This document shows, piece after piece, positions 1 through 64,000 of a stretch of 64,000 nt of DNA. Position numbers and translations under genes: made by a program. The notes under the pieces are model-generated. The model was not told where the DNA came from. It was given only the letters and a program-made list of their open reading frames with translations, and made no database searches. Location: NCBI RefSeq assembly GCF_000315545.1, contig NZ_JH992902.1, forward strand, positions 531,280-595,279. The letters are read 5' to 3'. How positions within the stretch are numbered: the stretch's first letter is position 1; each line of letters begins with the position of its first letter. The stretch is from Selenomonas sp. F0473 (GTDB lineage: Bacteria > Bacillota > Negativicutes > Selenomonadales > Selenomonadaceae).

Positions 1-39
1 CCCATTCGGTGCAGCAACGTCGCTTTTCTCTTCTTTCAA
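1..39. other. Left-edge sequence, no gene seen
   Basis: This short stretch lies downstream of hfq at the window edge. No terminator hairpin or start of another gene can be recognised in it. Confidence 0.5.
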
Positions 40-267
40 CTACTCGATCGGCACCTTCACGGTTGTGGCCGGCGTAACGGTGGAAATCGCATGCTTATAG
101 ATCATCTGCTGTTTCCCCATGCTGTCAATCATGACGATGAAGTTGTCAAACCCCTTAACCGTTCCCTTGATCTGAAATCCGTTGACCAAGTGGATGGTCA
201 CGGCGGTGCCGTCCTTTCTCACCTGATTGAGGAAGCCGTCCTGCAAATTGATGATTTTCGCCGTCAT
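40..267 (-). CDS. hfq: RNA chaperone Hfq
   Basis: Hfq is a 75-residue Sm-like protein that forms a hexameric ring and helps small RNAs pair with mRNAs in the cytoplasm. The protein begins [15 protein letters not shown] and carries the Sm1 segment ([15 protein letters not shown]) and the Sm2-type YKHAIST motif, the family signatures. The reading frame stays open upstream, but the ATG at 267 overlaps the miaA stop codon as ATGA, so it is taken as the start. The miaA-hfq pair is a classic arrangement in both Gram-negative bacteria and Firmicutes. The C-terminus is short, ending soon after the Sm core, as in Gram-positive Hfq. Confidence 0.97.
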
Positions 268-1232
268 GCCAAAAAGCCCCTTTCTCTTTTTTCCCGCCAT
301 ATCTCGACATCGGCGAGAATCTGCCGCAGCAGCGCATCCTCCGGGCGCGCATCCGCATCGTACCATCGTATATAGGGCATCTTGCGATACCACGTCATCT
401 GCCGTTTCGCAAAGTGCCGCGTCGCCTTCTGCACCTGCTCCAGCGCTGCGGCTTCGCTCATTTCTCCGGCAAGGTAAGCCGCCGTTTCCTTATACCCGAT
501 GCCCTTCATCGCCGGCGCGCCGCGCCCGACCCCGCGCGCCGCCAGCGCACGCACCTCATCCGGGAGCCCCGCCGCGAACATCGCCTCGACGCGGGCGTCG
601 ATACGCGCATAGAGATGTTCCCGCGCGCGCATAAGACCGATCACAAAGGCATCGTAAACGAGACCGTCCCGCGCAAGCGCACGCTCCTGCGAGATGCGCT
701 CGCCGCCGCGGCAGACGACCTCGAGCGCGCGGATCGCGCGCCGCACATCGTTCACATGCAGGCGTGCGGCCGTCTCCGGATCGCGCCGCGCGAGCAGCGC
801 ATGGACGAACGCGTTGCCGTACCGTTCCGCAAGCCGCTGCAGCCGACGACGAAAGCGTTCATGCTCCGGCGTCTCGTTGAAATTGTACCCCTCAATCAGC
901 GCCTTGATATAGAGCCCCGTCCCGCCGACGACGAAAGGCAGTTTCCCCGCCTCTTCTTGACTGCGGATCAGCACCGCCGCGCGCCCCACAAAATCCGTCA
1001 CGCTGAACGGTTCGTCCGCATCCAATATATCGATCAGATGGTGCGGTACCGCGGCGCGCTCTGCGGCCGTCGGCTTTGCCGTTCCGATATCGAGCCCGCG
1101 ATAGACAAGCATCGAATCGCCCGAGATGATATCCGTCCCAAGGCGTACGGCAAGCTCCAGGGAGAACGCCGTCTTGCCGACGGCCGTCGGTCCGAGCAGG
1201 ATGAGGAGCGGCGATCGTTCCGCCTTTTTCAA
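264..1232 (-). CDS. miaA: tRNA dimethylallyltransferase MiaA
   Basis: MiaA transfers a dimethylallyl group to A37 of tRNAs that read UNN codons. The 322-residue protein has the P-loop GPTAVGKT at about residues 14-21, followed by the typical [16 protein letters not shown] segment and a C-terminal KRQMTWYRK motif. The frame is open far upstream. The likely start is a TTG at 1232 that overlaps the stop codon of the preceding UPF0173 gene (TTGA), which gives the usual family length. The Shine-Dalgarno sequence is weak, so translational coupling to the upstream gene is likely. Identity is certain; the exact start is less so. Confidence 0.94.
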
Positions 1233-1906
1233 AGTTCGAGCGTTTCGCCGGGCGCGACGATACACACGGTCGCACGCGTCATTGCTTCCGTAACCTCTTT
1301 GTAACGGTGCACTTCCTGCGCGATGATCGGCCATGTGTCGTAGTGGACGGGGATCACATGCCTCGTGTTGAGCCACTGTGCCGCCTGCGCCGCATCCTCA
1401 AGGCCCATCGTATAGTTGTCGCCGATAGGCAGAACGGCATAATCGATCGCATCTTTGCGCCCGATGAGCTGCATGTCGCTGAAGAGTGCCGTATCGCCCG
1501 CATAGTAGATCACCTTGCCGCCGATGTAGATGACGAAACCGCACGCGACTCCGCCCGGCACGCCCGCGCTGTGGTGCGCGACCGTCATACGTACCTTTCC
1601 GAAGGGCAAGGTCAGCGAGCCGCCGAGATTCATGGGGAATACCTTAAGTTCTCCCGTCGCCTGCGCCTGGCAGACGTCGATCACCTCCGGGATGGCGACA
1701 ATCGCCGCCCCCGTACGCGCGGCGATCGAGGGCGCGTCGCCGAGATGGTCGCCGTGCGCGTGTGTGAGGAGGATATAGCCGCAGTCCACTTCGTTCGCCG
1801 AAACGGCGGTGGCCGGGTTCCCCGTCAGGAACGGGTCGACAAGCACCCTGTGCGTGCCGTCGTCGAGCAAAAATGCGGCGTGACCAAAATAGTTGAACTT
1901 TACCAT
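1229..1906 (-). CDS. UPF0173 metal-dependent hydrolase (beta-lactamase fold)
   Basis: This 225-residue protein has the metallo-beta-lactamase signature THAHGDH at residues 48-54, with later metal-ligand candidates in AHHSAG, YYAGDTAL and the near-C-terminal PVHYDTWP. These match the UPF0173/YtkL-like hydrolases, whose substrate is not established. An AGGAG lies 8 bases before the ATG at 1906; an in-frame GTG nine bases upstream is too close to it to be the start. It is the first gene of the transcript that continues into miaA and hfq, behind a near-consensus promoter. A link to tRNA or RNA metabolism is only suggested by that context. Confidence 0.9.
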   Translation of the reverse strand: MVKFNYFGHAAFLLDDGTHRVLVDPFLTGNPATAVSANEVDCGYILLTHAHGDHLGDAPSIAARTGAAIVAIPEVIDVCQAQATGELKVFPMNLGGSLTLPFGKVRMTVAHHSAGVPGGVACGFVIYIGGKVIYYAGDTALFSDMQLIGRKDAIDYAVLPIGDNYTMGLEDAAQAAQWLNTRHVIPVHYDTWPIIAQEVHRYKEVTEAMTRATVCIVAPGETLEL

Positions 1907-1939
1907 CACGTTCACTCCTCTCCCAACAGACTTTTTATC

Positions 1940-1967
1940 ATTATACGATATGACCGCATAATGTCAA
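1940..1967 (-). promoter_or_regulatory. Promoter of UPF0173-miaA-hfq
   Basis: On the minus strand a perfect -35 TTGACA (1962-1967) is followed after 16 bases by a perfect -10 TATAAT (1940-1945). The gene start lies about 34 bases further on. This is a strong sigma-70/sigma-A promoter. Confidence 0.88.
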
Positions 1968-1971
1968 TATG

Positions 1972-1999
1972 AAAACGCCGTTCGGTGCCCCCGAACGGC
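1972..1999 (-). terminator. Terminator of ileS
   Basis: Minus-strand hairpin with a perfect 9-bp stem, GCCGTTCGG/CCGAACGGC, and a 5-base loop followed by GTTTTC. It lies 22 bases after the ileS stop codon and just before the next promoter. Confidence 0.85.
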
Positions 2000-2021
2000 T
2001 GTATTCATAGGTATATTATGG

Positions 2022-5000
2022 TTATTTGACGCTCAGCGTCAGCTTTTCGCCGTTGATATTCCACTCTTTGCTCGTACCTGCGGGCGCGTCGCATGACAGG
2101 ACATCCGCAAGCGTGATCTCGCGGATGAACGCTTCATTCTTCTCTGCAATGGCTTCGAGTTTCTCGTTGCCCGAAAGATCGAGTTTGATGTGATCCGTCA
2201 CCTCAAGGCCGCATTCCTTTCGCATCGTCTGCACCTTGCTGATGATCTCGCGCACAAAGCCCTCTTCGATGAGCGTGGACGTGAGCGTCGTCTCGAGCGC
2301 GACGGTGACGCCGCCATAGCTCTGGCAGTTGTAGCCCTCCTGCTGCGCGACCGTCACCTCGACGTCCTCGCTCGTTACCGTCACGTCTCCGTCCGTAAGC
2401 GAAAGCGTATAGGAGCCGCCGCCCACAAGGGCATCCCTCACCGCCGCGCCGTCGCTCTCCTCGAGTGCTTTCTTCACCGCGCCCATCTGCTTTCCGACCT
2501 TGGGACCGAGCACATGGAAATTCGGCTTTACATGGTACGCGAGGAAGTCCGACATATCGTCGCGGAACGTCACCGCCTTTACATTCAGCTCATCCTCGAT
2601 GATCTCAACGAAGAACTCCGGCAGTCGGTGCTCCGCCTTCACGAACATATTGCCCACAGGCTGACGGTTCTTGATGTTCGCAGCGTTGCGCGCCGCGCGT
2701 CCGAGCGTGACGACCTCAAGCACGATTTCCATATTATCTTCGAGTTCCGTGTCGATATACGACTCGTTCACGGTCGGGAAATCCGTCAGATGCACGGAGA
2801 TCGGCGCCGTCTTGTCCACCGAGCAGACGAGGTTGCGGTAAATGCTCTCCGTGAGGAACGGGATCATCGGCGCCGCCACCTTGACCGTCGTCACGAGCGC
2901 GGTGTAGAGCGTCATGTACGCGTCGATTTTATCCTGCTCCATGCCCTTCGCCCAGAACCTGCTGCGACTGCGGCGGACATACCAGTTCGACAGCTCTTCG
3001 ACAAAGGATTGGAGTGCCTTTGCCGCCTCGGTCACGCGATAGCTGCCGAGGTAGTCGTCCACCGCGCGCACCATCGTGTTCAGACGCGAGAGCAGCCAAC
3101 GATCCATCACGCAGAGTTTGTCATAGGAGATCGTATGCTGCGTCGGGTCAAATTCGTCGATGTTCGCATAGAGCACATAGAACGCATAGGTATTCCACAG
3201 CGTGCCCATGAACTTGCGCGCGCCCTCCTGCACTGCCTCATGGGAGAACCGGTTCGGCAGCCACGGCGCGCTGTTCTCGTAGAAATACCAGCGGATCGCA
3301 TCCGCACCGTGGCGGCGCAGCGCCTCCATCGGCTCCACGGCGTTGCCCTTGGATTTCGACATCTTCTGCCCGTTCTCGTCCTGCACGTGGCCGAGCACGA
3401 TGACGTTCCGGTACGGGCTTTCGTCAAAGAGCAGCGTCCCGATCGCGATCAGCGAGTAGAACCAGCCGCGCGTCTGATCGACCGCCTCGGAGATGAAATC
3501 CGCGGGGAAGTATTTTTCAAATACGTCTTTGTTTTCAAACGGATAATGCCACTGCGCGAACGGCATTGCGCCCGAATCGAACCAGCAGTCGATGACCTCC
3601 GGCACGCGGTGCATCGTACCGCCGCATTTCTCGCACGGGAAGGTGATCTCGTCGATGTACGGACGGTGCAGTTCGATGTCCTCCGGGCAGTCCGGCTGAA
3701 GTTCGCGCAGCTCCGCGATCGAACCGACCGAACGCTCGCATCCGCAGTCGCATTTCCAAATGTTCAGCGGCGTGCCCCAGTAACGGTTGCGGCTGATGCC
3801 CCAGTCCTGCACATGCTCGATCCAGTTGCCGAAACGCCCCTCGCCGATGGACTTCGGGATCCAGTTGACCGTGTTGTTGCTCTTCACGAGCGCATCGCGC
3901 ACCGCCGTCATCTTGATGAACCACGAGGCGCGCGCATAGTAGAGCAGCGGCGTATCGCAGCGCCAGCAATGCGGGTAGTTGTGCGTGAACTCGGGTGCCT
4001 TAAAGAGCTTGCCGCTCTCCTCCAGATCGGCGAGGATCAGCGGATCGGCGTCCTTCACAAAGACGCCCGGCCATTTGGTCTCCGCCGTCATCTCGCCCTT
4101 GTCGTTGACGAACTGCACGAACGGCATCCCGTATTTGCTGCACACGCGGTTGTCGTCCTCGCCGAATGCCGGCGCCGTATGGACGATGCCCGTGCCGTCC
4201 TCGGTCGTCACATAGTCGTCGCAGATGACGAAGAACGCCTTTTCACGCATATCTGAGGGAACGAAATCATAGAGCGGCTCGTATTTGCGGTACTCGAGAT
4301 CTTTGCCCTTCATCGTCGCAAGGATCTCGCGGGCGCCCTGTGAATCCGAAAATACGCTCTCCATCAATGCTTCGGCGAGATAGTAGACCTTGCCGGAGAC
4401 GCGCACCTTCACATAGGTCACGTCCGGGTTCACACAGAGCCCGAGGTTCGACGGCAGTGTCCATGGCGTCGTCGTCCACGCAAGGAAATAGGCGTCCTCA
4501 TCGGCGACCTTAAATTTTACGATCGCCGAGCGCTCCGTGACGTCCTTATACCCCTGCGCCACCTCGTGCGAGGAGAGCGGCGTGCCGCAGCGCGGGCAGT
4601 ACGGAACGATCTTGTGTCCTTGATAAAGAAGTCCTTTTTTATAAATCTCGCTGAGCGCCCACCACACGGACTCGATGTAATTGTTCTCGTAAGTGATGTA
4701 GGGATGCTCCATGTCCGCCCAAAAGCCGACGACGTCGGAGAACTCCTCCCACATCGCCTTGTACGTCCAGACGGACTCGCGGCATTTCTTGACGAACGGC
4801 TCGATGCCGTATTCCTCGATCTGATCCTTGCCGTTGATGCCGATCGCCTTTTCAACCTCGAGTTCCACGGGCAGACCGTGCGTATCCCAGCCTGCCTTGC
4901 GGAGAACCTTCTTTCCCTTCATCGACTGGTAGCGCGGCAGCATGTCCTTGATGACGCGCGTCAGCACATGCCCGATGTGCGGGCGTCCGTTCGCCGTCGG

Positions 5001-5141
5001 CGGCCCGTCGTAAAAGGTAAACGTCTCCGCTCCTTCGCGCTGATCCACCGCCTGCTGTGCAATATGATTCTCGCGCCAAAAATCCACGACGGCTTTCTCG
5101 CGCGCGGCAAAATCCAAATTTGTATCTACTTTATCATACAA
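2022..5141 (-). CDS. ileS: Isoleucyl-tRNA synthetase, eukaryote-like (type 2)
   Basis: Charges tRNA-Ile with isoleucine in the cytoplasm. The 1039-residue protein has the HIGH motif in DGPPTANGRPHIGH (55-58), a large editing domain, KMSKSKG near residue 594 and an anticodon-binding C-terminal region. The length and the PPTANG form of the HIGH region resemble the IleS2/eukaryote-like class rather than the roughly 930-residue E. coli type. IleS2 enzymes are known for low mupirocin sensitivity. The chosen start is a TTG at 5141, nine bases after a strong GGGAGG; the frame is open another 20 codons upstream but would overlap the promoter. The gene is monocistronic, with its own promoter and terminator. 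Confidence 0.96.
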   Translation of the reverse strand: MYDKVDTNLDFAAREKAVVDFWRENHIAQQAVDQREGAETFTFYDGPPTANGRPHIGHVLTRVIKDMLPRYQSMKGKKVLRKAGWDTHGLPVELEVEKAIGINGKDQIEEYGIEPFVKKCRESVWTYKAMWEEFSDVVGFWADMEHPYITYENNYIESVWWALSEIYKKGLLYQGHKIVPYCPRCGTPLSSHEVAQGYKDVTERSAIVKFKVADEDAYFLAWTTTPWTLPSNLGLCVNPDVTYVKVRVSGKVYYLAEALMESVFSDSQGAREILATMKGKDLEYRKYEPLYDFVPSDMREKAFFVICDDYVTTEDGTGIVHTAPAFGEDDNRVCSKYGMPFVQFVNDKGEMTAETKWPGVFVKDADPLILADLEESGKLFKAPEFTHNYPHCWRCDTPLLYYARASWFIKMTAVRDALVKSNNTVNWIPKSIGEGRFGNWIEHVQDWGISRNRYWGTPLNIWKCDCGCERSVGSIAELRELQPDCPEDIELHRPYIDEITFPCEKCGGTMHRVPEVIDCWFDSGAMPFAQWHYPFENKDVFEKYFPADFISEAVDQTRGWFYSLIAIGTLLFDESPYRNVIVLGHVQDENGQKMSKSKGNAVEPMEALRRHGADAIRWYFYENSAPWLPNRFSHEAVQEGARKFMGTLWNTYAFYVLYANIDEFDPTQHTISYDKLCVMDRWLLSRLNTMVRAVDDYLGSYRVTEAAKALQSFVEELSNWYVRRSRSRFWAKGMEQDKIDAYMTLYTALVTTVKVAAPMIPFLTESIYRNLVCSVDKTAPISVHLTDFPTVNESYIDTELEDNMEIVLEVVTLGRAARNAANIKNRQPVGNMFVKAEHRLPEFFVEIIEDELNVKAVTFRDDMSDFLAYHVKPNFHVLGPKVGKQMGAVKKALEESDGAAVRDALVGGGSYTLSLTDGDVTVTSEDVEVTVAQQEGYNCQSYGGVTVALETTLTSTLIEEGFVREIISKVQTMRKECGLEVTDHIKLDLSGNEKLEAIAEKNEAFIREITLADVLSCDAPAGTSKEWNINGEKLTLSVK

Positions 5142-5142
5142 A

Positions 5143-5199
5143 GAAAAATCCCTCCCGCAGCATAGTGACGTCATTCTAGCACACGGAAAGGGATTTTTC
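5143..5199. repeat. 11-bp inverted repeat flanking the ileS promoter core
   Basis: GAAAAATCCCT (5143-5153) and its perfect complement AGGGATTTTTC (5189-5199) are separated by 35 bases. One arm overlaps the ileS ribosome binding site and the other overlaps the -35 box, so the -10 and start point lie in the loop. It could be an operator. It could also sequester the ribosome binding site in a longer transcript that starts upstream. Its function is unknown. Confidence 0.55.
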
Positions 5200-5201
5200 A
5201 A
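5173..5201 (-). promoter_or_regulatory. Promoter of ileS
   Basis: -35 TTGAAA (5196-5201), 17-base spacer, extended -10 TGnTAGAAT with the hexamer at 5173-5178. Transcription would begin near 5166, leaving a leader of about 25 bases. That is too short for a T-box. Confidence 0.78.
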
Positions 5202-5307
5202 GGAAGCGCGGCGAAAACGCCGTTCACCATGCAGGATTACGGTACGCTATATCATCATAGTACGGTAAGCGCCCCGTTTTACTGCGTCAACGGACAGATA
5301 TCTTTAC

Positions 5308-5346
5308 AAAAAATCCCGAAAGCTTCCGTCTGTCTTCCGGGATTTT
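5308..5346 (-). terminator. Terminator of ahbA-ahbB
   Basis: Minus-strand hairpin with arms AAAATCCCGGAAG and CTTTCGGGATTTTTT, ending in a run of T residues. It begins 11 bases after the ahbB stop codon. Confidence 0.82.
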
Positions 5347-5357
5347 CGATATATACG

Positions 5358-5846
5358 CTATTCTTCCGCAAAGTATTTCATCGAGGTTTTCTTCCATTCA
5401 TGCTTGGTATAGAGCATCCGCCGGTCCCCGATGCCGGTTTCCGCGGCGAGCGCGGCGGCAATCTCTTCGCACTCGTCGTGGCTGTATCCGTGAATCATCG
5501 TATAGAGGTTGTAGCGCCAATCTGCGGTACGGTTGCGCTCATAGCAGTGCGAGACGCGCGGATGCTCCGCCATGCGCCGCGCAGTTTCGTCTATGCGCAC
5601 ATCGGGCACATCCCAAACGCAGAGTGCGTTCGACGTAAAACCGACCTCTCGGTGGCGCAATACGGCGCCGACTTTACGGATCTTCTTTTCCTCGCGCATG
5701 GCGTCAATCCGAGCAATCAGTTCTCCCTCAGAGATGCCGATCTCGTCCGCCAACGCTTTATACGGTTCGGCAACAAGTGGAAACTCCCCCTGCAGGAGGC
5801 GGACGATCTTCTTATCGAGCGCGCTGATCTCTGCTGTCTCGGTCAT
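5358..5846 (-). CDS. ahbB: Siroheme decarboxylase beta subunit AhbB (Lrp/AsnC fold)
   Basis: AhbB acts with AhbA to decarboxylate siroheme to 12,18-didecarboxysiroheme, in the siroheme-dependent heme pathway or in heme d1 synthesis. The 162-residue protein starts with an Lrp-type winged helix (LDKKIVRLLQGEFPLV...ALADEIGISEGELIARI) followed by an Asn/RAM-like domain. HCYERNRTADWRYNLYTMIHG is the AhbB-like active-site region with a conserved His and Tyr. It starts at ATG 5846 after a GGGGGG ribosome binding site, 12 bases from the ahbA stop. The homology to AsnC regulators is structural; the paired arrangement favours the enzyme over a regulator. Confidence 0.85.
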   Translation of the reverse strand: MTETAEISALDKKIVRLLQGEFPLVAEPYKALADEIGISEGELIARIDAMREEKKIRKVGAVLRHREVGFTSNALCVWDVPDVRIDETARRMAEHPRVSHCYERNRTADWRYNLYTMIHGYSHDECEEIAAALAAETGIGDRRMLYTKHEWKKTSMKYFAEE

Positions 5847-5858
5847 ACTGCCGCCCCC

Positions 5859-6320
5859 CTATGCGAGTTTGAACTGTACGTTGATCTTGTAACGCCGGTT
5901 CGCTTTAAGACTCATCGCGCCCTTGACGCCCGGGAGAGCGCCGACCTCGGCGAGGATTCGCTCCTCCGCCGCAGGATTGGGGGTCAGCAGTGTGAACCAA
6001 AGGTTGTATTGCCCCTCCCGCTCATAATTATGGGTGGCACCCGCATAACGGTTGACCGCACGCGCCACATCGGGCAGCAGCGCTTCGTCAACCTCAAGGG
6101 CAATGAGCGTCCCTCTGTAGCCGAGCCGTTCCGAGTTGAAAAATGTGCCGATCCGCCGCAAATATCCCTCGCGTTTTAGTTGCGTAAGGCGCTCCAACAC
6201 ATATTCCTCGCTCGTCCCCAACTGTTCCCCCAAACGCGCAAACGGCCGCGGACACACCGGCAGGTTCCCCTGCAGGAGGTTCAGCAGCCGTTTGTCAAAA
6301 TCGGTCAATGCCGTTGTCAT
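5859..6320 (-). CDS. ahbA: Siroheme decarboxylase alpha subunit AhbA (Lrp/AsnC fold)
   Basis: Partner of AhbB in siroheme decarboxylation. The 153-residue protein has an N-terminal winged helix (DFDKRLLNLLQGNLPVCPRP) and the AhbA-like THNYEREGQYNLWFTL segment, which contains the His and Tyr of the decarboxylase family. The start is ATG 6320, nine bases after AGGGGG; an in-frame GTG further upstream would place that site inside the gene. No ahbC or ahbD (radical SAM steps) is visible nearby, so the end product cannot be told from this window. No clear promoter was found in the 120 bases between it and engB. Confidence 0.84.
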   Translation of the reverse strand: MTTALTDFDKRLLNLLQGNLPVCPRPFARLGEQLGTSEEYVLERLTQLKREGYLRRIGTFFNSERLGYRGTLIALEVDEALLPDVARAVNRYAGATHNYEREGQYNLWFTLLTPNPAAEERILAEVGALPGVKGAMSLKANRRYKINVQFKLA

Positions 6321-6440
6321 TGTACCCGTCCCCCTAAAGAACACACAGCGGCAGTCCTTACGCGCCGCACTGTATGTCCGCCTTGCTCAGGGGCAGGTGC
6401 TTCGGCACGAAACATGAACTGCATTCATTTCTTTCTGTGC
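6321..6440. other. Gap between engB and ahbA
   Basis: This 120-base gap shows no convincing promoter or terminator. A small GTGC-CGAA-GCAC hairpin lies near its middle. The ahbAB genes may be co-transcribed with engB. Confidence 0.4.
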
Positions 6441-7064
6441 CTATTCTATCAGATAGTCCTTCATGACGTCAAGTAATTCTAAACGTCCTTCATTTTTGGG
6501 TGACGCGTAGGGCAGGATCGTCAGTTCCGACACGCCGAGCGCCCGCTGCATCGCGGCAATCTGCGCGCGCCGCTCGTTCTTTCCGATCTTATCCGCCTTG
6601 GTTGCGACGACGAGCACCGGAATATCGTGCGCGACGAGCCACGAGAACATCCTGCGGTCGGATTCCATCGGCGTGTGCCGGATATCGAGCAGAAGACAGA
6701 CGAAGCGCAGCTCCTCCGCGCTTAGAAAATACTCTTCGATAAATTTCGCCCATGTCTTTCTGCGGTCGCGTGCCGCCTTGGCATAGCCGTAGCCCGGCAG
6801 GTCGACGAGGTGGACGGGATACCGCTCCTCGCCCCCGTCGACACGCAGGAGCATCTCATAGAAATTGATCGTCTGCGTCTTTCCCGGTTTCGAAGAAACG
6901 CGCGCAAGCTGCCTGATCCGCGTGAGCGAGTTGATCAGCGAAGATTTTCCGACGTTCGAGCGCCCGATGAATGCGACCGCGGGGCGCCGCTCCTCCGGAT
7001 ACTGGTCCTTGCGCACGGCGGATGCGAGATAGGCGGCTCTCGTAATGACGACGGGTTCCTGCAC
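6441..7064 (-). CDS. engB: Ribosome biogenesis GTPase EngB/YsxC
   Basis: EngB is an essential GTPase for assembly of the large ribosomal subunit. The 207-residue protein has G1 GRSNVGKSS (34-42), G3 DLPGYGYA and G4 TKADK, with the SKPGKTQTIN switch region typical of YsxC. The start is GTG 7064, six bases after a perfect AGGAGG that overlaps the lon stop codon; a longer frame upstream ignores this site. lon-engB coupling is a well-known arrangement in Bacillus and relatives. Confidence 0.96.
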   Translation of the reverse strand: MQEPVVITRAAYLASAVRKDQYPEERRPAVAFIGRSNVGKSSLINSLTRIRQLARVSSKPGKTQTINFYEMLLRVDGGEERYPVHLVDLPGYGYAKAARDRRKTWAKFIEEYFLSAEELRFVCLLLDIRHTPMESDRRMFSWLVAHDIPVLVVATKADKIGKNERRAQIAAMQRALGVSELTILPYASPKNEGRLELLDVMKDYLIE

Positions 7065-7074
7065 GGCGGACCTC

Positions 7075-9390
7075 CTAGTTATACAACGCGATTTTGAGGA
7101 CCTCATCCATATGCGCGACGGGTACGAACTCGAGCGCTTCGCGCACGGTATCGGGAATATCCTCGATGTCGCGTGCGTTCTCCCGCGGCAGGACGACGGT
7201 CTTCATCCCTTCGCGGTAGGCGGCGAGCGTCTTTTCCTTGACTCCGCCGATCGGCAGGACGTTGCCGCGCAGCGTGATCTCGCCCGTCATAGCGACGTCG
7301 CCGCGTACCTTGCGCCCCGTGAGCGCGGAGATCATGGCCGTCGCCATGGTGATGCCCGCCGAGGGGCCGTCCTTCGGGATCGCCCCTTCGGGCAGATGAA
7401 TGTGGATGTCATCCTTTTCGTAAAAATCCTCTGCAAGCGCGAGCGCTTCGCTGCGGCTCCGCACATAGGAGAGCGCAGCCTGTGCGGACTCCCGCATCAC
7501 GTCGCCGAGCTGTCCCGTCAATATGAGTTTCCCCTTGCCGCGCAGGATGTTGACCTCCGTCCGCAGGACGTCGCCGCCGACCTCCGTCCATGCAAGCCCC
7601 GTGACGACGCCGACAAGAGGTTTTTTCTCCCGTTTTGACGGGTGATACGTCGGCTTTTCGAGAAAGGTCTCCAGGTTTGCCTTGGTGATGCCGATCGGGG
7701 TTTTCTCCCCTTCGACGATGCGTCGGGCAGCTTTGCGGCACAGCCGGCCGATGACGCGCTCGAGAGACCGCACGCCGGCCTCGCGCGTATAGGAGCGAAT
7801 GATCTCCGGATATACGCCGGCCGCGATGCGGACGTCCTTTGCCTTGAGACCGTTTTGCGTACGTTGGCGCGGCAGAAGGTGGCGCCGCGCAATCTCTATT
7901 TTCTCGAGTTCGGTATAGCTCGAGAGCGTTAGGATCTCCATGCGGTCGCGTAGCGGCGCCGGGATGCGGGCGGGGTTGTTTGCGGTGACGATCCAAAAGA
8001 CATGGGAAAGATCAAACGGCAGATCCACATAGTGATCGCTGAACGTGCAGTTCTGCATAGGGTCAAGGACCTCTAAAAGAGCGGCCGACGGATCCCCGTG
8101 AAAATCCGCGGCGATCTTGTCTACTTCGTCGAGGAGGAAGACCGGATTCTTTGTCCCCGCGCGGCGGATCCCCGCGACGATGCGCCCCGGCATAGCGCCG
8201 ACGTAAGTGCGGCGATGCCCGCGGATCTCGGCCTCGTCACGGATGCCGCCAAGGGAGGCGCGAACGAATTTCCGGCCCATCGCGCGCGCGATCGAGGCGC
8301 CAAGCGACGTCTTGCCAACCCCGGGGGCGCCGACGAGGCAGAGAATGGGCGCGCTCTGTTCCGGCGCAAGGCGGCGCACGGCGAGGTAGTCGAGGATGCG
8401 TTCTTTTATCTTTTCGAGGCCATAGTGGTCGCGTTCGAGCACCGCATGCGCCTCCGCCATATCGACGTGTTCCGGCGTCATCTCGGTCCACGGCAGCTCT
8501 ACGAGGCAGTCGAGATAGCTGCGGATCACCCCCGTCTCCGCACTCGAAGCGGGGTTCGCATCGAGGCGCCGGATCTCCCGCGCGACGGTCTCTCGTACGG
8601 CCTCGGGGAATTCTTTTTGTTCCAGCGCCTCGCGATAGCGTTCCACGTCGGCGGATTTATCCGCAGCGTCTCCCAGTTCCTTGTGAATTGCCTTGATTTG
8701 CTCGCGCAGGTAGAAATCCCGCTGCACCTTGTCCATCTGCTTGCGGACGCGGCGATTGATCGTCCGCTCGATGTCCATGATGTCGAGCTCGTGCACGAGC
8801 GCCTCGTAGAGCTGCGTGAGCCGTGTGCGCACGTCAAAGGCAGCGAGGATTCCCTGCCGCATCTCGTATTTGAGGTTCAGGTGACTGGCAATGATGTCCG
8901 CAAGGCGTCCCGTATCCTCCATGATGGAGATGGAGACGAGCGCCTCGGGCGGGATCTTATGCGAGAGTTTCACCCACTCTTCGAATTTGCCCGTCACCCC
9001 ATGAACGAGTGCCTCGATATCCTTGGGCTCCCGTGCGGGCGCCGCTTCCTCATATGCGCATACGTCCGCCTCCGCATACGTATCGCCCTCGCGGACGGCA
9101 AGGATCTGCGCGCGCTTCTGCCCGTCGATGAGAATGCGCAGCACCCCCTCCGGCATGCGTAAAAACTGACGGATATCGACAACGGTGCCGACGTCATAGA
9201 GATCGCGTTCCGTGGGATCCTCGATATCCGGATCCCGCTGGGCAACGACGAGCACCTCGCTGCCGCCCGCAATGGCGCTCTCGATGGCCGCGACTGAACG
9301 ATCGCGGCCGACGTCGACGTTCACCATCATATGCGGATAGACAACGAGGCCGCGCAGCGGGAGCAGCGGCAGTGTTCGTTTCTCGGACAT
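7075..9390 (-). CDS. lon: ATP-dependent protease Lon (LonA)
   Basis: Lon degrades misfolded and regulatory proteins in the cytoplasm. The 771-residue protein has the N-terminal LAN domain ([15 protein letters not shown]), an AAA+ module with Walker [10 protein letters not shown] near residue 358, and a C-terminal serine/lysine protease domain with PKDGPSAG (catalytic Ser near residue 676). The start is ATG 9390, eight bases after AAGGA. It follows clpX but is separated from it by a terminator-like hairpin only 31 bases before the start, which suggests controlled readthrough. Confidence 0.97.
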
Positions 9391-9421
9391 AGCGTTTCCT
9401 TCTCGTATCATGTGTGAGAAC

Positions 9422-9454
9422 AAAAAAGGGACTGCCGCGGAAGGCTGCCCCTTT
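9422..9454 (-). terminator. Terminator between clpX and lon
   Basis: Minus-strand hairpin AAAGGG-GCAGCC/GGCAGT-CCCTTT followed by six T. It lies between the clpX stop and the lon start, leaving too little room downstream for a full promoter. It probably reduces rather than blocks lon expression. Confidence 0.75.
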
Positions 9455-9473
9455 CTCATTCTAAAAAAAACCG

Positions 9474-10739
9474 TCAGTTGGCGGCCGCCATCTTCGCCGC
9501 GCCCTTGCCCTCAATGGTCAGAATGGGGTCGCTCCGGTTTGCGATGACATCCTTCGTCACCTGACATGCGGTGACGCCTTGGATGGACGGCACCTCGTAC
9601 ATCACGTTGCGCATGAGCCCCTCGATGATGGCGCGCAGGCCGCGCGCCCCCGTCTTGTGCGTAAGCGCTTCCTTTGCGATAAGATGCAGCGCGTCGTCCT
9701 CGAACGTGAGGCGTACGCCATCGAGTTCCAAGAGTTTCTGGAACTGCTTGACGAGCGCGTTCTTCGGTTCTGTCAGAATACGAACCATCGCCGCCTCATC
9801 CAGCGAACTGAGCGTGACGACGACGGGCAGACGCCCGATAAACTCGGGGATCAGCCCGTTTTTCATGAGGTCTTCGGGAATGACCTTGCTGAGCGACTCT
9901 CCGACGGAAACGCGCTTTTTCGAGCGCACTTCCGCGCCAAATCCCATCTGCTTCTTCCCGAGACGCGATTCAATGATCTCCTCAATGCCGTCGAAGGCGC
10001 CGCCGCAGATAAATAAAATGTTCGTCGTGTCGATCTGCAGGAGTTCCTGCTGCGGATGCTTGCGTCCGCCCTGCGGCGGCACGGACGCCGTCGTCCCCTC
10101 GAGGATCTTGAGGAGCGCCTGCTGCACGCCCTCGCCCGAAACATCGCGCGTAATGGACGGATTCTCCGACTTGCGCGCGATCTTATCAATCTCGTCGATA
10201 TAGATGATGCCGCGCTGCGCTTTCTCAATGTCGTAGTCCGCCGCCTGAATGAGTTTGAGAAGTATGTTCTCGACATCCTCGCCGACGTACCCCGCCTCTG
10301 TGAGCGAGGTTGCGTCCGCGATGGCGAACGGCACGTTCAGGATGCGCGCGAGCGTTTGTGCGAGCAGCGTCTTGCCGCTGCCCGTAGGGCCGATCATGAG
10401 GATGTTCGACTTGCGCAGTTCGACATCCTCGCCTTTCCCCTGCCCCATATTGATGCGCTTGTAATGGTTATAGACCGCGACGGAGAGCGACTTTTTCGCC
10501 TCGTCCTGTCCGATGACGTACTGGTCGAGTATGCGGCGGATTTCCTTCGGTTTGGGGACGTCTTTCAGCCCGACTTCAACGTCGTCGCTGAACTCCTCGT
10601 CGATGATCTCATTGCAGAGTTCGATGCATTCGTCACAGATATAAACGCCGGGACCGGCAACGAGCTTGCGCACCTGCTCCTGCGTCTTGCCGCAGAACGA
10701 GCATTTGAGCTGCCCCTTGTCTTCCTCGCCAAATTTCAT
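9474..10739 (-). CDS. clpX: ClpX, ATPase subunit of ClpXP protease
   Basis: ClpX is an AAA+ unfoldase that delivers substrates to ClpP. The 421-residue protein has the N-terminal zinc domain with Cys13, Cys16, Cys35 and Cys38, Walker A GPTGSGKT near residue 120, Walker [12 protein letters not shown], the IGF-type ClpP-contact loop (here [15 protein letters not shown]) and sensor 2 GARGLR. It follows clpP by 14 bases in the order tig-clpP-clpX-lon, which is common across bacteria. Confidence 0.97.
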
Positions 10740-10753
10740 CGCGTCACACCCCC

Positions 10754-11374
10754 TCAGCCTTTGTTCTTGCTCTCTTTAGACGCGGCGGCCTTGGGGCGGA
10801 CGACGACCTCGTCGATGAGACCGTATGCCTTCGCATCCTCGGCGGACATGAAGTTGTCGCGCTCCGTATCCACGTTGATCGCCTCAGGTTTTTGCCCCGT
10901 ATGCTTTGCGAGGATCTCGTTTGCGGTCTCGCGCAGGCGGAGGATCTCCTTCGCCTGAATCTGAATGTCGGTCGACTGCCCCTGCGCGCCGCCCGAGGGC
11001 TGATGGATCATGATGCGCGCCTGCGGGAGGGCGTAGCGCTTGCCCGGAGCCCCCGCCGCCAGCAGGATCGAAGCCATGCTCGCCGCCTGCCCGATGCAGA
11101 TGGTCGAGACGTCGGGTTTGATGTACTGCATTGTGTCGTACATGGCGAGCCCCGCGGTCACAACGCCGCCCGGGCTATTGATGTAGAGGTGGATGTCTTT
11201 ATCGGGATCCTCGGATTCCAAAAAGAGCATCTGCGCGATGACGACGTTCGCCACGTTGTCGTCAATCGGTCCGCCGAGAAAGATGATGCGCTCTTTGAGC
11301 AGGCGGGAGTAAATGTCATAGGCACGCTCCCCGCGGCTCGAGTTCTCCACCACCATCGGTACATAGTAACTCAT
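10754..11374 (-). CDS. clpP: ClpP, proteolytic subunit of Clp protease
   Basis: ClpP is a tetradecameric serine protease partnered by ClpX and, in this genome, by ClpC. The 206-residue protein carries the catalytic triad Ser99 (GQAASMAS), His124 (IMIHQPSGG) and Asp173 (TERDNFM). It starts at ATG 11374 after GGAGG. It is separated by 24 bases from tig, so the trigger factor and the protease are made together. Confidence 0.97.
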
Positions 11375-11398
11375 ATATTCCTCCGCACAGGGGACACG

Positions 11399-12688
11399 TT
11401 ACGCCGTGATATTGTCGACGATGAACTGCGCCGTCTTCTTGCGCAGCACGGTCGCCGCAAGATCGCCGACACGCCCCTGCTCTTTGATGATCTTCTGAAC
11501 CTGTTTCGGCGTCGCGCCGTAGGAAACCGCCATCGCGTAGACCTCCTGATCGAGATCTCTGCCCTCGACTTTGATGCCTTCTGCCTTAGCGACCTCTTCG
11601 AGCATGAGATCGGTGCGGACGTTCTTTTCCGCCGTCTCACGGTACTCTTCGCGAATCTTTGCGATATCGAGCCCCGCATACTGGAGGTACTGCTCGAGAC
11701 TCATGCCCTGCTGCTCGAGACGCATTGCCATCTCCTGAATCATCGCGGTGATGCGGTTCTCCACCATGACCGGCGGGATCTCCATCGTGCAGTTGTCCGT
11801 TGCCGTATCGATCGCTTTCGTGCGGCGCTCGGTCTCCGCCCGGCGCTCCGCGCCGGAGAGAAGATTCTTACGGATATCCTCGCGGAGTTCCGCCAGCGTC
11901 TCAAACTTGCTTGCTTTTTTTGCAAACGCATCGTCGAGATCCGGCAGTTCGCGCGACTTGATGCTGCGGATCGCACATTTAAAGACGGCGTCTTTGCCCT
12001 TCAAATTCTCCGCATGGTACTCCTCGGGGAACGTGACCTTCACTTCGCGCTCCTCGCCGACCTTCGCGCCGATGAGCTGATCCTCAAAGCCCGGGATGAA
12101 GCTGCCCGACCCGATCTGGAGCGGATAGTCCTCCCCCTTGCCTCCATCGAACGCCTTGCCGTCGACAAAGCCCTCGAAGTCGAGCGTTACAAAATCGTCC
12201 TTCTTCACGGCCGCATCCGCGGGTGCATCGACGAGCGTGCCCTGATTCTGGCGCATGCCCTCGATCTGACGGTCGATATCTTCGTCCGCCACGGCGACTT
12301 CCTTCTTCTCGACGGTCAGTCCCTTGTACTGCCCCAACCGCACGTCGGGGCGCTGCGTAAACTTCGCCGTAAAGACGACGTTCTTGCCCTCCTCGAGCGT
12401 CACGATATCGATCTCGGGACGCGTCACGGGCTCCATATTCTCCTCCGTCAGAGCATTCTCAAACGCCTTCTGTGCAAGTCCTTCGAACGCTTCCTGCAGG
12501 ATCGCATCCTTGCCGACAAAATTCTCGACAATCTTGCGGGGCGCCTTGCCCTTGCGGAAGCCCGGAATATTCACGCGGGAGGAAATACGCTTTGCCGCGC
12601 CCTCCGACGCCTTTGCCAATTTATCCTGCTCAACTTCAATCGTCAGAGTGACTTCTCGGTTTTCACCATGCTCTGCCGTAACCTTCAT
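11399..12688 (-). CDS. tig: Trigger factor, ribosome-associated chaperone
   Basis: Trigger factor binds nascent chains at the ribosome exit and has prolyl isomerase activity. The 429-residue protein has the ribosome-docking signature as VNIPGFRKGKAPRKIV, a central FKBP-type domain (near DFVTLDFEGFVDGKAFDGG) and a long helical C-terminal chaperone region. It is the first gene of the tig-clpP-clpX operon, behind an extended -10 promoter, and is preceded by an AGGAGG. Confidence 0.97.
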   Translation of the reverse strand: MKVTAEHGENREVTLTIEVEQDKLAKASEGAAKRISSRVNIPGFRKGKAPRKIVENFVGKDAILQEAFEGLAQKAFENALTEENMEPVTRPEIDIVTLEEGKNVVFTAKFTQRPDVRLGQYKGLTVEKKEVAVADEDIDRQIEGMRQNQGTLVDAPADAAVKKDDFVTLDFEGFVDGKAFDGGKGEDYPLQIGSGSFIPGFEDQLIGAKVGEEREVKVTFPEEYHAENLKGKDAVFKCAIRSIKSRELPDLDDAFAKKASKFETLAELREDIRKNLLSGAERRAETERRTKAIDTATDNCTMEIPPVMVENRITAMIQEMAMRLEQQGMSLEQYLQYAGLDIAKIREEYRETAEKNVRTDLMLEEVAKAEGIKVEGRDLDQEVYAMAVSYGATPKQVQKIIKEQGRVGDLAATVLRKKTAQFIVDNITA

Positions 12689-12764
12689 TGTATGAAACGA
12701 CCTCCTGTTTCTTTCCTATGTGTGGGCGCACAAATAAAGCGTTCCCCGCCTTTATATCATCTGT

Positions 12765-12793
12765 ATGGTATCATAAAACGGTCAAAATGACAA
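12765..12793 (-). promoter_or_regulatory. Promoter of tig-clpP-clpX
   Basis: -35 TTGTCA (12788-12793), 17-base spacer and -10 TACCAT (12765-12770) preceded by TGA, an extended -10. The transcript leader would be about 70 bases. No CIRCE or CtsR heptad repeat was found beside it. Confidence 0.68.
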
Positions 12794-12799
12794 GACAGC

Positions 12800-13384
12800 T
12801 TATTTCACCAACTCAGGCATCCGCGCAAGCGGCTCGGAGAGGTCCATATGCCCGGAGAGCGTCTCTACCTGCGCGCCGTCGATGAGAATGCGCACCTTCT
12901 CCACCTCCGGGAACTCCGTGAGCGTATCGACGATCGAGCCGACGAGCATCTCTTCCCCCGTCGACCCGCCGCTGAAGTTTTGCCGCAGTTCCTTGGAGAA
13001 GTCCACCGTCGCCACGCCGTCTTTCACTGTGATGCTGTGCATCTTCGTCTTTTTCGGTATGACGTTCGTCTGTCCCTTCTCCTTTGTGCCGGTGAGAAGG
13101 GACTTCATCACGGCCGTGTACTTATCGTCTTTCTCGGTGTTGACCATACGGCTGACCGCAACCAGTCCCATACCGTCGTCCTTCGGATAGTACACATTCA
13201 CTTTGAGCGCCTTCGGCTCTTTCGGGCGGCAGCATTCGGGAACATCCTTCTCGGTCTGCGCCTCGGCGGCAGTTGCGGGTCCGGACGCTTTCTGCTCCTC
13301 CCCGCATCCTGCCACGAGCGCCAGGAACGCGGTGCAGACGAGGCCGCAGAGTATATATCTCTTGTATTTAGATCCTATCGACAT
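12800..13384 (-). CDS. GerM-domain lipoprotein
   Basis: This 194-residue secreted lipoprotein has a lipobox ending LVAGC (Cys27) and a GerMN domain (VNVYYPKDDGMGLV...VKSLL-like core...VDFSKEL...VEKVRILIDGAQV). In sporulating Firmicutes GerM works in spore wall assembly; in non-sporulating bacteria GerMN proteins are cell-envelope proteins of unclear role. It follows an N-acetylmuramoyl-L-alanine amidase gene by 16 bases, as in many Firmicutes, supporting a wall-remodelling role. The start is ATG 13384; a longer frame upstream overlaps the amidase. Confidence 0.85.
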   Translation of the reverse strand: MSIGSKYKRYILCGLVCTAFLALVAGCGEEQKASGPATAAEAQTEKDVPECCRPKEPKALKVNVYYPKDDGMGLVAVSRMVNTEKDDKYTAVMKSLLTGTKEKGQTNVIPKKTKMHSITVKDGVATVDFSKELRQNFSGGSTGEEMLVGSIVDTLTEFPEVEKVRILIDGAQVETLSGHMDLSEPLARMPELVK

Positions 13385-13400
13385 TTCCGCTCTCTTCCTT

Positions 13401-14474
13401 TCATTCAAAATAACGTACAATCGCACGGAACAACGCTTCCGCCATCTTCTTTTGATAATCCGCACTGCCGAGCAGCGCCTCCTCCTCCGGATTTGAGAGG
13501 AACCCCATCTCTACCAGGGACGCCGGTATCTCCGTATGGCGCAGGACATAGAACTTCGCATATTTCACGCCGCGGTTGAAAAGCCCGCCCGCCGTCTCGA
13601 GTTCCTCATTGAGCAGACGCGCAAATCGCTCGTCGTTGTCCGTCTTCGGATAATAATAGGTCTCCATGCCGTGCGCGTCCGGATTCGTAAAGGCGTTGCA
13701 GTGAATGGAGAGGAACAGCTCGGACCGTGGGTTGCCCGCAGCGACATCCACGCGCGCCTGCAGCTCTCCCCTCGGAGAATGATCGGTATCGGAAACGTCC
13801 GCGTCCCGCGTGCGCGTCATGACGACGTTCGCCCCGGCCGCGCGCAGGAGGGACTCCGTTTGGAGCGCCACGGCGAGCGCGACATCCTTTTCGCGTATGC
13901 CGGAGTATCCGACCGCGCCCGAGTCGCTGCCGCCGTGACCGGGATCAAGTACGACCGTATGTCCGCGCACCGCCGTCCCGAGGGCCTTCCCGCCGTCGGC
14001 AAAGATATCGATGACGAGTTTTTCCTTGGTCTTGCCGCCCGCATCCCCCGGCACGGTACGCAGACGGTACGCATCCTCATGCGCCAGGGACTGCACCGTA
14101 TAGATACGCAGAACGGCGCGATGGTCCTCGCGCTGCGCCAGGACAAGTTTCTGTGCGATCGTACCGTCAAGAGCAATCTCCTGCGGAAGGTTCTTTCCGA
14201 TCTCGACATCCTCGATGTCGATAACCAGCCGGTTGTCCGCGCGGTAGCGCTGAGAGAGCGCATAGGAGAGTCCCGTCCGGTTCGTTTCAATCTCAATGTG
14301 CAGCGCCGCGCGCCCGTCAATCTCGGTCACATCGCTTGTCACATTCGTCAGACGATGAATCTTCCCCTTCGCCTCGCCCGTCCCGGCAAAAATCGTGAAA
14401 ATGCAGACGAGCAGCGCCGCCGCCGTCAGCAATGTTTTCATCCGCGTCAGGTTTTTCAAAATACCGTAGTTCAA
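13401..14474 (-). CDS. N-acetylmuramoyl-L-alanine amidase (AMIN + Amidase_3)
   Basis: Cleaves the bond between MurNAc and the peptide stem outside the membrane. The protein has a signal peptide (MKTLLTAAALLVCIFTIFA), an AMIN-like beta domain (VTEIDGRAALHIEIETN...LVIDIEDVEIG) and a C-terminal zinc amidase with DPGHGGSDSGAVG, ELFLSIHCNAF and VEMGFLSN (His, Glu, His, Glu ligands and catalytic residues). The start is uncertain: TTG 14474 sits 11 bases after AGGAGG, while ATG 14441 gives a standard signal peptide. It resembles AmiC/CwlD-type enzymes. Confidence 0.9.
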   Translation of the reverse strand: MNYGILKNLTRMKTLLTAAALLVCIFTIFAGTGEAKGKIHRLTNVTSDVTEIDGRAALHIEIETNRTGLSYALSQRYRADNRLVIDIEDVEIGKNLPQEIALDGTIAQKLVLAQREDHRAVLRIYTVQSLAHEDAYRLRTVPGDAGGKTKEKLVIDIFADGGKALGTAVRGHTVVLDPGHGGSDSGAVGYSGIREKDVALAVALQTESLLRAAGANVVMTRTRDADVSDTDHSPRGELQARVDVAAGNPRSELFLSIHCNAFTNPDAHGMETYYYPKTDNDERFARLLNEELETAGGLFNRGVKYAKFYVLRHTEIPASLVEMGFLSNPEEEALLGSADYQKKMAEALFRAIVRYFE

Positions 14475-14489
14475 TACCGGTAACACCTC

Positions 14490-14693
14490 CTATCGGTCGT
14501 GTAGCAGTGCGCGCGCCTCTGCGGCGGCGGCTTCCGTCGCGGCCGCGTCGCGTGCGACTGAAATCCGTATATAGTCTCCTTCCCCAATATCGTCGGGCAG
14601 AAATGCCCGGGGGAAGTTTACTTTCTTCATAGATTCGCCGAGCAGGAGCACGGCGTATTCCTCTTCAAAACGGTCGACGTACGCGGAGATCAT
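14490..14693 (-). CDS. DUF3006 family small protein
   Basis: A 67-residue protein (starts MISAYVDRFEEEYAVLL) matching the DUF3006 pattern, in which a short beta-rich chain begins with a VDRFEE-like segment. Function is unknown. DUF3006 genes are frequently paired with ComEC-like hydrolases, and here the start overlaps the stop codon of such a gene (ATGA), so the two are translationally coupled. Confidence 0.8.
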   Translation of the reverse strand: MISAYVDRFEEEYAVLLLGESMKKVNFPRAFLPDDIGEGDYIRISVARDAAATEAAAAEARALLHDR

Positions 14694-15697
14694 TTCTTCC
14701 TCCCCTTTCCCGGCGGATGCTGCGGTTCATTCTTCTCTCGTTCCTCATAGATGCTGAAATCATTTTTGTTTCCTTTTTCCGGTTCGACGCGATAGGTATT
14801 TCCATCGCTGGTAATCGTGATCATACCGTTCGCCGGCGTGCTGTAAATATCCATCCCGCGGTCTCTGAGCGCCTCTCGTATTCTCTTATGCGGATGTCCG
14901 TATTCGCTGGGGACGCCGCAGGATATGAGCCCCGTTTCAGGCTGTACGGCCTTCAAAAACGCGGCGCTCGACGAGGTCTTGCTGCCGTGATGTCCGACCT
15001 TTAGAACCGCACTCCGCAGACGCATGGAATCGGAAGCGCCGAGGATCGCTCCCTCTTCTTCCTTTTCCGCATCGCCCGTGAACATCATGGTGAAATTGCC
15101 GAAGACAAGCCGTCCGACCACGCATTCATTATTGGGATCGGATTTTTTGTTTTTCTCCCTGTGCACCCGATCTATCATCTCGGGCGACGGCGCCAGTACC
15201 TCAAAAGAGGCGCCGCCGCCAAGATCCAAAGTCTCGCCGGCGGTCAACGCGCGGCTCTTCACATGCATTGCTTGGAGCTGCTTCATATAGCCGCGGTAGA
15301 CGGGCGAATTCGACGGCTGCCCATTATCATAGACCTCGCCCACAGTATATTCCTTGAGCAGGATTTCCATCCCGCCGATATGGTCGGCATGCGGATGCGT
15401 GAGGATGATCTTGTCGATTTTCGTCACGCCGGCCTGCGCGAGTCCGGCGCGCAGCTTCTCCCGCTCGTCGACGTCCCCCGTATCGATGAGAATGTTCTGC
15501 GTTCCCGTCTGCACGAGGATCGCATCCCCCTGTCCCACGTCCAACATCCGAACGATGAGCGTTCCTTCGGCCGGATGTTCCCGCGCATCGCCGCGCGCAG
15601 GGAATGCGTCGAAACTGCGCACAAGAAACTGTGCGAGCAGAAATACGACGCACGTCGCGAGAACAATCCATCCGTTTCTGCGGAAATATTTTCTCAT
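14690..15697 (-). CDS. ComEC/Rec2-like metallo-beta-lactamase, membrane-anchored
   Basis: A 335-residue protein with one N-terminal membrane segment (WIVLATCVVFLLAQFLV) and an extracytoplasmic MBL domain carrying LTHPHADH at residues 99-106, FTGDAEKEEE and VGHHGSKTSSS. These match the C-terminal hydrolase domain of the DNA-uptake protein ComEC, without its channel domain. Proteins of this form are common in Firmicutes and may be secreted nucleases or phosphodiesterases; the substrate is not known. The start overlaps the stop of the upstream permease gene (ATGA). Confidence 0.85.
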   Translation of the reverse strand: MRKYFRRNGWIVLATCVVFLLAQFLVRSFDAFPARGDAREHPAEGTLIVRMLDVGQGDAILVQTGTQNILIDTGDVDEREKLRAGLAQAGVTKIDKIILTHPHADHIGGMEILLKEYTVGEVYDNGQPSNSPVYRGYMKQLQAMHVKSRALTAGETLDLGGGASFEVLAPSPEMIDRVHREKNKKSDPNNECVVGRLVFGNFTMMFTGDAEKEEEGAILGASDSMRLRSAVLKVGHHGSKTSSSAAFLKAVQPETGLISCGVPSEYGHPHKRIREALRDRGMDIYSTPANGMITITSDGNTYRVEPEKGNKNDFSIYEEREKNEPQHPPGKGRKK

Positions 15698-17028
15698 GAG
15701 CGCAGCGCCAAATTGATCAGGAACGCGATCGAAACGAGATACATGATCCAGCTGACTTTCCGATGCTGTCCGCTGACGATTTTCATGACCGTGTAGCTGA
15801 TGAACCCGAACGCAAAGCCGTTCGCAATACTCGACGTGAGCGGCATCATGATGATCGTGAGAAATGCCGGCAGCGCGTCCGTAAAGTCGGCAAAGTTGAT
15901 TTTACCCACTTCGGACATCAAAAGCGCGCCGACGAGGATCAGCGCCGGCGCCGTCGCAAACGCTGGCACAAGGCCGATGAGCGGCGTAAACAGCAGCGCT
16001 GTCAGGAAAAGCAGCCCCGCCGCGACGGCAGTCAGCCCGGTGCGGCCGCCCGCCGCAATCCCCGCCGCGCTCTCGATATAGGACGTGACCGTCGACGTGC
16101 CGAATACCGCCGATGTCATCGTACCGACGGCGTCCGTCGTGAGCGCTTTATCGATATTTTCGATCCGGCCGTCCGGTTTTACCATTTTGGCTTTGGCGGT
16201 CAGACCGATCAATGTGCCCATATTATCAAACAGTTCGACGACGGTAAACGTAAAGATGATGGAGACCAGCCCGTAGTGCCATGCCCCCGCGATGTCGAGC
16301 CGGCCGAACGTCGCCCCCATATGCGGAAGCGATGTGCTGACGATATCCGCAATCCCGTGCGGCGCGGGCGTCAGCCCAAACGCCATCGCCAAGGCCGTCG
16401 TGACAAAGATGCCGATGAGGATCGCACCGTGAATATTGCGCGCCGTCAGCGCCGCCGTAAAGAGCAGCCCAAAGAGCGAGATCAGCGTCGTCGGCGCGGT
16501 GACATGTCCGAGGGAGACGTAAGTCGCCGCGTTCTCAACGATGAGCCCCGTGCCCTTCAGCCCGATGAACGCGATGAAGAGCCCGATGCCGACGCTGATG
16601 GCGAGTTTCAGATCCCGCGGCACGGCGTTGATGATCGCCTGCCGGATGCCGCCGACCGTCAGGATCAGAAAGAGCACGCCGGAGAAGAACACGGCGCCGA
16701 GCGCAACCGTCCAGTGCAGGCCGAGCACGCCGCAGACATAGTAGGAAAAAAACGCGTTGAGTCCCATGCCCGGCGCGAGCGCGACTGGATAGTTCGCAAA
16801 GAGCCCCATCGCCATGGAGGCCAGCGCCGCGATCCAGATCGTCGAAGCGATCGCCGCTTCCTTCGGAATCCCCGCGTCGGCAAGGATGTTCGGGTTGACA
16901 AACAGGATGTATGCCATCGCGATAAAGGTCGTCATACCGGCGAGAAGCTCCGTCCGAACCGTCGAGCCCTTTTCACGCACTTTGAAATATCGTTCGATGA
17001 ATGACGGCGGCGTTCCCTGCATCTCCAT
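15694..17028 (-). CDS. NCS2/AzgA-type purine nucleobase permease
   Basis: A 444-residue, 12-helix inner membrane transporter of the AzgA-like branch (PbuG/GhxP type), which imports guanine, hypoxanthine or adenine with protons. Family signatures include ELLAGMTTFIAMAYILFVNP, the ALAPGMGLNAFF loop, and the VELFDNMGTLIGLT and FGTSTVTSYIESAAGIAAGGRTGL binding-site segments. The start is ATG 17028, eight bases after AAGGAG. No purine riboswitch precedes it; instead the terminator of tRNA-Ser lies 22 bases upstream. Guanine versus adenine preference cannot be told from sequence alone. Confidence 0.92.
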   Translation of the reverse strand: MEMQGTPPSFIERYFKVREKGSTVRTELLAGMTTFIAMAYILFVNPNILADAGIPKEAAIASTIWIAALASMAMGLFANYPVALAPGMGLNAFFSYYVCGVLGLHWTVALGAVFFSGVLFLILTVGGIRQAIINAVPRDLKLAISVGIGLFIAFIGLKGTGLIVENAATYVSLGHVTAPTTLISLFGLLFTAALTARNIHGAILIGIFVTTALAMAFGLTPAPHGIADIVSTSLPHMGATFGRLDIAGAWHYGLVSIIFTFTVVELFDNMGTLIGLTAKAKMVKPDGRIENIDKALTTDAVGTMTSAVFGTSTVTSYIESAAGIAAGGRTGLTAVAAGLLFLTALLFTPLIGLVPAFATAPALILVGALLMSEVGKINFADFTDALPAFLTIIMMPLTSSIANGFAFGFISYTVMKIVSGQHRKVSWIMYLVSIAFLINLALRS

Positions 17029-17050
17029 AGCAGCATCTCCTTAAAAAAAC

Positions 17051-17072
17051 AAAAAAAGCCCGGTAAAGGCTA
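17051..17072 (-). terminator. Terminator of tRNA-Ser
   Basis: Minus-strand hairpin AGCC-TTTACCG-GGCT followed by seven T. It lies 10 bases after the tRNA 3' end and just upstream of the permease ribosome binding site. Confidence 0.75.
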
Positions 17073-17082
17073 AGGATAGAAA

Positions 17083-17173
17083 TGGCGGAGTGGGAGAGAT
17101 TCGAACTCTCGCAGCGGTTACCCACTCTAACGATTTAGCAAACCGTCCTCTTCAGCCTCTTGAGTACCACTCC
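17083..17173 (-). tRNA. tRNA-Ser (anticodon GCT)
   Basis: A 91-base class II tRNA with acceptor stem GGAGTGG/CCACTCC, encoded CCA end, anticodon loop TTGCTAA (GCT) on stem ACGGT/ATCGT, a long variable arm (GAGTGGGTAACCGC) and T-arm GAGAG-TTCGAAT-CTCTC. It reads AGC and AGU. It has its own promoter and terminator. Confidence 0.97.
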
Positions 17174-17208
17174 ATATGTACTTTTCCGCCGCTTTTGCGA
17201 CATGGAAT

Positions 17209-17237
17209 ATATTATCAGAAGCATGCATTGTTGTCAA
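17209..17237 (-). promoter_or_regulatory. Promoter of tRNA-Ser
   Basis: Consensus -35 TTGACA (17232-17237), 17-base spacer and extended -10 TGATAATAT (hexamer 17209-17214), ending 36 bases before the tRNA. Confidence 0.88.
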
Positions 17238-17299
17238 GATGAAAAAGGTTTTCGGAGCCGCGCGCAAATGAATATTTAATAATTCTATATGATACTATA

Positions 17300-17328
17300 T
17301 TGTATAGACTGTATCCGGCGGTTATAAT
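17300..17328 (+). promoter_or_regulatory. Promoter of the LysR gene
   Basis: -35 TTGTAT (17300-17305), 17-base spacer and perfect -10 TATAAT (17323-17328). An imperfect dyad, CTATATGATACTATATTG followed by TATAG, covers the -35 and could be an autoregulatory LysR site. Transcription diverges from the tRNA-Ser promoter about 63 bases away. Confidence 0.75.
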
Positions 17329-17354
17329 AGAGGGGAAGGAAACGGAGGAATCAT

Positions 17355-18254
17355 ATGGAGATTGCTCAATTAAAATACTTTCAGGTGATGGCGAATATCC
17401 GCCATTTTACACGAGCCGCACGCATGGTCGATGTGTCTCAGCCCGCGCTCAGCCGTTCCATGTCGAAGCTGGAGCAAGAGCTCGGCGTGCATCTCTTCAA
17501 GCGCCGCGACGGTGAGATCGAACTGACCGCCGAAGGGGAACGACTGCTGCGGCACGCGGACCGTATCCTGCGGGAAGTCGATACCGCAAAAGAAGAGGCG
17601 CGGGTACACCGTTCGGGCGAACAGCCGTCGTTCAAACTCTCCTTCATCCATTCCCTCGGCAGTTACCTCCTTCCCCGCCTCCTGCGCGACTTCCGGGAGC
17701 GCTATCCCGACATCCGTATCCGGCTCCACCAGCAGGACTCGGCAACGCTCGCGCAGTGGGTTGAGGCCGGTGAGACGGATCTCTGTCTCTGCTCGACGAT
17801 GCCGACGACGGAGCACAGCGCGTGGGTATACCTTTGGTCGGAGGAACTGTTCGCCACGGTACCGCAGGGTCACCGACTTGCTTCACGCGAGAGTGTGGAT
17901 CTGCGCGAACTGGAGGATGAGCCTCTGATCGCGCCGAAGAAAAGCTACAGCCTGCGCATCCTCGTGGATCAATTCTTCGAACTCGCGGGCGTTCACCCTG
18001 AGATCACGTTCGAAGGCGACGACGTCTCGACCGTCTCCGGTTTCGTCTCTGCGGGGCTCGGCGTGAGCCTCCTGCCGAAATTTGCCGGTGTCGGATACCC
18101 GGGGCTCTCGTACATCCCCGTCTCCTTTCCGATCTGCAAGCGTGCCGTCGGCATCGCATGGAACACGAATCTGCAGCTGTCTCCCGCCGCACTCTGCTTT
18201 CAGCAGTTCATTATGCAGCGGTTTGATACGGAATATACGGACTCTGCACAGTAA
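17355..18254 (+). CDS. LysR-family transcriptional regulator
   Basis: A 299-residue regulator with an N-terminal winged helix (MEIAQLKYFQVMANIRHFTRAA and SQPALSRSMSKLE) and a two-lobed effector domain from about residue 90. It resembles the CzcR/YofA-like group by its opening, but the effector cannot be named. It is the only plus-strand host gene in the window. It starts at ATG 17355 six bases after GGAGG. LysR genes usually face their target; here the divergent neighbour is a tRNA, so the target is probably elsewhere or lost. An IS200 element begins about 14 bases after its stop codon. Confidence 0.92.
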   Translation: MEIAQLKYFQVMANIRHFTRAARMVDVSQPALSRSMSKLEQELGVHLFKRRDGEIELTAEGERLLRHADRILREVDTAKEEARVHRSGEQPSFKLSFIHSLGSYLLPRLLRDFRERYPDIRIRLHQQDSATLAQWVEAGETDLCLCSTMPTTEHSAWVYLWSEELFATVPQGHRLASRESVDLRELEDEPLIAPKKSYSLRILVDQFFELAGVHPEITFEGDDVSTVSGFVSAGLGVSLLPKFAGVGYPGLSYIPVSFPICKRAVGIAWNTNLQLSPAALCFQQFIMQRFDTEYTDSAQ

Positions 18255-18272
18255 GAATCCTAAAATAAATAT

Positions 18273-18296
18273 CCACCCGCGTAGCGGGTGGTTTTT
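18273..18296 (+). terminator. IS200 right-end hairpin, also a terminator for lysR
   Basis: Perfect 8-bp stem CCACCCGC/GCGGGTGG with a 3-base loop followed by five T on the plus strand. It is the subterminal hairpin of the element and should also end lysR transcription. Confidence 0.75.
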
Positions 18297-18328
18297 CATT
18301 TTCGGGCATAGCCCTAATATTACTAGCG

Positions 18329-18347
18329 GCGTACAAGTACGCTTTTT
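18329..18347 (+). terminator. Hairpin with T-run inside the IS200 3' region
   Basis: GCGTAC-AA-GTACGC followed by TTTTT on the plus strand. Within the element it would block outside transcription from running antisense into tnpA. It may also be part of the transposition-end structure. Confidence 0.6.
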
Positions 18348-18371
18348 ATTGGCCTGCCAGCCATGCGTTTG

Positions 18372-18845
18372 TTACTTGCCACCCATAAATGGGTCTCTCG
18401 GGTCAAATAAACTCAACTGATCAGATTCCCTGTCTCGTTTCAGTTGACCTTCGATGTATTCTGTTATCGCCTTCGTGTTTTTCCCTACCGTATCCACATA
18501 GTAACCTTTACACCAAAACTCCCGGTTCCTATATGCAAATTTCATATTCCCAAACTTCTGGAATATCATTAAGCTGCTCTTGCCTTTTAGATACCCCATA
18601 AACCCCGATACACTCATTTTCGGTGGGATACTTATCAGCATGTGGATATGATCTGGACACACCTCTCCTTCGATTATTTCTACACCTTTCCACCGGCATA
18701 ACGTCCGAAATATCTCTCGTATTGCCGTCCGTTTCTCTGCATAAAACACTTTCCTCCGATATTTCGGGGCAAATACTATGTGGTACTTACAATTCCACCT
18801 CGTATGTGCTAAACTATGTCTGTCTGCATTTTCTTGTTTTGACAT
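18372..18845 (-). CDS. tnpA: IS200/IS605 transposase TnpA (Y1, HUH)
   Basis: A 157-residue single-strand DNA transposase that excises and inserts the element through a 5'-phosphotyrosine link. The HUH motif is CPDHIHML (His66, His68). The catalytic Tyr is probably Tyr130 in ITEYIEGQ, by comparison with the helix D position in IS608 TnpA. The start YHIVFAPKYRRKVF is typical. It is full length with no frameshift, so the element is potentially active. No accessory tnpB is present. The ribosome binding site is buried in a leader hairpin, which should keep expression low. Confidence 0.95.
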   Translation of the reverse strand: MSKQENADRHSLAHTRWNCKYHIVFAPKYRRKVFYAEKRTAIREIFRTLCRWKGVEIIEGEVCPDHIHMLISIPPKMSVSGFMGYLKGKSSLMIFQKFGNMKFAYRNREFWCKGYYVDTVGKNTKAITEYIEGQLKRDRESDQLSLFDPRDPFMGGK

Positions 18846-18855
18846 TATGTGACCT

Positions 18856-18914
18856 CCCTAGTACGGTTGCTCTTGCTAAGCTGGCAGGCTCGGCTCTAGC
18901 TTACCATACTAGGG
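18856..18914 (-). promoter_or_regulatory. SD-sequestering leader hairpin of tnpA
   Basis: In the tnpA transcript CCCTAGTATGGT pairs with ACCGTACTAGGG (12 bp with one G-U), and the closing arm runs directly into the AGGGAGGT ribosome binding site. Repression of tnpA by such a stem is known for IS200. Confidence 0.75.
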
Positions 18915-18976
18915 TCTATTTTTTCACCGCTTAAGCTCTTTGGAACCACGCGACTATCGCGTGGTTTTCTTTATAC

Positions 18977-19014
18977 AAAAAGAGCAGCGGAGCATCTCCT
19001 CCCTGCTCTTTTTT
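18977..19014. terminator. Bidirectional terminator between lysR/IS200 and flgD
   Basis: An 11-bp perfect stem, AAAAAGAGCAG/CTGCTCTTTTT, with T-runs on both strands. It is probably the original shared terminator of the convergent lysR and flgD units before the IS arrived. Confidence 0.82.
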
Positions 19015-19035
19015 ATTTTATAGGTTACGCCCTAT

Positions 19036-19073
19036 AAGAAAAATGCCGCCGAAACGCTGTTTCAGCGGCATTT
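19036..19073 (-). terminator. Terminator of flgD
   Basis: Minus-strand hairpin AAATGCCGC-TGAAAC/GTTTC-GGCGGCATTT followed by TTCTT, starting about 20 bases after the flgD stop. Confidence 0.85.
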
Positions 19074-19094
19074 GCACATTCATCTATGGAATTC

Positions 19095-19643
19095 TCAAGG
19101 AGTTGGATTGGGCGCCGGAGTCGGGGCCGGCGTTTGTGCCGACATCCGCCCGATGCGTACGAGTTCGGAAATCCTGACCTGATGCGTCTTGCCGTTCACG
19201 TCGGCAATGATGCTCGGCTCACCGTCCGTGATGCTGACGCCGATGATCTTCCCTTCGAAACTCTGTTTCGTCATCTTGCCGTCCTCACCCTTCACCTGTG
19301 TGATCCATTGGGCGGGCTGTCCGATCATTCCGCTGAGCTGGCCGATGAGGACGGAGGAATTGATATTGTCAACGACCTTCGTCACGTCCGAAAGGCCTTT
19401 GGCAACGTTCGTCATCTGCTCGAGTGCGGAGAACTGCGCGAGCTGCGAGAGGTATTCGCTGTTGTCCTGCGGATCGAGCGGATCCTGATATTTCATCTGC
19501 GTAACCAGGAGCTGGAGAAAGGCGTCTTTGCCAAGAGCGTCGCTTTTCTTGTTCGCCGCTTTTGCTTGATTCTGCGCCGCCTCATAGTCCGAAAGCGCCT
19601 GCGTAACGCCGTTTGCCGTGATTGTATTCAATGGATTTGCCAC
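19095..19643 (-). CDS. flgD: Flagellar hook assembly protein FlgD
   Basis: FlgD is the hook cap scaffold that guides assembly of hook subunits outside the cell. The 182-residue protein carries the signature GKDAFLQLLVTQMKYQDPLDPQDNSEY at about residues 38-65 and a C-terminal beta region, and ends in a short Pro/Ala/Thr-rich tail (TPAPTPAPNPTP). The start is GTG 19643, seven bases after GGAGG. It lies 23 bases after fliK. The usual next gene, the hook protein flgE, is absent: a terminator and the IS200 element follow. Confidence 0.95.
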   Translation of the reverse strand: MANPLNTITANGVTQALSDYEAAQNQAKAANKKSDALGKDAFLQLLVTQMKYQDPLDPQDNSEYLSQLAQFSALEQMTNVAKGLSDVTKVVDNINSSVLIGQLSGMIGQPAQWITQVKGEDGKMTKQSFEGKIIGVSITDGEPSIIADVNGKTHQVRISELVRIGRMSAQTPAPTPAPNPTP

Positions 19644-19665
19644 GATAGTTCCTCCTCAGACCGTA

Positions 19666-21351
19666 TTATACACGGTAGTCCACGCCGTCCGCCGTCATCA
19701 CTCCGCCCGGCTCCGCCGCGCCGACGACGGCCGGGACGCCCTCGATGTCGGCCTCATACTCGTCCGCGTCCCCGCGGCCGTAAACACGGATATTGCCGCG
19801 GCCGCCGTCGCTTTGCTGCCACGCCTGCTGCCCCTGCCCCTGCGGCATCTGTCCGTCCGCAAGACCTGTGTAAACGCCGACGCGGTCGACCTTAAGCCCC
19901 TGATTGTTCAGTTCCTGCCGAAGCTGAACGAGGCTGTTCTCGATGACGTTGCGCACCTGCGCGTTATCGCTGTGGAACGAGGCCTGTACGGCGCCGTCGG
20001 ACCCGACGGCAACGCGCAGCGTGAGTTCGCCGAGGTGCTCCGGCTTCAGCCGAATGACCATCTGCGTATCAGTAAGCGTCCGCAGGAGCCGCACCTGCTC
20101 TACGATCTGACGCGGGATCTCGTAGTCGGTCTGCGGCCTCTGCGGAGCCGTTTCCTGCGCGGGCGCGGCAGATGCTGTATCACGCGCCGCGGGGGCGTCC
20201 GACGGCACACCGAAAGGCTGCGGGCTCTGCGGGGCGAATTCAACCGGCCGCGGCACGGGTTCCGCAACTGTCTCAGAGCGTGCAAATGGGAGCTGCTGTC
20301 CCGCGCTCTGCCGCTCCTCCTGCTGCGTTCCCTGTCCCATCGCCTCACGGCGCATCGTCCGCTGTGCGAGAATATCAAGCGGCGACGGGTCGTCGCCGTT
20401 CTCCTCGGCGGTAAGGGCGTCTCCAAGGAGTTTTTCCGCTTTTATATTTTGGTCGTTTTCCTGTGCGAGCGGCGCGGCGGCCTCCTGTGCAATCGGCACG
20501 CCCTCCACGACGTTCTGCAGCGCGCGGCTGAGCGCCGCGTTCTGCGCCGTCTGCCGTCCCTCCGTATTTGCAATGAGGCGATCCGCAGTCGTCTGTGCGA
20601 GCAGTTCGGCATTTTCTTCCGCAAGCGCGGGCAAATTCTCAGCCGTGCGTCTGATGTCCTCATTCATCGCACTGCGAAGCTGGGCGGTAAGTACCGCAAG
20701 CGGCGTGCTCGCCGGGATCTCCGGCGCACCCGAGAGTTCCTCCCCCGTCTGCGCAAGCGGCTCTCCCGAAAGCATGCGGAGAAAATTCCGGTTCTTGAGC
20801 TCTTCTGCGGGCACTTGCTGCAAAAGGCTCCGCACCGCGCTCTGCATCTCATTGCCCTCGAGCTGCTCTGCCGTCAGGCCATAGCGTTCCAGAATGTCTG
20901 TCAGCGCGCTGTCCAGCGTCTCATCCGCATCGGCATCGGTCGCGGTCAACGCCGCTTGCAGCGCCGCGCTGACTGCCGATACCGCGGCAGAAGGCATATC
21001 CGCGGCATCGTCGCCGCGCCTCTGCGCGCTCTTTTGTCCGCCGGTTCCTTTCGGCGCGTGCGCCGCCTTCGGCATATCCGCCGTCACGTCCTGTGCGTCC
21101 TGCGAAGGCGTTTTGTCTGCCGAAGGCGCGTTTCCTTTTTGCGTCTTTCCTGCGGCGGCATCGCGCGCATTTGTTTTTGACGGCTCCGCATCCGTTTTCT
21201 TTTGCAGTGCGTCAAACGTATCGCTGAACGAATTCTTCCCTGAGGTTGTTTGCGTACGGTTCGCCGCGGATACCGGGCGCACGCTCTGCGCGCCTGCTCC
21301 CGCGGAGGCTCCTTCTCCTGTGGACACAGCCATGAGACCGGTTGCATTCAT
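19666..21351 (-). CDS. fliK: Flagellar hook-length control protein FliK
   Basis: FliK is an exported molecular ruler that stops hook growth and switches export specificity. The 561-residue protein has a long low-complexity N-terminal region rich in Ala, Gln and Glu and a C-terminal Flg_hook domain near residues 410-500 (MVIRLKPEHLGELTLRVAV...VENSLVQLRQELNNQGLKV in outline). Weak conservation outside that domain is normal for the family. A plausible sigma-28 promoter precedes it, and flgD follows. Confidence 0.92.
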   Translation of the reverse strand: MNATGLMAVSTGEGASAGAGAQSVRPVSAANRTQTTSGKNSFSDTFDALQKKTDAEPSKTNARDAAAGKTQKGNAPSADKTPSQDAQDVTADMPKAAHAPKGTGGQKSAQRRGDDAADMPSAAVSAVSAALQAALTATDADADETLDSALTDILERYGLTAEQLEGNEMQSAVRSLLQQVPAEELKNRNFLRMLSGEPLAQTGEELSGAPEIPASTPLAVLTAQLRSAMNEDIRRTAENLPALAEENAELLAQTTADRLIANTEGRQTAQNAALSRALQNVVEGVPIAQEAAAPLAQENDQNIKAEKLLGDALTAEENGDDPSPLDILAQRTMRREAMGQGTQQEERQSAGQQLPFARSETVAEPVPRPVEFAPQSPQPFGVPSDAPAARDTASAAPAQETAPQRPQTDYEIPRQIVEQVRLLRTLTDTQMVIRLKPEHLGELTLRVAVGSDGAVQASFHSDNAQVRNVIENSLVQLRQELNNQGLKVDRVGVYTGLADGQMPQGQGQQAWQQSDGGRGNIRVYGRGDADEYEADIEGVPAVVGAAEPGGVMTADGVDYRV

Positions 21352-21375
21352 CTACACATCACCTCTTCTAATTGT

Positions 21376-21402
21376 TTATCGGAATGCGCCCCGCATTTCT
21401 TA
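21376..21402 (-). promoter_or_regulatory. Probable sigma-28 (FliA/SigD) promoter of fliK-flgD
   Basis: TAAG (21399-21402), 15-base spacer and TCCGATAA (21376-21383), against the consensus TAAA-N15-GCCGATAA. The -10 matches 7 of 8 and the spacing is exact. The -35 overlaps the radA stop codon, and the fliK start lies about 25 bases downstream. Confidence 0.65.
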
Positions 21403-22779
21403 AATGTTTTTTGGCATAGCGCGTTTGAGCGCGTCGCCGATCGTCTCCACGCCGAAGAGCTCCATATCGTCAAACTTTCCTTGGAGCTGCCGATAGTTCT
21501 TCATCGGCAGGAGCGCCGCGCGGAACCCAAGCCGCCGGGCCTCCGTGACACGGAGTTCGGCCTGCGATACGGCGCGCACCTCGCCCGAGAGTCCGACCTC
21601 GCCGCAGACCGCCATATGGGAACGCGGCAGCCGATTGGCAAAACTCGACGCCATCGCGACGCAAAGCGCGAGATCGGCGGCGGGTTCGTCGAGGCGGATG
21701 CCGCCCGCAACCTTGACGTAGACGTCCGCGGCGCCGATGGGAAGCTTCACCCGTTTCTCTAGTACGGCGAGCAGGAGTTGGAGCCGCTTGACGTCCACGG
21801 AGTCCGCCGTCCTGCGCGGCGGCTGATACGGCGTCGGCGCAACGAGCGCCTGCACCTCGACGAGCAGGGGGCGCGTCCCCTCCACCGTCGGTACGATGAC
21901 CGAGCCGCTGTCCTGCCCTCGATCGGAAAGGAAGAGCTTCGACGCATCCGGCACGTCGACGAGTCCCGTGTCGCGCATCTCAAAGAGCCCGAGTTCGTTG
22001 GTGCTGCCGAACCGATTCTTCACGGCGCGCAGGACGCGGTACTCGGCGCTGCGTTCCCCTTCGAAATAGAGCACCGTATCGACAATATGCTCGAGAACCC
22101 GCGGTCCCGCGAGGCTCCCTTCCTTCGTCACGTGGCCGATGACAAAGACGGCAATCCCCTCCGTCTTCGCGAGTCGCATCAGTTCCATTGCGCACTCGCG
22201 CACCTGCGACACGCTGCCGGGCGCGCTCTCGATATCGGGGCGGTACATCGTCTGGATCGAGTCGATGATGAAGAGCGCCGGTTTCTCCTTCATCACATGG
22301 GCGCAGATCGCGTCGAGATTTGTCTCGCTGACGACGAGCAGGCCATCCGCAACCGCCCGCAGTCGATCCGCGCGCATGCGGATCTGCCGCACGCTCTCCT
22401 CACCCGTCACGTAAAGGACGCGTTGTCCTGCGCGTGCGATATCCGCGGAGACGCGCAGCGTGAGGCTCGATTTCCCCACGCCGGGATCCCCGACAATCAG
22501 TACCATCGATCCGGGAATCACGCCGCCGCCGAGCACGCGGTCGAGCTCCCCCGAGCCGGTCGAAAAGCGCGGCAGATCCTCGACCGCGATCTCTCCGATG
22601 GGCTGCGGCGGCGCCGTATCTCCGCCGCCTCCGCGCCGGCGCTCGACCGCCGCCTCCGACACAATAATCTCCTCCGCCATAGAGTTCCATGCGCCGCAGC
22701 CAGGGCACTTGCCCATCCACTTCGCCGAATCATATCCGCAGGACTGACAAACATAGGCGGTTTTCTTCTTCTTTCCCAT
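21400..22779 (-). CDS. radA: DNA repair protein RadA (Sms)
   Basis: RadA is a hexameric DnaB-like motor that helps process recombination intermediates. The 459-residue protein has a four-Cys zinc finger (CQSCGYDSAKWMGKCPGC), Walker A GDPGVGKSSL, the RadA-specific KNRFG motif and a C-terminal Lon-like domain (VYVKVAGGIRLDEPAADLA). The start is ATG 22779, five bases after GGGAG. It follows the ctsR-clpC operon, an order conserved in Bacillus and other Firmicutes. Confidence 0.97.
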   Translation of the reverse strand: MGKKKKTAYVCQSCGYDSAKWMGKCPGCGAWNSMAEEIIVSEAAVERRRGGGGDTAPPQPIGEIAVEDLPRFSTGSGELDRVLGGGVIPGSMVLIVGDPGVGKSSLTLRVSADIARAGQRVLYVTGEESVRQIRMRADRLRAVADGLLVVSETNLDAICAHVMKEKPALFIIDSIQTMYRPDIESAPGSVSQVRECAMELMRLAKTEGIAVFVIGHVTKEGSLAGPRVLEHIVDTVLYFEGERSAEYRVLRAVKNRFGSTNELGLFEMRDTGLVDVPDASKLFLSDRGQDSGSVIVPTVEGTRPLLVEVQALVAPTPYQPPRRTADSVDVKRLQLLLAVLEKRVKLPIGAADVYVKVAGGIRLDEPAADLALCVAMASSFANRLPRSHMAVCGEVGLSGEVRAVSQAELRVTEARRLGFRAALLPMKNYRQLQGKFDDMELFGVETIGDALKRAMPKNI

Positions 22780-22796
22780 AGGTTCTCCCAACAGAG

Positions 22797-22830
22797 ATAG
22801 GGAAGCGCCGCTGTTTCGGTGCTTCCCTAT
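22797..22830. terminator. Stem-loop between clpC and radA
   Basis: A perfect 10-bp stem, ATAGGGAAGC/GCTTCCCTAT, with a 14-base loop and no following T-run. It may attenuate or stabilise the message rather than end it; radA starts 17 bases later. Confidence 0.5.
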
Positions 22831-22836
22831 CCGTCG

Positions 22837-22980
22837 TCAAATTCTCTTTTTCAATAAACGATACGCCGATCTCGTAAGCCAATACAGGGACCACCCCAGA
22901 TTGAGCAGGAAATTCGCCGAGCCCGCGCCGCGCGAGGCGAACGCGAGCGTATTCCGGCGTGTGCGGGGATCAAACCTCAT
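22837..22980 (-). CDS. Possible small membrane-associated protein
   Basis: A 47-codon frame starting at ATG 22980, overlapping the last 11 bases of clpC in another frame. The product (starts [18 protein letters not shown]) is basic at both ends with one moderately hydrophobic stretch (NFLLNLGWSLYWLTRSAY). An AAGG lies nine bases before the ATG. No family is recognised. It may be a real coupled small gene or chance; the hairpin at 22797-22830 follows its stop. Confidence 0.35.
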   Translation of the reverse strand: MRFDPRTRRNTLAFASRGAGSANFLLNLGWSLYWLTRSAYRLLKKRI

Positions 22981-25474
22981 TGCACGCGGCCTTATCCGGC
23001 TTCTTCGCCCGGCTTTCCTTCGTGTGAACCTTCTTGACGAAATCCAGCCCGTCTCCGGATTTGCGCACGGAGACGGTGTCGCCCGCCCCGAACTCGCGCG
23101 CGAGGAGGCGCTCCGCCAGCTCGTCTTCAATATTCTTTTGGATGGCCCGGCGGAGAGGCCGCGCGCCGAATTTCACATCGGTCCCCTTCGTGATGAGCAC
23201 GCGCTTTGCCGAAGGGCTGACCTCGAGATTGATCTCCTGCTCCGCAAGACGCGCTTTCACATCGCGCAGCAGAATGTCCACAATCTTCGAGAGCTGCGGT
23301 TCGCCGAGGGCGTTAAAGACGACCGTATCGTCCACGCGGTTGAGGAACTCGGGCTTAAAGAGTTTCTTGACCTCCTCCATCACGCGCTGCTTCGCACGTT
23401 CCTCGTCCGTGCCGGCAGTCTGTCCCATGGAAAAGCCGATCTGCCCCGTGGTGGAGCGCAGGTGATTCGCCCCCGCGTTCGAAGTCATAATGATGATCGT
23501 ATTGCGGAAGTCCGTCACCGTCCCCTGACCGTCCGTCAAACGCCCGTCCTCAAGGACTTGCAGGAGCATATGGAACACGTCGGGGTGCGCCTTCTCCACC
23601 TCGTCAAAGAGGATGATGGAGAACGGCTTCTTGCGGACGGCATCGGTGAGTTGGCCGCCCTCCTCATAGCCGACATAGCCCGGAGGCGCGCCGACGAGAC
23701 GTGCCGTCGTATGCTTCTCCATATATTCCGACATATCGAAGCGGATGATCGCTTCTTCCGTACCGAACACGCTCTCGGCCAGGGCGCGCGCGAGCTCCGT
23801 CTTGCCGACGCCCGTCGACCCGAGAAAGAGGAACGAGCCGATGGGACGGCGCGGATCTTTGACGCCGGCACGCGCGCGGCGCACAGCCTTAGAGACGGCT
23901 CGTATGGCCTCATCCTGCCCGATCACGCGGCGCCCGATGGTCTTTTCGAGAGCGAGCAGCCGATCCGATTCCTTCGCCGCGATGCGCTGTACGGGAATCC
24001 CCGTCCACTGCGCCACGACGCCCGCGATATCGTCCTCCGCCACGAGAATCAGCGTGCGCTGCTCATCGCCGCGCCGCGATGCCTCGAGCTGTACGCGCAG
24101 CTCCTGCTCCCGGTCGCGCAGGCGCGCCGCCTCCTCATAGTCCTGACCGCTGATGGCGATATCCTTCTCCTTGACAAGGCCGGCAATCTCATTGCGCAGG
24201 CTCGAAAGCGCGTCGCTCGTGCCGATATGCTTCATACGTACACGCGAGGCCGCTTCATCCATCAGATCGATGGCCTTATCCGGCAAATACCGGTCCGTGA
24301 TATAACGCTTCGATAGGTGTACGGCCGCCGTTACGGCGGCGTCCTCGATACGCGCGTGATGGAACTCTTCGTATTTATCGCGCAGACCGAAAAGGATCTT
24401 CTCCGCGTCGGCCTCGTCGGGTTCTCCCACCGTAACCGTCTGGAAACGGCGGGCAAGCGCGCTGTCCTTTGCGAAATGCTTCTTGTATTCCGTCTGCGTC
24501 GTCGCGCCGATGATCTGCATCTCCCCGCGCGCAAGCGCCGGCTTGAGGATATTCGCCGCATCGAGCGAGCCCTCCGCGCCGCCGGTACGGATGAGCGTAT
24601 GAATCTCGTCAATGAATAGGATCAAATCCTTCGATTTGATCACATCGTCGACGACATTTTTGAGCCGCTCCTCGAACTCCCCGCGGTATTTCGTCCCCGC
24701 CACAAGCGCCGTCATAGAGAGAGAGACGATGCGTTTGTTCTCGAGCAGGAACGGCACCTCGCCGTCCGCAATGCGCTGCGCGAGCCCCTCCGCGACGGCC
24801 GTTTTGCCGACCCCCGCTTCTCCGAGGAGGAGCGGATTATTCTTCGTCCGCCGCGCAAGAATCTGGATCAATCGGTCGATCTCGGTCTCCCGCCCGATAA
24901 CGGGGTCAATTCCGCCGCTGCGCGCGAGGGCGACGAGATCCCGCGCATATTTTTTGAGCGATACGGGCAGCCCCTGTTTTTCGCTCTTGCCGGACTTCTT
25001 GCGCGCCGATTTCCCCTTCGGTTCCTCCGCCGCGGTATTCATACGGTCAAAGACCTCGCCCTGGAGTTCCTCGATATCGACGTCGAATTCCTCGAGCGTC
25101 CGCACCGCGGTCCCCTCCGCCTCGGTGAGCAGACTGAGCAGAATATGCTCGGTCGTCACGAACGAACGCTCTTCACGCGCCGTATCGATGGCTCCCTGCA
25201 TGACGCGCTGTGCGCGGCGCGTATAGTAGGGCACTTCGTCGTTCGCTATACGGACGTCTTGAAACCCGTCCGCGCCGCGAATGACCTGCTCCGCGCCGTC
25301 ATAATCCACGCCGTTTCTGCTCAGCACATCCGCCGCGATCGTATCGCGCATGTGCAGAATACCGAGCAGCAACTGGCCGGTGCCGATGTACCCTTTGCCG
25401 CGGCGCTGCGCGATATACTGTGAAAACTCGACGGCCTTGATGGCCGACTGTGTAAAAAACTGCCGATAATTCAA
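22970..25474 (-). CDS. clpC: ClpC, Hsp100 ATPase of the Clp protease
   Basis: A two-module AAA+ unfoldase that partners ClpP; in Bacillus it takes arginine-phosphorylated substrates marked by McsB. The 834-residue protein has two N-terminal Clp repeats, a first P-loop GEAGVGKTA, a UVR-type middle segment ([17 protein letters not shown]), a second P-loop GSTGVGKTE and the ClpP-contact loop region ([10 protein letters not shown]). It is the fourth gene of ctsR-mcsA-mcsB-clpC, starting 12 bases after mcsB. Confidence 0.97.
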
Positions 25475-25486
25475 GCTGTCCCCCTC

Positions 25487-26557
25487 CTATCCCCGAATGC
25501 GATACGCATCGAGTATCTCGCGCACACGCGCCGCGCGTACGCTGCTGATCTCGTTTTGTGATAAATTTTCGTTTTCCGCTAAATTTTTCAGATACCCCTC
25601 GCGCATCGCGACGAGGATCTCCGCATAGCAGTCCGGGCTGATGCCCGTGATGATGCCGCGGTCTATGCCGAACCGCACGCGCGACGCGAGGTCGAATACC
25701 TCCTGCTCTGTGAGCGACCGCGCATACGAGAGAATCCCATAGGCGCGCCATACGCCGTCCTCCACACCGTCCTTGCCGAAGTAGGAGAGCGCCTTGCGCG
25801 CGCGCCGCTCGTGTCCGATGATCTCACCGACCGCGGCGCGCAGGTTCTCAATAATCTCGGACTCGGAGTACCCCAGCGTGAGCTGGTTTGACATCTTATA
25901 GATATGCGCCGCCTCGCCGTCGCCCTCGAGCGGGTGCACCGCGAGGCCGAGCTGCGGCGATGTGTTGACGATATTATCGATATTGCGCGTATAGACGAGC
26001 CCCGGCAGATGCAGGAGCACCGAGGCGCGCAGCCCCGTCCCGAGGTTCGTCGGATAGGCCGTCAGATACCCCATCGTCTCGTCAAAGGCTAGATCCAGCC
26101 GCTCCTCAATATAATCGTCCAGTTTGGACGCCGACTCAAATGCCTGCGTGAGCCCGAGCCCCGGCGCCATCGCCTGGATCCGCAGATGATCGTCCTCGTT
26201 GACGAGAATGCTGACGCTCGTATCGTCGCTGATATATGCGGTTCGATACGGCTGTGCCTCCGCGAATTTCTCACTGATGAGGCGTTTTTCGATCAGCACC
26301 GCGCGCTGCAGTGCCGTCAGGCGGTCGATCTCCGCACGCTCAAAGCTTTGCCCGGTATCTGTGCTCACGGATTCGAGCGCCGTGTCCACGGCGCTGCAGA
26401 TCTCGCCGAGCTGCGCATGGTCCGCGCGGTTGGGGAATGGGAGCCGCACCAGGTTCCGAGCGAGGCGCACCCTGCTCGAGAGTACGACGTCGCCGTCCCG
26501 CCCGCCAGCGCCGAACCACGAGAGCCGTCCGTCGGAGAGGAGATTGTCGAGCGCCAT
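25487..26557 (-). CDS. mcsB: Protein arginine kinase McsB
   Basis: McsB phosphorylates arginines on proteins, including CtsR, to mark them for ClpCP. The 356-residue protein is of the phosphagen kinase fold with VLSSRVRLARNL, the ILVNEDDHLRIQAM motif, GTGLRASVLLHLP and an RNIDNI segment. The start is ATG 26557, seven bases after AGGAGG; an in-frame GTG overlapping the mcsA stop is too close to that site. It depends on McsA as an activator. Confidence 0.96.
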   Translation of the reverse strand: MALDNLLSDGRLSWFGAGGRDGDVVLSSRVRLARNLVRLPFPNRADHAQLGEICSAVDTALESVSTDTGQSFERAEIDRLTALQRAVLIEKRLISEKFAEAQPYRTAYISDDTSVSILVNEDDHLRIQAMAPGLGLTQAFESASKLDDYIEERLDLAFDETMGYLTAYPTNLGTGLRASVLLHLPGLVYTRNIDNIVNTSPQLGLAVHPLEGDGEAAHIYKMSNQLTLGYSESEIIENLRAAVGEIIGHERRARKALSYFGKDGVEDGVWRAYGILSYARSLTEQEVFDLASRVRFGIDRGIITGISPDCYAEILVAMREGYLKNLAENENLSQNEISSVRAARVREILDAYRIRG

Positions 26558-26559
26558 AT

Positions 26560-27075
26560 TCACCCCTCCTCCATCTGCCGCTCCAGGCTGCGGATACGGT
26601 CGCGGTATTCCGCGGCCTTCTCATATTCCTCGCACGCGACGGCTTCCTTTAATCGCGCACGAAGCTGTTCAGCCTCCTGCCGCAGCATAATGGAGCTCCC
26701 GGAGCGCCGCGGAATCTTGCCGCGGTGTACGCTGGAACCATGAATGCGGCGCAGGAGCGGCCGGAGTTCCCGGTGGAACGTCTCGTAGCAGACCGAGCAT
26801 CCGATGCCCGCCTGCGAAAAGTCCTGAAAACGCATCCCACAGTTCGGACAGGTGATGTCCGGCGCGTCGTCGGCCGTCTCGCGCTCCTCCGTATTGCCGC
26901 CAAAAACGCTCTTGAGGAAATCGTTCACCGAGACGTTCTGCTGCTGCGCACGGAGAATCGATTCCCCGTAACGTGCCGCACAGTTCATACATATATTCTT
27001 TTCACTCCGTCCGCCCGGGCCGATCTGCACGATGTGCACGATCGCCTCGTTGCGTCCGCATTCTTCACAAAGCAT
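26560..27075 (-). CDS. mcsA: McsA, activator of McsB (UVR-domain zinc protein)
   Basis: A 171-residue zinc protein with four Cys pairs (CEEC, CMNC, CPNC, CSVC) and a C-terminal UVR motif (LKEAVACEEYEKAAEYRDRIRSLE). In Bacillus it activates the arginine kinase McsB and modulates CtsR. It lies between ctsR and mcsB as in the classical operon, with a 92-base gap to ctsR. Confidence 0.95.
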   Translation of the reverse strand: MLCEECGRNEAIVHIVQIGPGGRSEKNICMNCAARYGESILRAQQQNVSVNDFLKSVFGGNTEERETADDAPDITCPNCGMRFQDFSQAGIGCSVCYETFHRELRPLLRRIHGSSVHRGKIPRRSGSSIMLRQEAEQLRARLKEAVACEEYEKAAEYRDRIRSLERQMEEG

Positions 27076-27167
27076 AGCGGTAATCCCTTTCCCCTCGCCC
27101 CCGGGTAAAATATCGGTTTCTTTTATAGTTCATCGTATACGTCCAAAAGATAGTTCACACAAAATGC

Positions 27168-27620
27168 CTATGTAAAATTTTCGAGGGTCAAAAGCATCGT
27201 CTTGAGCATCTGCACGCGTTCTTTGACGGCGAGCGTCTTAGAATGATAAAGCCCCGTCACCGTCTGCATCATGAGCGCCGCTTCGCGCGTCTCGACTATA
27301 CCGTGCTGCGCCAGATAACGCACCATCGACTGCACCGTCCCCATATCGGTCGTCTCGTCGATCTTCGACAGCATATCCTCATAGACAAGATCCTTCAGCG
27401 GCACCTGCACGATGCGGATGAACCCGCCGAGCCCGCGCCGCGATTCGACGACAAAGCCTTTATCCTGCGTAAAGCGCGTCGAGAGCACGTAGCTGATCTG
27501 CGACGGCGCGCACGAAATCTCGTCCGCAATATCCGTCCGCCGCAGTTCCACCTGGCCGTCCTGACGCGAGGCAAGCTGACGAAGAATATACGACTCGATC
27601 ATATCGGCAATATTGCTCAT
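27168..27620 (-). CDS. ctsR: Class III heat-shock repressor CtsR
   Basis: CtsR is a dimeric winged-helix repressor of clp genes. The 150-residue protein begins NIADMIESYILRQL, has the DNA-binding region PSQISYVLSTRFT and the conserved wing sequence ESRRGLGGFIRI. It heads the operon and probably represses it. A textbook heptad repeat was not found at its promoter, only a diverged one. AGAAGG lies before the ATG. Confidence 0.96.
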   Translation of the reverse strand: MSNIADMIESYILRQLASRQDGQVELRRTDIADEISCAPSQISYVLSTRFTQDKGFVVESRRGLGGFIRIVQVPLKDLVYEDMLSKIDETTDMGTVQSMVRYLAQHGIVETREAALMMQTVTGLYHSKTLAVKERVQMLKTMLLTLENFT

Positions 27621-27660
27621 TGTATCACCTTCTCCGGAAATTTATCTTAGATTTTCTCCT

Positions 27661-27689
27661 ATTATATTTGATTTTTTGACTTTTGGCAA
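27661..27689 (-). promoter_or_regulatory. Promoter of ctsR-mcsA-mcsB-clpC
   Basis: -35 TTGCCA (27684-27689), 17-base spacer and perfect -10 TATAAT (27661-27666), which overlaps the stop codon of the preceding ABC transporter gene. The spacer AAAGTCAAAAAATCAAA holds two CtsR-like half sites with non-standard spacing. Confidence 0.8.
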
Positions 27690-29449
27690 GCAGAATCTGA
27701 TCTTTCTGCTTTCCATGCGCCGTCTGCGAAGAGACGAAGTTTGCGCTCGTGGTATTTCTCCACGCGACGGCGGTGCGCGACGCTGACGACGGCGGGCTCG
27801 GGGCACATCCCGCACAGCAGTCCGTACATGCGGTCCTCGTTCTCCTCGTCGAGCGCGGATGTCGCCTCGTCGAGGAATATCCACGCCGGACGCAAAAGGA
27901 TCGCCTTTGCGAACGCGAGCCGCTGCTGCTCGCCGAGCGAGAGCACCTGCGCCCAGTTCTCCTCCTTATCAAGCCGCGGGATGAACGCCGCCAGGTTCGC
28001 CTGCCGGAGCGCCTCCGCGATCTGCTCCGTATCCGCCGCATCCTCGGGCGCGGGGTAAAGGACTGCGGCGCGCAGCGTTCCCATCGGCAAATAGGATTTC
28101 TGCGGCAGGAAGAGCGTTCGCGCGCCCTCCGGCATCGTGATCGCTCCGGTCCCATACGGCCAGATGCCCGCAATCGCACGGAGCAGCGTGCTCTTTCCGA
28201 TGCCGGACGGTCCTTCGATGAAGAGGCGTTCTCCGCGCGTAAGGACAAAGGAAAGCTTTCCCGTGAGTATGCGCCCGTCGGGCCGGCACACGGTGAGTTC
28301 GCGGACGGAAAGCCCCTCCCCCTGCGCCTCGCGGGAGATATCCGAGGCCGACATGGCGGTCTCCACCCGCTCCATATGCCGGCGGAAGTCCGTCAGTCGG
28401 TTGACGACCGTCTGCAGCTGCGCGATGGACGCCTCGGTCGGCGAGTAATAGCGCAGGACGAGGAAGGACAGCGCGTTGACGACCTGCTGGAACGCGACTG
28501 CCGTCTGCATCAGTCCGCCGAACTGCATCTCCCCCGCAAAGATGCGCGGCACGGCGACCATATAGGGAAAGAGGAATCCCACGCGCCAGTGCAGCTCCGT
28601 CACCCACGTGAGCTGCACGCGGCGCAGCATGAGACGGAAAAAATTTCGGCGCACTGCCTCGAACCGCCCAAGCGCTCCTGCGCTCTCGCGTTCCTCTCCG
28701 TTATAAAAAGCGACGCTCTCAATGTGCTCGCGCAGGCGCGCAAGTCCGAAGCGCAGGTCCGCCTCGTACTCCTGCTGGCGATTGCTCAGGCGAACGATGG
28801 GCCGTCCCGCCCAGAGCGTCGCCCATGTGCCGAGGAGCGCATAGCCGACCGCAAGCCATACCATGTAGCCGGGCAGCGAAACGGACGCGCCGCCGAGCGG
28901 AATGTCGATCACGCCCGAGAGCCCCCACAGTACCGCGCCGAACGACGAGATGCGCAGCACCGCGTTGAAGATACCGAGCGTGAGATTGAGAAAATATGAG
29001 ACGAAGAGCCGCACGTCGTCCGTGATGCGCTGATCGGGGTTGTCGACGGTGCTTTTCCCGTCCGCGCTCAGCTCCTCGTCGATCTGCATGAGGTAATACG
29101 TGCGCCCCGAGAGCCAGCGTTTGACGAAGTCGTCGACGAGCTGTGTCCGCCAGCGAATCTCGAGGTACTGCATGAGATAGTTGCGCCCCACCTCCATCGC
29201 GATGAACGCGACCATATACATGGGCCAATATTTCAGATAGAAAAAGAAGCTGTCCGAATCCATCTGTTGAATGGTATCGTAAAACATCTTCTGCCATGCG
29301 TTGTAATCCACCATGACGGAGACGTAATAAGCCTGCAGCGCGAGAATCGCGGCGGCGAGCAAAAATATCGTCCAGCGCCTCCGCGGCTGCCAGAAGCCGC
29401 GCATGAGACTCCATACGTCGCGGAAGAACGCGCGCTGCGATCGATTCAT
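27662..29449 (-). CDS. SbmA/YddA-like ABC transporter (fused permease-ATPase)
   Basis: A 595-residue half transporter: an N-terminal SbmA_BacA/ABCD-type membrane domain with about six helices (residues 25-340) and a C-terminal ATPase with Walker A GPSGIGKST near 413, signature LSLGEQQRL near 503 and Walker B WIFLDEATS. Relatives include E. coli YddA and Mycobacterium Rv1819c, which imports vitamin B12 and other hydrophilic molecules. The start is ATG 29449, eight bases after GGAGG. It has its own strong promoter overlapped by a Fur-box match, suggesting uptake of a metal-linked compound; that is an inference. Confidence 0.9.
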   Translation of the reverse strand: MNRSQRAFFRDVWSLMRGFWQPRRRWTIFLLAAAILALQAYYVSVMVDYNAWQKMFYDTIQQMDSDSFFFYLKYWPMYMVAFIAMEVGRNYLMQYLEIRWRTQLVDDFVKRWLSGRTYYLMQIDEELSADGKSTVDNPDQRITDDVRLFVSYFLNLTLGIFNAVLRISSFGAVLWGLSGVIDIPLGGASVSLPGYMVWLAVGYALLGTWATLWAGRPIVRLSNRQQEYEADLRFGLARLREHIESVAFYNGEERESAGALGRFEAVRRNFFRLMLRRVQLTWVTELHWRVGFLFPYMVAVPRIFAGEMQFGGLMQTAVAFQQVVNALSFLVLRYYSPTEASIAQLQTVVNRLTDFRRHMERVETAMSASDISREAQGEGLSVRELTVCRPDGRILTGKLSFVLTRGERLFIEGPSGIGKSTLLRAIAGIWPYGTGAITMPEGARTLFLPQKSYLPMGTLRAAVLYPAPEDAADTEQIAEALRQANLAAFIPRLDKEENWAQVLSLGEQQRLAFAKAILLRPAWIFLDEATSALDEENEDRMYGLLCGMCPEPAVVSVAHRRRVEKYHERKLRLFADGAWKAERSDSACQKSKNQI

Positions 29450-29473
29450 CAAGATGTCCTCCTCTCCTCCGTC

Positions 29474-29502
29474 AATATACCCTCCATGAAAATCATTGTC
29501 AA
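29474..29502 (-). promoter_or_regulatory. Promoter of the SbmA/YddA-like transporter
   Basis: Consensus -35 TTGACA (29497-29502), 17-base spacer, -10 TATATT (29474-29479). It sits directly after the terminator of the upstream operon. Confidence 0.85.
29487..29501 (-). promoter_or_regulatory. Candidate Fur box
   Basis: TGACAATGATTTTCA matches the 7-1-7 Fur box TGATAATnATTATCA at 12 of 14 specified positions. It overlaps the -35 and the spacer, an ideal place for repression. A Fur gene is present at 55.3 kb. Confidence 0.6.
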
Positions 29503-29531
29503 TATAAAAAGCCGCCCGCGGGCGGCAAAAA
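29502..29531 (-). terminator. Terminator of the long def-to-UPF0104 operon
   Basis: Perfect palindrome GCCGCCCG/CGGGCGGC followed by TTTTTA on the minus strand, ten bases after the UPF0104 stop. Confidence 0.92.
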
Positions 29532-29540
29532 CTTGGCGGC

Positions 29541-30521
29541 TCAATACCGCCGCAAAAATTCTCTCCCGAAGACGGCAACGGTATAATAAAAACCGATGAG
29601 AAACGGCAGATATTCGGCAATGAGCCGCCAGCAAACGGCAACAATGCCGACGGTGCCGGCGGGTACGATAGCGGCAAAGAGGAGGACGAAACCGCCCTCG
29701 GCGACACCGGAGCCGCCGGGCGTGGGGCTGAAATAGAGCAGCATATTGAGGAAGATCATACGCCCCATAACGGTGTACCAGTCGACGCCCGCAACGCCGA
29801 GCCCCAGCAGGAGGCACGGCACGACGGCGTAGATACAAAGGAGGTTCAGCCCCGATTCGGCAAAGACGACGAGCATCCCGCGCGGCGCTCCCACCAGAAG
29901 AGAAATGGCGCTCTTCGTGTCGCGGTAAAGGGCAAAGACCTGGTCGCGTCGTTTCTCACACAGCCGCCGTGCAAACCAAACCACAATATAGTCGAGATAA
30001 CCGCGCCGCGCACCGATCACGATGGCGATGATGCCGAAAAACGCCGCAAGGGTCGCCGCCATCAGGATATCGTTGGAGATGCCCGGAATGATGCCCTCGT
30101 CATGCAGAAAAATCAACGGCATACAAAGCGCGAGAAAGAAGATCGAGAGCAGCGTGCGCACGATAACGAGCACGGCCGCCTTGCCCGTGGGCACGCCCGC
30201 ATGGCGCAGGAACATGACCTGCGCGACCGCGCCGCCCGTCGCCCCCGGCGTTAAGAGCGCGAGAAAGTAGTTGCCGAAAATGACCTGCACCGCCTGATAG
30301 AGCGTGATGCGCTCGTTCGATATCTTTACGAGGTGCATGAGACGGCTGCCGTCGAAAAACATACCGAGCCCGACGGCGCAGAGCGCGAGCAGGAGCGACC
30401 ACGGCTGGAACCGCGTGAGATTCTGCAGCGTATTGATATCGACGGTCGTATAAATGACCGCGCCCGAGATGCCGACGACAAGCACGAAAAGGAGGAGAAA
30501 GCGGCGCGTGAATTTACTCAT
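29541..30521 (-). CDS. LPG synthase-type (UPF0104) membrane protein
   Basis: A 326-residue integral membrane protein with about eight helices, matching the lysylphosphatidylglycerol synthase TM region (MprF flippase-like, YbhN). Recognisable segments are LLTPGATGGAVAQVMFLRHAGVP and YFSPTPGGSGVAEGGF. It has no aminoacyl-transfer domain, so it is not a full MprF. Such stand-alone proteins are thought to move or protect lipids; the substrate here is unknown. It is the last gene of the long operon. Confidence 0.88.
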   Translation of the reverse strand: MSKFTRRFLLLFVLVVGISGAVIYTTVDINTLQNLTRFQPWSLLLALCAVGLGMFFDGSRLMHLVKISNERITLYQAVQVIFGNYFLALLTPGATGGAVAQVMFLRHAGVPTGKAAVLVIVRTLLSIFFLALCMPLIFLHDEGIIPGISNDILMAATLAAFFGIIAIVIGARRGYLDYIVVWFARRLCEKRRDQVFALYRDTKSAISLLVGAPRGMLVVFAESGLNLLCIYAVVPCLLLGLGVAGVDWYTVMGRMIFLNMLLYFSPTPGGSGVAEGGFVLLFAAIVPAGTVGIVAVCWRLIAEYLPFLIGFYYTVAVFGREFLRRY

Positions 30522-30542
30522 GGCTCACTCTCTCCCCCGCTC

Positions 30543-31334
30543 CTAGTCGTTCAAAAACTCTTCATGCGCCGCAAACGCGTTGTGGCTGTGAATGGATTCC
30601 TCGTTCTCGCATTCCAGTGAAAAATACGCGAGCCCCGGCAAGGCGCGCAGGGCGAGGACGGTGTCGCGCAGGATGTCCTCGACGAATTTGGGATTCTCGT
30701 ACGCCGCCTCCGTGACGTATTTCTCATCCGCGCGCTTGAGCAGCGGATAGATGGGCGCCGAACCCTGCCGCTCGAGCAGCGCCGCGAGCTCCTCGATGTA
30801 GATGCACGGCACGCCCGCGCGGTACCGCAGGCGCACGCGCGCGACGGAACGCTGATTGTGCGCGCCGTATGCGGATATCTCCTTGCTGCACGGGCAAAGC
30901 GATGTGAACGGCATGGCAAGCCCCAGTTCAAAGCGCATCGGCCGGCCGCGGCGCTTCCGTCCCGTAAAGGACGCCTCGGCGTCCAGCAAGGATACCCTGC
31001 CGCTGACGGGCGCCGTTTTCTCGATGAAGTAGGTAAAGGCAAGCGTCACCTCCGCCTCCTCAGCGTGGAGCCGTTCGAGCGCCTCGCCGAGCATCGCCTC
31101 CATCTCCTCCTCGGCGAGCGGCTTATCGCGCCACGGCAGGAGGATTTCAAGAAAGCGGCTCATATGCGTGCCCTTGAACTCCATCGGCAGGGACACGGTA
31201 AAGGCGATGCGCGCGAGCACCTGCTGATATCCGCCCGCCTGCTTCTTAATGAGGAACGGGAGTTTGACCTCTTTCACCCCGACGCGCTGGATTGCGATAC
31301 CGCGGTCATCCTCTCGGCTTTGTACGTCGAGCAT
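30543..31334 (-). CDS. folE2: GTP cyclohydrolase FolE2 (type IB)
   Basis: Converts GTP to dihydroneopterin triphosphate, the first step to both folate and queuosine. The 263-residue protein has the IB-type catalytic Cys in TSLCPCSKEIS, then YGAHNQRS and a C-terminal HSHNAFA. The start is ATG 31334, seven bases after GGAGG, overlapping the queC stop by one base. Linkage to queC suggests the product feeds preQ0 synthesis. FolE2 can use metals other than zinc, useful under zinc limitation in organisms that also have FolE. Confidence 0.95.
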   Translation of the reverse strand: MLDVQSREDDRGIAIQRVGVKEVKLPFLIKKQAGGYQQVLARIAFTVSLPMEFKGTHMSRFLEILLPWRDKPLAEEEMEAMLGEALERLHAEEAEVTLAFTYFIEKTAPVSGRVSLLDAEASFTGRKRRGRPMRFELGLAMPFTSLCPCSKEISAYGAHNQRSVARVRLRYRAGVPCIYIEELAALLERQGSAPIYPLLKRADEKYVTEAAYENPKFVEDILRDTVLALRALPGLAYFSLECENEESIHSHNAFAAHEEFLND

Positions 31335-32020
31335 CAGCGTACCTCCGCCGCATAGGGAATCGGGTCGCGCCGCCCGGCCTCGGCAAATCCCCGCAGGCGC
31401 AGCTTGCAGCTGTCGCAGACGCCGCACGCCTCCGTGCCTCCCCGATAACAGCTCGTCGTCAACTCATAGGGTGCGCCGAGCCGCGTCCCGAGGCGAATGA
31501 TCTCGCCCTTCGACAAATATTGGAGCGGCGCCTCAATAACGATGCGCCTGCCCCGCTCTGCTGCGGCGGCCGTCGCCGTATCCGCCGCCGCTTGGAACCG
31601 CTCGATAAATTCCGGACGGCAGTCCGGATACCCCGAGTAATCGACGGAATTGACGCCGATGTAGAGATGCGCCGCGCCCACGCGCTCCGCATAGCCGAGC
31701 CCATAGCTGAGGAAGATCAGATTGCGCGCGGGCACATAGGTGACGGGAATGTCCGTGCGGTCCGGATCCCCCTCGGGCACATCGACCGCCGCATCGGTAA
31801 TCGCGGAGCCGCCGATCGCATCCATATTCGTCTCGATGACGAGGTGCTCCGCCGCGTGAAAATGCGCGGCGATGCGTTTGGCACAGTCCACTTCTCTATC
31901 GTGCCGCTGCCCGTAAACAAAGCTGACGGGATAGAGTTCGCGTCCCTCCTCCTGCGCGACTGCCATACATGTACAGCTGTCCAGCCCGCCGGAGAGCAGA
32001 ATCACAGCCTTTTCCCGCAT
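31334..32020 (-). CDS. queC: 7-cyano-7-deazaguanine synthase QueC
   Basis: QueC uses ATP and ammonia to make preQ0 from 7-carboxy-7-deazaguanine. The 228-residue protein has the PP-loop SGGLDS at residues 10-15 and a C-terminal zinc site, CYRGGTEACGVCDSCKLR. The start is ATG 32020, six bases after GAGGGG. The other preQ0 genes, queD and queE, lie 14 kb away in this window, so the pathway is nearly complete here. Confidence 0.97.
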   Translation of the reverse strand: MREKAVILLSGGLDSCTCMAVAQEEGRELYPVSFVYGQRHDREVDCAKRIAAHFHAAEHLVIETNMDAIGGSAITDAAVDVPEGDPDRTDIPVTYVPARNLIFLSYGLGYAERVGAAHLYIGVNSVDYSGYPDCRPEFIERFQAAADTATAAAAERGRRIVIEAPLQYLSKGEIIRLGTRLGAPYELTTSCYRGGTEACGVCDSCKLRLRGFAEAGRRDPIPYAAEVR

Positions 32021-32053
32021 AGCGTTCCCCTCTTCCTGTCGTTTCAATCAATC

Positions 32054-32815
32054 TTATCCGAGCAGCGCACGGATCGCGGCGCCAATATCCTTTGCGCCGT
32101 AAATTGCGGACCCTGCGACGAGCACGTTTGCCCCCGCCGAACGCACCGATGCGCTCGTCTCTGCGTTGATGCCGCCGTCCACCGCGATGTCCACATTCAG
32201 CTCGTTGTCCGTCACCGTGTGATAGAGCGCGTGGATCTTGCCGAGCATGTTCTCGATGAATTTCTGCCCGCCAAAGCCGGGGTTTACCGTCATGAGGAGC
32301 ACCATATCGAGATCGTCGATGAGTTCCTCGAGCGTATAGATGGAGGTGCCGGGGTTGAGGGCAAGTCCCGCCTTGCAGCCGGCCTCCTTGATCTGCTGAA
32401 TGAGCCGGTGCGGGTGCCGGGTCGCCTCGACATGGAACGTGAGGATATCCGCACCCGCGCGCGCGAACGGCTCGATATACGTTTCCGGATGCTCGACCAT
32501 AAGATGTACGTCGAATACGAGCTTCGACTGCCTGCGCAGGCTCTCGACAACGCAGGCCCCCATCGTGAGATTCGGCACGAACGTCCCATCCATCACGTCG
32601 ATGTGGAGGTACTCGGCGCCCGCTTCCTCTACGCGGCGCACATCTGTTCCGAGGTCGGCGAAGTCCGCCGACAGGATGGAGGGTGCGATGATGACGGGGC
32701 GCTCCGGATGCATATGCTCTTCCTCCGCACAGCCGCATCCATATTCATGGTCACGCTCATGTTCATGCCCGCATGCGCAGTCGTGGTCGTGATGATGTTC
32801 GTGTTCGTTTGACAT
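32054..32815 (-). CDS. rpe: Ribulose-phosphate 3-epimerase with His/Cys-rich N-terminus
   Basis: Interconverts ribulose-5-phosphate and xylulose-5-phosphate in the pentose phosphate pathway. The TIM-barrel core begins at about residue 41 with IIAPSILSADF and carries the metal-ligand segments HIDVMDGTFVPN, FDVHLMVEHP and DIAVDGGIN. The usual family length is about 215-225; this protein is 253 because of a 40-residue N-terminal extension holding 10 His and 4 Cys (two CxC motifs). The extension is genuinely in the message: AGGAG lies six bases before ATG 32815, overlapping the rsgA stop. It is likely a metal-binding tail. Confidence 0.95.
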   Translation of the reverse strand: MSNEHEHHHDHDCACGHEHERDHEYGCGCAEEEHMHPERPVIIAPSILSADFADLGTDVRRVEEAGAEYLHIDVMDGTFVPNLTMGACVVESLRRQSKLVFDVHLMVEHPETYIEPFARAGADILTFHVEATRHPHRLIQQIKEAGCKAGLALNPGTSIYTLEELIDDLDMVLLMTVNPGFGGQKFIENMLGKIHALYHTVTDNELNVDIAVDGGINAETSASVRSAGANVLVAGSAIYGAKDIGAAIRALLG

Positions 32816-32824
32816 TTGATTCTC

Positions 32825-33697
32825 CTACTTTTTCTTGGTGCGAAGTTCGCTGAGAAGCGCAATGTACGCCTCGTAGCGCGCGCGCGATATCGCCCCCGCC
32901 TCCGCCGCCTCTTTAACGGCGCAGTCCGGTTCGTGACTGTGACTGCACGGGGCAAAACGGCAGCCCGTATACCGGGCAAATTCCGGGAAACACGCCGTGA
33001 GTTCCTCGGGCGTAAGATCCGAGAGTTCCTGCTGCGTAAATCCCGGCGTATCGACGACAAATCCGCCCGCATAGGGGATGAGTTCGGCACGCCGTGTCGT
33101 GTGGCGTCCGCGCCCGATCTTCTCGCTGACGGTTCCCGTCGCGAGAGCAAGCGCCGGGTCTACGGTATTGAGGAGGGAGGACTTCCCCGTGCCCGAGGGG
33201 CCCGCGAAAACGGTGATCTCTCCCGCGAGGAGATCGCGCAGCGCGGCCACCCCCGCGCCGGTCTGCGCCGAGACGCAGAGCACGGGATACCCCGCGCACG
33301 CGTAATCTGCGGCGATGCTTTTCGGATCGCCGGAGCAAAGATCTATCTTGTTGACGCAGAGGACGATTTTGTGTGCGCCGGAGCGCTCCGCGAGGACGAG
33401 GAAGCGGCTCACGACAAGGGGATGCGGATCCGGCGCGGCGGCGGCGACGGTGACGATAATCTGAGTGAGATTCGCCACGCGCGGGCGTACGAGGAGGTTT
33501 TCACGTTCCTCGATACGCTCGACGACGCCTTCTTCCGCATCCATACGGTCAAAAGTCACGATATCGCCCGGGACGATCCCCCTATCGTTCCTCCCCTTTT
33601 TCATCCTGCCGCGCAGCTTGCACGCAACGATGCCGTCATCCGCCGCCGCATAGATCACACTGTTGTATACCTTTAAAACGCGTCCCCGCTGCTCCAA
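32825..33697 (-). CDS. rsgA: Ribosome small-subunit GTPase RsgA
   Basis: A circularly permuted GTPase that helps late 30S assembly. The 290-residue protein has an N-terminal OB fold, the permuted order G4 (NKID near 116), G1 GPSGTGKSS near 166, G3 DTPGF, and a C-terminal zinc domain CRFAPCSHSHEPDC. It lies between pknB and rpe, the common Firmicute order stk-rsgA-rpe. Confidence 0.97.
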   Translation of the reverse strand: MEQRGRVLKVYNSVIYAAADDGIVACKLRGRMKKGRNDRGIVPGDIVTFDRMDAEEGVVERIEERENLLVRPRVANLTQIIVTVAAAAPDPHPLVVSRFLVLAERSGAHKIVLCVNKIDLCSGDPKSIAADYACAGYPVLCVSAQTGAGVAALRDLLAGEITVFAGPSGTGKSSLLNTVDPALALATGTVSEKIGRGRHTTRRAELIPYAGGFVVDTPGFTQQELSDLTPEELTACFPEFARYTGCRFAPCSHSHEPDCAVKEAAEAGAISRARYEAYIALLSELRTKKK

Positions 33698-33710
33698 TAT
33701 GTCCCCCGTT

Positions 33711-35468
33711 CTATTCTGTTTTCTCGGTTTGGATGCGGCGTGCCGACGGCGCTTTATCTCCGCCCTTCGCGTCGCTGTTCTTCGTATCTTTCCCCTTCTT
33801 CGGTGCCGATTTGCTGCCCTCGGAGACGGTCAGACGGACGACCGTCCCCTCGTCGACCTCTGTGCCCGCTGCGGGCGACTGACTGATGACAGTGCCCGCC
33901 GCCTGATTGTTCTCCTCCTGCGCGACGGAGCCGACCTTCAGGTTGCTCTCCTCGATCATGCTGCGCGCACGGTCAACGGGTACGCCTTTCACGTTCGGAA
34001 CATTGGTCTTCTTGACCTTCTGCCCCTTGCTGACGGTGATGTCGACGGACTGTCCCTTGCTGATGCGCGTCCCGCTGCGCGGATCCTGCGAGATCACGGT
34101 GCCGACCTCCTCGTCGGAGAAGGTCTCGTACGACGAACCGACGCGCAGGCCCATCTTCTGCAGCCGGTCAATCGCATCGGTCTGCTTCAGGCCGCGCAGG
34201 TTCGGCATCTCCATCTCTTCGCCGCCTTTGCTGACGTAGATGGTGATCATCCGCTCCTCTTTAACGGTCGTCCCCGCCTCCGGCGACTGCGAAACGACGA
34301 CGCCGACGGGGACGTCCGCGTCGAACGTCTCGGCAACGCTTACGCGCAGGTGCTGATCCTCGAGAATCTGCCGGGCAAGCGTCATCTGCTTGCCCGTCAC
34401 ATCGGGAACGGTGATCTCCACAGAACTCCAGAACTTGCCGAAACTGAGGAATATTCCCGTAAAGAAGCCCAGTATAAGCACCAGCACAAGGCCGAAAATA
34501 AATTTCTTCGTCCGAAAGAAAGGCTTCTTTTCCTGTGCCGGCGCATCGTCCTCCTCCGCATCCGAAATCGATGAAATCTCCTGCGCTTCTTCCGCCGTCA
34601 GCACGCGCGTCGCATCGGGATCGAACGCGGGCGCGCCGGCCGTCTCTCCCCCGACAAGCTGCTCCGCCCGCACGATATCCTGCACGAGCGCACTGCTCGC
34701 GGGACGCTGCACGGGGTCCTTTGCCATCATACGCGTCACCAGCGCCTCGACGACGGGAGGAATTCCGGGAACAAAGCCGCGCAGCGGCGCCGGTTCCTCG
34801 TCGATGTGCTTACGCGCAATACTGACCGCCGTATTGCCGTCAAACGGAACGCGGCCGGCCAGCATTTCGTAGAGCACGATCCCAAGCGAATAAACGTCGG
34901 ATTTCGGCGTGATGGTCGTGCCGCTCGCCTGCTCGGGCGAGAAATAATGTACGGAGCCCATGATGCTGTCGTTGTAGGTCATGGTGGACTCCGTCACCGC
35001 GCGCGCAATGCCGAAATCGGCGACCTTGACTGTGCCGTCGGGCATGACGAGGATATTGTGCGGCTTGATATCGCAGTGTACGAGCCGATTGAGGTGTGCC
35101 TGGGCCAACGCGCCCGCGATCTGCCGCGCAATGCGCAGTGCCTCTGGCACAGGCAGCGCGCCCTCTTCCTTGATGCGCTCCTTCAGCGTACGCCCCGGGA
35201 CATACTCCATCACAATGTAATGCCGCCCCTCCGCAACGCCGACGTCGTAGACGTTGACGATATTCGGATGCGTAATGCGCGCAGCCGCCTTTGCCTCGCG
35301 CTGGAACCGCGCGATGAACTCCGTATCGTTCTCATACTGCTGATGAAGAATCTTAACGGCGACAGTGCGCTCCAACAGCTGATCCTTTGCCCGGTACACA
35401 TCCGCCATACCGCCGCTGCCGATCAGCATCTCCAGCGCATAGCGGCCATCCAGGACGCGCTCAACCAT
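33711..35468 (-). CDS. PASTA-domain Ser/Thr protein kinase (PknB/PrkC type)
   Basis: A membrane kinase that senses peptidoglycan fragments or lipid II and phosphorylates division and wall proteins. The 585-residue protein has the glycine loop GSGGMADV, Lys39, catalytic loop HCDIKPHN (Asp133), DFG (Asp151), one membrane helix near 331-353 and three extracellular PASTA repeats (about 357-563), each ending in a VSKG-like or VSEG-like edge. A Ser/Lys-rich tail follows. The HCD form of the catalytic loop is usual for this group. The cognate phosphatase and two FHA proteins are in the same operon. Confidence 0.96.
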   Translation of the reverse strand: MVERVLDGRYALEMLIGSGGMADVYRAKDQLLERTVAVKILHQQYENDTEFIARFQREAKAAARITHPNIVNVYDVGVAEGRHYIVMEYVPGRTLKERIKEEGALPVPEALRIARQIAGALAQAHLNRLVHCDIKPHNILVMPDGTVKVADFGIARAVTESTMTYNDSIMGSVHYFSPEQASGTTITPKSDVYSLGIVLYEMLAGRVPFDGNTAVSIARKHIDEEPAPLRGFVPGIPPVVEALVTRMMAKDPVQRPASSALVQDIVRAEQLVGGETAGAPAFDPDATRVLTAEEAQEISSISDAEEDDAPAQEKKPFFRTKKFIFGLVLVLILGFFTGIFLSFGKFWSSVEITVPDVTGKQMTLARQILEDQHLRVSVAETFDADVPVGVVVSQSPEAGTTVKEERMITIYVSKGGEEMEMPNLRGLKQTDAIDRLQKMGLRVGSSYETFSDEEVGTVISQDPRSGTRISKGQSVDITVSKGQKVKKTNVPNVKGVPVDRARSMIEESNLKVGSVAQEENNQAAGTVISQSPAAGTEVDEGTVVRLTVSEGSKSAPKKGKDTKNSDAKGGDKAPSARRIQTEKTE

Positions 35469-35527
35469 ATTCGTTCCTCCTCAATTTCCTGCCGGCTGCA
35501 TGCCGCGGTCTCTATTCATAAAAGGCG

Positions 35528-36931
35528 TCAGCCTTCAAAATATGCTCTAATCATCTGCCGCGCAATGCCCGCCGCAGTTCTGCCGCCAAAGCCGCCTTCC
35601 TCCACGAGAACGGCCATAACGATCTTTTGTCCGCCGTGCTCGGCGGAACCGATGAACCACGCATGATCCGTTCCGGTCGCATTCTCCGCGGTTCCGGTCT
35701 TTCCCGTGACGCGCACGCCGGCAACCTCTGCCGCCGTCCCCGTCCCCGCCGCGACAACCTCCGCCATATAGCCGTCGATGATCGCCGCGCGCTCCGGCGT
35801 CGTCACGGTCTTCCATACAACCGGACGCCCTTCATAGAGCACAGTTCCGTCTGATGAGAGGACCGCGTCCACGAGATAGGGCCGCTGCACGCGCCCGCCG
35901 CCGGCGAAGGCGTCCGCAAGGAGCGCCATCTGCAGCGGCGTCACAAGGAGCTGTCCCTGTCCGATGCCGATCTGCGCAATTTCTCCGTCGCTGAGCTGCG
36001 CAAGCTGCGGCACATGCGCCGCCGCCATCGAAAGTTCGTCCGTCGTTATCCCCTCTCCGATACCGAAGCGGGAGAACGCCTTCGTAAGACCGTTTGCCCC
36101 AAGGCGCAGGGCAAGCGTCGCAAACGTGACATTGCAGGACTCACGCAGGGCGTCCGCAAGTCGGAGTTTGCCGTGCGCTTCGCCGTGGCTCTCATGCAGG
36201 ACGTAGTCCGTGCCGATCGCAAGTTCTCCCGTACAGGTAAACACCTCATCCTCGGAAGTCACGCCGGCGGTCAGCGCCGCGTCCGCAACGAGCGGCTTGA
36301 ACGTGGAGCCGGGCGGGTAAAGTCCCTGCGTCGCACGGTTCAGCAGCGGGCTGTCCGCACGTGCGGCGAGGGCATTCCAATTTGCCTCCACCGATGCCGG
36401 ATCGACGGCCGGCGCGCTCACCATCGCGAGCACCGCCCCCGTCGCGGCATCCATGACGACGACCGCACCGCGGCGCCCCCCGAGCGCGCGCCATGCGGTC
36501 TCGGAGAGTGCGGCGTCCACCGTCAGCCGCACATCATACCCGGCATCGGCACGCAGGAGTGTGCGCAGAGGCCCCATACGATCCATATCGGCCGTCACTC
36601 CTGAGAGCGCCCTGCCTTCCGTGCGTTCGATGCCCGCCGCGCCGTACCGCTCCGTGCGGTACCCCGTCACGGGCGCGAGCGCCGCACCGTAGGGATAGGA
36701 CCGCCGGCCCGCATCGTCGCTCTCAGCGACAACTCGTCCCATACGATCGAGGATACGTCCGCGGCGGATATCATTTTCCGCCAGCGCCGTCCGCGCGTTG
36801 AGCGGGTGTGCGGCAAGTTCCGCACCGTCCCAAACGCTCAGTTTCACAAGATAGAGCAGCTGCACGGCGACGAGCCCGAGCAGGAACGCTGCGACGAGTG
36901 CAATATGCTTGCGGATCTTCGGCTCAGCCAT
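35528..36931 (-). CDS. pbpA: Penicillin-binding protein, PbpA-type transpeptidase
   Basis: A membrane-anchored class B transpeptidase that cross-links peptidoglycan. The 467-residue protein has one N-terminal helix (HIALVAAFLLGLVAVQLLYL), a short linker domain and a transpeptidase domain with SxxK in PPGSTFKP (Ser near 208), SCN in ESCNVTF and KTG in GKTGTAEN near 409. Its length is like that of actinobacterial PbpA. The start is ATG 36931, nine bases after GGGAGG and overlapping the ftsW stop by eight bases, so the two partners are coupled. Confidence 0.94.
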   Translation of the reverse strand: MAEPKIRKHIALVAAFLLGLVAVQLLYLVKLSVWDGAELAAHPLNARTALAENDIRRGRILDRMGRVVAESDDAGRRSYPYGAALAPVTGYRTERYGAAGIERTEGRALSGVTADMDRMGPLRTLLRADAGYDVRLTVDAALSETAWRALGGRRGAVVVMDAATGAVLAMVSAPAVDPASVEANWNALAARADSPLLNRATQGLYPPGSTFKPLVADAALTAGVTSEDEVFTCTGELAIGTDYVLHESHGEAHGKLRLADALRESCNVTFATLALRLGANGLTKAFSRFGIGEGITTDELSMAAAHVPQLAQLSDGEIAQIGIGQGQLLVTPLQMALLADAFAGGGRVQRPYLVDAVLSSDGTVLYEGRPVVWKTVTTPERAAIIDGYMAEVVAAGTGTAAEVAGVRVTGKTGTAENATGTDHAWFIGSAEHGGQKIVMAVLVEEGGFGGRTAAGIARQMIRAYFEG

Positions 36932-38216
36932 CCGCGCCCGCCTCCCGCATCGCATTCTCCCGCAGCTGCCCGGAGAGCGCCGTTAAAATACCGACAAGGA
37001 TAAAACTCGCCGTCATCGAACTCCCGCCGTAACTGACGAACGGGAGCGTAATGCCCGTCAGCGGCAGGAGCTTCGTTACCCCCGCGGTGATGATGAAGGC
37101 CTGCAGGAGCAGGCCGGTCGCGCATCCCGCCGCGAGCAGAGATTCCTGCGCATGCGGGAGCCCCATCGCGATACGGCTGCCGCGCCAAAAAAGCAGCGCA
37201 AAGGCGGCGAGTACGAGCACGGCGCCGACAAGCCCCAGTTCCTCGGCAATCGCGGCGAAAATAAAGTCCGTATGCACCTCGGGAATCAGCTGCGGATGCC
37301 CCTCCGCAAAGCCCGTTCCCCAAACGCCGCCCGTGCCGACGGCAAAAAGCGACTGCACGACCTGATAGGACATCCCGCTCGGGTCCGCCCACGGATGCAG
37401 CCAAATATCAAAGCGCACGCGCACATGGCCGAAGAACGCATAGCTAAGCGCCGCCGCGATCAGAATAAAGAGCCCCGCGAGGAACACATACGACTTGCGC
37501 CCCGTCCCCATATAGGTCATGAGCACCGCCATCCCGAAGAAGAGCAGCGCCGAACCGAGGTCGCGCGCAATGACAAACATAAGAACCGAGAGCCCCCAGA
37601 GCACAATCAGCGGCGCAATGAAACGTGCGGGCGGCAGATGCAGAAATAAGAACCGCCGTGCGGGGAGTGTCAGCACCGCAAGATGATCCGCCAGATACGC
37701 CGCGAGGAAGAAAATCAGAAGGATCTTTCCGAACTCCGAGGGCTGTATGGAAAAGGTGCCGAAGGTCAGCCAGTTCCGATTGCCGCCGATGCTCACGCCG
37801 AAGAGGAGCGGCAGAACCAGCACGCCCGTCGTCAAAAGCCCAAGCACGTAGGGATAGTCGAGCAGACGGCGCAGACGGGACCATAATAGAATCGTCGCCC
37901 CCCAACACAAAATGCCGGCGGACGCCCAGCGCAGCTGTGCGGCGAATAGATCCGGACGCAGGCGCGCAATCTCAGCGAGCCCCACCGAGAGCAGGACGTA
38001 GACGATACCAAGCGGTACCGTGTCGAGTCCGCGCCGTATGGCAACGATATAAGAGACGGCGCCAAGAACGAGGAGCAAAAGGAGCCACGGCAGATACGGG
38101 AGATCCCGCGCCGCTTCGAACGCCCAGCCGGGCTGCCCCGCGCCGTGCTTTAAGAGGAGCACACCCAGCGCGCACAGCAAAATGCCTGCGGGCGCAGCTC
38201 TCAGCGCGCCGTTCAT
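36924..38216 (-). CDS. FtsW/RodA/SpoVE-family glycan polymerase
   Basis: A 430-residue SEDS membrane protein that polymerises lipid II. It has about 12 helices in two halves, IQPSEFGKI, IARDLGSALL (the catalytic Asp region), a HPWADPSGMSYQVVQSL loop and LPFVSYGGSS near the C-terminus. It works with the adjacent PBP. The neighbours match actinobacterial rodA-pbpA, so a RodA-like role is plausible, though FtsW cannot be excluded. The start overlaps the phosphatase stop (ATGA). Confidence 0.93.
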   Translation of the reverse strand: MNGALRAAPAGILLCALGVLLLKHGAGQPGWAFEAARDLPYLPWLLLLLVLGAVSYIVAIRRGLDTVPLGIVYVLLSVGLAEIARLRPDLFAAQLRWASAGILCWGATILLWSRLRRLLDYPYVLGLLTTGVLVLPLLFGVSIGGNRNWLTFGTFSIQPSEFGKILLIFFLAAYLADHLAVLTLPARRFLFLHLPPARFIAPLIVLWGLSVLMFVIARDLGSALLFFGMAVLMTYMGTGRKSYVFLAGLFILIAAALSYAFFGHVRVRFDIWLHPWADPSGMSYQVVQSLFAVGTGGVWGTGFAEGHPQLIPEVHTDFIFAAIAEELGLVGAVLVLAAFALLFWRGSRIAMGLPHAQESLLAAGCATGLLLQAFIITAGVTKLLPLTGITLPFVSYGGSSMTASFILVGILTALSGQLRENAMREAGADG

Positions 38217-38923
38217 GACGGCACGTAGGCGACGGCAATCGCCGTGATGTTATCGCGTCCGCCCGCGGCAATCGCGCGTTCCACCATGCGGTCCGCGGCG
38301 CCCGCAATCGCCCCCGCGAGCAGATCGCGCAATTCGTCGTCTTCCACCATATTCGTCAGCCCGTCCGTCGCAAGGAGAAAGCGATCGCCCGCTTCTATGG
38401 GGAACGCGTCGCCGTCTACCTCCAGTTCTTCGTCGACACCGACGGCGCGCATCAGCAGATTTTTGCGCGGATGATGCTGCGCCTCGTCTTCGCTGAGTTT
38501 TCCCTGCGCGACGAGTTCCTCCACATAGGAATGGTCCCGCGACACCTGCCGCAGGGCGCCCCCGCGCAGGAGATAGAGGCGGCTGTCTCCGACGTGCGCA
38601 TAGTATGCGGTCCCCGCCGCCTCGTCGATGCGGAGCACCGTTGCTGTCGACCCCATTCCATCGTAAGCGGGGTTCTCTTCGGCGGCCTCGCGTACCTGCC
38701 TGTTGGCACGGCGCACGGCGCCGACGAGCACCGATGCGTCGGGCGCCGGATCGCCTTCCGCCGATGCGCGTACGGCGGCGACAACGATGCGGCTCGCCAC
38801 CTCGCCTGCCGCATGGCCGCCGAGTCCGTCCGCCACGACGTAGACGTCGCCAAAAATGCCGAAACTATCCTCGTTCGACGTCCGTACACAGCCGATATCC
38901 GACGCACTTGAAACCTCTGTCAT
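38213..38923 (-). CDS. PP2C-type Ser/Thr phosphatase (Stp/PrpC)
   Basis: Removes phosphates placed by the PASTA kinase. The 236-residue protein has the PP2C metal motifs SDIGCVRTSNEDSFG, VADGLGGHAAGE, HVGDSRLYL, LATDGLTN and GGRDNITAI. The start is ATG 38923, six bases after AGAGGT. It lacks any membrane segment. Its position between the FHA genes and ftsW matches actinobacterial pstP. Confidence 0.95.
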   Translation of the reverse strand: MTEVSSASDIGCVRTSNEDSFGIFGDVYVVADGLGGHAAGEVASRIVVAAVRASAEGDPAPDASVLVGAVRRANRQVREAAEENPAYDGMGSTATVLRIDEAAGTAYYAHVGDSRLYLLRGGALRQVSRDHSYVEELVAQGKLSEDEAQHHPRKNLLMRAVGVDEELEVDGDAFPIEAGDRFLLATDGLTNMVEDDELRDLLAGAIAGAADRMVERAIAAGGRDNITAIAVAYVPS

Positions 38924-38927
38924 GTCG

Positions 38928-39380
38928 TTACCTCTCAAACCGCAGGGAGACCGCACCGATGCGAAGCACATCGCCCGCATGGAGATACGTCCGCCCCGTC
39001 AGTATGTTGTCGTTCAGATATGTGTGATTGCGGCTGCCGAGATCTTCCGCTACGTATTGATTTTCCCGGCGATAAATCAGCACATGGTGATGGGATACGA
39101 ACTGATCCGGAAGCACGACATCGTTGTCCTCGCTCCGGCCGATCGAAAGCTCGCGGCCGATAGCGAAACGCCTGCCTTCGATCCCGTCCCCGGCAACGAC
39201 GTGAAGCGCGGCTCCCGATCTTTCGGCAGGCCCGCGGCGCTCCCGTGTCGCTGCACGCAGGTCTTCGCGCGTCGCCGCGAACATCCTGTGTGAGAGCCGT
39301 ACGGAAAAATAGATCAGCCACAGCAGCATTCCGTATTCGAGTACGACGCGCAGTCCCTTGAGCGCCATTGCCGTCCCCAT
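38928..39380 (-). CDS. FhaB-like membrane-anchored FHA protein
   Basis: A protein of about 150 residues with one N-terminal membrane segment (VVLEYGMLLWLIYFSV) and a C-terminal FHA domain with the phosphothreonine-binding residues in LSIGRSEDNDVVL, SHHH and GSRNHTYLN. This layout matches Mycobacterium FhaB/FipA, which links PknB to division. The start may be ATG 39380 or ATG 39368. Confidence 0.88.
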   Translation of the reverse strand: MGTAMALKGLRVVLEYGMLLWLIYFSVRLSHRMFAATREDLRAATRERRGPAERSGAALHVVAGDGIEGRRFAIGRELSIGRSEDNDVVLPDQFVSHHHVLIYRRENQYVAEDLGSRNHTYLNDNILTGRTYLHAGDVLRIGAVSLRFER

Positions 39381-39382
39381 CG

Positions 39383-40126
39383 TCAGGACACCTCGTACCG
39401 GAGCGTCGTCGCGCCGATCCGTATCTCGTCTCCGTCGCACAAACGCCGCGACGAGATACGGTCTCCGTTCACAAAGGTACCGTTGCGGCTCTCGGCATCG
39501 TAAATCGTATGCCGATGGTGCTCATAGACGATCCATGCGTGCAGGCGGGACACATTCGTATCCGTCAGGATAAACTCGTTGCGCTCCATACGGCCCAAAT
39601 AAATCTTCCGCTCGCCCAGCGCGGAGGATGCGCCCTTGTCCGCTCCGTCCGTCACCGTCAGCAGCGCGAGGTCGTGCTCGGGCGGGAGATTCAGGCAGCG
39701 CACCTCCGAGAGCGACGGGCGCTCCTCCAGCACAATGGTCTGTGCCTCGGCGTCCGACGAGGCCCGCTCGGCGGCATCAGGCACCCGATTTTGCTGCACG
39801 CGTGAAAGGAGCCGGTAGTTTCCGGCACGCAGGGCTTCGTCCAGGCCGAAGCAAATGCCGAGCTTCCCGTCCATCGAAAGATCCGCGCGGATGATGTGCT
39901 TTTTAAGCGCAAGCCCGAGCTCGTCGGCGATGCGGTGCGAGCAGAGGCGCTGATAATCCTCCGTCCCGAGCGTAAACACATAAGAGTTGGGCAGCGGCAT
40001 CCCCTGTCTGCGCACCTCTTTCTCGAGGCCTTTGACAAGCTCCACGGGTTCGAGGTGGCTGCTGAATTTTCGGTTGAAGAATCCCTCGATGTGATCCCCC
40101 AAGAAAGATTCCACGCGTTCTATCAT
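39383..40126 (-). CDS. FhaA-like protein (DUF3662 + FHA)
   Basis: A 247-residue soluble protein with an N-terminal DUF3662 domain (RVESFLGDHIEGFFNRKFSS) and a C-terminal FHA domain (IYLGRMERNEFIL, VSRLHAWI, SRNGTFVNG). In Mycobacterium, FhaA binds phosphorylated MviN and tunes lipid II flipping. The start is ATG 40126, 11 bases after AGGAG. The frame is open far upstream through the promoter and into rlmN, which is chance. Confidence 0.9.
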   Translation of the reverse strand: MIERVESFLGDHIEGFFNRKFSSHLEPVELVKGLEKEVRRQGMPLPNSYVFTLGTEDYQRLCSHRIADELGLALKKHIIRADLSMDGKLGICFGLDEALRAGNYRLLSRVQQNRVPDAAERASSDAEAQTIVLEERPSLSEVRCLNLPPEHDLALLTVTDGADKGASSALGERKIYLGRMERNEFILTDTNVSRLHAWIVYEHHRHTIYDAESRNGTFVNGDRISSRRLCDGDEIRIGATTLRYEVS

Positions 40127-40160
40127 TGCGCAGCGTTCTCCTGTGACAAAAGGCGAATAA

Positions 40161-40181
40161 GTCGTTATCTTCGTTATCATA
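40161..40181 (-). promoter_or_regulatory. Possible internal promoter before fhaA with a direct repeat
   Basis: An extended -10, TGGTATGAT (hexamer 40176-40181), lacks a good -35. It is followed at once by the direct repeat GATAACGA-A-GATAACGA. It would start fhaA-to-UPF0104 transcription inside the larger operon. Confidence 0.4.
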
Positions 40182-40199
40182 CCACAAAAAGGAAAAAAT

Positions 40200-41240
40200 T
40201 TACAGCCCCGCTTCCAAAAGGCGGTTGCGCAGCTGTCCGCATGCCGCTTGAATGTCCGTTCCCATTTCGCGACGCAGGGTCGCCGTGATACGGTGTTCCT
40301 CCAAGACGCGCCGGAATCGTCGGATCGCGTTGTTGCTCGGTCGATGCAGATCGCGCTCGGCAACGGGGTTGATCGGGATGAGATTGACGCTCGCAAGCTG
40401 CCCCCGCAGAAGTTCCGCAAGCTGCTCCGCCTCGCGCACACCGTCGTTTACGCCGCGGATCAAAATGTATTCGTACGTGACGCGCCGCTTCGTCGCCGCC
40501 GCATAACGGCGCGCGGCGCGCAGCACATCGGCAAGCGGATAGATACGGTTGACGGGCATGATGCGCGAGCGCAGTTCGTCCGTCGGCGCGTGCAGCGAGA
40601 TCGAGAGCGAGACTGGAATCCCCTCGGCCGCGAGACGCTCAATCCCCGGCACAATACCCGAAGTCGAGAGCGTAACGCCGCGGTAGCCGAGCCCAAGGAC
40701 GTAGTCCTCATGCAGCAGACGCAGCGCGCCGACGACATTGTCATAGTTCTCGAGCGGCTCGCCCGAGCCCATGACGACGATCGTATCGACGCGCGCCCCC
40801 TCCTGCCGGAGAAAGTCCGCGATGCCGATCGCCTGCGCCGCGATCTCCGCACGCGTCAGGTTACGCACCAACCCGTGCAGCGTCGAGGCGCAGAACGAAC
40901 AGCCCATGCGGCAGCCTGCCTGCGTCGAAACGCAGACGGAGTTTCCGTAGGAATGGCGCATGAGGACCGTCTCCGCCGTCTGTCCGTCGGCAAACGCATA
41001 GAGGAGTTTGATCGTCGCCCCGTCCGCCGAATGCAGCCGGTTCACGACGGTCGGCCGCTCGATCGTAAACGTCTCCGAAAGCTGCGCGCGCAGGGCTTTC
41101 GGCAGGTTCGTCATGGCATGCAAAGAGCCCGCCCCGCGCCGATAGATCCACTCTGCGATCTGATCCGCGCGGAAGCGGGGCACGTTATGCGGAGCGAGCG
41201 CGGCACGCAGCTCGTCCATTGTTAATCCGAAGATATTCAT
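40200..41240 (-). CDS. rlmN: 23S rRNA/tRNA (adenine-C2) methyltransferase RlmN
   Basis: A radical SAM enzyme that methylates A2503 of 23S rRNA and A37 of some tRNAs. The 346-residue protein has the CxxxCxxC cluster at Cys110, Cys114 and Cys117 (AGCRMGCSFC), GSGEPLENYDNV and the methyl-carrying Cys near the C-terminus (DIQAACGQL). The start is ATG 41240, overlapping the rsmB stop (ATGA). Confidence 0.96.
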   Translation of the reverse strand: MNIFGLTMDELRAALAPHNVPRFRADQIAEWIYRRGAGSLHAMTNLPKALRAQLSETFTIERPTVVNRLHSADGATIKLLYAFADGQTAETVLMRHSYGNSVCVSTQAGCRMGCSFCASTLHGLVRNLTRAEIAAQAIGIADFLRQEGARVDTIVVMGSGEPLENYDNVVGALRLLHEDYVLGLGYRGVTLSTSGIVPGIERLAAEGIPVSLSISLHAPTDELRSRIMPVNRIYPLADVLRAARRYAAATKRRVTYEYILIRGVNDGVREAEQLAELLRGQLASVNLIPINPVAERDLHRPSNNAIRRFRRVLEEHRITATLRREMGTDIQAACGQLRNRLLEAGL

Positions 41241-42592
41241 AGGCGTTCCATCCGCGCGATGAAGAACCCGTCCGGTCCGTTCACGGTCGGGCATATCCGC
41301 ACCGTGCGCTCCGGTCGTTTCTCACAGGGCAGGAAGGCTCCCGTCTCCGCAAGCGTGAATTCGGGATGCGCCTCTAAAAAATGTGCGACGACACGGTCGT
41401 TCTCTTTCTCCTCCATCGTGCAGGTGCTGTAAACGAGCGCGCCACCCGGTTTTACGGCGGCCGCCGCACTTTCGAGGATCTCCCGCTGGAGCTTCGGGAG
41501 ATTTTTCAGTTCCGCACGTTTTCTGCGCCAGCGCGCATCGGGTTTACGGCGCAGAACGCCGAACCCCGAACACGGCGCGTCGACGAGCACGCGATCTGCC
41601 GTTCCCGCGAAGCGCACGCCGATTTCACGTGCATCGCGCACGGCGGTCTCAATAATATCGATGCCGAGACGTTTTGCATTGTTTTCAATACGGGAAATCT
41701 TGCCCTCATAGATATCGAACGCGCGGATGTGCCCCCGATTCTCCATCAGCTGCGCGATATGCGTCGCCTTCCCGCCCGGCGCGGCGCAGGCATCGATGAC
41801 CGTCATGCCGGGGGCGGCGCCAAGCACATGCGCGACGAGCATGGAACTCTCGTCCTGCACTTGGCAGAGTCCTTCGCGCAGCGGCGTGAGCGCATCGAGC
41901 CCGCCGTGCCCCGTGACGACAATACCGTCGGGCACCCGCTCTGACGGCACAGCCGTGACGCCCGCCGCCCACAGCTGCGCCAGCAAAGCATCCCGTGTCG
42001 TCCGCAGCGTATTGACGCGCAGCGAAAGGGGCGCGCTCGTATTATTGCAGCGGCAGAGCTCCTCCGTCCGCTCATAGCCGTAGGCACGGATCCAGCGCTC
42101 GACCATCCACAGCGGATGCTGCGTGCGCAGGGCGAGCAAGCGCGCATCGCGCCCCGCGGGAATCTCGGCGCGTCCCGGCGTCCGAACGGCCGTGCGGAGC
42201 ACCGCGTTGACAAAGGAATCCGCCCCTCTGCGGCCGTATTTTTTCGCGAGTTCCACGGCGGTGTCGCAGGCGGCGGATGCGGGTACCTTATTCATAAAGA
42301 AAAGTTGATAGATGCCAATGCGTAAAATCTCGCGTATCTGCGGCTGCACGCGTTCGATGCCGTCCGTCAGATACTGCGCAATCATATAGTCGAGCGTATC
42401 TCCCGCCTTCACGGTGCCGTAAACGAGTTCCGTCAAAAATCTGCGGTCACGATCCGTAAGCCGCGCCGTGCGCATAGCGCGCACAAGCGCGACATTTGCG
42501 TATGCCCCTTCGTTGCACACCTCCGAGAGTACCTGCACGGCAAGTTCACGCACGGGGTCTATCTTCTTAGCGCGGTAACGCCGCTCTCTCAT
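41237..42592 (-). CDS. rsmB: 16S rRNA m5C967 methyltransferase RsmB
   Basis: Methylates C967 of 16S rRNA. The 451-residue protein has an N-terminal NusB-like domain (about 1-145) and a Rossmann methyltransferase domain with DACAAPGGKATH, the catalytic DAPCSG and STCTMEEKEN. The start is ATG 42592, eight bases after AAGGA. The fmt-rsmB-rlmN order is standard in Firmicutes, here with DUF116 inserted. Confidence 0.96.
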   Translation of the reverse strand: MRERRYRAKKIDPVRELAVQVLSEVCNEGAYANVALVRAMRTARLTDRDRRFLTELVYGTVKAGDTLDYMIAQYLTDGIERVQPQIREILRIGIYQLFFMNKVPASAACDTAVELAKKYGRRGADSFVNAVLRTAVRTPGRAEIPAGRDARLLALRTQHPLWMVERWIRAYGYERTEELCRCNNTSAPLSLRVNTLRTTRDALLAQLWAAGVTAVPSERVPDGIVVTGHGGLDALTPLREGLCQVQDESSMLVAHVLGAAPGMTVIDACAAPGGKATHIAQLMENRGHIRAFDIYEGKISRIENNAKRLGIDIIETAVRDAREIGVRFAGTADRVLVDAPCSGFGVLRRKPDARWRRKRAELKNLPKLQREILESAAAAVKPGGALVYSTCTMEEKENDRVVAHFLEAHPEFTLAETGAFLPCEKRPERTVRICPTVNGPDGFFIARMERL

Positions 42593-42605
42593 GGAACCAT
42601 CCTTT

Positions 42606-43433
42606 TTACTTCTCCTTAACCGGCTCGATGATCTGTTCGAGCTGTGCGCGCACCTCCGCCATATCGACGCTCGTGTTGTAGCACGGCCCGTTCGGTCGGA
42701 TGTTGAGCACACCGACGGCGGGCAGCGGATAGACGTCCTGAATGCCGCTCATCAGATCGCGTTCGCACGCAATCGCAAGCACGGCCTTGGGCCGCGTATT
42801 GTAGACTATCTGCCGTGCGAGCGTACCGCCCGTCGCAATGAAGAAATGGAACCCCATCTCCTCGGCAAGCGCGACGAGATCGCCGACATTGCAGCCGCCG
42901 CAGCGCTTACAGTTGTTCGGGTCGCGCGTGACCTTGTGCGGACAGCTCACGAGCTGCAGGCAGTGCGGCGTCACGACAAGCAAACGATCTGCGGGCACGC
43001 GGATATTCATGCGGTGAAAGAGTAGATTGCTCACGGCGATGAACGATCCCTCGAGACGACGCCGCTTGATGCCGAAGATCGCTCCGAGGCGCACGGCCGC
43101 CGGGAAGAGGAGATTGATCAGTTCGTACGTCTGCCGTTTCATCCACGGCACATAGGGCAACCCCGCGATCGCGAGCACCATGTTGAAGATGCCGAAAAAA
43201 GAGATCACAACCGCCACCGTGAGGACCGCGCCGAGCCCCCACGGGAGCAGCGGCTGGATCTGCGCGAGCCCGGGCACGCCGATATACCAGATGCCGAAGA
43301 GCAGTGCCGCCGCAAGCAGCGTCACGAGCGATAGCATCCCGATGAAAAGCCTCTTTTTGGGCCGCGACGGCAGAACGATGGTCTTTTTCACCCCGCGCGC
43401 GCCGCCGTTGACCGTCAGTGTCTGTTCACTCAT
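42606..43433 (-). CDS. DUF116 membrane protein
   Basis: A 275-residue protein with two N-terminal membrane helices (residues 25-75 in outline) and a C-terminal soluble DUF116 domain holding HCLQLVSCPHKV, a Cys cluster NNCKRCGGC and ACERDLMSG. The Cys pattern suggests bound metal or an Fe-S cluster; the function is unknown. The start overlaps the fmt stop (ATGA), and rsmB follows by 13 bases. DUF116 genes often sit beside fmt in Clostridia and relatives. Confidence 0.88.
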   Translation of the reverse strand: MSEQTLTVNGGARGVKKTIVLPSRPKKRLFIGMLSLVTLLAAALLFGIWYIGVPGLAQIQPLLPWGLGAVLTVAVVISFFGIFNMVLAIAGLPYVPWMKRQTYELINLLFPAAVRLGAIFGIKRRRLEGSFIAVSNLLFHRMNIRVPADRLLVVTPHCLQLVSCPHKVTRDPNNCKRCGGCNVGDLVALAEEMGFHFFIATGGTLARQIVYNTRPKAVLAIACERDLMSGIQDVYPLPAVGVLNIRPNGPCYNTSVDMAEVRAQLEQIIEPVKEK

Positions 43434-44368
43434 ATGCCAAACCTTGTGTCCGTCGCTAAGCGGTGACCGCGCAAATATGCCGCCGCTTCCATCATTTTCT
43501 TTCCGGGCGCCTGCATCTCTGTGATCTCGACATCCTCGTCTCCTGCGGCAACGATGAGCCCGTCCTTCGGATCGGCGCATACGATCGCGCCCGCAGAAGC
43601 GGAGGCGGGCCGCCCCGTCAGGCGCAGGCGGCCGATCTGATAGGCGCTCTCCCCAAGAGTCGTCACCGCATAGGGCATGGGGTTCAGCCCCCGCACGAAC
43701 GCATCGAGGGTGCGGGCGGGACGAGTCCAATCAATCAGCGCCGTCTCGCGTGTAATCCGCGGCGCATACGAACTCTCCCCCGTCTGGGGCATGCGTTTGA
43801 GCGTCCCGTCTGCAAGGCGTTCGAACGTCTCGATGAGGAGCGCCGCCCCCGTCTCCATGAGGACGTCGTGCAGCATCCCGTAGGTTGTCTCAGGCGTAAT
43901 CGCGACCTCTCGGCGCAGGAGCATATCCCCCGTATCGAGCCCCGCGTCCATCTGCATCGTCGTGATACCGCTCACCGTATCGCCGTTCATCACGGCATGC
44001 TGAATCGGCGCCGCGCCGCGCCAACGCGGCAGGAGCGAGGCGTGCACGTTGATACAGCCGTACGTCGGTATGTCAAGCAGCTCCTGTGAGAGAATCTGCC
44101 CGAACGCCGCCACAACGGCGACATCGGGGCGCAGGGCGCGCATCTCGGCCACAAACGACGCGTCGCGTACGCGTACGGGTTGAAGCACGGGAATATCATG
44201 TGCCTCCGCCCATGCCTTAACGGGCGATGCGGCCATCTTCTGCCCGCGCCCGCGCGGACGGTCGGGCTGCGTGACGGCGGCGACAACCTCTGCCAGGTCG
44301 GGCCGCGCAGCGAGCGCCGCCAGCATCGGCACGGAAAAATCCGGCGTTCCCATAAAGACGACGCGCAT
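43430..44368 (-). CDS. fmt: Methionyl-tRNA formyltransferase
   Basis: Formylates initiator Met-tRNA. The 312-residue protein begins VVFMGTPDFSVPML and has the SLLPRWRGAAPIQHAVMNGD active-site region (Asn, His, Asp) and a C-terminal OB domain. The start is ATG 44368, eight bases after AAGGAG, which overlaps the end of def. The def-fmt pair is highly conserved. Confidence 0.97.
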   Translation of the reverse strand: MRVVFMGTPDFSVPMLAALAARPDLAEVVAAVTQPDRPRGRGQKMAASPVKAWAEAHDIPVLQPVRVRDASFVAEMRALRPDVAVVAAFGQILSQELLDIPTYGCINVHASLLPRWRGAAPIQHAVMNGDTVSGITTMQMDAGLDTGDMLLRREVAITPETTYGMLHDVLMETGAALLIETFERLADGTLKRMPQTGESSYAPRITRETALIDWTRPARTLDAFVRGLNPMPYAVTTLGESAYQIGRLRLTGRPASASAGAIVCADPKDGLIVAAGDEDVEITEMQAPGKKMMEAAAYLRGHRLATDTRFGI

Positions 44369-44373
44369 CCGGT

Positions 44374-44844
44374 TCACTCCTTGTCTTCTTCTTTGTGCAG
44401 GTTCACAGCAATATCGATAAACAACCTGCCGTCGAGATGGTCGCATTCATGCTGGATACACCGCGCGAGGAGCCCCTCGGCAGTCAGCGAACGCCGGCGG
44501 CTGCGCCGGTCGGTGTACTCCACCGTCACGCGCGCGGCACGCTCCACATCTCCATATATCTTCGGCACGGAGAGGCATCCCTCCGACCCGACCACCGAGC
44601 CCTCCCGCATCGTGATAACGGGATTCACGAGTTCGAGCAGCCCGTGCTCATCCTCCACGTCGATCACGACCATGCGGATGGATTTGCCGATCTGCGGCGC
44701 GGCAAGTCCTACGCCGTTCGCCGCGTACATCGTCTCCGCCATATCGTCCATAAGCTGCCGGTGCCGCTTTGTGAGACGTTCAATCGGCTCTGCCACCTGT
44801 TTTAATACGGGATCCCCCGCTTTTTTGATCTCTAAAACCGCCAT
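44374..44844 (-). CDS. def: Peptide deformylase
   Basis: Removes the formyl group from new proteins. The 156-residue metalloenzyme has GVGLAAPQ, EGCLSVP and HECDHLDG, the three signature motifs (metal ligands Cys and two His, catalytic Glu). It is followed by fmt after five bases. Confidence 0.97.
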   Translation of the reverse strand: MAVLEIKKAGDPVLKQVAEPIERLTKRHRQLMDDMAETMYAANGVGLAAPQIGKSIRMVVIDVEDEHGLLELVNPVITMREGSVVGSEGCLSVPKIYGDVERAARVTVEYTDRRSRRRSLTAEGLLARCIQHECDHLDGRLFIDIAVNLHKEEDKE

Positions 44845-44864
44845 ATATATTCCCTTTGTCTCTT

Positions 44865-45692
44865 CTATTCATCTAAATGCAGGCCGTAGATGTGCACGGC
44901 ATTGTCATAGAATACGGCATCCCAATGTTCCTCGGGAATGAGCTCCTTCGTAAACGCGACGTAGTCGCCGAGATTCGCGAGCGGCCAGTCCGTCCCGAAC
45001 ATCAGCCGGTCATAGGCGCCGAGGTAGGAGAGCCAGCCTTTCAACTGGTCGATATAGAAACGACGCCGTCTGCAAAACTCCGTAAAATCCGGAATCTTTC
45101 CCTCGAGCATTCCCGAGAGATCCGCCGACACGTTATAGTTTTTCTCCATCACCGCGACGGCATCCGCGAAATACGGTTCGCCGAAGTGGCACATGACGAA
45201 GTTCACATCGCGGAACTTCGTCGCCGCTTCGTCAATCACGTTCGGATGCGCGTATTTGAGCAGCGCTTTCTCCGTCGCCGTCAGCCCCGTATGCACCGCG
45301 ACGGGTTTCTGGTACTGCTCCGCCAGCTCGTACACGGACGTTAAATAATCCTCATAAATATAGAAATAATGATAGCCCGGGTAGAGCTTGACCCCGACGC
45401 AGCGGTCGCTTTGCAGGTGCCGCTCCAATGCGGGCAGGAGCTTTTCGATGCGCGCCGGCACCATCTCGGTCACGCCGTCGCCCGCAATGCCGACGCAGTA
45501 ATACAGATAGTCCGGATAATCCGGATGCAGTTCCTCGACGGGGAGATTGCCCATGACGACGCCGCGGACGATCCCCTCTGCGGCAAAATCGCGCCGGAGC
45601 GCCTCCGCCGTGTTTTCATGACCCGCGGCGCGGGCAATCGCATCGAATTGTTCCCACTTGGAAAAATGCAGATGCGCATCGACGATCTTCAT
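44865..45692 (-). CDS. Amidohydrolase-2 family metal-dependent hydrolase
   Basis: A 275-residue TIM-barrel hydrolase beginning with the metal motif DAHLHF, with HTG, CHFGEPYF and FGTDWPLAN supplying later ligands. It belongs to the PF04909 group, which includes decarboxylases and lactonases; the substrate is unknown. The start is ATG 45692, six bases after AAGGG. It lies 20 bases upstream of def and appears to head that operon. Confidence 0.85.
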   Translation of the reverse strand: MKIVDAHLHFSKWEQFDAIARAAGHENTAEALRRDFAAEGIVRGVVMGNLPVEELHPDYPDYLYYCVGIAGDGVTEMVPARIEKLLPALERHLQSDRCVGVKLYPGYHYFYIYEDYLTSVYELAEQYQKPVAVHTGLTATEKALLKYAHPNVIDEAATKFRDVNFVMCHFGEPYFADAVAVMEKNYNVSADLSGMLEGKIPDFTEFCRRRRFYIDQLKGWLSYLGAYDRLMFGTDWPLANLGDYVAFTKELIPEEHWDAVFYDNAVHIYGLHLDE

Positions 45693-45781
45693 AGCGGTCC
45701 CTTTTCTCTCCGGTATTTATACTATCCGTTTAGTTTACCACAGACGTCAATAGAATTTCTGTAACGAAAGAGACATTTCGG
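45693..45781 (-). promoter_or_regulatory. Probable promoter region of the amidohydrolase-def operon
   Basis: This 89-base gap contains TTGACG and a downstream TAGTAT/TATAAA on the minus strand, but the spacing is longer than ideal. A promoter is likely here, but its exact boxes are not certain. Confidence 0.4.
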
Positions 45782-46513
45782 CTAAAGCAAATCCATCATG
45801 CGATGGGTCTGCGGAATCACGCGCACATCCCGCATATGTTCGAGCGCCAGCCGCTGCAGAGCGAGCAGGCGCGACGGCGTCGGCGCCGTACATCCGCCGT
45901 AAGGCGTTACGGGCTGGAGAACAAGCAACACATCGGGGGCAGTCTCCGCGGTCATCCGCGCCGCCGTCTCGATTTCACGCTCCGTCGTTTCCGCCGCAAC
46001 GACGATTTTCACATAGACATCCTTCGCACGCGCGACCTCCAAAAAGCGCGCATGCGCATCCCATACGGGATGCGAGAGCACGCCGGGGAGCTTGATATCC
46101 ATGCTGATATACGACACGCAGCCGATGCACGCTGCAAGCGCCTCATGGAGTGTACCGTTTGTCTCTAAGAAAATCGGCAGCGGCACACGTTCCGCAAGCG
46201 TCCGAATGAACGGCACATGCAGGAGCGGCTCTCCGCCCGTGATGCTCAACGAATGATGCGGCACCCCCGCCGCGACCTGCCCGATGAGCTCTGCGACCTT
46301 CTCCACGGACAGAGGGTTCTCATAGGTGTGCAGCGCATGGGATCCCGCCGGCTCCTCCACCGTGCACTGCGGGTGCCGTCCGATCTCGTTCTCCGTATCG
46401 CAGTAGGTACAGTCGAGATTGCAGCCCTCGAGGCGCACGAATACCTGCCGGCATCCGACATACTTTCCCTCTCCCTGAATAGAGGAAAAGATTTCAATGA
46501 TATTCTCGCGCAT
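45782..46513 (-). CDS. queE: 7-carboxy-7-deazaguanine synthase QueE
   Basis: A radical SAM enzyme that forms 7-carboxy-7-deazaguanine from carboxytetrahydropterin. The 243-residue protein begins IIEIFSSIQGEGKYVG and has the cluster Cys31, Cys35, Cys38 (CNLDCTYC) and SITGGEPLLH. AAGGA lies before ATG 46513. It is directly after queD; both stop/start regions nearly touch. Confidence 0.96.
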   Translation of the reverse strand: MRENIIEIFSSIQGEGKYVGCRQVFVRLEGCNLDCTYCDTENEIGRHPQCTVEEPAGSHALHTYENPLSVEKVAELIGQVAAGVPHHSLSITGGEPLLHVPFIRTLAERVPLPIFLETNGTLHEALAACIGCVSYISMDIKLPGVLSHPVWDAHARFLEVARAKDVYVKIVVAAETTEREIETAARMTAETAPDVLLVLQPVTPYGGCTAPTPSRLLALQRLALEHMRDVRVIPQTHRMMDLL

Positions 46514-46514
46514 A

Positions 46515-46895
46515 TCAGTCCTTCGTATAGGTGACGGAAGACTTCGGCGATTCCCAAACGGTCAGCGCCGCGAGCGCCGCATCCGTCCCCGCGAGTTCCT
46601 CGCGCGCCGCGAGCCGCTCATAGATGATACGCGCAAGGTTCTCCGCCGTCGGGTTCAGCCCTTCGCTGAACGGCGGAATCTCGTTCAGATAGTAATGGTC
46701 GTAGTCGTCCAGCACGGCGGCAAGCGCTTTCTTCGCCGCCTTAAAATCAATCAACATCCCGAGGTCGTCGAGCTGCGACCCGCGAAACGCTGCTTCAACC
46801 ACCCAGTTGTGCCCGTGCAGGCGGTCGCATTTCCCGGGATAATCAACGATTCGATGCGCCGCCTCAAACGCGCCTTCAACGCGCAGTGTGTACAT
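46515..46895 (-). CDS. queD: 6-carboxytetrahydropterin synthase QueD
   Basis: Makes 6-carboxy-5,6,7,8-tetrahydropterin from dihydroneopterin triphosphate, the product of FolE2. The 126-residue protein has zinc ligands His14, His27 and His29 and catalytic Cys23 (GKCDRLHGHN). It is preceded by a GGAG and by a hairpin ending in four T. Confidence 0.96.
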   Translation of the reverse strand: MYTLRVEGAFEAAHRIVDYPGKCDRLHGHNWVVEAAFRGSQLDDLGMLIDFKAAKKALAAVLDDYDHYYLNEIPPFSEGLNPTAENLARIIYERLAAREELAGTDAALAALTVWESPKSSVTYTKD

Positions 46896-46911
46896 AATGT
46901 CTCCTTTACTT

Positions 46912-46939
46912 AAAAGGCTGCCGCAGCGGTGCGGCAGCC
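46912..46939 (-). terminator. Hairpin before queD (terminator or attenuator)
   Basis: Perfect 10-bp stem GGCTGCCGCA/TGCGGCAGCC with a 4-base loop followed by TTTT on the minus strand. It is 17 bases before the queD start. It could end transcription arriving from the glycosyltransferase operon. No preQ1 riboswitch motif was found around it. Confidence 0.65.
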
Positions 46940-47229
46940 ATGTGTTATCTCTCTAAAGTTGCACATTCATAACGCAAATATTTGTCGAAAACTGAGTGAA
47001 TCAGAAGTTTCGATGCATAGCTCGGAATGAGGAGAACGCGAAGGAGTCGTAGTTAAGACCTACGTCGACTGACGCATTCGACGACATGACAAAGCTAGGT
47101 GCGAAAATCCCGATTCATACAAACCTAAGTGAAGCGCAAGTTTGGATGCAGAGCAAGGAATAAGAAAAAACCAAGGGAAGGCGTAGTCAAAAGCCTACGT
47201 CGACCGCAGGTTTTTTCGCAATGACACTG
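46940..47229. other. Gene-free stretch holding two diverged palindromic repeats
   Basis: The 334 bases between queD and the glycosyltransferase contain no convincing gene. They are mostly filled by the two repeat copies described separately, plus the hairpin before queD. Confidence 0.7.
46996..47118. repeat. Palindromic intergenic repeat, copy A
   Basis: About 123 bp beginning GTGAATC and ending GATTCAT. It shares with copy B the blocks AAGTTT-GATGCA-AGC, GGAAT and CGTAGT followed by CCTACGTCGAC, which form an inner hairpin. It is diverged from copy B but in the same orientation. Confidence 0.7.
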
Positions 47230-47253
47230 CTATGCGCCAAAATCGCGCTTCAC
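47129..47253. repeat. Palindromic intergenic repeat, copy B
   Basis: A 125-bp element with perfect 9-bp terminal inverted repeats, GTGAAGCGC (47129-47137) and GCGCTTCAC (47245-47253), and nested pairs AAAAAACC/GGTTTTTT and CGTAG/CTACG. The whole can fold into one long imperfect hairpin. Its right end lies inside the glycosyltransferase gene and supplies the last codons and stop. It resembles a MITE-like mobile repeat. Confidence 0.75.
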
Positions 47254-48510
47254 GACCTCATCCATGCTCATCGCTCGGGTGTGTTTGGTATGACTCCACT
47301 CATGCTCGTTCCGGTGGATGAACCCGAGGAAGATGATCGGGATCCACGAGTAGATGAATACGGGATAGAGCAGTAGATAGAACCACGCCTTGAGCTTGGC
47401 GCGCACCTTGATCAGAATGATCATCGGCAGGACGTACTGGCCGATCATGATGGCGGTCATGAGCTGCGAGGGCAGGAATTTATAAATGCTCGTATAAAAA
47501 GGCGGGAAGGCAAGCTGCACATAGCTGATGATGATAAAGAGCGTCGAGATCATCAGGAAATGCGGCTGCAATAGATAGAGACACCCGTCCCAGATGCGGA
47601 TGTCCTTTCGCCGCCAACCCTCGCGCAGCATAGTCGGGATGAAGCGATGCGCGACGTCGAACTGCCCCTGCGCCCAGCGGCGGCGCTGGTTCCACGCCTG
47701 CCGGAAGGTCAGCGGCTTCTCGTCGTAGACGACGGCATCATGCGCCCACGTCGTCTTGATGCCCTCGGCGAGGAGCTTCATCGTGAACTCCATATCCTCC
47801 GTGAGACAGGTCGCGCGCCAGCCGTGCCGTTTCAGCACGTCGGTCGTAATGCACATGCCCGTCCCGCCAAGGCAGGCGGAGAGCCCGATGTTCGTCTTGG
47901 CGAGGTGCGAGATGTGGTCGATGACCCAAAACGCGATGGCGAATGTCCCCGCAACCCATGTGTCGTAGGGATTCTTCGCATCGAGGTAGCCCTGAATCAC
48001 CTTGTCGCCCTTGAGGAGGCGGTTGTTCATCTCCTTGAGGAAGTTCGGATGCACGAGATTGTCCGCGTCAAAGATGGCGACGGCATCGTATTCCTTGTCC
48101 ATCTGAAAGAGGCGCTCAAACATCCACTCGAGGGCGAATCCCTTGCTCTTCTTCGTCGGATGGGTGCGCTCACAGACGATCGCGCCGGCGTCCGCCGAGA
48201 TCCGCGCGGTCGCATCGCTGCAGTTGTCCGCGATAACATAGATATCGTAGAGCTCATCGGGATAGTCGAGCCGCTTGAGATTCTCGATGAGCTGTCCGAT
48301 AACCGCTTCCTCGTTATGCGCGGCGACGACGACGGCGAAGTTCTTCTCCGGCGTAAGGATTTTCTTCTCCTTGCGCCGCCACAGGCAGCAGAATCCGATG
48401 AAAAAGAAATACAATGTGAAAAGCAGAATAAAAATCTGCACCGGTATCATGACGATGTCAAAGGGATGTGCCGGCAGGAGCGGCGAAAGAGAATGAATCA
48501 TCTCAGTCAT
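47230..48510 (-). CDS. GT2-family membrane glycosyltransferase
   Basis: A 426-residue processive-type glycosyltransferase: one N-terminal membrane helix, a GT-A domain (VVVAAHNEEAVIGQLIENL, FDADN, the TEDMEF motif and QRRRW) and several C-terminal helices. It resembles PgaC/hyaluronan-type or BcsA-like enzymes that extend beta-linked polysaccharides, but the product is unknown. It follows psd-pssA by six bases. The last residues (VKRDFGA) and stop codon come from a palindromic repeat, so the original C-terminus may have been different. Confidence 0.88.
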   Translation of the reverse strand: MTEMIHSLSPLLPAHPFDIVMIPVQIFILLFTLYFFFIGFCCLWRRKEKKILTPEKNFAVVVAAHNEEAVIGQLIENLKRLDYPDELYDIYVIADNCSDATARISADAGAIVCERTHPTKKSKGFALEWMFERLFQMDKEYDAVAIFDADNLVHPNFLKEMNNRLLKGDKVIQGYLDAKNPYDTWVAGTFAIAFWVIDHISHLAKTNIGLSACLGGTGMCITTDVLKRHGWRATCLTEDMEFTMKLLAEGIKTTWAHDAVVYDEKPLTFRQAWNQRRRWAQGQFDVAHRFIPTMLREGWRRKDIRIWDGCLYLLQPHFLMISTLFIIISYVQLAFPPFYTSIYKFLPSQLMTAIMIGQYVLPMIILIKVRAKLKAWFYLLLYPVFIYSWIPIIFLGFIHRNEHEWSHTKHTRAMSMDEVVKRDFGA

Positions 48511-48516
48511 GCAGCT

Positions 48517-49230
48517 TCAGCCTTCCTTTTTCGGCATCACGGCGGCAATCGCATGATTGACAATGCCGAATATCGCATAGGTCGCAAAGAGCGCAGCAAA
48601 CGCCGCGGGAAGCGCCGCCGCATGCCCGAGATAGATCATCCCCGCAAAGACGACGAGCGCCGCGGTTTTTGCCCCGAGATAGATTTTTTCTCCGCCGCCC
48701 TTAAAGTCCGGATAGTGAATACAGCTGACCATCAGATAGCCGACGACGGCCACGACGATCGGCACGGCGATCCCGAACGTGTGCGGATCGACACCGAGAG
48801 AGAGCAGGAGCCACACCGTCATAGCAATGAGGTTCCCCCCCGCCGGAATGGCGAGCCCCATGAAGTAGCCGTGCACGACGGCGGCGTTCACATTGAACCG
48901 CGCGAGGCGCCACATCCCGCAGACGGCGAAGAAAATCGCGGCCGCGGCACCGGCATAACCGTAACTGTGCAGGGCAAACGTCCAGGCAAGCAGCGCGGGC
49001 GCAATGCCGAAGGACCCGAGATCGCAGAGCGAGTCCATCTCCTTGCCGAACTCGCTCGACACGCCGAAAAAGCGCGCCGTTCTTCCGTCAAGGCCGTCCG
49101 CAACGAGCGCTAACAAGATGAATATGGCGCCCCGGTCAAGACGGCCCTCCGCCGTCGACAGGATCGAACACATACCGAAGACCAAATTCATCGCCGTACA
49201 GAGATTCGGCAGGAACCTTCTGTAATTCAT
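48517..49230 (-). CDS. pssA: CDP-diacylglycerol-serine O-phosphatidyltransferase
   Basis: Makes phosphatidylserine from CDP-diacylglycerol and serine at the membrane. The 237-residue protein has several helices and the CDP-alcohol phosphotransferase motif, DGLDGRTAR followed by G and two Asp, at about residues 45-70. The start overlaps the psd stop (ATGA), so PS synthesis and decarboxylation are coupled. Confidence 0.95.
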   Translation of the reverse strand: MNYRRFLPNLCTAMNLVFGMCSILSTAEGRLDRGAIFILLALVADGLDGRTARFFGVSSEFGKEMDSLCDLGSFGIAPALLAWTFALHSYGYAGAAAAIFFAVCGMWRLARFNVNAAVVHGYFMGLAIPAGGNLIAMTVWLLLSLGVDPHTFGIAVPIVVAVVGYLMVSCIHYPDFKGGGEKIYLGAKTAALVVFAGMIYLGHAAALPAAFAALFATYAIFGIVNHAIAAVMPKKEG

Positions 49231-49859
49231 TCGCCCTCAAGCCTCCCCAGGACGGTGATCCCGCCCCGTACCTTCTCGCCCTTTTGCACGAGCACCTTTG
49301 CCCGCACTGGCATCACGATCTCAAGACACGAGCCGAACCGGATCATGCCGTAAACGTCGCCTTGCTTCATCCGATCGTCGAGCGTCACCCACGAAACGAT
49401 CCTCCGCGCGAGAATGCCGGCGATCTGCTTCACCGTGATGCGCAGATCTCCGCGGTCGATACCGATCAGATGGTGCTCGTTCTCAAAGCCGACCTCGTCT
49501 TTATACGCGGGTCGGAACCGCCCGCAGTAATACCGTTGGAGCTTAATCTCGCCGTCGATCGGACTGCGGTTCACATGCACGTTGAACACGGACATGAAGA
49601 TGACGACCTTATTGCACGGTTCCCCGACAAAATCATCGGACGGCACGGGAGAAATCTCCGTCACTGTGCCGTCTGCCGGCGAGAGGATGTGGTTCGCATT
49701 CGGTTCGATACGCCGCGCGGGGCTTCGGAAAAAATATGCAAAATAACAGGCGAGGATGACGAACGGGACGGCCGCGTAGGGATGTGCAAATCCGCCGAGG
49801 ATCGCCGCGAGTATGAGCGCCGCGCCGATGAACTTATAGCCCTCGCTGACAATGACCAT
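49227..49859 (-). CDS. psd: Phosphatidylserine decarboxylase, short form
   Basis: Makes phosphatidylethanolamine from phosphatidylserine. The 210-residue proenzyme has two N-terminal helices and the self-cleavage motif RFGS near the C-terminus (Ser about 177 becomes the pyruvoyl group), as well as SPADGTVTEI and NVHVNRSP. The short form is common in Firmicutes and archaea. The start is ATG 49859, nine bases after AAGGAGG. Confidence 0.95.
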   Translation of the reverse strand: MVIVSEGYKFIGAALILAAILGGFAHPYAAVPFVILACYFAYFFRSPARRIEPNANHILSPADGTVTEISPVPSDDFVGEPCNKVVIFMSVFNVHVNRSPIDGEIKLQRYYCGRFRPAYKDEVGFENEHHLIGIDRGDLRITVKQIAGILARRIVSWVTLDDRMKQGDVYGMIRFGSCLEIVMPVRAKVLVQKGEKVRGGITVLGRLEGE

Positions 49860-49887
49860 GCGTCTCCGCCTCCTTTTGTTCTCCCAT

Positions 49888-49916
49888 ATTATAATGGAAA
49901 GCCTATTCTTTGTCCA
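49888..49916 (-). promoter_or_regulatory. Promoter of psd-pssA-glycosyltransferase
   Basis: -35 TGGACA (49911-49916), 17-base spacer and perfect -10 TATAAT (49888-49893), about 28 bases before the psd start. Confidence 0.8.
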
Positions 49917-49928
49917 CAACTGCCGCCC

Positions 49929-50654
49929 TTATTTTCGCGCGGCGTGTACCTTCAAGACGAATTTCGGCAGGGCAAGCAGGCGCCTCGCCCGCTTCGGCTG
50001 GAGCATGCCGCGGAACAGCCATTCAAGCTTCGCCCTCTGCATCCAGCGCGGCGCGCGCTTCATCACGCCCGCCATCACGTCGAGCGTACCGCCGACGCCG
50101 ATGGCAACGGGGACGCCGAGCGCCGCGAGATGCCTGTGAATCCACTTCTCCTGTTTCGGGACGCCGAGCGCTACGAGTAGGAGATCGGGCCTCGCCGCGC
50201 GAATGTTGGCAACGATAGCGTCATTTTGATCCGCCGAAAAGAAGCCGTCCCGCACGCCGACGATCTCGATGCCGGGATAAAGCTGCTCCGCCTTTGCCCT
50301 TGCCTTCTCCGCAACACCCGGCGCGGAACCGAAGAAGTAGATGCGGCGGTGTGCCGCGGGCGCGCGGCGCAATAGTTCCTGCACGAGGTCATAGCCCGCG
50401 ACGCGCTCCGGCATTCGGTGCCCGAGATGCCGCGCCGCCCAGACCGTGCCCGCGCCGTCGGGTACGACGAGCGCGGCCGCAGCGAGCACATCGCGCAACG
50501 CGTCGTCCTTCGTCGCGCGCATGATCATCTCCGCGTTCGCCGTCGCAACCGTCACGCCTGCGCGCGCATCCATATAGGACTCGACGGCGGCGACCGCCTC
50601 CGGCATGGTCACTGCATCGACCTCTACGCCTAAAATATTCACACGCTCCGCCAA
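49929..50654 (-). CDS. WecG/TagA/CpsF-family (GT26) glycosyltransferase
   Basis: A 241-residue cytoplasmic-face transferase that adds a sugar to an undecaprenyl-linked acceptor, as in teichoic acid (TagA) or enterobacterial common antigen (WecG) synthesis. Signatures are TANAEMIMRA, VPDGAGTVWAARHLG, IYFFGSAPGVAEKA and ALGVPKQEKWI. The start is probably TTG 50654, eight bases after GGAGGA. The polymer cannot be named. A terminator lies 39 bases upstream, so aspS readthrough may drive it. Confidence 0.9.
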   Translation of the reverse strand: MAERVNILGVEVDAVTMPEAVAAVESYMDARAGVTVATANAEMIMRATKDDALRDVLAAAALVVPDGAGTVWAARHLGHRMPERVAGYDLVQELLRRAPAAHRRIYFFGSAPGVAEKARAKAEQLYPGIEIVGVRDGFFSADQNDAIVANIRAARPDLLLVALGVPKQEKWIHRHLAALGVPVAIGVGGTLDVMAGVMKRAPRWMQRAKLEWLFRGMLQPKRARRLLALPKFVLKVHAARK

Positions 50655-50693
50655 GGGGCATTTCCTCCTCCCGTATCACGAAACGATGTCGTG

Positions 50694-50721
50694 AAAAGAG
50701 AGCGCCCGCATAGGCGCTCTC
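50694..50721 (-). terminator. Terminator of the fur-hemZ-hisS-aspS unit
   Basis: Perfect 9-bp stem GAGAGCGCC/GGCGCTCTC followed by TTTTC on the minus strand, 14 bases after the aspS stop. Confidence 0.85.
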
Positions 50722-50735
50722 CCCTGCTGCAATGC

Positions 50736-52544
50736 TTACTGTGCGGCGCCGTCCCGGTTCTTCTTCGGCACGGCGGTGCGGATATAGAGCTCGCGGAGCT
50801 GTTTTTCCTCTACCGGCGAGGGCGCCTCGCACATGACGTCCGACGCGCTCTGCGTCTTGGGGAACGGAATGACATCGCGGATGGAGCGGCGCTTTGCCAT
50901 GAGCATCACGAGACGGTCGAGGCCGAATGCGAGGCCGCCGTGCGGCGGCGTGCCGTACTCGAACGCGTTCATCATGAACCCGAACTTCGCGCGCGCCTCC
51001 TCCGGACTGAGCCCGAGCGTCTCAAAGACCTGCTCCTGCAGGTCGCTGCGGTAGATACGGAGGCTGCCGCCGCCGATCTCGACGCCGTTCAGCACCATGT
51101 CGTACGCGTTCGCCTTGACGCGTCCCGGATCTGTCTCGAGCAGCGGAATATCCTCGTCGCGCGGCGCCGTAAAGGGGTGATGCATTGCCTTGTAGCGTTT
51201 CTCCTCGGCGCTGTATTCGAACATCGGGAAGTCCACGACCCACAGGAAGGAGAGCGCATCGGGGTCGATGAGGCCGCGGCGGCGTCCCATCTCGAGGCGG
51301 AGCTCGCCGAGCGCCTGCGCGACGACGGCAGGCTGATCCGCCACGACGAGCAGCAGGTCTCCCGTCTTTGCGCCGACGGCGTTCTTGATCGTCTCGAAGG
51401 TCTCGTCCGGATAGAATTTCTTAAACGGAGACTTCACCCCCTCTTCCGTGTACTGAATCCACGCGAGTCCCTTTGCCCCGTAGTTCTGCACATAGGCGAC
51501 GAGGCCGTCGAGCTCGCGGCGCGGGATGTTCGCATAGCCTTCGACGTTGATGACCTTGACGCGGCCGCCGGCCTCCATGACAGCGTTGAACACCTTGAAC
51601 TCCGAGCCGCCGACGTAGTCCGTGATGTCCTGCAGCTCCATGCCGAACCGCAGGTCGGGCTTATCCGAGCCGAACCGCTCCATCGCCTCGTCCCACGACA
51701 TGCGGGGCAGCGGGGTCTCGATATGCGCGCCGAGGCTCTTTTCGAAGACTTCTTTGACAAGCTCTTCCATAAGCGCGAGAATCGATTCTTGGTCCATGAA
51801 GGACATCTCGATATCGAGCTGCGTAAACTCGGGCTGACGGTCCGCGCGCAGGTCCTCGTCGCGGAAACAACGCACAATCTGGAAGTATTTCTCAAAGCCC
51901 GAGACCATGAGGAGCTGCTTGAATATCTGCGGGGACTGCGGCAGCGCGTAAAATTCGCCCGCGTTGAGGCGGCTCGGCACGAGGAAGTCCCGGGCGCCCT
52001 CGGGCGTGCTCTTGCAGAGCATCGGCGTCTCGATCTCGAGGAATCCCTTGCGGTCGAAGAAGTCGCGCATGATCTTCGTCACGCGGTGACGCAGCATGAT
52101 GTTCGCCTGCATCTCGGGCCGGCGCAGGTCGAGATAGCGATAACGCAGGCGGATCATCTCGTCGACGTCGATTCCGTCCTGAATATAGAACGGCGGCGTC
52201 TTCGCCTTGTTCAGAATGCGCAGCTCGCTGACGACGATCTCCACCTCGCCCGTCTCCATGTTCGGGTTCACGGTGTCCGCGCTGCGCGCGCGCACGCTGC
52301 CGCGCACGGCGATAACGAATTCCGAGCGCAGCGATTCCGCCTCATGGAAGGTCCCCCCCGCCATGACCGCCTCGTCAAAGACGATCTGCACGAGGCCCGA
52401 GCGGTCGCGCATATCGACGAAGATCAGTCCGCCGTGATCGCGGCGGCGCGACACCCAGCCGCACAGCGTCACCGCGGCGCCGACATGTTCCTTGCGCAGC
52501 GCGCCGCAGTCATGTGTCCTCTTAAATCCCTGCATTGTCTCCAT
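50736..52544 (-). CDS. aspS: Aspartyl-tRNA synthetase
   Basis: Charges tRNA-Asp. The 602-residue bacterial-type enzyme has an N-terminal OB anticodon domain, class II motifs (RYRYLDLRRPEMQ, FRDEDLRADRQPEFTQ, FGLDRLVML) and the bacterial GAD insertion. It starts two bases after the hisS stop, in the conserved hisS-aspS order. Whether it is discriminating or also charges tRNA-Asn cannot be told here. Confidence 0.97.
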   Translation of the reverse strand: METMQGFKRTHDCGALRKEHVGAAVTLCGWVSRRRDHGGLIFVDMRDRSGLVQIVFDEAVMAGGTFHEAESLRSEFVIAVRGSVRARSADTVNPNMETGEVEIVVSELRILNKAKTPPFYIQDGIDVDEMIRLRYRYLDLRRPEMQANIMLRHRVTKIMRDFFDRKGFLEIETPMLCKSTPEGARDFLVPSRLNAGEFYALPQSPQIFKQLLMVSGFEKYFQIVRCFRDEDLRADRQPEFTQLDIEMSFMDQESILALMEELVKEVFEKSLGAHIETPLPRMSWDEAMERFGSDKPDLRFGMELQDITDYVGGSEFKVFNAVMEAGGRVKVINVEGYANIPRRELDGLVAYVQNYGAKGLAWIQYTEEGVKSPFKKFYPDETFETIKNAVGAKTGDLLLVVADQPAVVAQALGELRLEMGRRRGLIDPDALSFLWVVDFPMFEYSAEEKRYKAMHHPFTAPRDEDIPLLETDPGRVKANAYDMVLNGVEIGGGSLRIYRSDLQEQVFETLGLSPEEARAKFGFMMNAFEYGTPPHGGLAFGLDRLVMLMAKRRSIRDVIPFPKTQSASDVMCEAPSPVEEKQLRELYIRTAVPKKNRDGAAQ

Positions 52545-52545
52545 A

Positions 52546-53811
52546 TCAGCCCTTCACCTCAGAAATCAATCGTTTTACCATATCCGCAAGAGGAATCGTC
52601 TCCTGCATACTCTCCGTCATATCGCGCAGCACGGCTGTGCCGCTCCGCAGCTCGTCCTCGCCGAGAATAACGGCATAGCGCGCGCCGGACTTATTCGCCT
52701 GCTTCATCTGCGCCTTCATGCTGCGCCCCGCGTAGTCCATGAGGGCACGCACGCCGCCGCGCCGCAGATCGTGCAGCAGCGGGAACGCCGCCGCCGACGC
52801 CGCGTCGCCGAGCGCAATGAGAAAGACATCCGCTGCGGGCGGCTCTGCGGGAAGAAGTTCCTGCTGTGCGAGCGCCAGCAGCACACGCTCGATCCCCGCC
52901 GCAAAACCGACGGCAGGCGTCGGACTACCGCCGAGTTCTTCGACGAGCCCGTCGTAGCGCCCGCCCCCCGCCACTGCGCTCTGTGCGCCGAGCGGCGGAT
53001 AGGCGATCTCGAACGCCGTCCGCGTGTAGTAGTCGAGCCCACGCACGAGGCGCGTATCGAGCATATAGGAAACGCCCGCTGCCGTCAGATACGCTCGGAC
53101 CGCATCGAAGTGCGCGGCGCATTCTGCGCAGAGGCAGTCCGTAATCGCGGGCGCACCCGCCATGAACGGCTGCGCCGCATCCGCCTTACAGTCGAGAATA
53201 CGGAGCGGGTTCCGCGTATAGCGATCTTTACAGTCATGACAGAGCGCATCGAGATGGTCTTTGAAGTATTCCCGCAGACGCTCCCGATACGCGGGACGAC
53301 AGTTCGGACAGCCGACCGCGTTGAGTTTCAGCGTCAGATCCCGAAGTCCCAGTTCTTCGAGGAAGTCCAGCGCAAGCAAAATAACCTCCGCATCCACCGA
53401 CGGGCGCTCCTCGCCGACTGCCTCCACGCCGAACTGATGGAACTCGCGCATGCGTCCCGCCTGCGGGCGGTCGTAGCGGAACATCGAGCCGACATAAAAA
53501 AGTTTTTGCAGCCCCCCGTCCGCGTAGAGTTTATGCTCGAGATAGGCGCGTATCGCCGCCGCGGTATTCTCGGGGCGCAGCGTGAGGCTCCGGTCCCCGC
53601 GGTCGGTAAAGGTATACATCTCCTTATCGACGACGTCCGTCCCGTCGCCGATCCCGCGCCGGAAGAGCTCCGTGTGCTCGAAATGCGGCGTACGAATCTC
53701 CCGATAGCCGTAACGGTCGCAGAGATTTCGAATCGCGCGCTCCACATGTCCCCACGCATTGGCCTCATCGGGCAGTATATCCTTCGTCCCGCGCGGAGCC
53801 TTCGTCAACAT
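52546..53811 (-). CDS. hisS: Histidyl-tRNA synthetase
   Basis: Charges tRNA-His. The 421-residue protein begins APRGTKDILP and has class II motifs, the histidine-binding LVRGLDYYTRTAFEI and the VAGGGRYDGL signature, with an anticodon-binding C-terminus. Its start overlaps the hemZ stop by seven bases. Confidence 0.97.
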   Translation of the reverse strand: MLTKAPRGTKDILPDEANAWGHVERAIRNLCDRYGYREIRTPHFEHTELFRRGIGDGTDVVDKEMYTFTDRGDRSLTLRPENTAAAIRAYLEHKLYADGGLQKLFYVGSMFRYDRPQAGRMREFHQFGVEAVGEERPSVDAEVILLALDFLEELGLRDLTLKLNAVGCPNCRPAYRERLREYFKDHLDALCHDCKDRYTRNPLRILDCKADAAQPFMAGAPAITDCLCAECAAHFDAVRAYLTAAGVSYMLDTRLVRGLDYYTRTAFEIAYPPLGAQSAVAGGGRYDGLVEELGGSPTPAVGFAAGIERVLLALAQQELLPAEPPAADVFLIALGDAASAAAFPLLHDLRRGGVRALMDYAGRSMKAQMKQANKSGARYAVILGEDELRSGTAVLRDMTESMQETIPLADMVKRLISEVKG

Positions 53812-55319
53812 GCAGGTACTTCCTCCTCGTATTCGGCGCGCAGGAGCGCGCGTCTCTTTTCGATATAAATGTCAATGTCGCGCAGATAAGTCGTTAGATC
53901 CTTGGCGTTGAACGCCGAATGCATACGGCCGCTGCGCACGCCCATAACCTTGGTCGCCGCAGCCCCGCCGATGCCGACAACGGTCTGCCGCTCCTCCATG
54001 ATCTGAATGTTGTACATGCTCTCCGCCCCGGGGCGGGCATAGCCGACATTCTCGAGATCGCCGCTCATATAGCCCTGCCGGTAGAGGTAGTACGGGCGAT
54101 AGCCCGCGCTCTCCACAATATCCGTTGCGGCGGCGCTCATGCGCATGGTCTCGGCATCCGAGGGCAGCGCGACGCGGGTCTCCTCCATCATGCGGCACAG
54201 TCGGGAGCCGCGCTTAATGGCGAGGGCATGGAGCGTGATATCGTCGGGCGCGAGCGCCGTCACCTGCGCCATCGTTGAGGAAACATCCTCCGCCGTCTCG
54301 CCGGGCAGCCCCAAGATAACGTCCATATTGATGTGAAAATCATGCGCGGCGCGCAGGTCGTGCACCATCCGTACGATTTCCTCCGGGGTATGTCCGCGTC
54401 CAATACGGCGCAGCGTCTGCGCCTGCATCGACTGCGGGTTCACGCTGACGCGCGTCACGCGGAACTCTCTCATCCGCGCAATCTTCTCCGCGCTCATGCT
54501 GTCCGGACGCCCCGCCTCCACCGTGAATTCCAGAATGGACGATCCATAGAAGGCATTATATACCATTTCGAGCATTTCGGCAAAAAAATCATTCGGCAGA
54601 CTCGTCGGCGTTCCTCCGCCGACATAGATGTTCTGCACGGTGAGCCCGAGCGCCGCGATATCCGCGGCCGCCGCCGCAATATCGCGTGCGAGGACTTCCA
54701 TAAAGCCGCGCAGCTTCGCCTCCCCCGGCAGGAGATGCGCGGGAAAGGAGCAGTAGAGACAGCGCGTGATGCAGAACGGGATGCCGACATAGACGCTCGC
54801 CGTCCGCACATCCGTCCGCGCAAGGAACGGCTGCTGCCGCACGGCGACCTCCGTGATGAGCCGCGCCTTCTCCGCGCTGCAAAAATAGTCCGTCTGCAGC
54901 CGCCCGATAACCGTCTCCGGCGTCATTCCGGAGCGCAGCCAGCGGTGCACGATCTTCGTCGGACGCACCCCATGCAGAATGCCCCATGGAGCATGGGGCA
55001 TTTGAAAGCGGTCTCTGACAAATTGATAGAAATTTCGTTTGATCGCACGGTGTACGGCGGCGCGCTCGAGCTCGTCGGCGGCGCCCGCCGACGTATAGGA
55101 ATCGGTCTCGCGCGACCCGTCCGCCGCAAAGAGATGAACCTCTGTCGTCACGACGGGCAGCGCGGCCCGCCGCCGCTCTCGGTTCACGACCGACAGCTGG
55201 GCATAGTCCGCCGCGCCCGCCGCGCCGACAATCTCGATGTGAAAGAGCGCCAGCACTTCGCGGATGATCTTAACGACGACCTCGGCGCGGCTGTTCACCG
55301 TAAGGGTTCTGATCCTCAC
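53805..55319 (-). CDS. hemZ: Oxygen-independent coproporphyrinogen III dehydrogenase HemZ
   Basis: A radical SAM enzyme for anaerobic tetrapyrrole synthesis. The protein (about 504 residues) has the cluster CITRCLYC near residue 185, YVGGGTPTSL, the GLPGET motif and the long HemZ N-terminal domain. Most homologs carry a Pro after the first Cys of the cluster; here it is Ile. The likely start is GTG 55319, overlapping the fur stop (GTGA); a GTG 24 bases further upstream is possible. Linkage to fur and hisS-aspS is seen in other Firmicutes. Confidence 0.92.
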   Translation of the reverse strand: MRIRTLTVNSRAEVVVKIIREVLALFHIEIVGAAGAADYAQLSVVNRERRRAALPVVTTEVHLFAADGSRETDSYTSAGAADELERAAVHRAIKRNFYQFVRDRFQMPHAPWGILHGVRPTKIVHRWLRSGMTPETVIGRLQTDYFCSAEKARLITEVAVRQQPFLARTDVRTASVYVGIPFCITRCLYCSFPAHLLPGEAKLRGFMEVLARDIAAAAADIAALGLTVQNIYVGGGTPTSLPNDFFAEMLEMVYNAFYGSSILEFTVEAGRPDSMSAEKIARMREFRVTRVSVNPQSMQAQTLRRIGRGHTPEEIVRMVHDLRAAHDFHINMDVILGLPGETAEDVSSTMAQVTALAPDDITLHALAIKRGSRLCRMMEETRVALPSDAETMRMSAAATDIVESAGYRPYYLYRQGYMSGDLENVGYARPGAESMYNIQIMEERQTVVGIGGAAATKVMGVRSGRMHSAFNAKDLTTYLRDIDIYIEKRRALLRAEYEEEVPAC

Positions 55320-55798
55320 GCCCTTTTCTTTTTCTCCCTGCACTTGCCGCAGATACCGAAGAATTTCGCCTGGTGATTCTCCACCTTGAAGCCGGTCTTC
55401 TTTAAGATATCCGCTTCAAGATGCTCCAGCATATCCTCCTCGAACTCGGTAATCTCCTTGCACTCCGTGCAGATGAGATGGTGATGGAAATGCTGGTTCG
55501 GATCGACCGGGTTCAGCTCGTAGGAATACGATCCTTTGTTGCGTTTGTCAAATTCCTTGCCAAATTCAATTTTTTGAAGAATGCCGAGCGAGACGAGAAT
55601 CTCGAGGCTGCGGTACACCGTCGCGAGCCCGATCTCGGACTCCGTGCCCCGCAGGATATCGTAGATTTTCTCCGCGCTCAGATGTTCGCCGGGGTGGTCG
55701 AGAATGACCTGCAGTACGATCTGCCGCTGCGGCGTCATCTTGCGCTGCGTTGCCTGCAGACGTTTCCTGAGGTCTTCCATCGTATAAGTATCTGCCAT
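55316..55798 (-). CDS. fur: Fur-family ferric uptake regulator
   Basis: A dimeric metal-sensing repressor. The 160-residue protein has a winged helix (MTPQRQIVLQVILDH...GLATVYRSLEILVSLGIL), the metal-site HFHHHLIC and zinc Cys pairs CTEC and CGKC. The HHHLIC and GLATVYR patterns fit Fur better than Zur or PerR, but PerR cannot be fully excluded. An iron uptake operon lies 1.7 kb away. The start is ATG 55798 after GGAGGGG. Confidence 0.93.
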   Translation of the reverse strand: MADTYTMEDLRKRLQATQRKMTPQRQIVLQVILDHPGEHLSAEKIYDILRGTESEIGLATVYRSLEILVSLGILQKIEFGKEFDKRNKGSYSYELNPVDPNQHFHHHLICTECKEITEFEEDMLEHLEADILKKTGFKVENHQAKFFGICGKCREKKKRA

Positions 55799-55842
55799 AT
55801 TCTTTCCCCTCCATGTCTCAGTGACGATATGGCGCTCCTAAA

Positions 55843-55857
55843 ATATAATCACAATCA
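55843..55857 (-). promoter_or_regulatory. Weak Fur-box-like site at the fur promoter
   Basis: TGATTGTGATTATAT matches the 7-1-7 Fur box at 10 of 14 positions and lies just after the -10, where binding would autoregulate fur. The match is moderate and equally close to a PerR box. Confidence 0.35.
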
Positions 55858-55865
55858 GTGAAAAT

Positions 55866-55894
55866 AGTATAGCACAGACGCGGTACTTTTTCTA
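55866..55894 (-). promoter_or_regulatory. Promoter of fur-hemZ-hisS-aspS
   Basis: -35 TAGAAA (55889-55894), 17-base spacer, extended -10 TGCTATACT (hexamer 55866-55871). The leader is about 60 bases. Confidence 0.65.
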
Positions 55895-55934
55895 TAGTAT
55901 ACGCGCGTTCGTCAAGAATATTTCATAAAAATGT

Positions 55935-57380
55935 TCACTTTGCAATCCGCCGCAGCGTCTCCATCATGAGTTTTGTCTCGGGCACGATCGCGGCGACTTC
56001 GATGCGCTCGTTCGGCGTGTGGATATCGTGCGCCGTGACGCCGATCGACACCATGTCGAGCCCGGGATTTTTCGCCGCATGCCAGCTCGTCTCAAGCCCC
56101 GCATGGATGCTCTCGACCGTCATTGCCTTGCCGCCGTTCTGCGCCGCATAGACCTCGCCCATGATCCGGGCAAGTTCGCTCTTCTCATTCTCGCGCCATG
56201 CGGGAGACTGCGTTCCGACGCAGAGGTTAAAGCCCGTCAGTTCCGCCGCCGCACGCGCCGTCATGACGATCTCGTCGAGCTGTTCGTTGACCGACGAGCG
56301 CGGGAAATACGCGACGCGCATCTCATATTCGTCCATCGCCACGACGCCGAGATTCGCCGACGTCTCGACGAGCCCCGCGTGCAGGCGCGACATCTCGTAA
56401 ACGCCCGTACGCAGAATCGTGAGCAGCGCGAGCAAATCGCGCTGCTCTTCGGCGCCGATCGCCTTGCCCGCATCCCGAACGGGGGCCAGAGCAAATTTCA
56501 TCCCGGGATCCGCCGCGCCGTAGATGCTCCGGAAACGCTTTTCCTCCTCGACGAGAATATCGCACAGTTCCCGCTCGCCCATCTCCGTATAGATCACCGC
56601 GGCGGCGGCCGACGGAATCGCGTTGCGCGCGACGCCCCCGGAGAAATCCGCGAGAGCGATGCGGCCGTTCTCGGAGATGCGGCGCAGCGCGAGTGCCAAT
56701 GTCCGTATCGCGTTGCCGCGTCCCGCGTCGATGCGCTCGCCCGAGTGGCCGCCAAGCAGCCCCCGGACCTCGATGCGGTACGCCGGACACTCTTGCTCGG
56801 CACGCGTCAGGCTGCGCGCATAGTCGAGGTTCACGCTTCCCGCGCTGCCGACCGTCATGATATGATAGTCCTCGGAGTCACAGTTGATGAGATATTTCGC
56901 CCCCTCCAGATGCGCGGGGTCGAGGCGCTGCGCGCCCGTCATGCCGACCTCCTCGTCCACCGTGACGATCGCGCGCAGCGGTCCGTGTTCCTCCGCATAT
57001 TGGAATGCGGCGAGGATCTCGGCGACGCCGATGCCGTCGTCGCCGCCGAGACTCGTTCCTTCCGCGCTGATGAATTCCGCCGTCCGCACCATTTTGATCG
57101 GATCGTTCACCGGATCGTAGGAAACGCCGGGCGCCGCGACGCAGACCATATCCATATGCCCCTGCAGTATCGTGAGCGGCGCATGTTCATGTCCCGCCGA
57201 TGCCGGCAGTTCCGCAATGATATTCCAGTGTTCATCCTGCGTCACCGTGCAGCCGACCGCGGCAAAGCGTTTCTTCAAGTAGTCGCTGACGGCGCGCTCA
57301 TGCCCCGAAGGACGCGGGATATGCGTCAGCGCCTCGAACTCTGCGATCACAGTCTCCAACAGTTTTTTGTCATCCGTCAT
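55935..57380 (-). CDS. pepD: Cytosol non-specific dipeptidase PepD (M20C)
   Basis: A zinc dipeptidase (aminoacyl-histidine dipeptidase) that recycles peptides. The 481-residue protein has metal motifs LQGHMDMV, GGDDGIG and VDEEVGMTG, and a late HAGLETSWHAAKNPG; IHTPNERIEV is the C-terminal signature. The start is ATG 57380, five bases after GGAGG. A terminator lies 42 bases upstream, leaving little room for its own promoter. Confidence 0.95.
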   Translation of the reverse strand: MTDDKKLLETVIAEFEALTHIPRPSGHERAVSDYLKKRFAAVGCTVTQDEHWNIIAELPASAGHEHAPLTILQGHMDMVCVAAPGVSYDPVNDPIKMVRTAEFISAEGTSLGGDDGIGVAEILAAFQYAEEHGPLRAIVTVDEEVGMTGAQRLDPAHLEGAKYLINCDSEDYHIMTVGSAGSVNLDYARSLTRAEQECPAYRIEVRGLLGGHSGERIDAGRGNAIRTLALALRRISENGRIALADFSGGVARNAIPSAAAAVIYTEMGERELCDILVEEEKRFRSIYGAADPGMKFALAPVRDAGKAIGAEEQRDLLALLTILRTGVYEMSRLHAGLVETSANLGVVAMDEYEMRVAYFPRSSVNEQLDEIVMTARAAAELTGFNLCVGTQSPAWRENEKSELARIMGEVYAAQNGGKAMTVESIHAGLETSWHAAKNPGLDMVSIGVTAHDIHTPNERIEVAAIVPETKLMMETLRRIAK

Positions 57381-57421
57381 GGCTTCCTCCCCGCCCTTTG
57401 GGCGCTGCGTTCGGCATAATG

Positions 57422-57457
57422 CAAAAGAGGCGGCATACGCTTCTGTATGTCCGCCTC
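57422..57457 (-). terminator. Terminator of the iron uptake operon
   Basis: Minus-strand hairpin GAGGCGG-CATAC/GTATG-CGCCTC followed by TTTTGC, 17 bases after the FMN-binding lipoprotein stop. Confidence 0.85.
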
Positions 57458-57473
57458 CGTTCATGCTGAAAAT

Positions 57474-57941
57474 TTATTTCTTCGCCTCGGCCACAGCTTT
57501 TTCGACCGCCTCTTTGAACTGATCGTAGCTGATGGTCGCGCCCGCGACGGCATCCACCTTCGCGAGATCTTTCTTCGACTCGAGCTGGCTCCCATAAGAG
57601 CCGATCGCCTTGTAGGCGTTCTGCGCTTTCTTCTGTGCGCCCGGATCCTTGCCCTCGCCGTAGTGCTCGTCCTTCACATTGCCGTTCTTATCGATGCCGG
57701 TATGAACGACCTTTATGATGGCGCCGTCCTTGATGGTCAGCTCGACGTGGGAGTGACCGACCTTCGCCTCGGAGCTGTCCGCCGAGAATGTTCCGTCCTT
57801 GACGCCCGTCATATCGAGCGCGGCTTCCTGCGGGGCCGATTTTTCCGCATCCTTCTGCGCCGCCTTATCGCCGCCGCAGCCCGAAATGATCATCCCTGCG
57901 CTCAGCAGGAACACGATGCCGAGGGTGATCTTCTTTTTCAT
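57474..57941 (-). CDS. FMN-binding domain lipoprotein
   Basis: A 155-residue lipoprotein with lipobox IISGC followed by a Lys/Ala-rich linker and one FMN_bind domain (VELTIKDGAIIKVVH...VDAVAGATISYDQFKEAV). The AGATIS region holds the Thr that would take covalent FMN through the Ftp/ApbE route. It is the last gene of the iron locus and probably passes electrons outside the membrane, for example for ferric reduction or release. The start is ATG 57941; an in-frame GTG seven codons upstream is less likely. Confidence 0.88.
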   Translation of the reverse strand: MKKKITLGIVFLLSAGMIISGCGGDKAAQKDAEKSAPQEAALDMTGVKDGTFSADSSEAKVGHSHVELTIKDGAIIKVVHTGIDKNGNVKDEHYGEGKDPGAQKKAQNAYKAIGSYGSQLESKKDLAKVDAVAGATISYDQFKEAVEKAVAEAKK

Positions 57942-57945
57942 CGTA

Positions 57946-58605
57946 TCACGCCGTCCTTTCACGCATGTGTCCGTGTTCGATGATGACGCAGCGCTGCGCC
58001 TCTTCGCCGACCTCCGCCGAGTGTGTCACGGTGAGAATCGTATGGCCCTCGTCGTGCAGTTCGTGGAAGATCTTCATGACAAGCTTCTGATTCTGCTCGT
58101 CCAGGTTGCCCGTCGGCTCGTCCGCAAGGATGAGGACGGGATAGTTGATCAGCGCCCGCGCGATACAGACGCGCTGCTGCTCGCCGCCCGACAGCTGGCT
58201 CGGCAGATGGCTCGCACGGTCGGCAAGACCGACGCGTTCGAGCGCCGCCATCGCCTCGTCGCGATCGGGCATACTATGATAATACTGCGCCACCATGATA
58301 TTTTCAACTGCCGTGAGGTATGGAATCATATGAAATTGCTGAAAAACCATACCGATCTTATCGCGCCGGTAGCGCGTCAGCTCCTCGGGACCGGCGTCGC
58401 TTAGCACTTCGCCGTCGAGGATCACCTCGCCGCTCGTCGCGCTGTCCATGCAGCCGATGATATTCATCAGCGTGGACTTGCCGGAGCCGGAGGGGCCCAT
58501 AACGGCGAGCCATTCTCCCTTTTCGACCTTTAGATTGACGTCCTCGAGAGCGAGGAATTTTTCATTGTAGGCCTTCGATACATGCCTCAGTTCAAGCAGA
58601 CTCAT
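57946..58605 (-). CDS. MacB/LolD-type ABC ATPase
   Basis: A 219-residue ATPase with Walker [11 protein letters not shown]-loop FQQF, signature LSGGEQQR and Walker [13 protein letters not shown], typical of the MacB/LolD/FtsE group. It energises the two FtsX-like permeases just upstream. The start is ATG 58605, five bases after GGAGG. In the Campylobacter Cj1658-Cj1665 locus the equivalent ATPase is Cj1663. Confidence 0.94.
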
Positions 58606-58621
58606 TATTTCCTCCTCCAAC

Positions 58622-59752
58622 TCATTCGCCGCGCAGGATGATCGCGGGATCGACATTCGTGGCAATGCGCACGGGCAGGAGCGACGCCACGCCCGTAACG
58701 AAGACGGACATGACGAGCGCAACGACGACGATCGTCGCGGAGAATTCGATGCCGCGGCCGAACACGTTCACGCTGACGCTCTCCGCAAAGAGATACCCAA
58801 ATCCCGATCCCAGCGCGCCGCCGAGCGCGCCGAGGAGGCATCCTTCGCCAAAGAACTCCGCCACGATATTCCGATTGTCCGCGCCGAGCGCCTTCTTGAG
58901 GCCGATCTCTTTGCGCCGCTCTGTGACGATCGCCATCATCGTGGTCGAGACGCAGATGAGCGTCAGGACGAGCACGACGATCGTAACGATAAGCACGAGC
59001 GCCTGGAGCTTGCCGAGCACCGTGTCCTGCGACTGCGCAATCTGCTTGACGAGCTGCGGCTCCGCGCCCGGGACATCCGCGCGGATTTTTTCCTCGGCGC
59101 GCGCAAGATCTTCCTGCCCCGCAACGACCGATACCTGCGCGAGGCTGATCTCGTCCGGACGGTTCTTGATCTCCTGCAGGTCGCCAAGCGAGACAAAGAC
59201 GAAGTTCTCTTCATTACCGCCCGTACGGACGATGCCGGAAACGCGGTAGTCGCTTACGATCGTTCCCTCGCCGCCCGATACCGTCACCGTATCGCCGGGC
59301 GAGACGCGCAGTTTCTGTGCGAACTCGGCGCCGAGCAAGATCTCCTTCTCCCCCGGCGCCGGCCAGTCGCCGCGAATCTGCCAGTAGGGGCTGACCTCCT
59401 GCAGGACCGCGAAATCCGTACCGCCCGCCATGACCGTCTGATGATTGACGAGGAGCGTGTCGTAAAGGAACGGCGTAATGCCGACGATCTCGTAATCCGA
59501 GAGCGTCTTGCGGACACTTGCAATCGTATCCTCGCGGATGACCGGCTGATCCCCGCCCGGCAGGATGAGCATATTCGCCCCGTACGCACGGAACGCGCGC
59601 CCCATCTGCTCCGGCACTTCTTTGTAGACGGTGATCATGCCCGAGATGATCGTCGCGCCGATGGCAACGGCAAGCAGGGCAATCGCCATACGCGCCTTCC
59701 GCCGCAGCAGGGAGTTGGCGATCATGATAAAAAACATCTTGTATCGATTCAT
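58622..59752 (-). CDS. FtsX-like ABC permease (second of two)
   Basis: A 376-residue permease with an N-terminal helix (MIANSLLRRKARMAIALLAVAIG), a large extracytoplasmic MacB-PCD domain (residues about 45-250) and three C-terminal helices containing ERRKEIGLKKALGA, the FtsX-type coupling motif. It pairs with the permease upstream; the equivalent in Campylobacter is Cj1662. Confidence 0.92.
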   Translation of the reverse strand: MNRYKMFFIMIANSLLRRKARMAIALLAVAIGATIISGMITVYKEVPEQMGRAFRAYGANMLILPGGDQPVIREDTIASVRKTLSDYEIVGITPFLYDTLLVNHQTVMAGGTDFAVLQEVSPYWQIRGDWPAPGEKEILLGAEFAQKLRVSPGDTVTVSGGEGTIVSDYRVSGIVRTGGNEENFVFVSLGDLQEIKNRPDEISLAQVSVVAGQEDLARAEEKIRADVPGAEPQLVKQIAQSQDTVLGKLQALVLIVTIVVLVLTLICVSTTMMAIVTERRKEIGLKKALGADNRNIVAEFFGEGCLLGALGGALGSGFGYLFAESVSVNVFGRGIEFSATIVVVALVMSVFVTGVASLLPVRIATNVDPAIILRGE

Positions 59753-59758
59753 TATATA

Positions 59759-61042
59759 TCACCTGCCATGTAAAACCTCTGCGGGATGGAGCGAGAGCAG
59801 CATGCGGATCGCCGGGACGCTGCCGACGATGAGCACGAGCGACATCAAAACGATAATGAGCGGCACGACATAGGGGTTCACCGCAATGCCGGAGCCGAAT
59901 ACGGTCTCTCCGATGAGCTGCGCAAAACCGAGCCCAACGAAATAGCCGAGGACGCCCCCGATGATCCCCGCGATGAAAATCTCCGCCAGAACGAGAAGGA
60001 CGACGGCGATGTTCGTCGCGCCGAGCGCCTTGAGGAGGCCCAGTTCGCGGCTGCGCTCCATGATGTTGGCGCTGATGAGGTTGCTGACGCCGAGACTCGC
60101 CGAGAGCAGAGAGAGCACCGTGATCAGCAGCATGAGGAGCTGCGTCTTATCGAGGATCTTGCCCTCGGACTCCGCGATCTGCCGCACGGGATGCGCCGCC
60201 GCGTTCTGCATGACCTCCTCGATCTGATAGGCGATCGAGCCGACGTAGGAGGTGCAGTACCAAATATCGTACTCCGCCTGCGAGAGCGACTTCGGATTCT
60301 CCGCCGCCTTGCGCGCGAGATCGTTCTCCGGCGTCGTCATCGCGCTGACCTCGACCTGATCAATCTTGCCTTCGGCATGCGCGAGGCTCTGCGCGAGCGA
60401 AAGCGCGCCGACGATCTGATTTTCCTCCTCGCCGCCGCCCGAAACGATCCCCGTTACGCGGAGCGTTCCCTCGGAGCCGTCCCCCTTCGTATAGGAAAGC
60501 GTGCTGCCGGCCGAGACGCCGAGCTTTTCCGCGAGTTTCGCGCCGACGAGCACCTCGTCCGCCTGCGCGTCGTCCGCCCACTCGCCGTCCACATGCCACC
60601 ACGACTTCATAAACTTGACGCCCGTCGTGTAGGTCTCGTCGGTCGGCAGCGTGAGCGTATGCTCGAACCATGTGCCGAAAAGCGGCGCCTGTTCACCGTC
60701 CGCCAGCGTGATGTTCGTCGTCAGCGACGGCGCAAAGGCGACGATGTTGTTTGTCCAAAAGATCGTCTTGATATTGCCGAGATCCTCTTCCTCGAGGTAC
60801 TCGCGGTGCATGCTCGTCGTGGTCTCCACCCCGTAGAGATCCTTGAGCACCATCGAGTTGCGCGGCGTTACCGTAATGTTCGCGCCGAACGCCTTCAGCT
60901 CCTGATTGACCTTCTCGCCGATATCGAACATGACGTTCAGCATCGCGGTCGCAAGCGAGACGCCGAGCGCAACCGTCAGCCCGATGAGGATGAACCTCCC
61001 GCGCTGGCGGATGAGCGCCCCTTTTACCATTTGCCAAAACAT
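59759..61042 (-). CDS. FtsX-like ABC permease (first of two)
   Basis: A 427-residue permease of the same type, starting MFWQMVKGALIRQRGRFILI, with an extracytoplasmic domain and a C-terminal ERSRELGLLKALGA coupling motif plus three helices. The two permeases differ in length and sequence, so they probably form a heterodimer. The start is ATG 61042, six bases after GGAGG. Confidence 0.92.
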   Translation of the reverse strand: MFWQMVKGALIRQRGRFILIGLTVALGVSLATAMLNVMFDIGEKVNQELKAFGANITVTPRNSMVLKDLYGVETTTSMHREYLEEEDLGNIKTIFWTNNIVAFAPSLTTNITLADGEQAPLFGTWFEHTLTLPTDETYTTGVKFMKSWWHVDGEWADDAQADEVLVGAKLAEKLGVSAGSTLSYTKGDGSEGTLRVTGIVSGGGEEENQIVGALSLAQSLAHAEGKIDQVEVSAMTTPENDLARKAAENPKSLSQAEYDIWYCTSYVGSIAYQIEEVMQNAAAHPVRQIAESEGKILDKTQLLMLLITVLSLLSASLGVSNLISANIMERSRELGLLKALGATNIAVVLLVLAEIFIAGIIGGVLGYFVGLGFAQLIGETVFGSGIAVNPYVVPLIIVLMSLVLIVGSVPAIRMLLSLHPAEVLHGR

Positions 61043-61068
61043 GGCTTACCTCCTCTCATGCGACCCGA

Positions 61069-62334
61069 TCAGCGGAAGTGAACGCGCGCAGCCTCAAGCG
61101 CATCCGCCTGAATCTGCACCTCGCCGCTTGCCACACGATACTCCACGGGGATCGGATTGCATCCGCCGGGCAGTCCGATCGTCGCCTTGTTCATGACGAC
61201 GTCGCAGAGGCGGCAGACGATCTGCCCGTCGCGTTCAAGATAACCTGTCGGTCCGCAGATCTCGCAGGCGTCGAGACCGACGCCGAACGCCGACCCGCCC
61301 TTTTGGACGACGATCACGCGCACCTCCGTCCCGTCCGATGCGCGAAATGCAAAGCGGTGGAGATGTCCGTCAGAGACCTCGTCGAGCGGAATGTGCACGA
61401 CACCGTCCTCCGCCTTAACGGCGACGGCAGGAACGAGCGCCTCCTTCTTGTTTGCGTACCAACCGCCGACGCTCGAGACAAGCACCGTTACGACGAGCAT
61501 GGCGAGCAGCCCCGATCCCCAGCGTTTCCGCCGGATGGAGCGTGAGAGGATCTGACGGTACTGCGCCGGGTTTGCCCACACGGGGCGCTCCGGGCGCGGC
61601 TGCAGAAAGAGCGTGAAAGGAACGAGAATCGAAACGAAATAAATCGCATAGATGACTTTATTCTGATTGTCGATAAACGGCGCCATGAAGGAGATGAGAC
61701 TTTCCGCACCGAACACTTGGCGCGCCATCATGACCGTCATGACGAAGATGATCTGCTGAATCGCCGTCGCGGCGATCTGTACCGTAAAGACAAAGACAAG
61801 ACGGCCATGGTTGAGGGCCGCCGCCGATTTATAGGCAAGATAGCCCGAAAGGAAACCGAGGAAAATCCCACCGGTAAAGCCGAGCATCTTGACGAGAAAG
61901 TTCAGCGTCAAATAGTCTCCCATCGCAACCTGTACGATGGCGACGGGAATCAGCCAAAGTTCGAGACCGTGATAGAGAAAAAGCCCGAGCGTAAGCGCAC
62001 CCGTTCCGATGCGGAAGATGCGTTCTTCTCCGGACGTCCAGTCCCGACGGAGGCTACGCAGCAAAATCGTGCAGAGGACGATCGCACCGAGAAGATCGAG
62101 CGTGATTGCCATGCTCTCAAAGATCTCGCGGTTGACCGCCGAGCGCGTGCCGACACGAACGGCCGTCATAAAGACCGAGAGGAAAAATCCCCATTTGAGG
62201 ACGCGGGTAAAGGTGCGGCGAATGCGCTGATCGGGCAGGGGCAGAATGATTGCAAGCAGGATGCCGAGCGGCACGGCAAGCTTTACGCTCTCCTCCAGTG
62301 CCGGTACCAATTGTTGTAAAAACGCCTGTAACAT
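61069..62334 (-). CDS. DUF2318 membrane protein (Fe-S-containing, FtrD/Cj1660-like)
   Basis: A 421-residue protein with about eight membrane helices followed by an extracytoplasmic DUF2318 domain (from about 300). This domain has DACEICGPTGY and CRLCDVVMNKATIG, two CxxC pairs that could hold a metal or Fe-S cluster, and the family end GCNPIPVEY. It matches Cj1660 of Campylobacter, which sits next to P19. It probably moves electrons or metal in the iron system. A hairpin with four T precedes the start. Confidence 0.9.
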   Translation of the reverse strand: MLQAFLQQLVPALEESVKLAVPLGILLAIILPLPDQRIRRTFTRVLKWGFFLSVFMTAVRVGTRSAVNREIFESMAITLDLLGAIVLCTILLRSLRRDWTSGEERIFRIGTGALTLGLFLYHGLELWLIPVAIVQVAMGDYLTLNFLVKMLGFTGGIFLGFLSGYLAYKSAAALNHGRLVFVFTVQIAATAIQQIIFVMTVMMARQVFGAESLISFMAPFIDNQNKVIYAIYFVSILVPFTLFLQPRPERPVWANPAQYRQILSRSIRRKRWGSGLLAMLVVTVLVSSVGGWYANKKEALVPAVAVKAEDGVVHIPLDEVSDGHLHRFAFRASDGTEVRVIVVQKGGSAFGVGLDACEICGPTGYLERDGQIVCRLCDVVMNKATIGLPGGCNPIPVEYRVASGEVQIQADALEAARVHFR

Positions 62335-62356
62335 TAGAATTTCCCTTTCCTACTAG

Positions 62357-62385
62357 AAAAGCCGCCGTCCCGGTCGGACGGCAGC
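62357..62385 (-). terminator. Attenuating hairpin between P19 and DUF2318 genes
   Basis: Stem GCTGCCGTCC/GGACGGCGGC followed by four T on the minus strand. It is 72 bases after the P19 gene and likely lowers expression of the downstream ABC genes relative to FTR1-P19. Confidence 0.65.
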
Positions 62386-62456
62386 CATTCTAATACCGGC
62401 AGGAACGCGGCGGATACGGAATCCCCGTGCCGCCGCCAACATGTGATCGCCGGAAA

Positions 62457-63026
62457 TTACCACTTACGCGGCACGTAGTTGAACACCCAGCTCATCTTGA
62501 CGGGCTCGGTCCAGAAATGTCCCGGAACGCCCGTCTCGGGATCCGTGTGGAGCATATAGTTCTGACGTGCGGGGCTGTCGATCGAGAACTCGCAGTCATA
62601 GGTGCCGGCGCCGAGCATCTTAACGTTCGCGCCGTAGTGCGGGCCGTCGTCCGCGCTCATCGGCATGAATACGCCCTCGAGGCTCTCGCCCGTCTCGCGC
62701 TTCGTGAACTTGTAGTGGACCGTCAGATACGGGATCCACTCGCCGACACCGAAGCCGCACTCGTTGCCCTCAGTCGCATGGATATCCGTCTCAATGTGGA
62801 TATCCGCCTGATCTGCGGGAAGGCTCATGCCCGCAGGCTCCATCGTGACCGGCTGGAAATAGACGAGCGCAACCTTGAAATGGTTCGTCGTATCCTCAAG
62901 CTCGTCGCCGATCGGGAACTCCTCGAACGCGGCTTCGCTGACGCTCGCGTTGATTGCAAACGTCGAGAACGCGATCGCGCCGACGGCAAGCGCCTTCTTG
63001 AGCATGCTGAGACCGGATTTCTTCAT
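62457..63026 (-). CDS. P19-type periplasmic iron-binding protein
   Basis: A 189-residue exported protein with a signal peptide (AVGAIAFSTFAINASVSEA) and the Tp34/P19 fold (PF10634) that binds copper and iron through Met, His and Glu residues. Visible candidates are MEPAGMSLPADQADIHIETDIHATEGNE and MPMSADDGPHYGAN in outline. The start is ATG 63026, eight bases after AAGGAGG. It is the partner of the FTR1 permease upstream, as in Campylobacter P19 and E. coli FetP. Confidence 0.93.
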   Translation of the reverse strand: MKKSGLSMLKKALAVGAIAFSTFAINASVSEAAFEEFPIGDELEDTTNHFKVALVYFQPVTMEPAGMSLPADQADIHIETDIHATEGNECGFGVGEWIPYLTVHYKFTKRETGESLEGVFMPMSADDGPHYGANVKMLGAGTYDCEFSIDSPARQNYMLHTDPETGVPGHFWTEPVKMSWVFNYVPRKW

Positions 63027-63056
63027 GGGTAAATCCTCCTTAAAGAAAATGAACTC

Positions 63057-63076
63057 TTTCCTCTCTATCGAGGAAA
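63057..63076. other. Small stem-loop between FTR1 and P19 genes
   Basis: TTTCCTC-6 bases-GAGGAAA, a perfect 7-bp stem without a T-run. It may be an mRNA processing or stability element within the operon. Confidence 0.4.
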
Positions 63077-63082
63077 ATCAAC

Positions 63083-64000
63083 TTATGCCTCCACCGCTGC
63101 GGCAGAGTGTTTTTTATATGATACCACCGCCGCGGCGATAATGACAAGCAAAATCTGCGGAACGATGGTTTCATAGGTGGGGTAAAGGCCAAGCACATCG
63201 ATGCTTGGAATGGGAACTGCCTCGATGACCGAGGTGGAGACGACATCCGCCTCCTGGAGCGCCTTAACGCCGCCGCCGAGGAACGTAACGGCAAGAACGA
63301 ACATGAAGATGCTCGTCACCTTGAAGAACGGCCCGATGGGTATACGCAGCGCGCCGCGCTGCATGAGGAAGAACATGAGGGCAAGTACGGCGCATGCCGC
63401 GACGAAACCTGCCCAGATCATATCGATGTCGCCCGCCGCGTTGTTAAAGAGCGCCTGATAGAAGAGAATGACCTCCGCGCCCTCGCGGTACACGGCGAGA
63501 AACGCGGCAAAGCCGAGCGCACGCGCCTTTCCTGTCGAGAGGCTGAGTTTCACCTTGCTCTCGATATACTTCTTCCAAGCGTTCGCATTGGACTTGCCGC
63601 CCATCCACGCCGATGTCCCGAGAAGGACACAGACGGCAAATAGCGCGGTAAAGCCCTCGATCGCTTCGCGACTCGCGCCCGTCGCGTTCGCGTCGAGCAC
63701 CGAGTTGAAGAGATAGGCGCTGATGAAGCTCATCACAATACCCGCGATCGCCCAGTTATAGACGGCGGAGAGCTCCTTCTCGTGCCCGGCGCGGCCGAGA
63801 TATGCGATGATGCCGAGCAGGACGAGCATCGCTTCAATGCCCTCGCGGAGAAGAATGACAAACGCCTGGAGGAACATCGCCCATCCCCCCGACTGCACGC
63901 CGGAGTTCTCGAGCGTCGTCACCTCCACTTGGATCATATCGAGGAGTTTGTCTCCCTCGGCCTTGACCTCATCCTGCGACGCATTTGCACGGATGACTTT
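63083..64000 (-). CDS. FTR1-family iron permease (5' end outside window)
   Basis: The C-terminal 305 residues of an FTR1 permease; the frame stays open to the right edge, so the start is missing. Seven helices carry the two iron motifs REGIE (LLREGIEAML) and REGAE (VYREGAEVIL). A soluble part precedes the first helix (KVIRANASQDEVKAEGDKLLD), which suggests a long form with an extracytoplasmic N-terminal domain, as in bacterial FetM/Cj1658. It is the first visible gene of the iron operon. Confidence 0.93.
   Translation of the reverse strand, partial: KVIRANASQDEVKAEGDKLLDMIQVEVTTLENSGVQSGGWAMFLQAFVILLREGIEAMLVLLGIIAYLGRAGHEKELSAVYNWAIAGIVMSFISAYLFNSVLDANATGASREAIEGFTALFAVCVLLGTSAWMGGKSNANAWKKYIESKVKLSLSTGKARALGFAAFLAVYREGAEVILFYQALFNNAAGDIDMIWAGFVAACAVLALMFFLMQRGALRIPIGPFFKVTSIFMFVLAVTFLGGGVKALQEADVVSTSVIEAVPIPSIDVLGLYPTYETIVPQILLVIIAAAVVSYKKHSAAAVEA

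Follow-up and report, generated by a model that had tools for sequence, protein, structure and literature searches.

In Escherichia coli, the yddA-yddB-pqqL genes have a Fur box at yddA and are described as Fur-regulated (PMC3855560, PMC6793856, PMC7157518). In strain CFT073, yddA is reported to respond to deletion of fur and not to the iron level alone (PMC3855560), and YddB and PqqL have been tied to a ferredoxin system (PMC6793856). The YddA family itself is presented in a 2026 paper as conserved and of unknown function (PMC13316013). Other transporters offer partial comparisons. Rv1819c of Mycobacterium tuberculosis, a one-chain permease-ATPase, is described as an importer of B12 and antimicrobial peptides, and the passages cited report no link to a TonB receptor or a Fur box (PMC3603451, PMC13316013). 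FusD of Pectobacterium is an inner-membrane transporter encoded in a TonB-receptor cluster, with a proposed iron-related cargo (PMC6793856); it belongs to a ferredoxin system with the protease FusC, and we liken it to the present case by description and not by sequence. YbtPQ and IrtAB are described as exporter-fold ABC proteins that import ferric siderophores (PMC10246721, PMC10967856, PMC7876324), and SbmA, of the SbmA/BacA (SLiPT) group, as a proton-driven protein without an ATPase domain (PMC13316013).

The locus described here lies in a 64 kb window, the whole stretch of Selenomonas DNA that was analysed. With its relatives it recalls the E. coli yddA-yddB-pqqL genes in combining a YddA-type fused ABC transporter with an adjacent gene for a TonB-dependent receptor, the leading gene carrying a Fur box. 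It differs from the known Fur-controlled YddA systems in three respects, besides having another gene order than in E. coli: the receptor is of siderophore type (FemA/BauA-like here, YddB/FusA-like there), no neighbouring protease is seen, and the transporter is orphaned in the window copy, whose receptor has been lost. The adjoining TonB receptor of the Fus and YddAB-PqqL systems is thus absent in the window and present in Selenomonas infelix and in genome G013. No M16 protease was seen among the translated ORFs adjoining the transporter in the window and in S. infelix.

The transporter (P0001, Table 1) exceeds the cut-offs for ABC_membrane_2 (PF06472, 169 bits), SbmA_BacA (PF05992) and ABC_tran (PF00005, 64 bits) within one chain, as expected from the fused permease-ATPase announced by an earlier, sequence-only reading of this DNA. 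Its ATPase motifs are all in place: GPSGIGKS at residue 413 (Walker A), LSLGE at 503 (signature), WIFLDE at 523 (Walker B) and SVAHR at 556 (H-loop). Its best PDB match is 6tqe (E 3.1e-84), which we take to be Rv1819c, and the cobalamin transporter ABCD4 is also among the closest solved relatives. Because all the ATPase motifs are present and the nearest solved relative is Rv1819c, P0001 is classed by its sequence as a YddA/Rv1819c-type full-length ABC transporter. An SbmA/BacA identity, which the PF05992 match could have indicated, is ruled out by the complete ATPase domain, since SbmA is described as having none (PMC13316013).

Table 1. Positions in the window of the transporter gene, its promoter elements, its neighbours and the presumed regulator
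Feature	Positions	Strand	Basis or remark
ctsR	27168..27620	-	right neighbour of the cassette
YddA/Rv1819c-type fused permease-ATPase P0001, 595 aa	27662..29449	-	Pfam domains, motifs, PDB match
sigma-70-type promoter TTGACA-17-TATATT	29474..29502	-	11/12 consensus positions
Fur-box-like dyad TGACAATGATTTTCA (probable site)	29487..29501	-	12/14 to TGATAATNATTATCA; shuffles; register as in S. infelix and G013
terminator-like hairpin of the upstream gene	29511..29526	-	T run ends at the promoter; folding weak, z -1.06
LPG_synthase_TM (YbhN-like) gene, upstream	29541..30521	-	flanks the cassette on the left, likewise in S. infelix and G013
fur gene, 160 aa, presumed regulator (L001)	55316..55798	-	best PDB match 9ire, ferric uptake regulation protein, E 5.2e-33

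Orthologs of this gene are few. A scan of named genomes gave three loci and a single ortholog, in S. infelix (79% identity; locus L020, taken as the same strain as genome G005). Among 14 genomes of the genus and 189 of the family, matches of at least 57% identity occur in only four: the window genome itself (G000), G013 (locus L053, 85%), S. infelix and G001 (58%). The next-best match falls to 44%. These four sequences form a single clade (100/100) in a tree of 52 of the 53 gathered sequences, which carried a long-branch warning and from which a length filter had removed one (L223). The clade is separate from a paralog of 39-44% identity that is found across the family, which rules out that the window gene is a simple copy of it. 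Within the genus, the paralog is divergent from exbBD in 13 of the 14 genomes, and the exbB side of the region holds a dyad with at most three mismatches in seven of the 14; for these two reasons the genus paralog may also be tied to TonB-dependent uptake.

The sequence-only reading had also placed in the 29474-29502 interval a 12-of-14 match to the Fur 7-1-7 word, overlapping the -35 box of a TTGACA-17-TATATT promoter. Both observations hold. On the minus strand the promoter runs from 29502 to 29474 and ends 24 bp upstream of the transporter gene, and the 15-mer TGACAATGATTTTCA (29487-29501), two mismatches away from TGATAATNATTATCA, spans most of the -35 box and runs 10 nt into the spacer. 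The Fur and PerR words used for scoring are those that we take to be the consensus. In the window this 15-mer is the sole match with at most two mismatches (0.07 expected), and six of 100 shuffled windows contained such a match; when the 250 bp upstream of the transporter start codon were shuffled with their dinucleotide make-up kept, none of 2000 shuffles equalled it. Across the 2.07 Mb genome there are eight such sites, this one included, and at least one of the others falls within a coding frame. Because eight places match equally well, the match taken alone is modest evidence; the case is carried by its position in the promoter and by the conservation of that position. The best Fur-like match in the genome is TGATAATAAATATCA (one mismatch, L003 113-127), upstream of a sufC-like and then a sufB-like gene, both named from reading the translations. 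It makes a good positive control for Fur binding.

A search for the box upstream of orthologs, proposed earlier as a check with lack of conservation as the refuting outcome, did not refute the idea: it found the box in the same register in two of the three others, and in G001 only as a four-mismatch version in a shifted register, where a promoter of 10/12 precedes a receptor remnant (L055). With the window included, three of the four orthologous loci thus have a Fur-like box with at most three mismatches overlapping the -35 of the equivalent promoter: the mismatches number two in the window, two in S. infelix and three in G013, and the counterpart promoters of the last two score 11/12 and 12/12. 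When these three regions are aligned from the ybhN end, the -35, the box, a gap of 7 nt and the -10 are common to all. S. infelix and G013 also have a hairpin at the position equivalent to that of the window hairpin, and these upstream terminator hairpins differ among the three. Within the 17-nt spacer, seven of the 10 box positions are invariant against two of the seven others, a difference that in three sequences is not significant alone (Fisher p 0.12).

The same data bear on whether the resemblance could be accidental, a good -35 beside a T-rich spacer and not a Fur operator. Half of the box falls on the -35, the TGACA portion of TGACAATGATTTTCA belongs to that hexamer too and might be conserved on that account, comparable matches are found elsewhere in the genome, and the invariance of the spacer does not decide the matter. 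Three observations speak against it: the shuffles of the upstream region never matched the box, the second half-site, which the -35 does not explain, is retained in two orthologs despite diverged flanks, and boxes with one mismatch are found independently in a separate clade (clade B, below). We therefore judge an accident distinctly improbable, and regard the window dyad as a probable Fur binding site.

The window genome encodes two Fur-family proteins, one Fur, whose gene lies within the window, and one PerR. The Fur candidate has a Fur as its best NCBIfam model (145 bits, below the cut-off of 220), and PerR stands above its own cut-off. PerR and Fur boxes resemble each other, and with a PerR encoded in the genome the box might serve PerR, or some other member of the Fur family, instead of Fur. 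Such a reading is very improbable in our estimation: the window box has four mismatches to the PerR word against two to the Fur word, the preference is consistent over all orthologs, and the partner gene in the relatives is a siderophore receptor. Fur remains the presumed regulator. Of 29 receptor genes in the same genome, which contains 29 TonB-receptor plug domains, three have a box with at most three mismatches; judged by the consensus used, most of these receptors are not obviously Fur targets. The feo genes cannot be used for calibrating the box, because the upstream regions of six FeoB loci gave no match with at most three mismatches; the exbB side of the paralog region, with its seven of 14, performed better. 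FeoB_N matches of about E 1e-60 were seen in six of the 14 genus genomes, and none such in the window genome.

In S. infelix the genes run queC, folE2, ybhN, TonB receptor, transporter, ctsR, mcsA, mcsB, clpC (apart from ybhN, ctsR, the receptor and the transporter, these were named from reading translations), and G013 has the same core order, ybhN-receptor-transporter-ctsR. The window reads ybhN-transporter-ctsR, and the sole gene missing relative to these relatives is the receptor. Since the best match in the window genome to a receptor of the S. infelix/G013 type reaches only 29%, the receptor ortholog is gone from the genome. The relatives' receptor scores 327 bits on the TonB-siderophor model TIGR01783 (cut-off 223.5), and its best solved relatives are FemA (E 1.1e-133) and BauA (E 7.1e-105). 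In G001 the transporter lies near prfC, behind a receptor remnant of 185 aa. Its ybhN-ctsR site, the place of the cassette in S. infelix and G013 as well as in the window, is vacant, the two genes being about 180 bp apart (L242 1950-2132). Because G001 has a transporter and a receptor remnant elsewhere while its ybhN-ctsR site is empty, gene order indicates that the receptor-transporter pair predates both locations; in the window lineage the receptor has been lost and the promoter retained.

In S. infelix and G013 the conserved promoter precedes the TonB siderophore receptor gene, which is followed by the transporter gene. That it drives such a receptor in two relatives strengthens the iron link. 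The earlier idea of Fur control is upheld in that the box is kept at orthologs and its promoter drives a siderophore receptor, and it has to be amended in that the box of the relatives serves the receptor-transporter pair. In these relatives the box would control the pair as a unit, and the window site is best understood as the remainder of the operon promoter after the receptor was lost. Between receptor and transporter, S. infelix, G013 and G001 have a stable hairpin whose 3' arm is rich in T (z -4.1, -3.1 and -4.4), which may lower transporter expression in these genomes; the window transporter stands directly behind the promoter, without an intervening hairpin.

The reading frame of P0001 is intact, with a dN/dS of 0.109 against G013. 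The value between the G013 and S. infelix transporters (0.053) is about half of this. The window transporter is thus still under selection, perhaps less strictly, and the higher value may reflect relaxed selection after receptor loss. The S. infelix transporter gene has a 1-nt frameshift inside a T run, which may be a sequencing error, the genome being a draft. Its receptor gene has a poly-G tract in the signal-peptide region, G8 (L020 ~2762), which puts the receptor out of frame with the ATG; the same tract is G9 and in frame in G013 (L053, start 10391, minus strand), and the receptor is possibly phase-variable. At the other end of the cassette, the ctsR promoter (window 27661-27684) contains a CtsR-operator-like word of GTCAAA-type repeats, found in similar form in the 14 genus genomes. 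The window transporter is 13 codons longer at its 3' end and reaches this word, and a spacer of about 450-490 bp that is present in the relatives is absent between the two.

A search of 380 genomes across the class, with the 33% homolog of G011 as query, yielded two further clades that are separate in the tree: clade B (G011, G365, G348 and G322) and clade C (G300, G298 and G257). Both adjoin TonB receptors, with one intervening gene in G322, and the siderophore-type receptor was found in clade B and in clade A, that of the window gene. The transporter-receptor locus of G298 is followed by tonB-, exbB- and exbD-like genes, and G257 has a tonB-like gene downstream. Fur boxes with one mismatch occur in G011 and G322; in the latter, in-frame stops interrupt the receptor gene, and the 1-mismatch box belongs to the transporter itself, 35 bp upstream of the probable start. 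Altogether, seven of 12 upstream regions in TonB-linked loci have a box with at most three mismatches (five of 12 with at most two), that of G365 being at chance level (233 of 2000 shuffles were as good). The five regions without one belong to G348, G300, G298 (two regions) and G257. Control regions upstream of the core paralog outside the genus have a box in two of 26 cases, and none of these 26 loci has a receptor or exbBD within 1.5 kb. A YddA-type transporter adjoins only two of 36 loci encoding FemA-like or more distant receptors, which speaks against a general rule. Directly after the clade B transporter, a methyltransferase-like gene, named from reading its translation, is found in G365 (L228 1657-2400) and G322 (L230 7050-7763).

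Taken together, we consider it reasonably likely that the window gene is what is left of a receptor-transporter cassette and that it encodes an inner-membrane importer, repressed by Fur, for an iron chelate resembling a siderophore. The Fur operator would overlie the -35 and the spacer of the one promoter evident for the transporter. When iron is abundant, Fe-Fur would occlude the -35 and keep RNA polymerase out; when it is scarce, transcription would begin about 18 bp upstream of the start codon. The product is predicted to be an ATP-driven importer with the YddA/Rv1819c (type IV) fold, probably a homodimer, which would most likely move a ferric siderophore or similar chelate from the periplasm to the cytoplasm. 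In the ancestor, its gene would have stood second in a cassette under Fur control, behind the leading gene, which encoded a FemA/BauA-like TonB siderophore receptor; after deletion of that receptor in the window lineage, the transporter would take substrate delivered by other outer-membrane receptors. Fur binding, the iron response, the direction of transport and the substrate are all predictions from sequence. We infer import of an iron chelate for two reasons: the transporter's ancestral partner is a receptor of siderophore type, and exporter-fold ABC proteins such as YbtPQ and IrtAB, which belong to another ABC subfamily and consist of two different chains, can import siderophores.

The operator could be real even if the cargo is not an iron chelate but, for instance, B12, a peptide or, as proposed for FusD, a breakdown product of an iron protein. 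The closest solved relatives, the B12 and peptide importer Rv1819c (PMC3603451, PMC13316013) and the cobalamin protein ABCD4, make a B12 or peptide substrate possible, and the E. coli homolog adjoins a receptor and an M16 protease in what is described as a putative protein-import system (PMC6793856). Such cargoes are nevertheless unlikely in our judgement, given that the relatives' receptor fits the siderophore model and reaches only 51 bits on the TonB-B12 model (cut-off 599.7), that no cobalamin riboswitch was detected at the gathering threshold in the window, L020, L053, L055 or L058, and that no protease gene was seen beside the pair in S. infelix. The missing riboswitch and the receptor's misfit to the B12 model led us to set B12 uptake aside as the main explanation and to keep it as a rival to iron-chelate import.

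The iron-related role proposed earlier as new for this group in Negativicutes is already known for the family from E. coli yddAB-pqqL; for Negativicutes it appears to be new. No report of a Fur-controlled YddA-type gene in Negativicutes was found in the literature searched, whose coverage excludes most subscription journals. The receptor is gone in the window, truncated in G001 and broken by stops in G322. As a broader and tentative idea, on which we would not yet rely, Negativicutes YddA-type proteins may be siderophore importers without a dedicated receptor: they would travel in cassettes with exchangeable TonB receptors, hold on to the Fur promoter once the receptor has decayed, and thereafter work for several receptors of the outer membrane. 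If this is true, the family gains a substrate class.

The link to TonB receptors in three separate clades, together with Fur boxes in two of them, suggests an iron-uptake job for a YddA-family transporter and provides a testable proposal for the cargo of YddA. The window locus illustrates that the receptor of an uptake operon can disappear from a lineage in which the regulated importer persists. Drugs linked to siderophores could use such importers to enter the cell.
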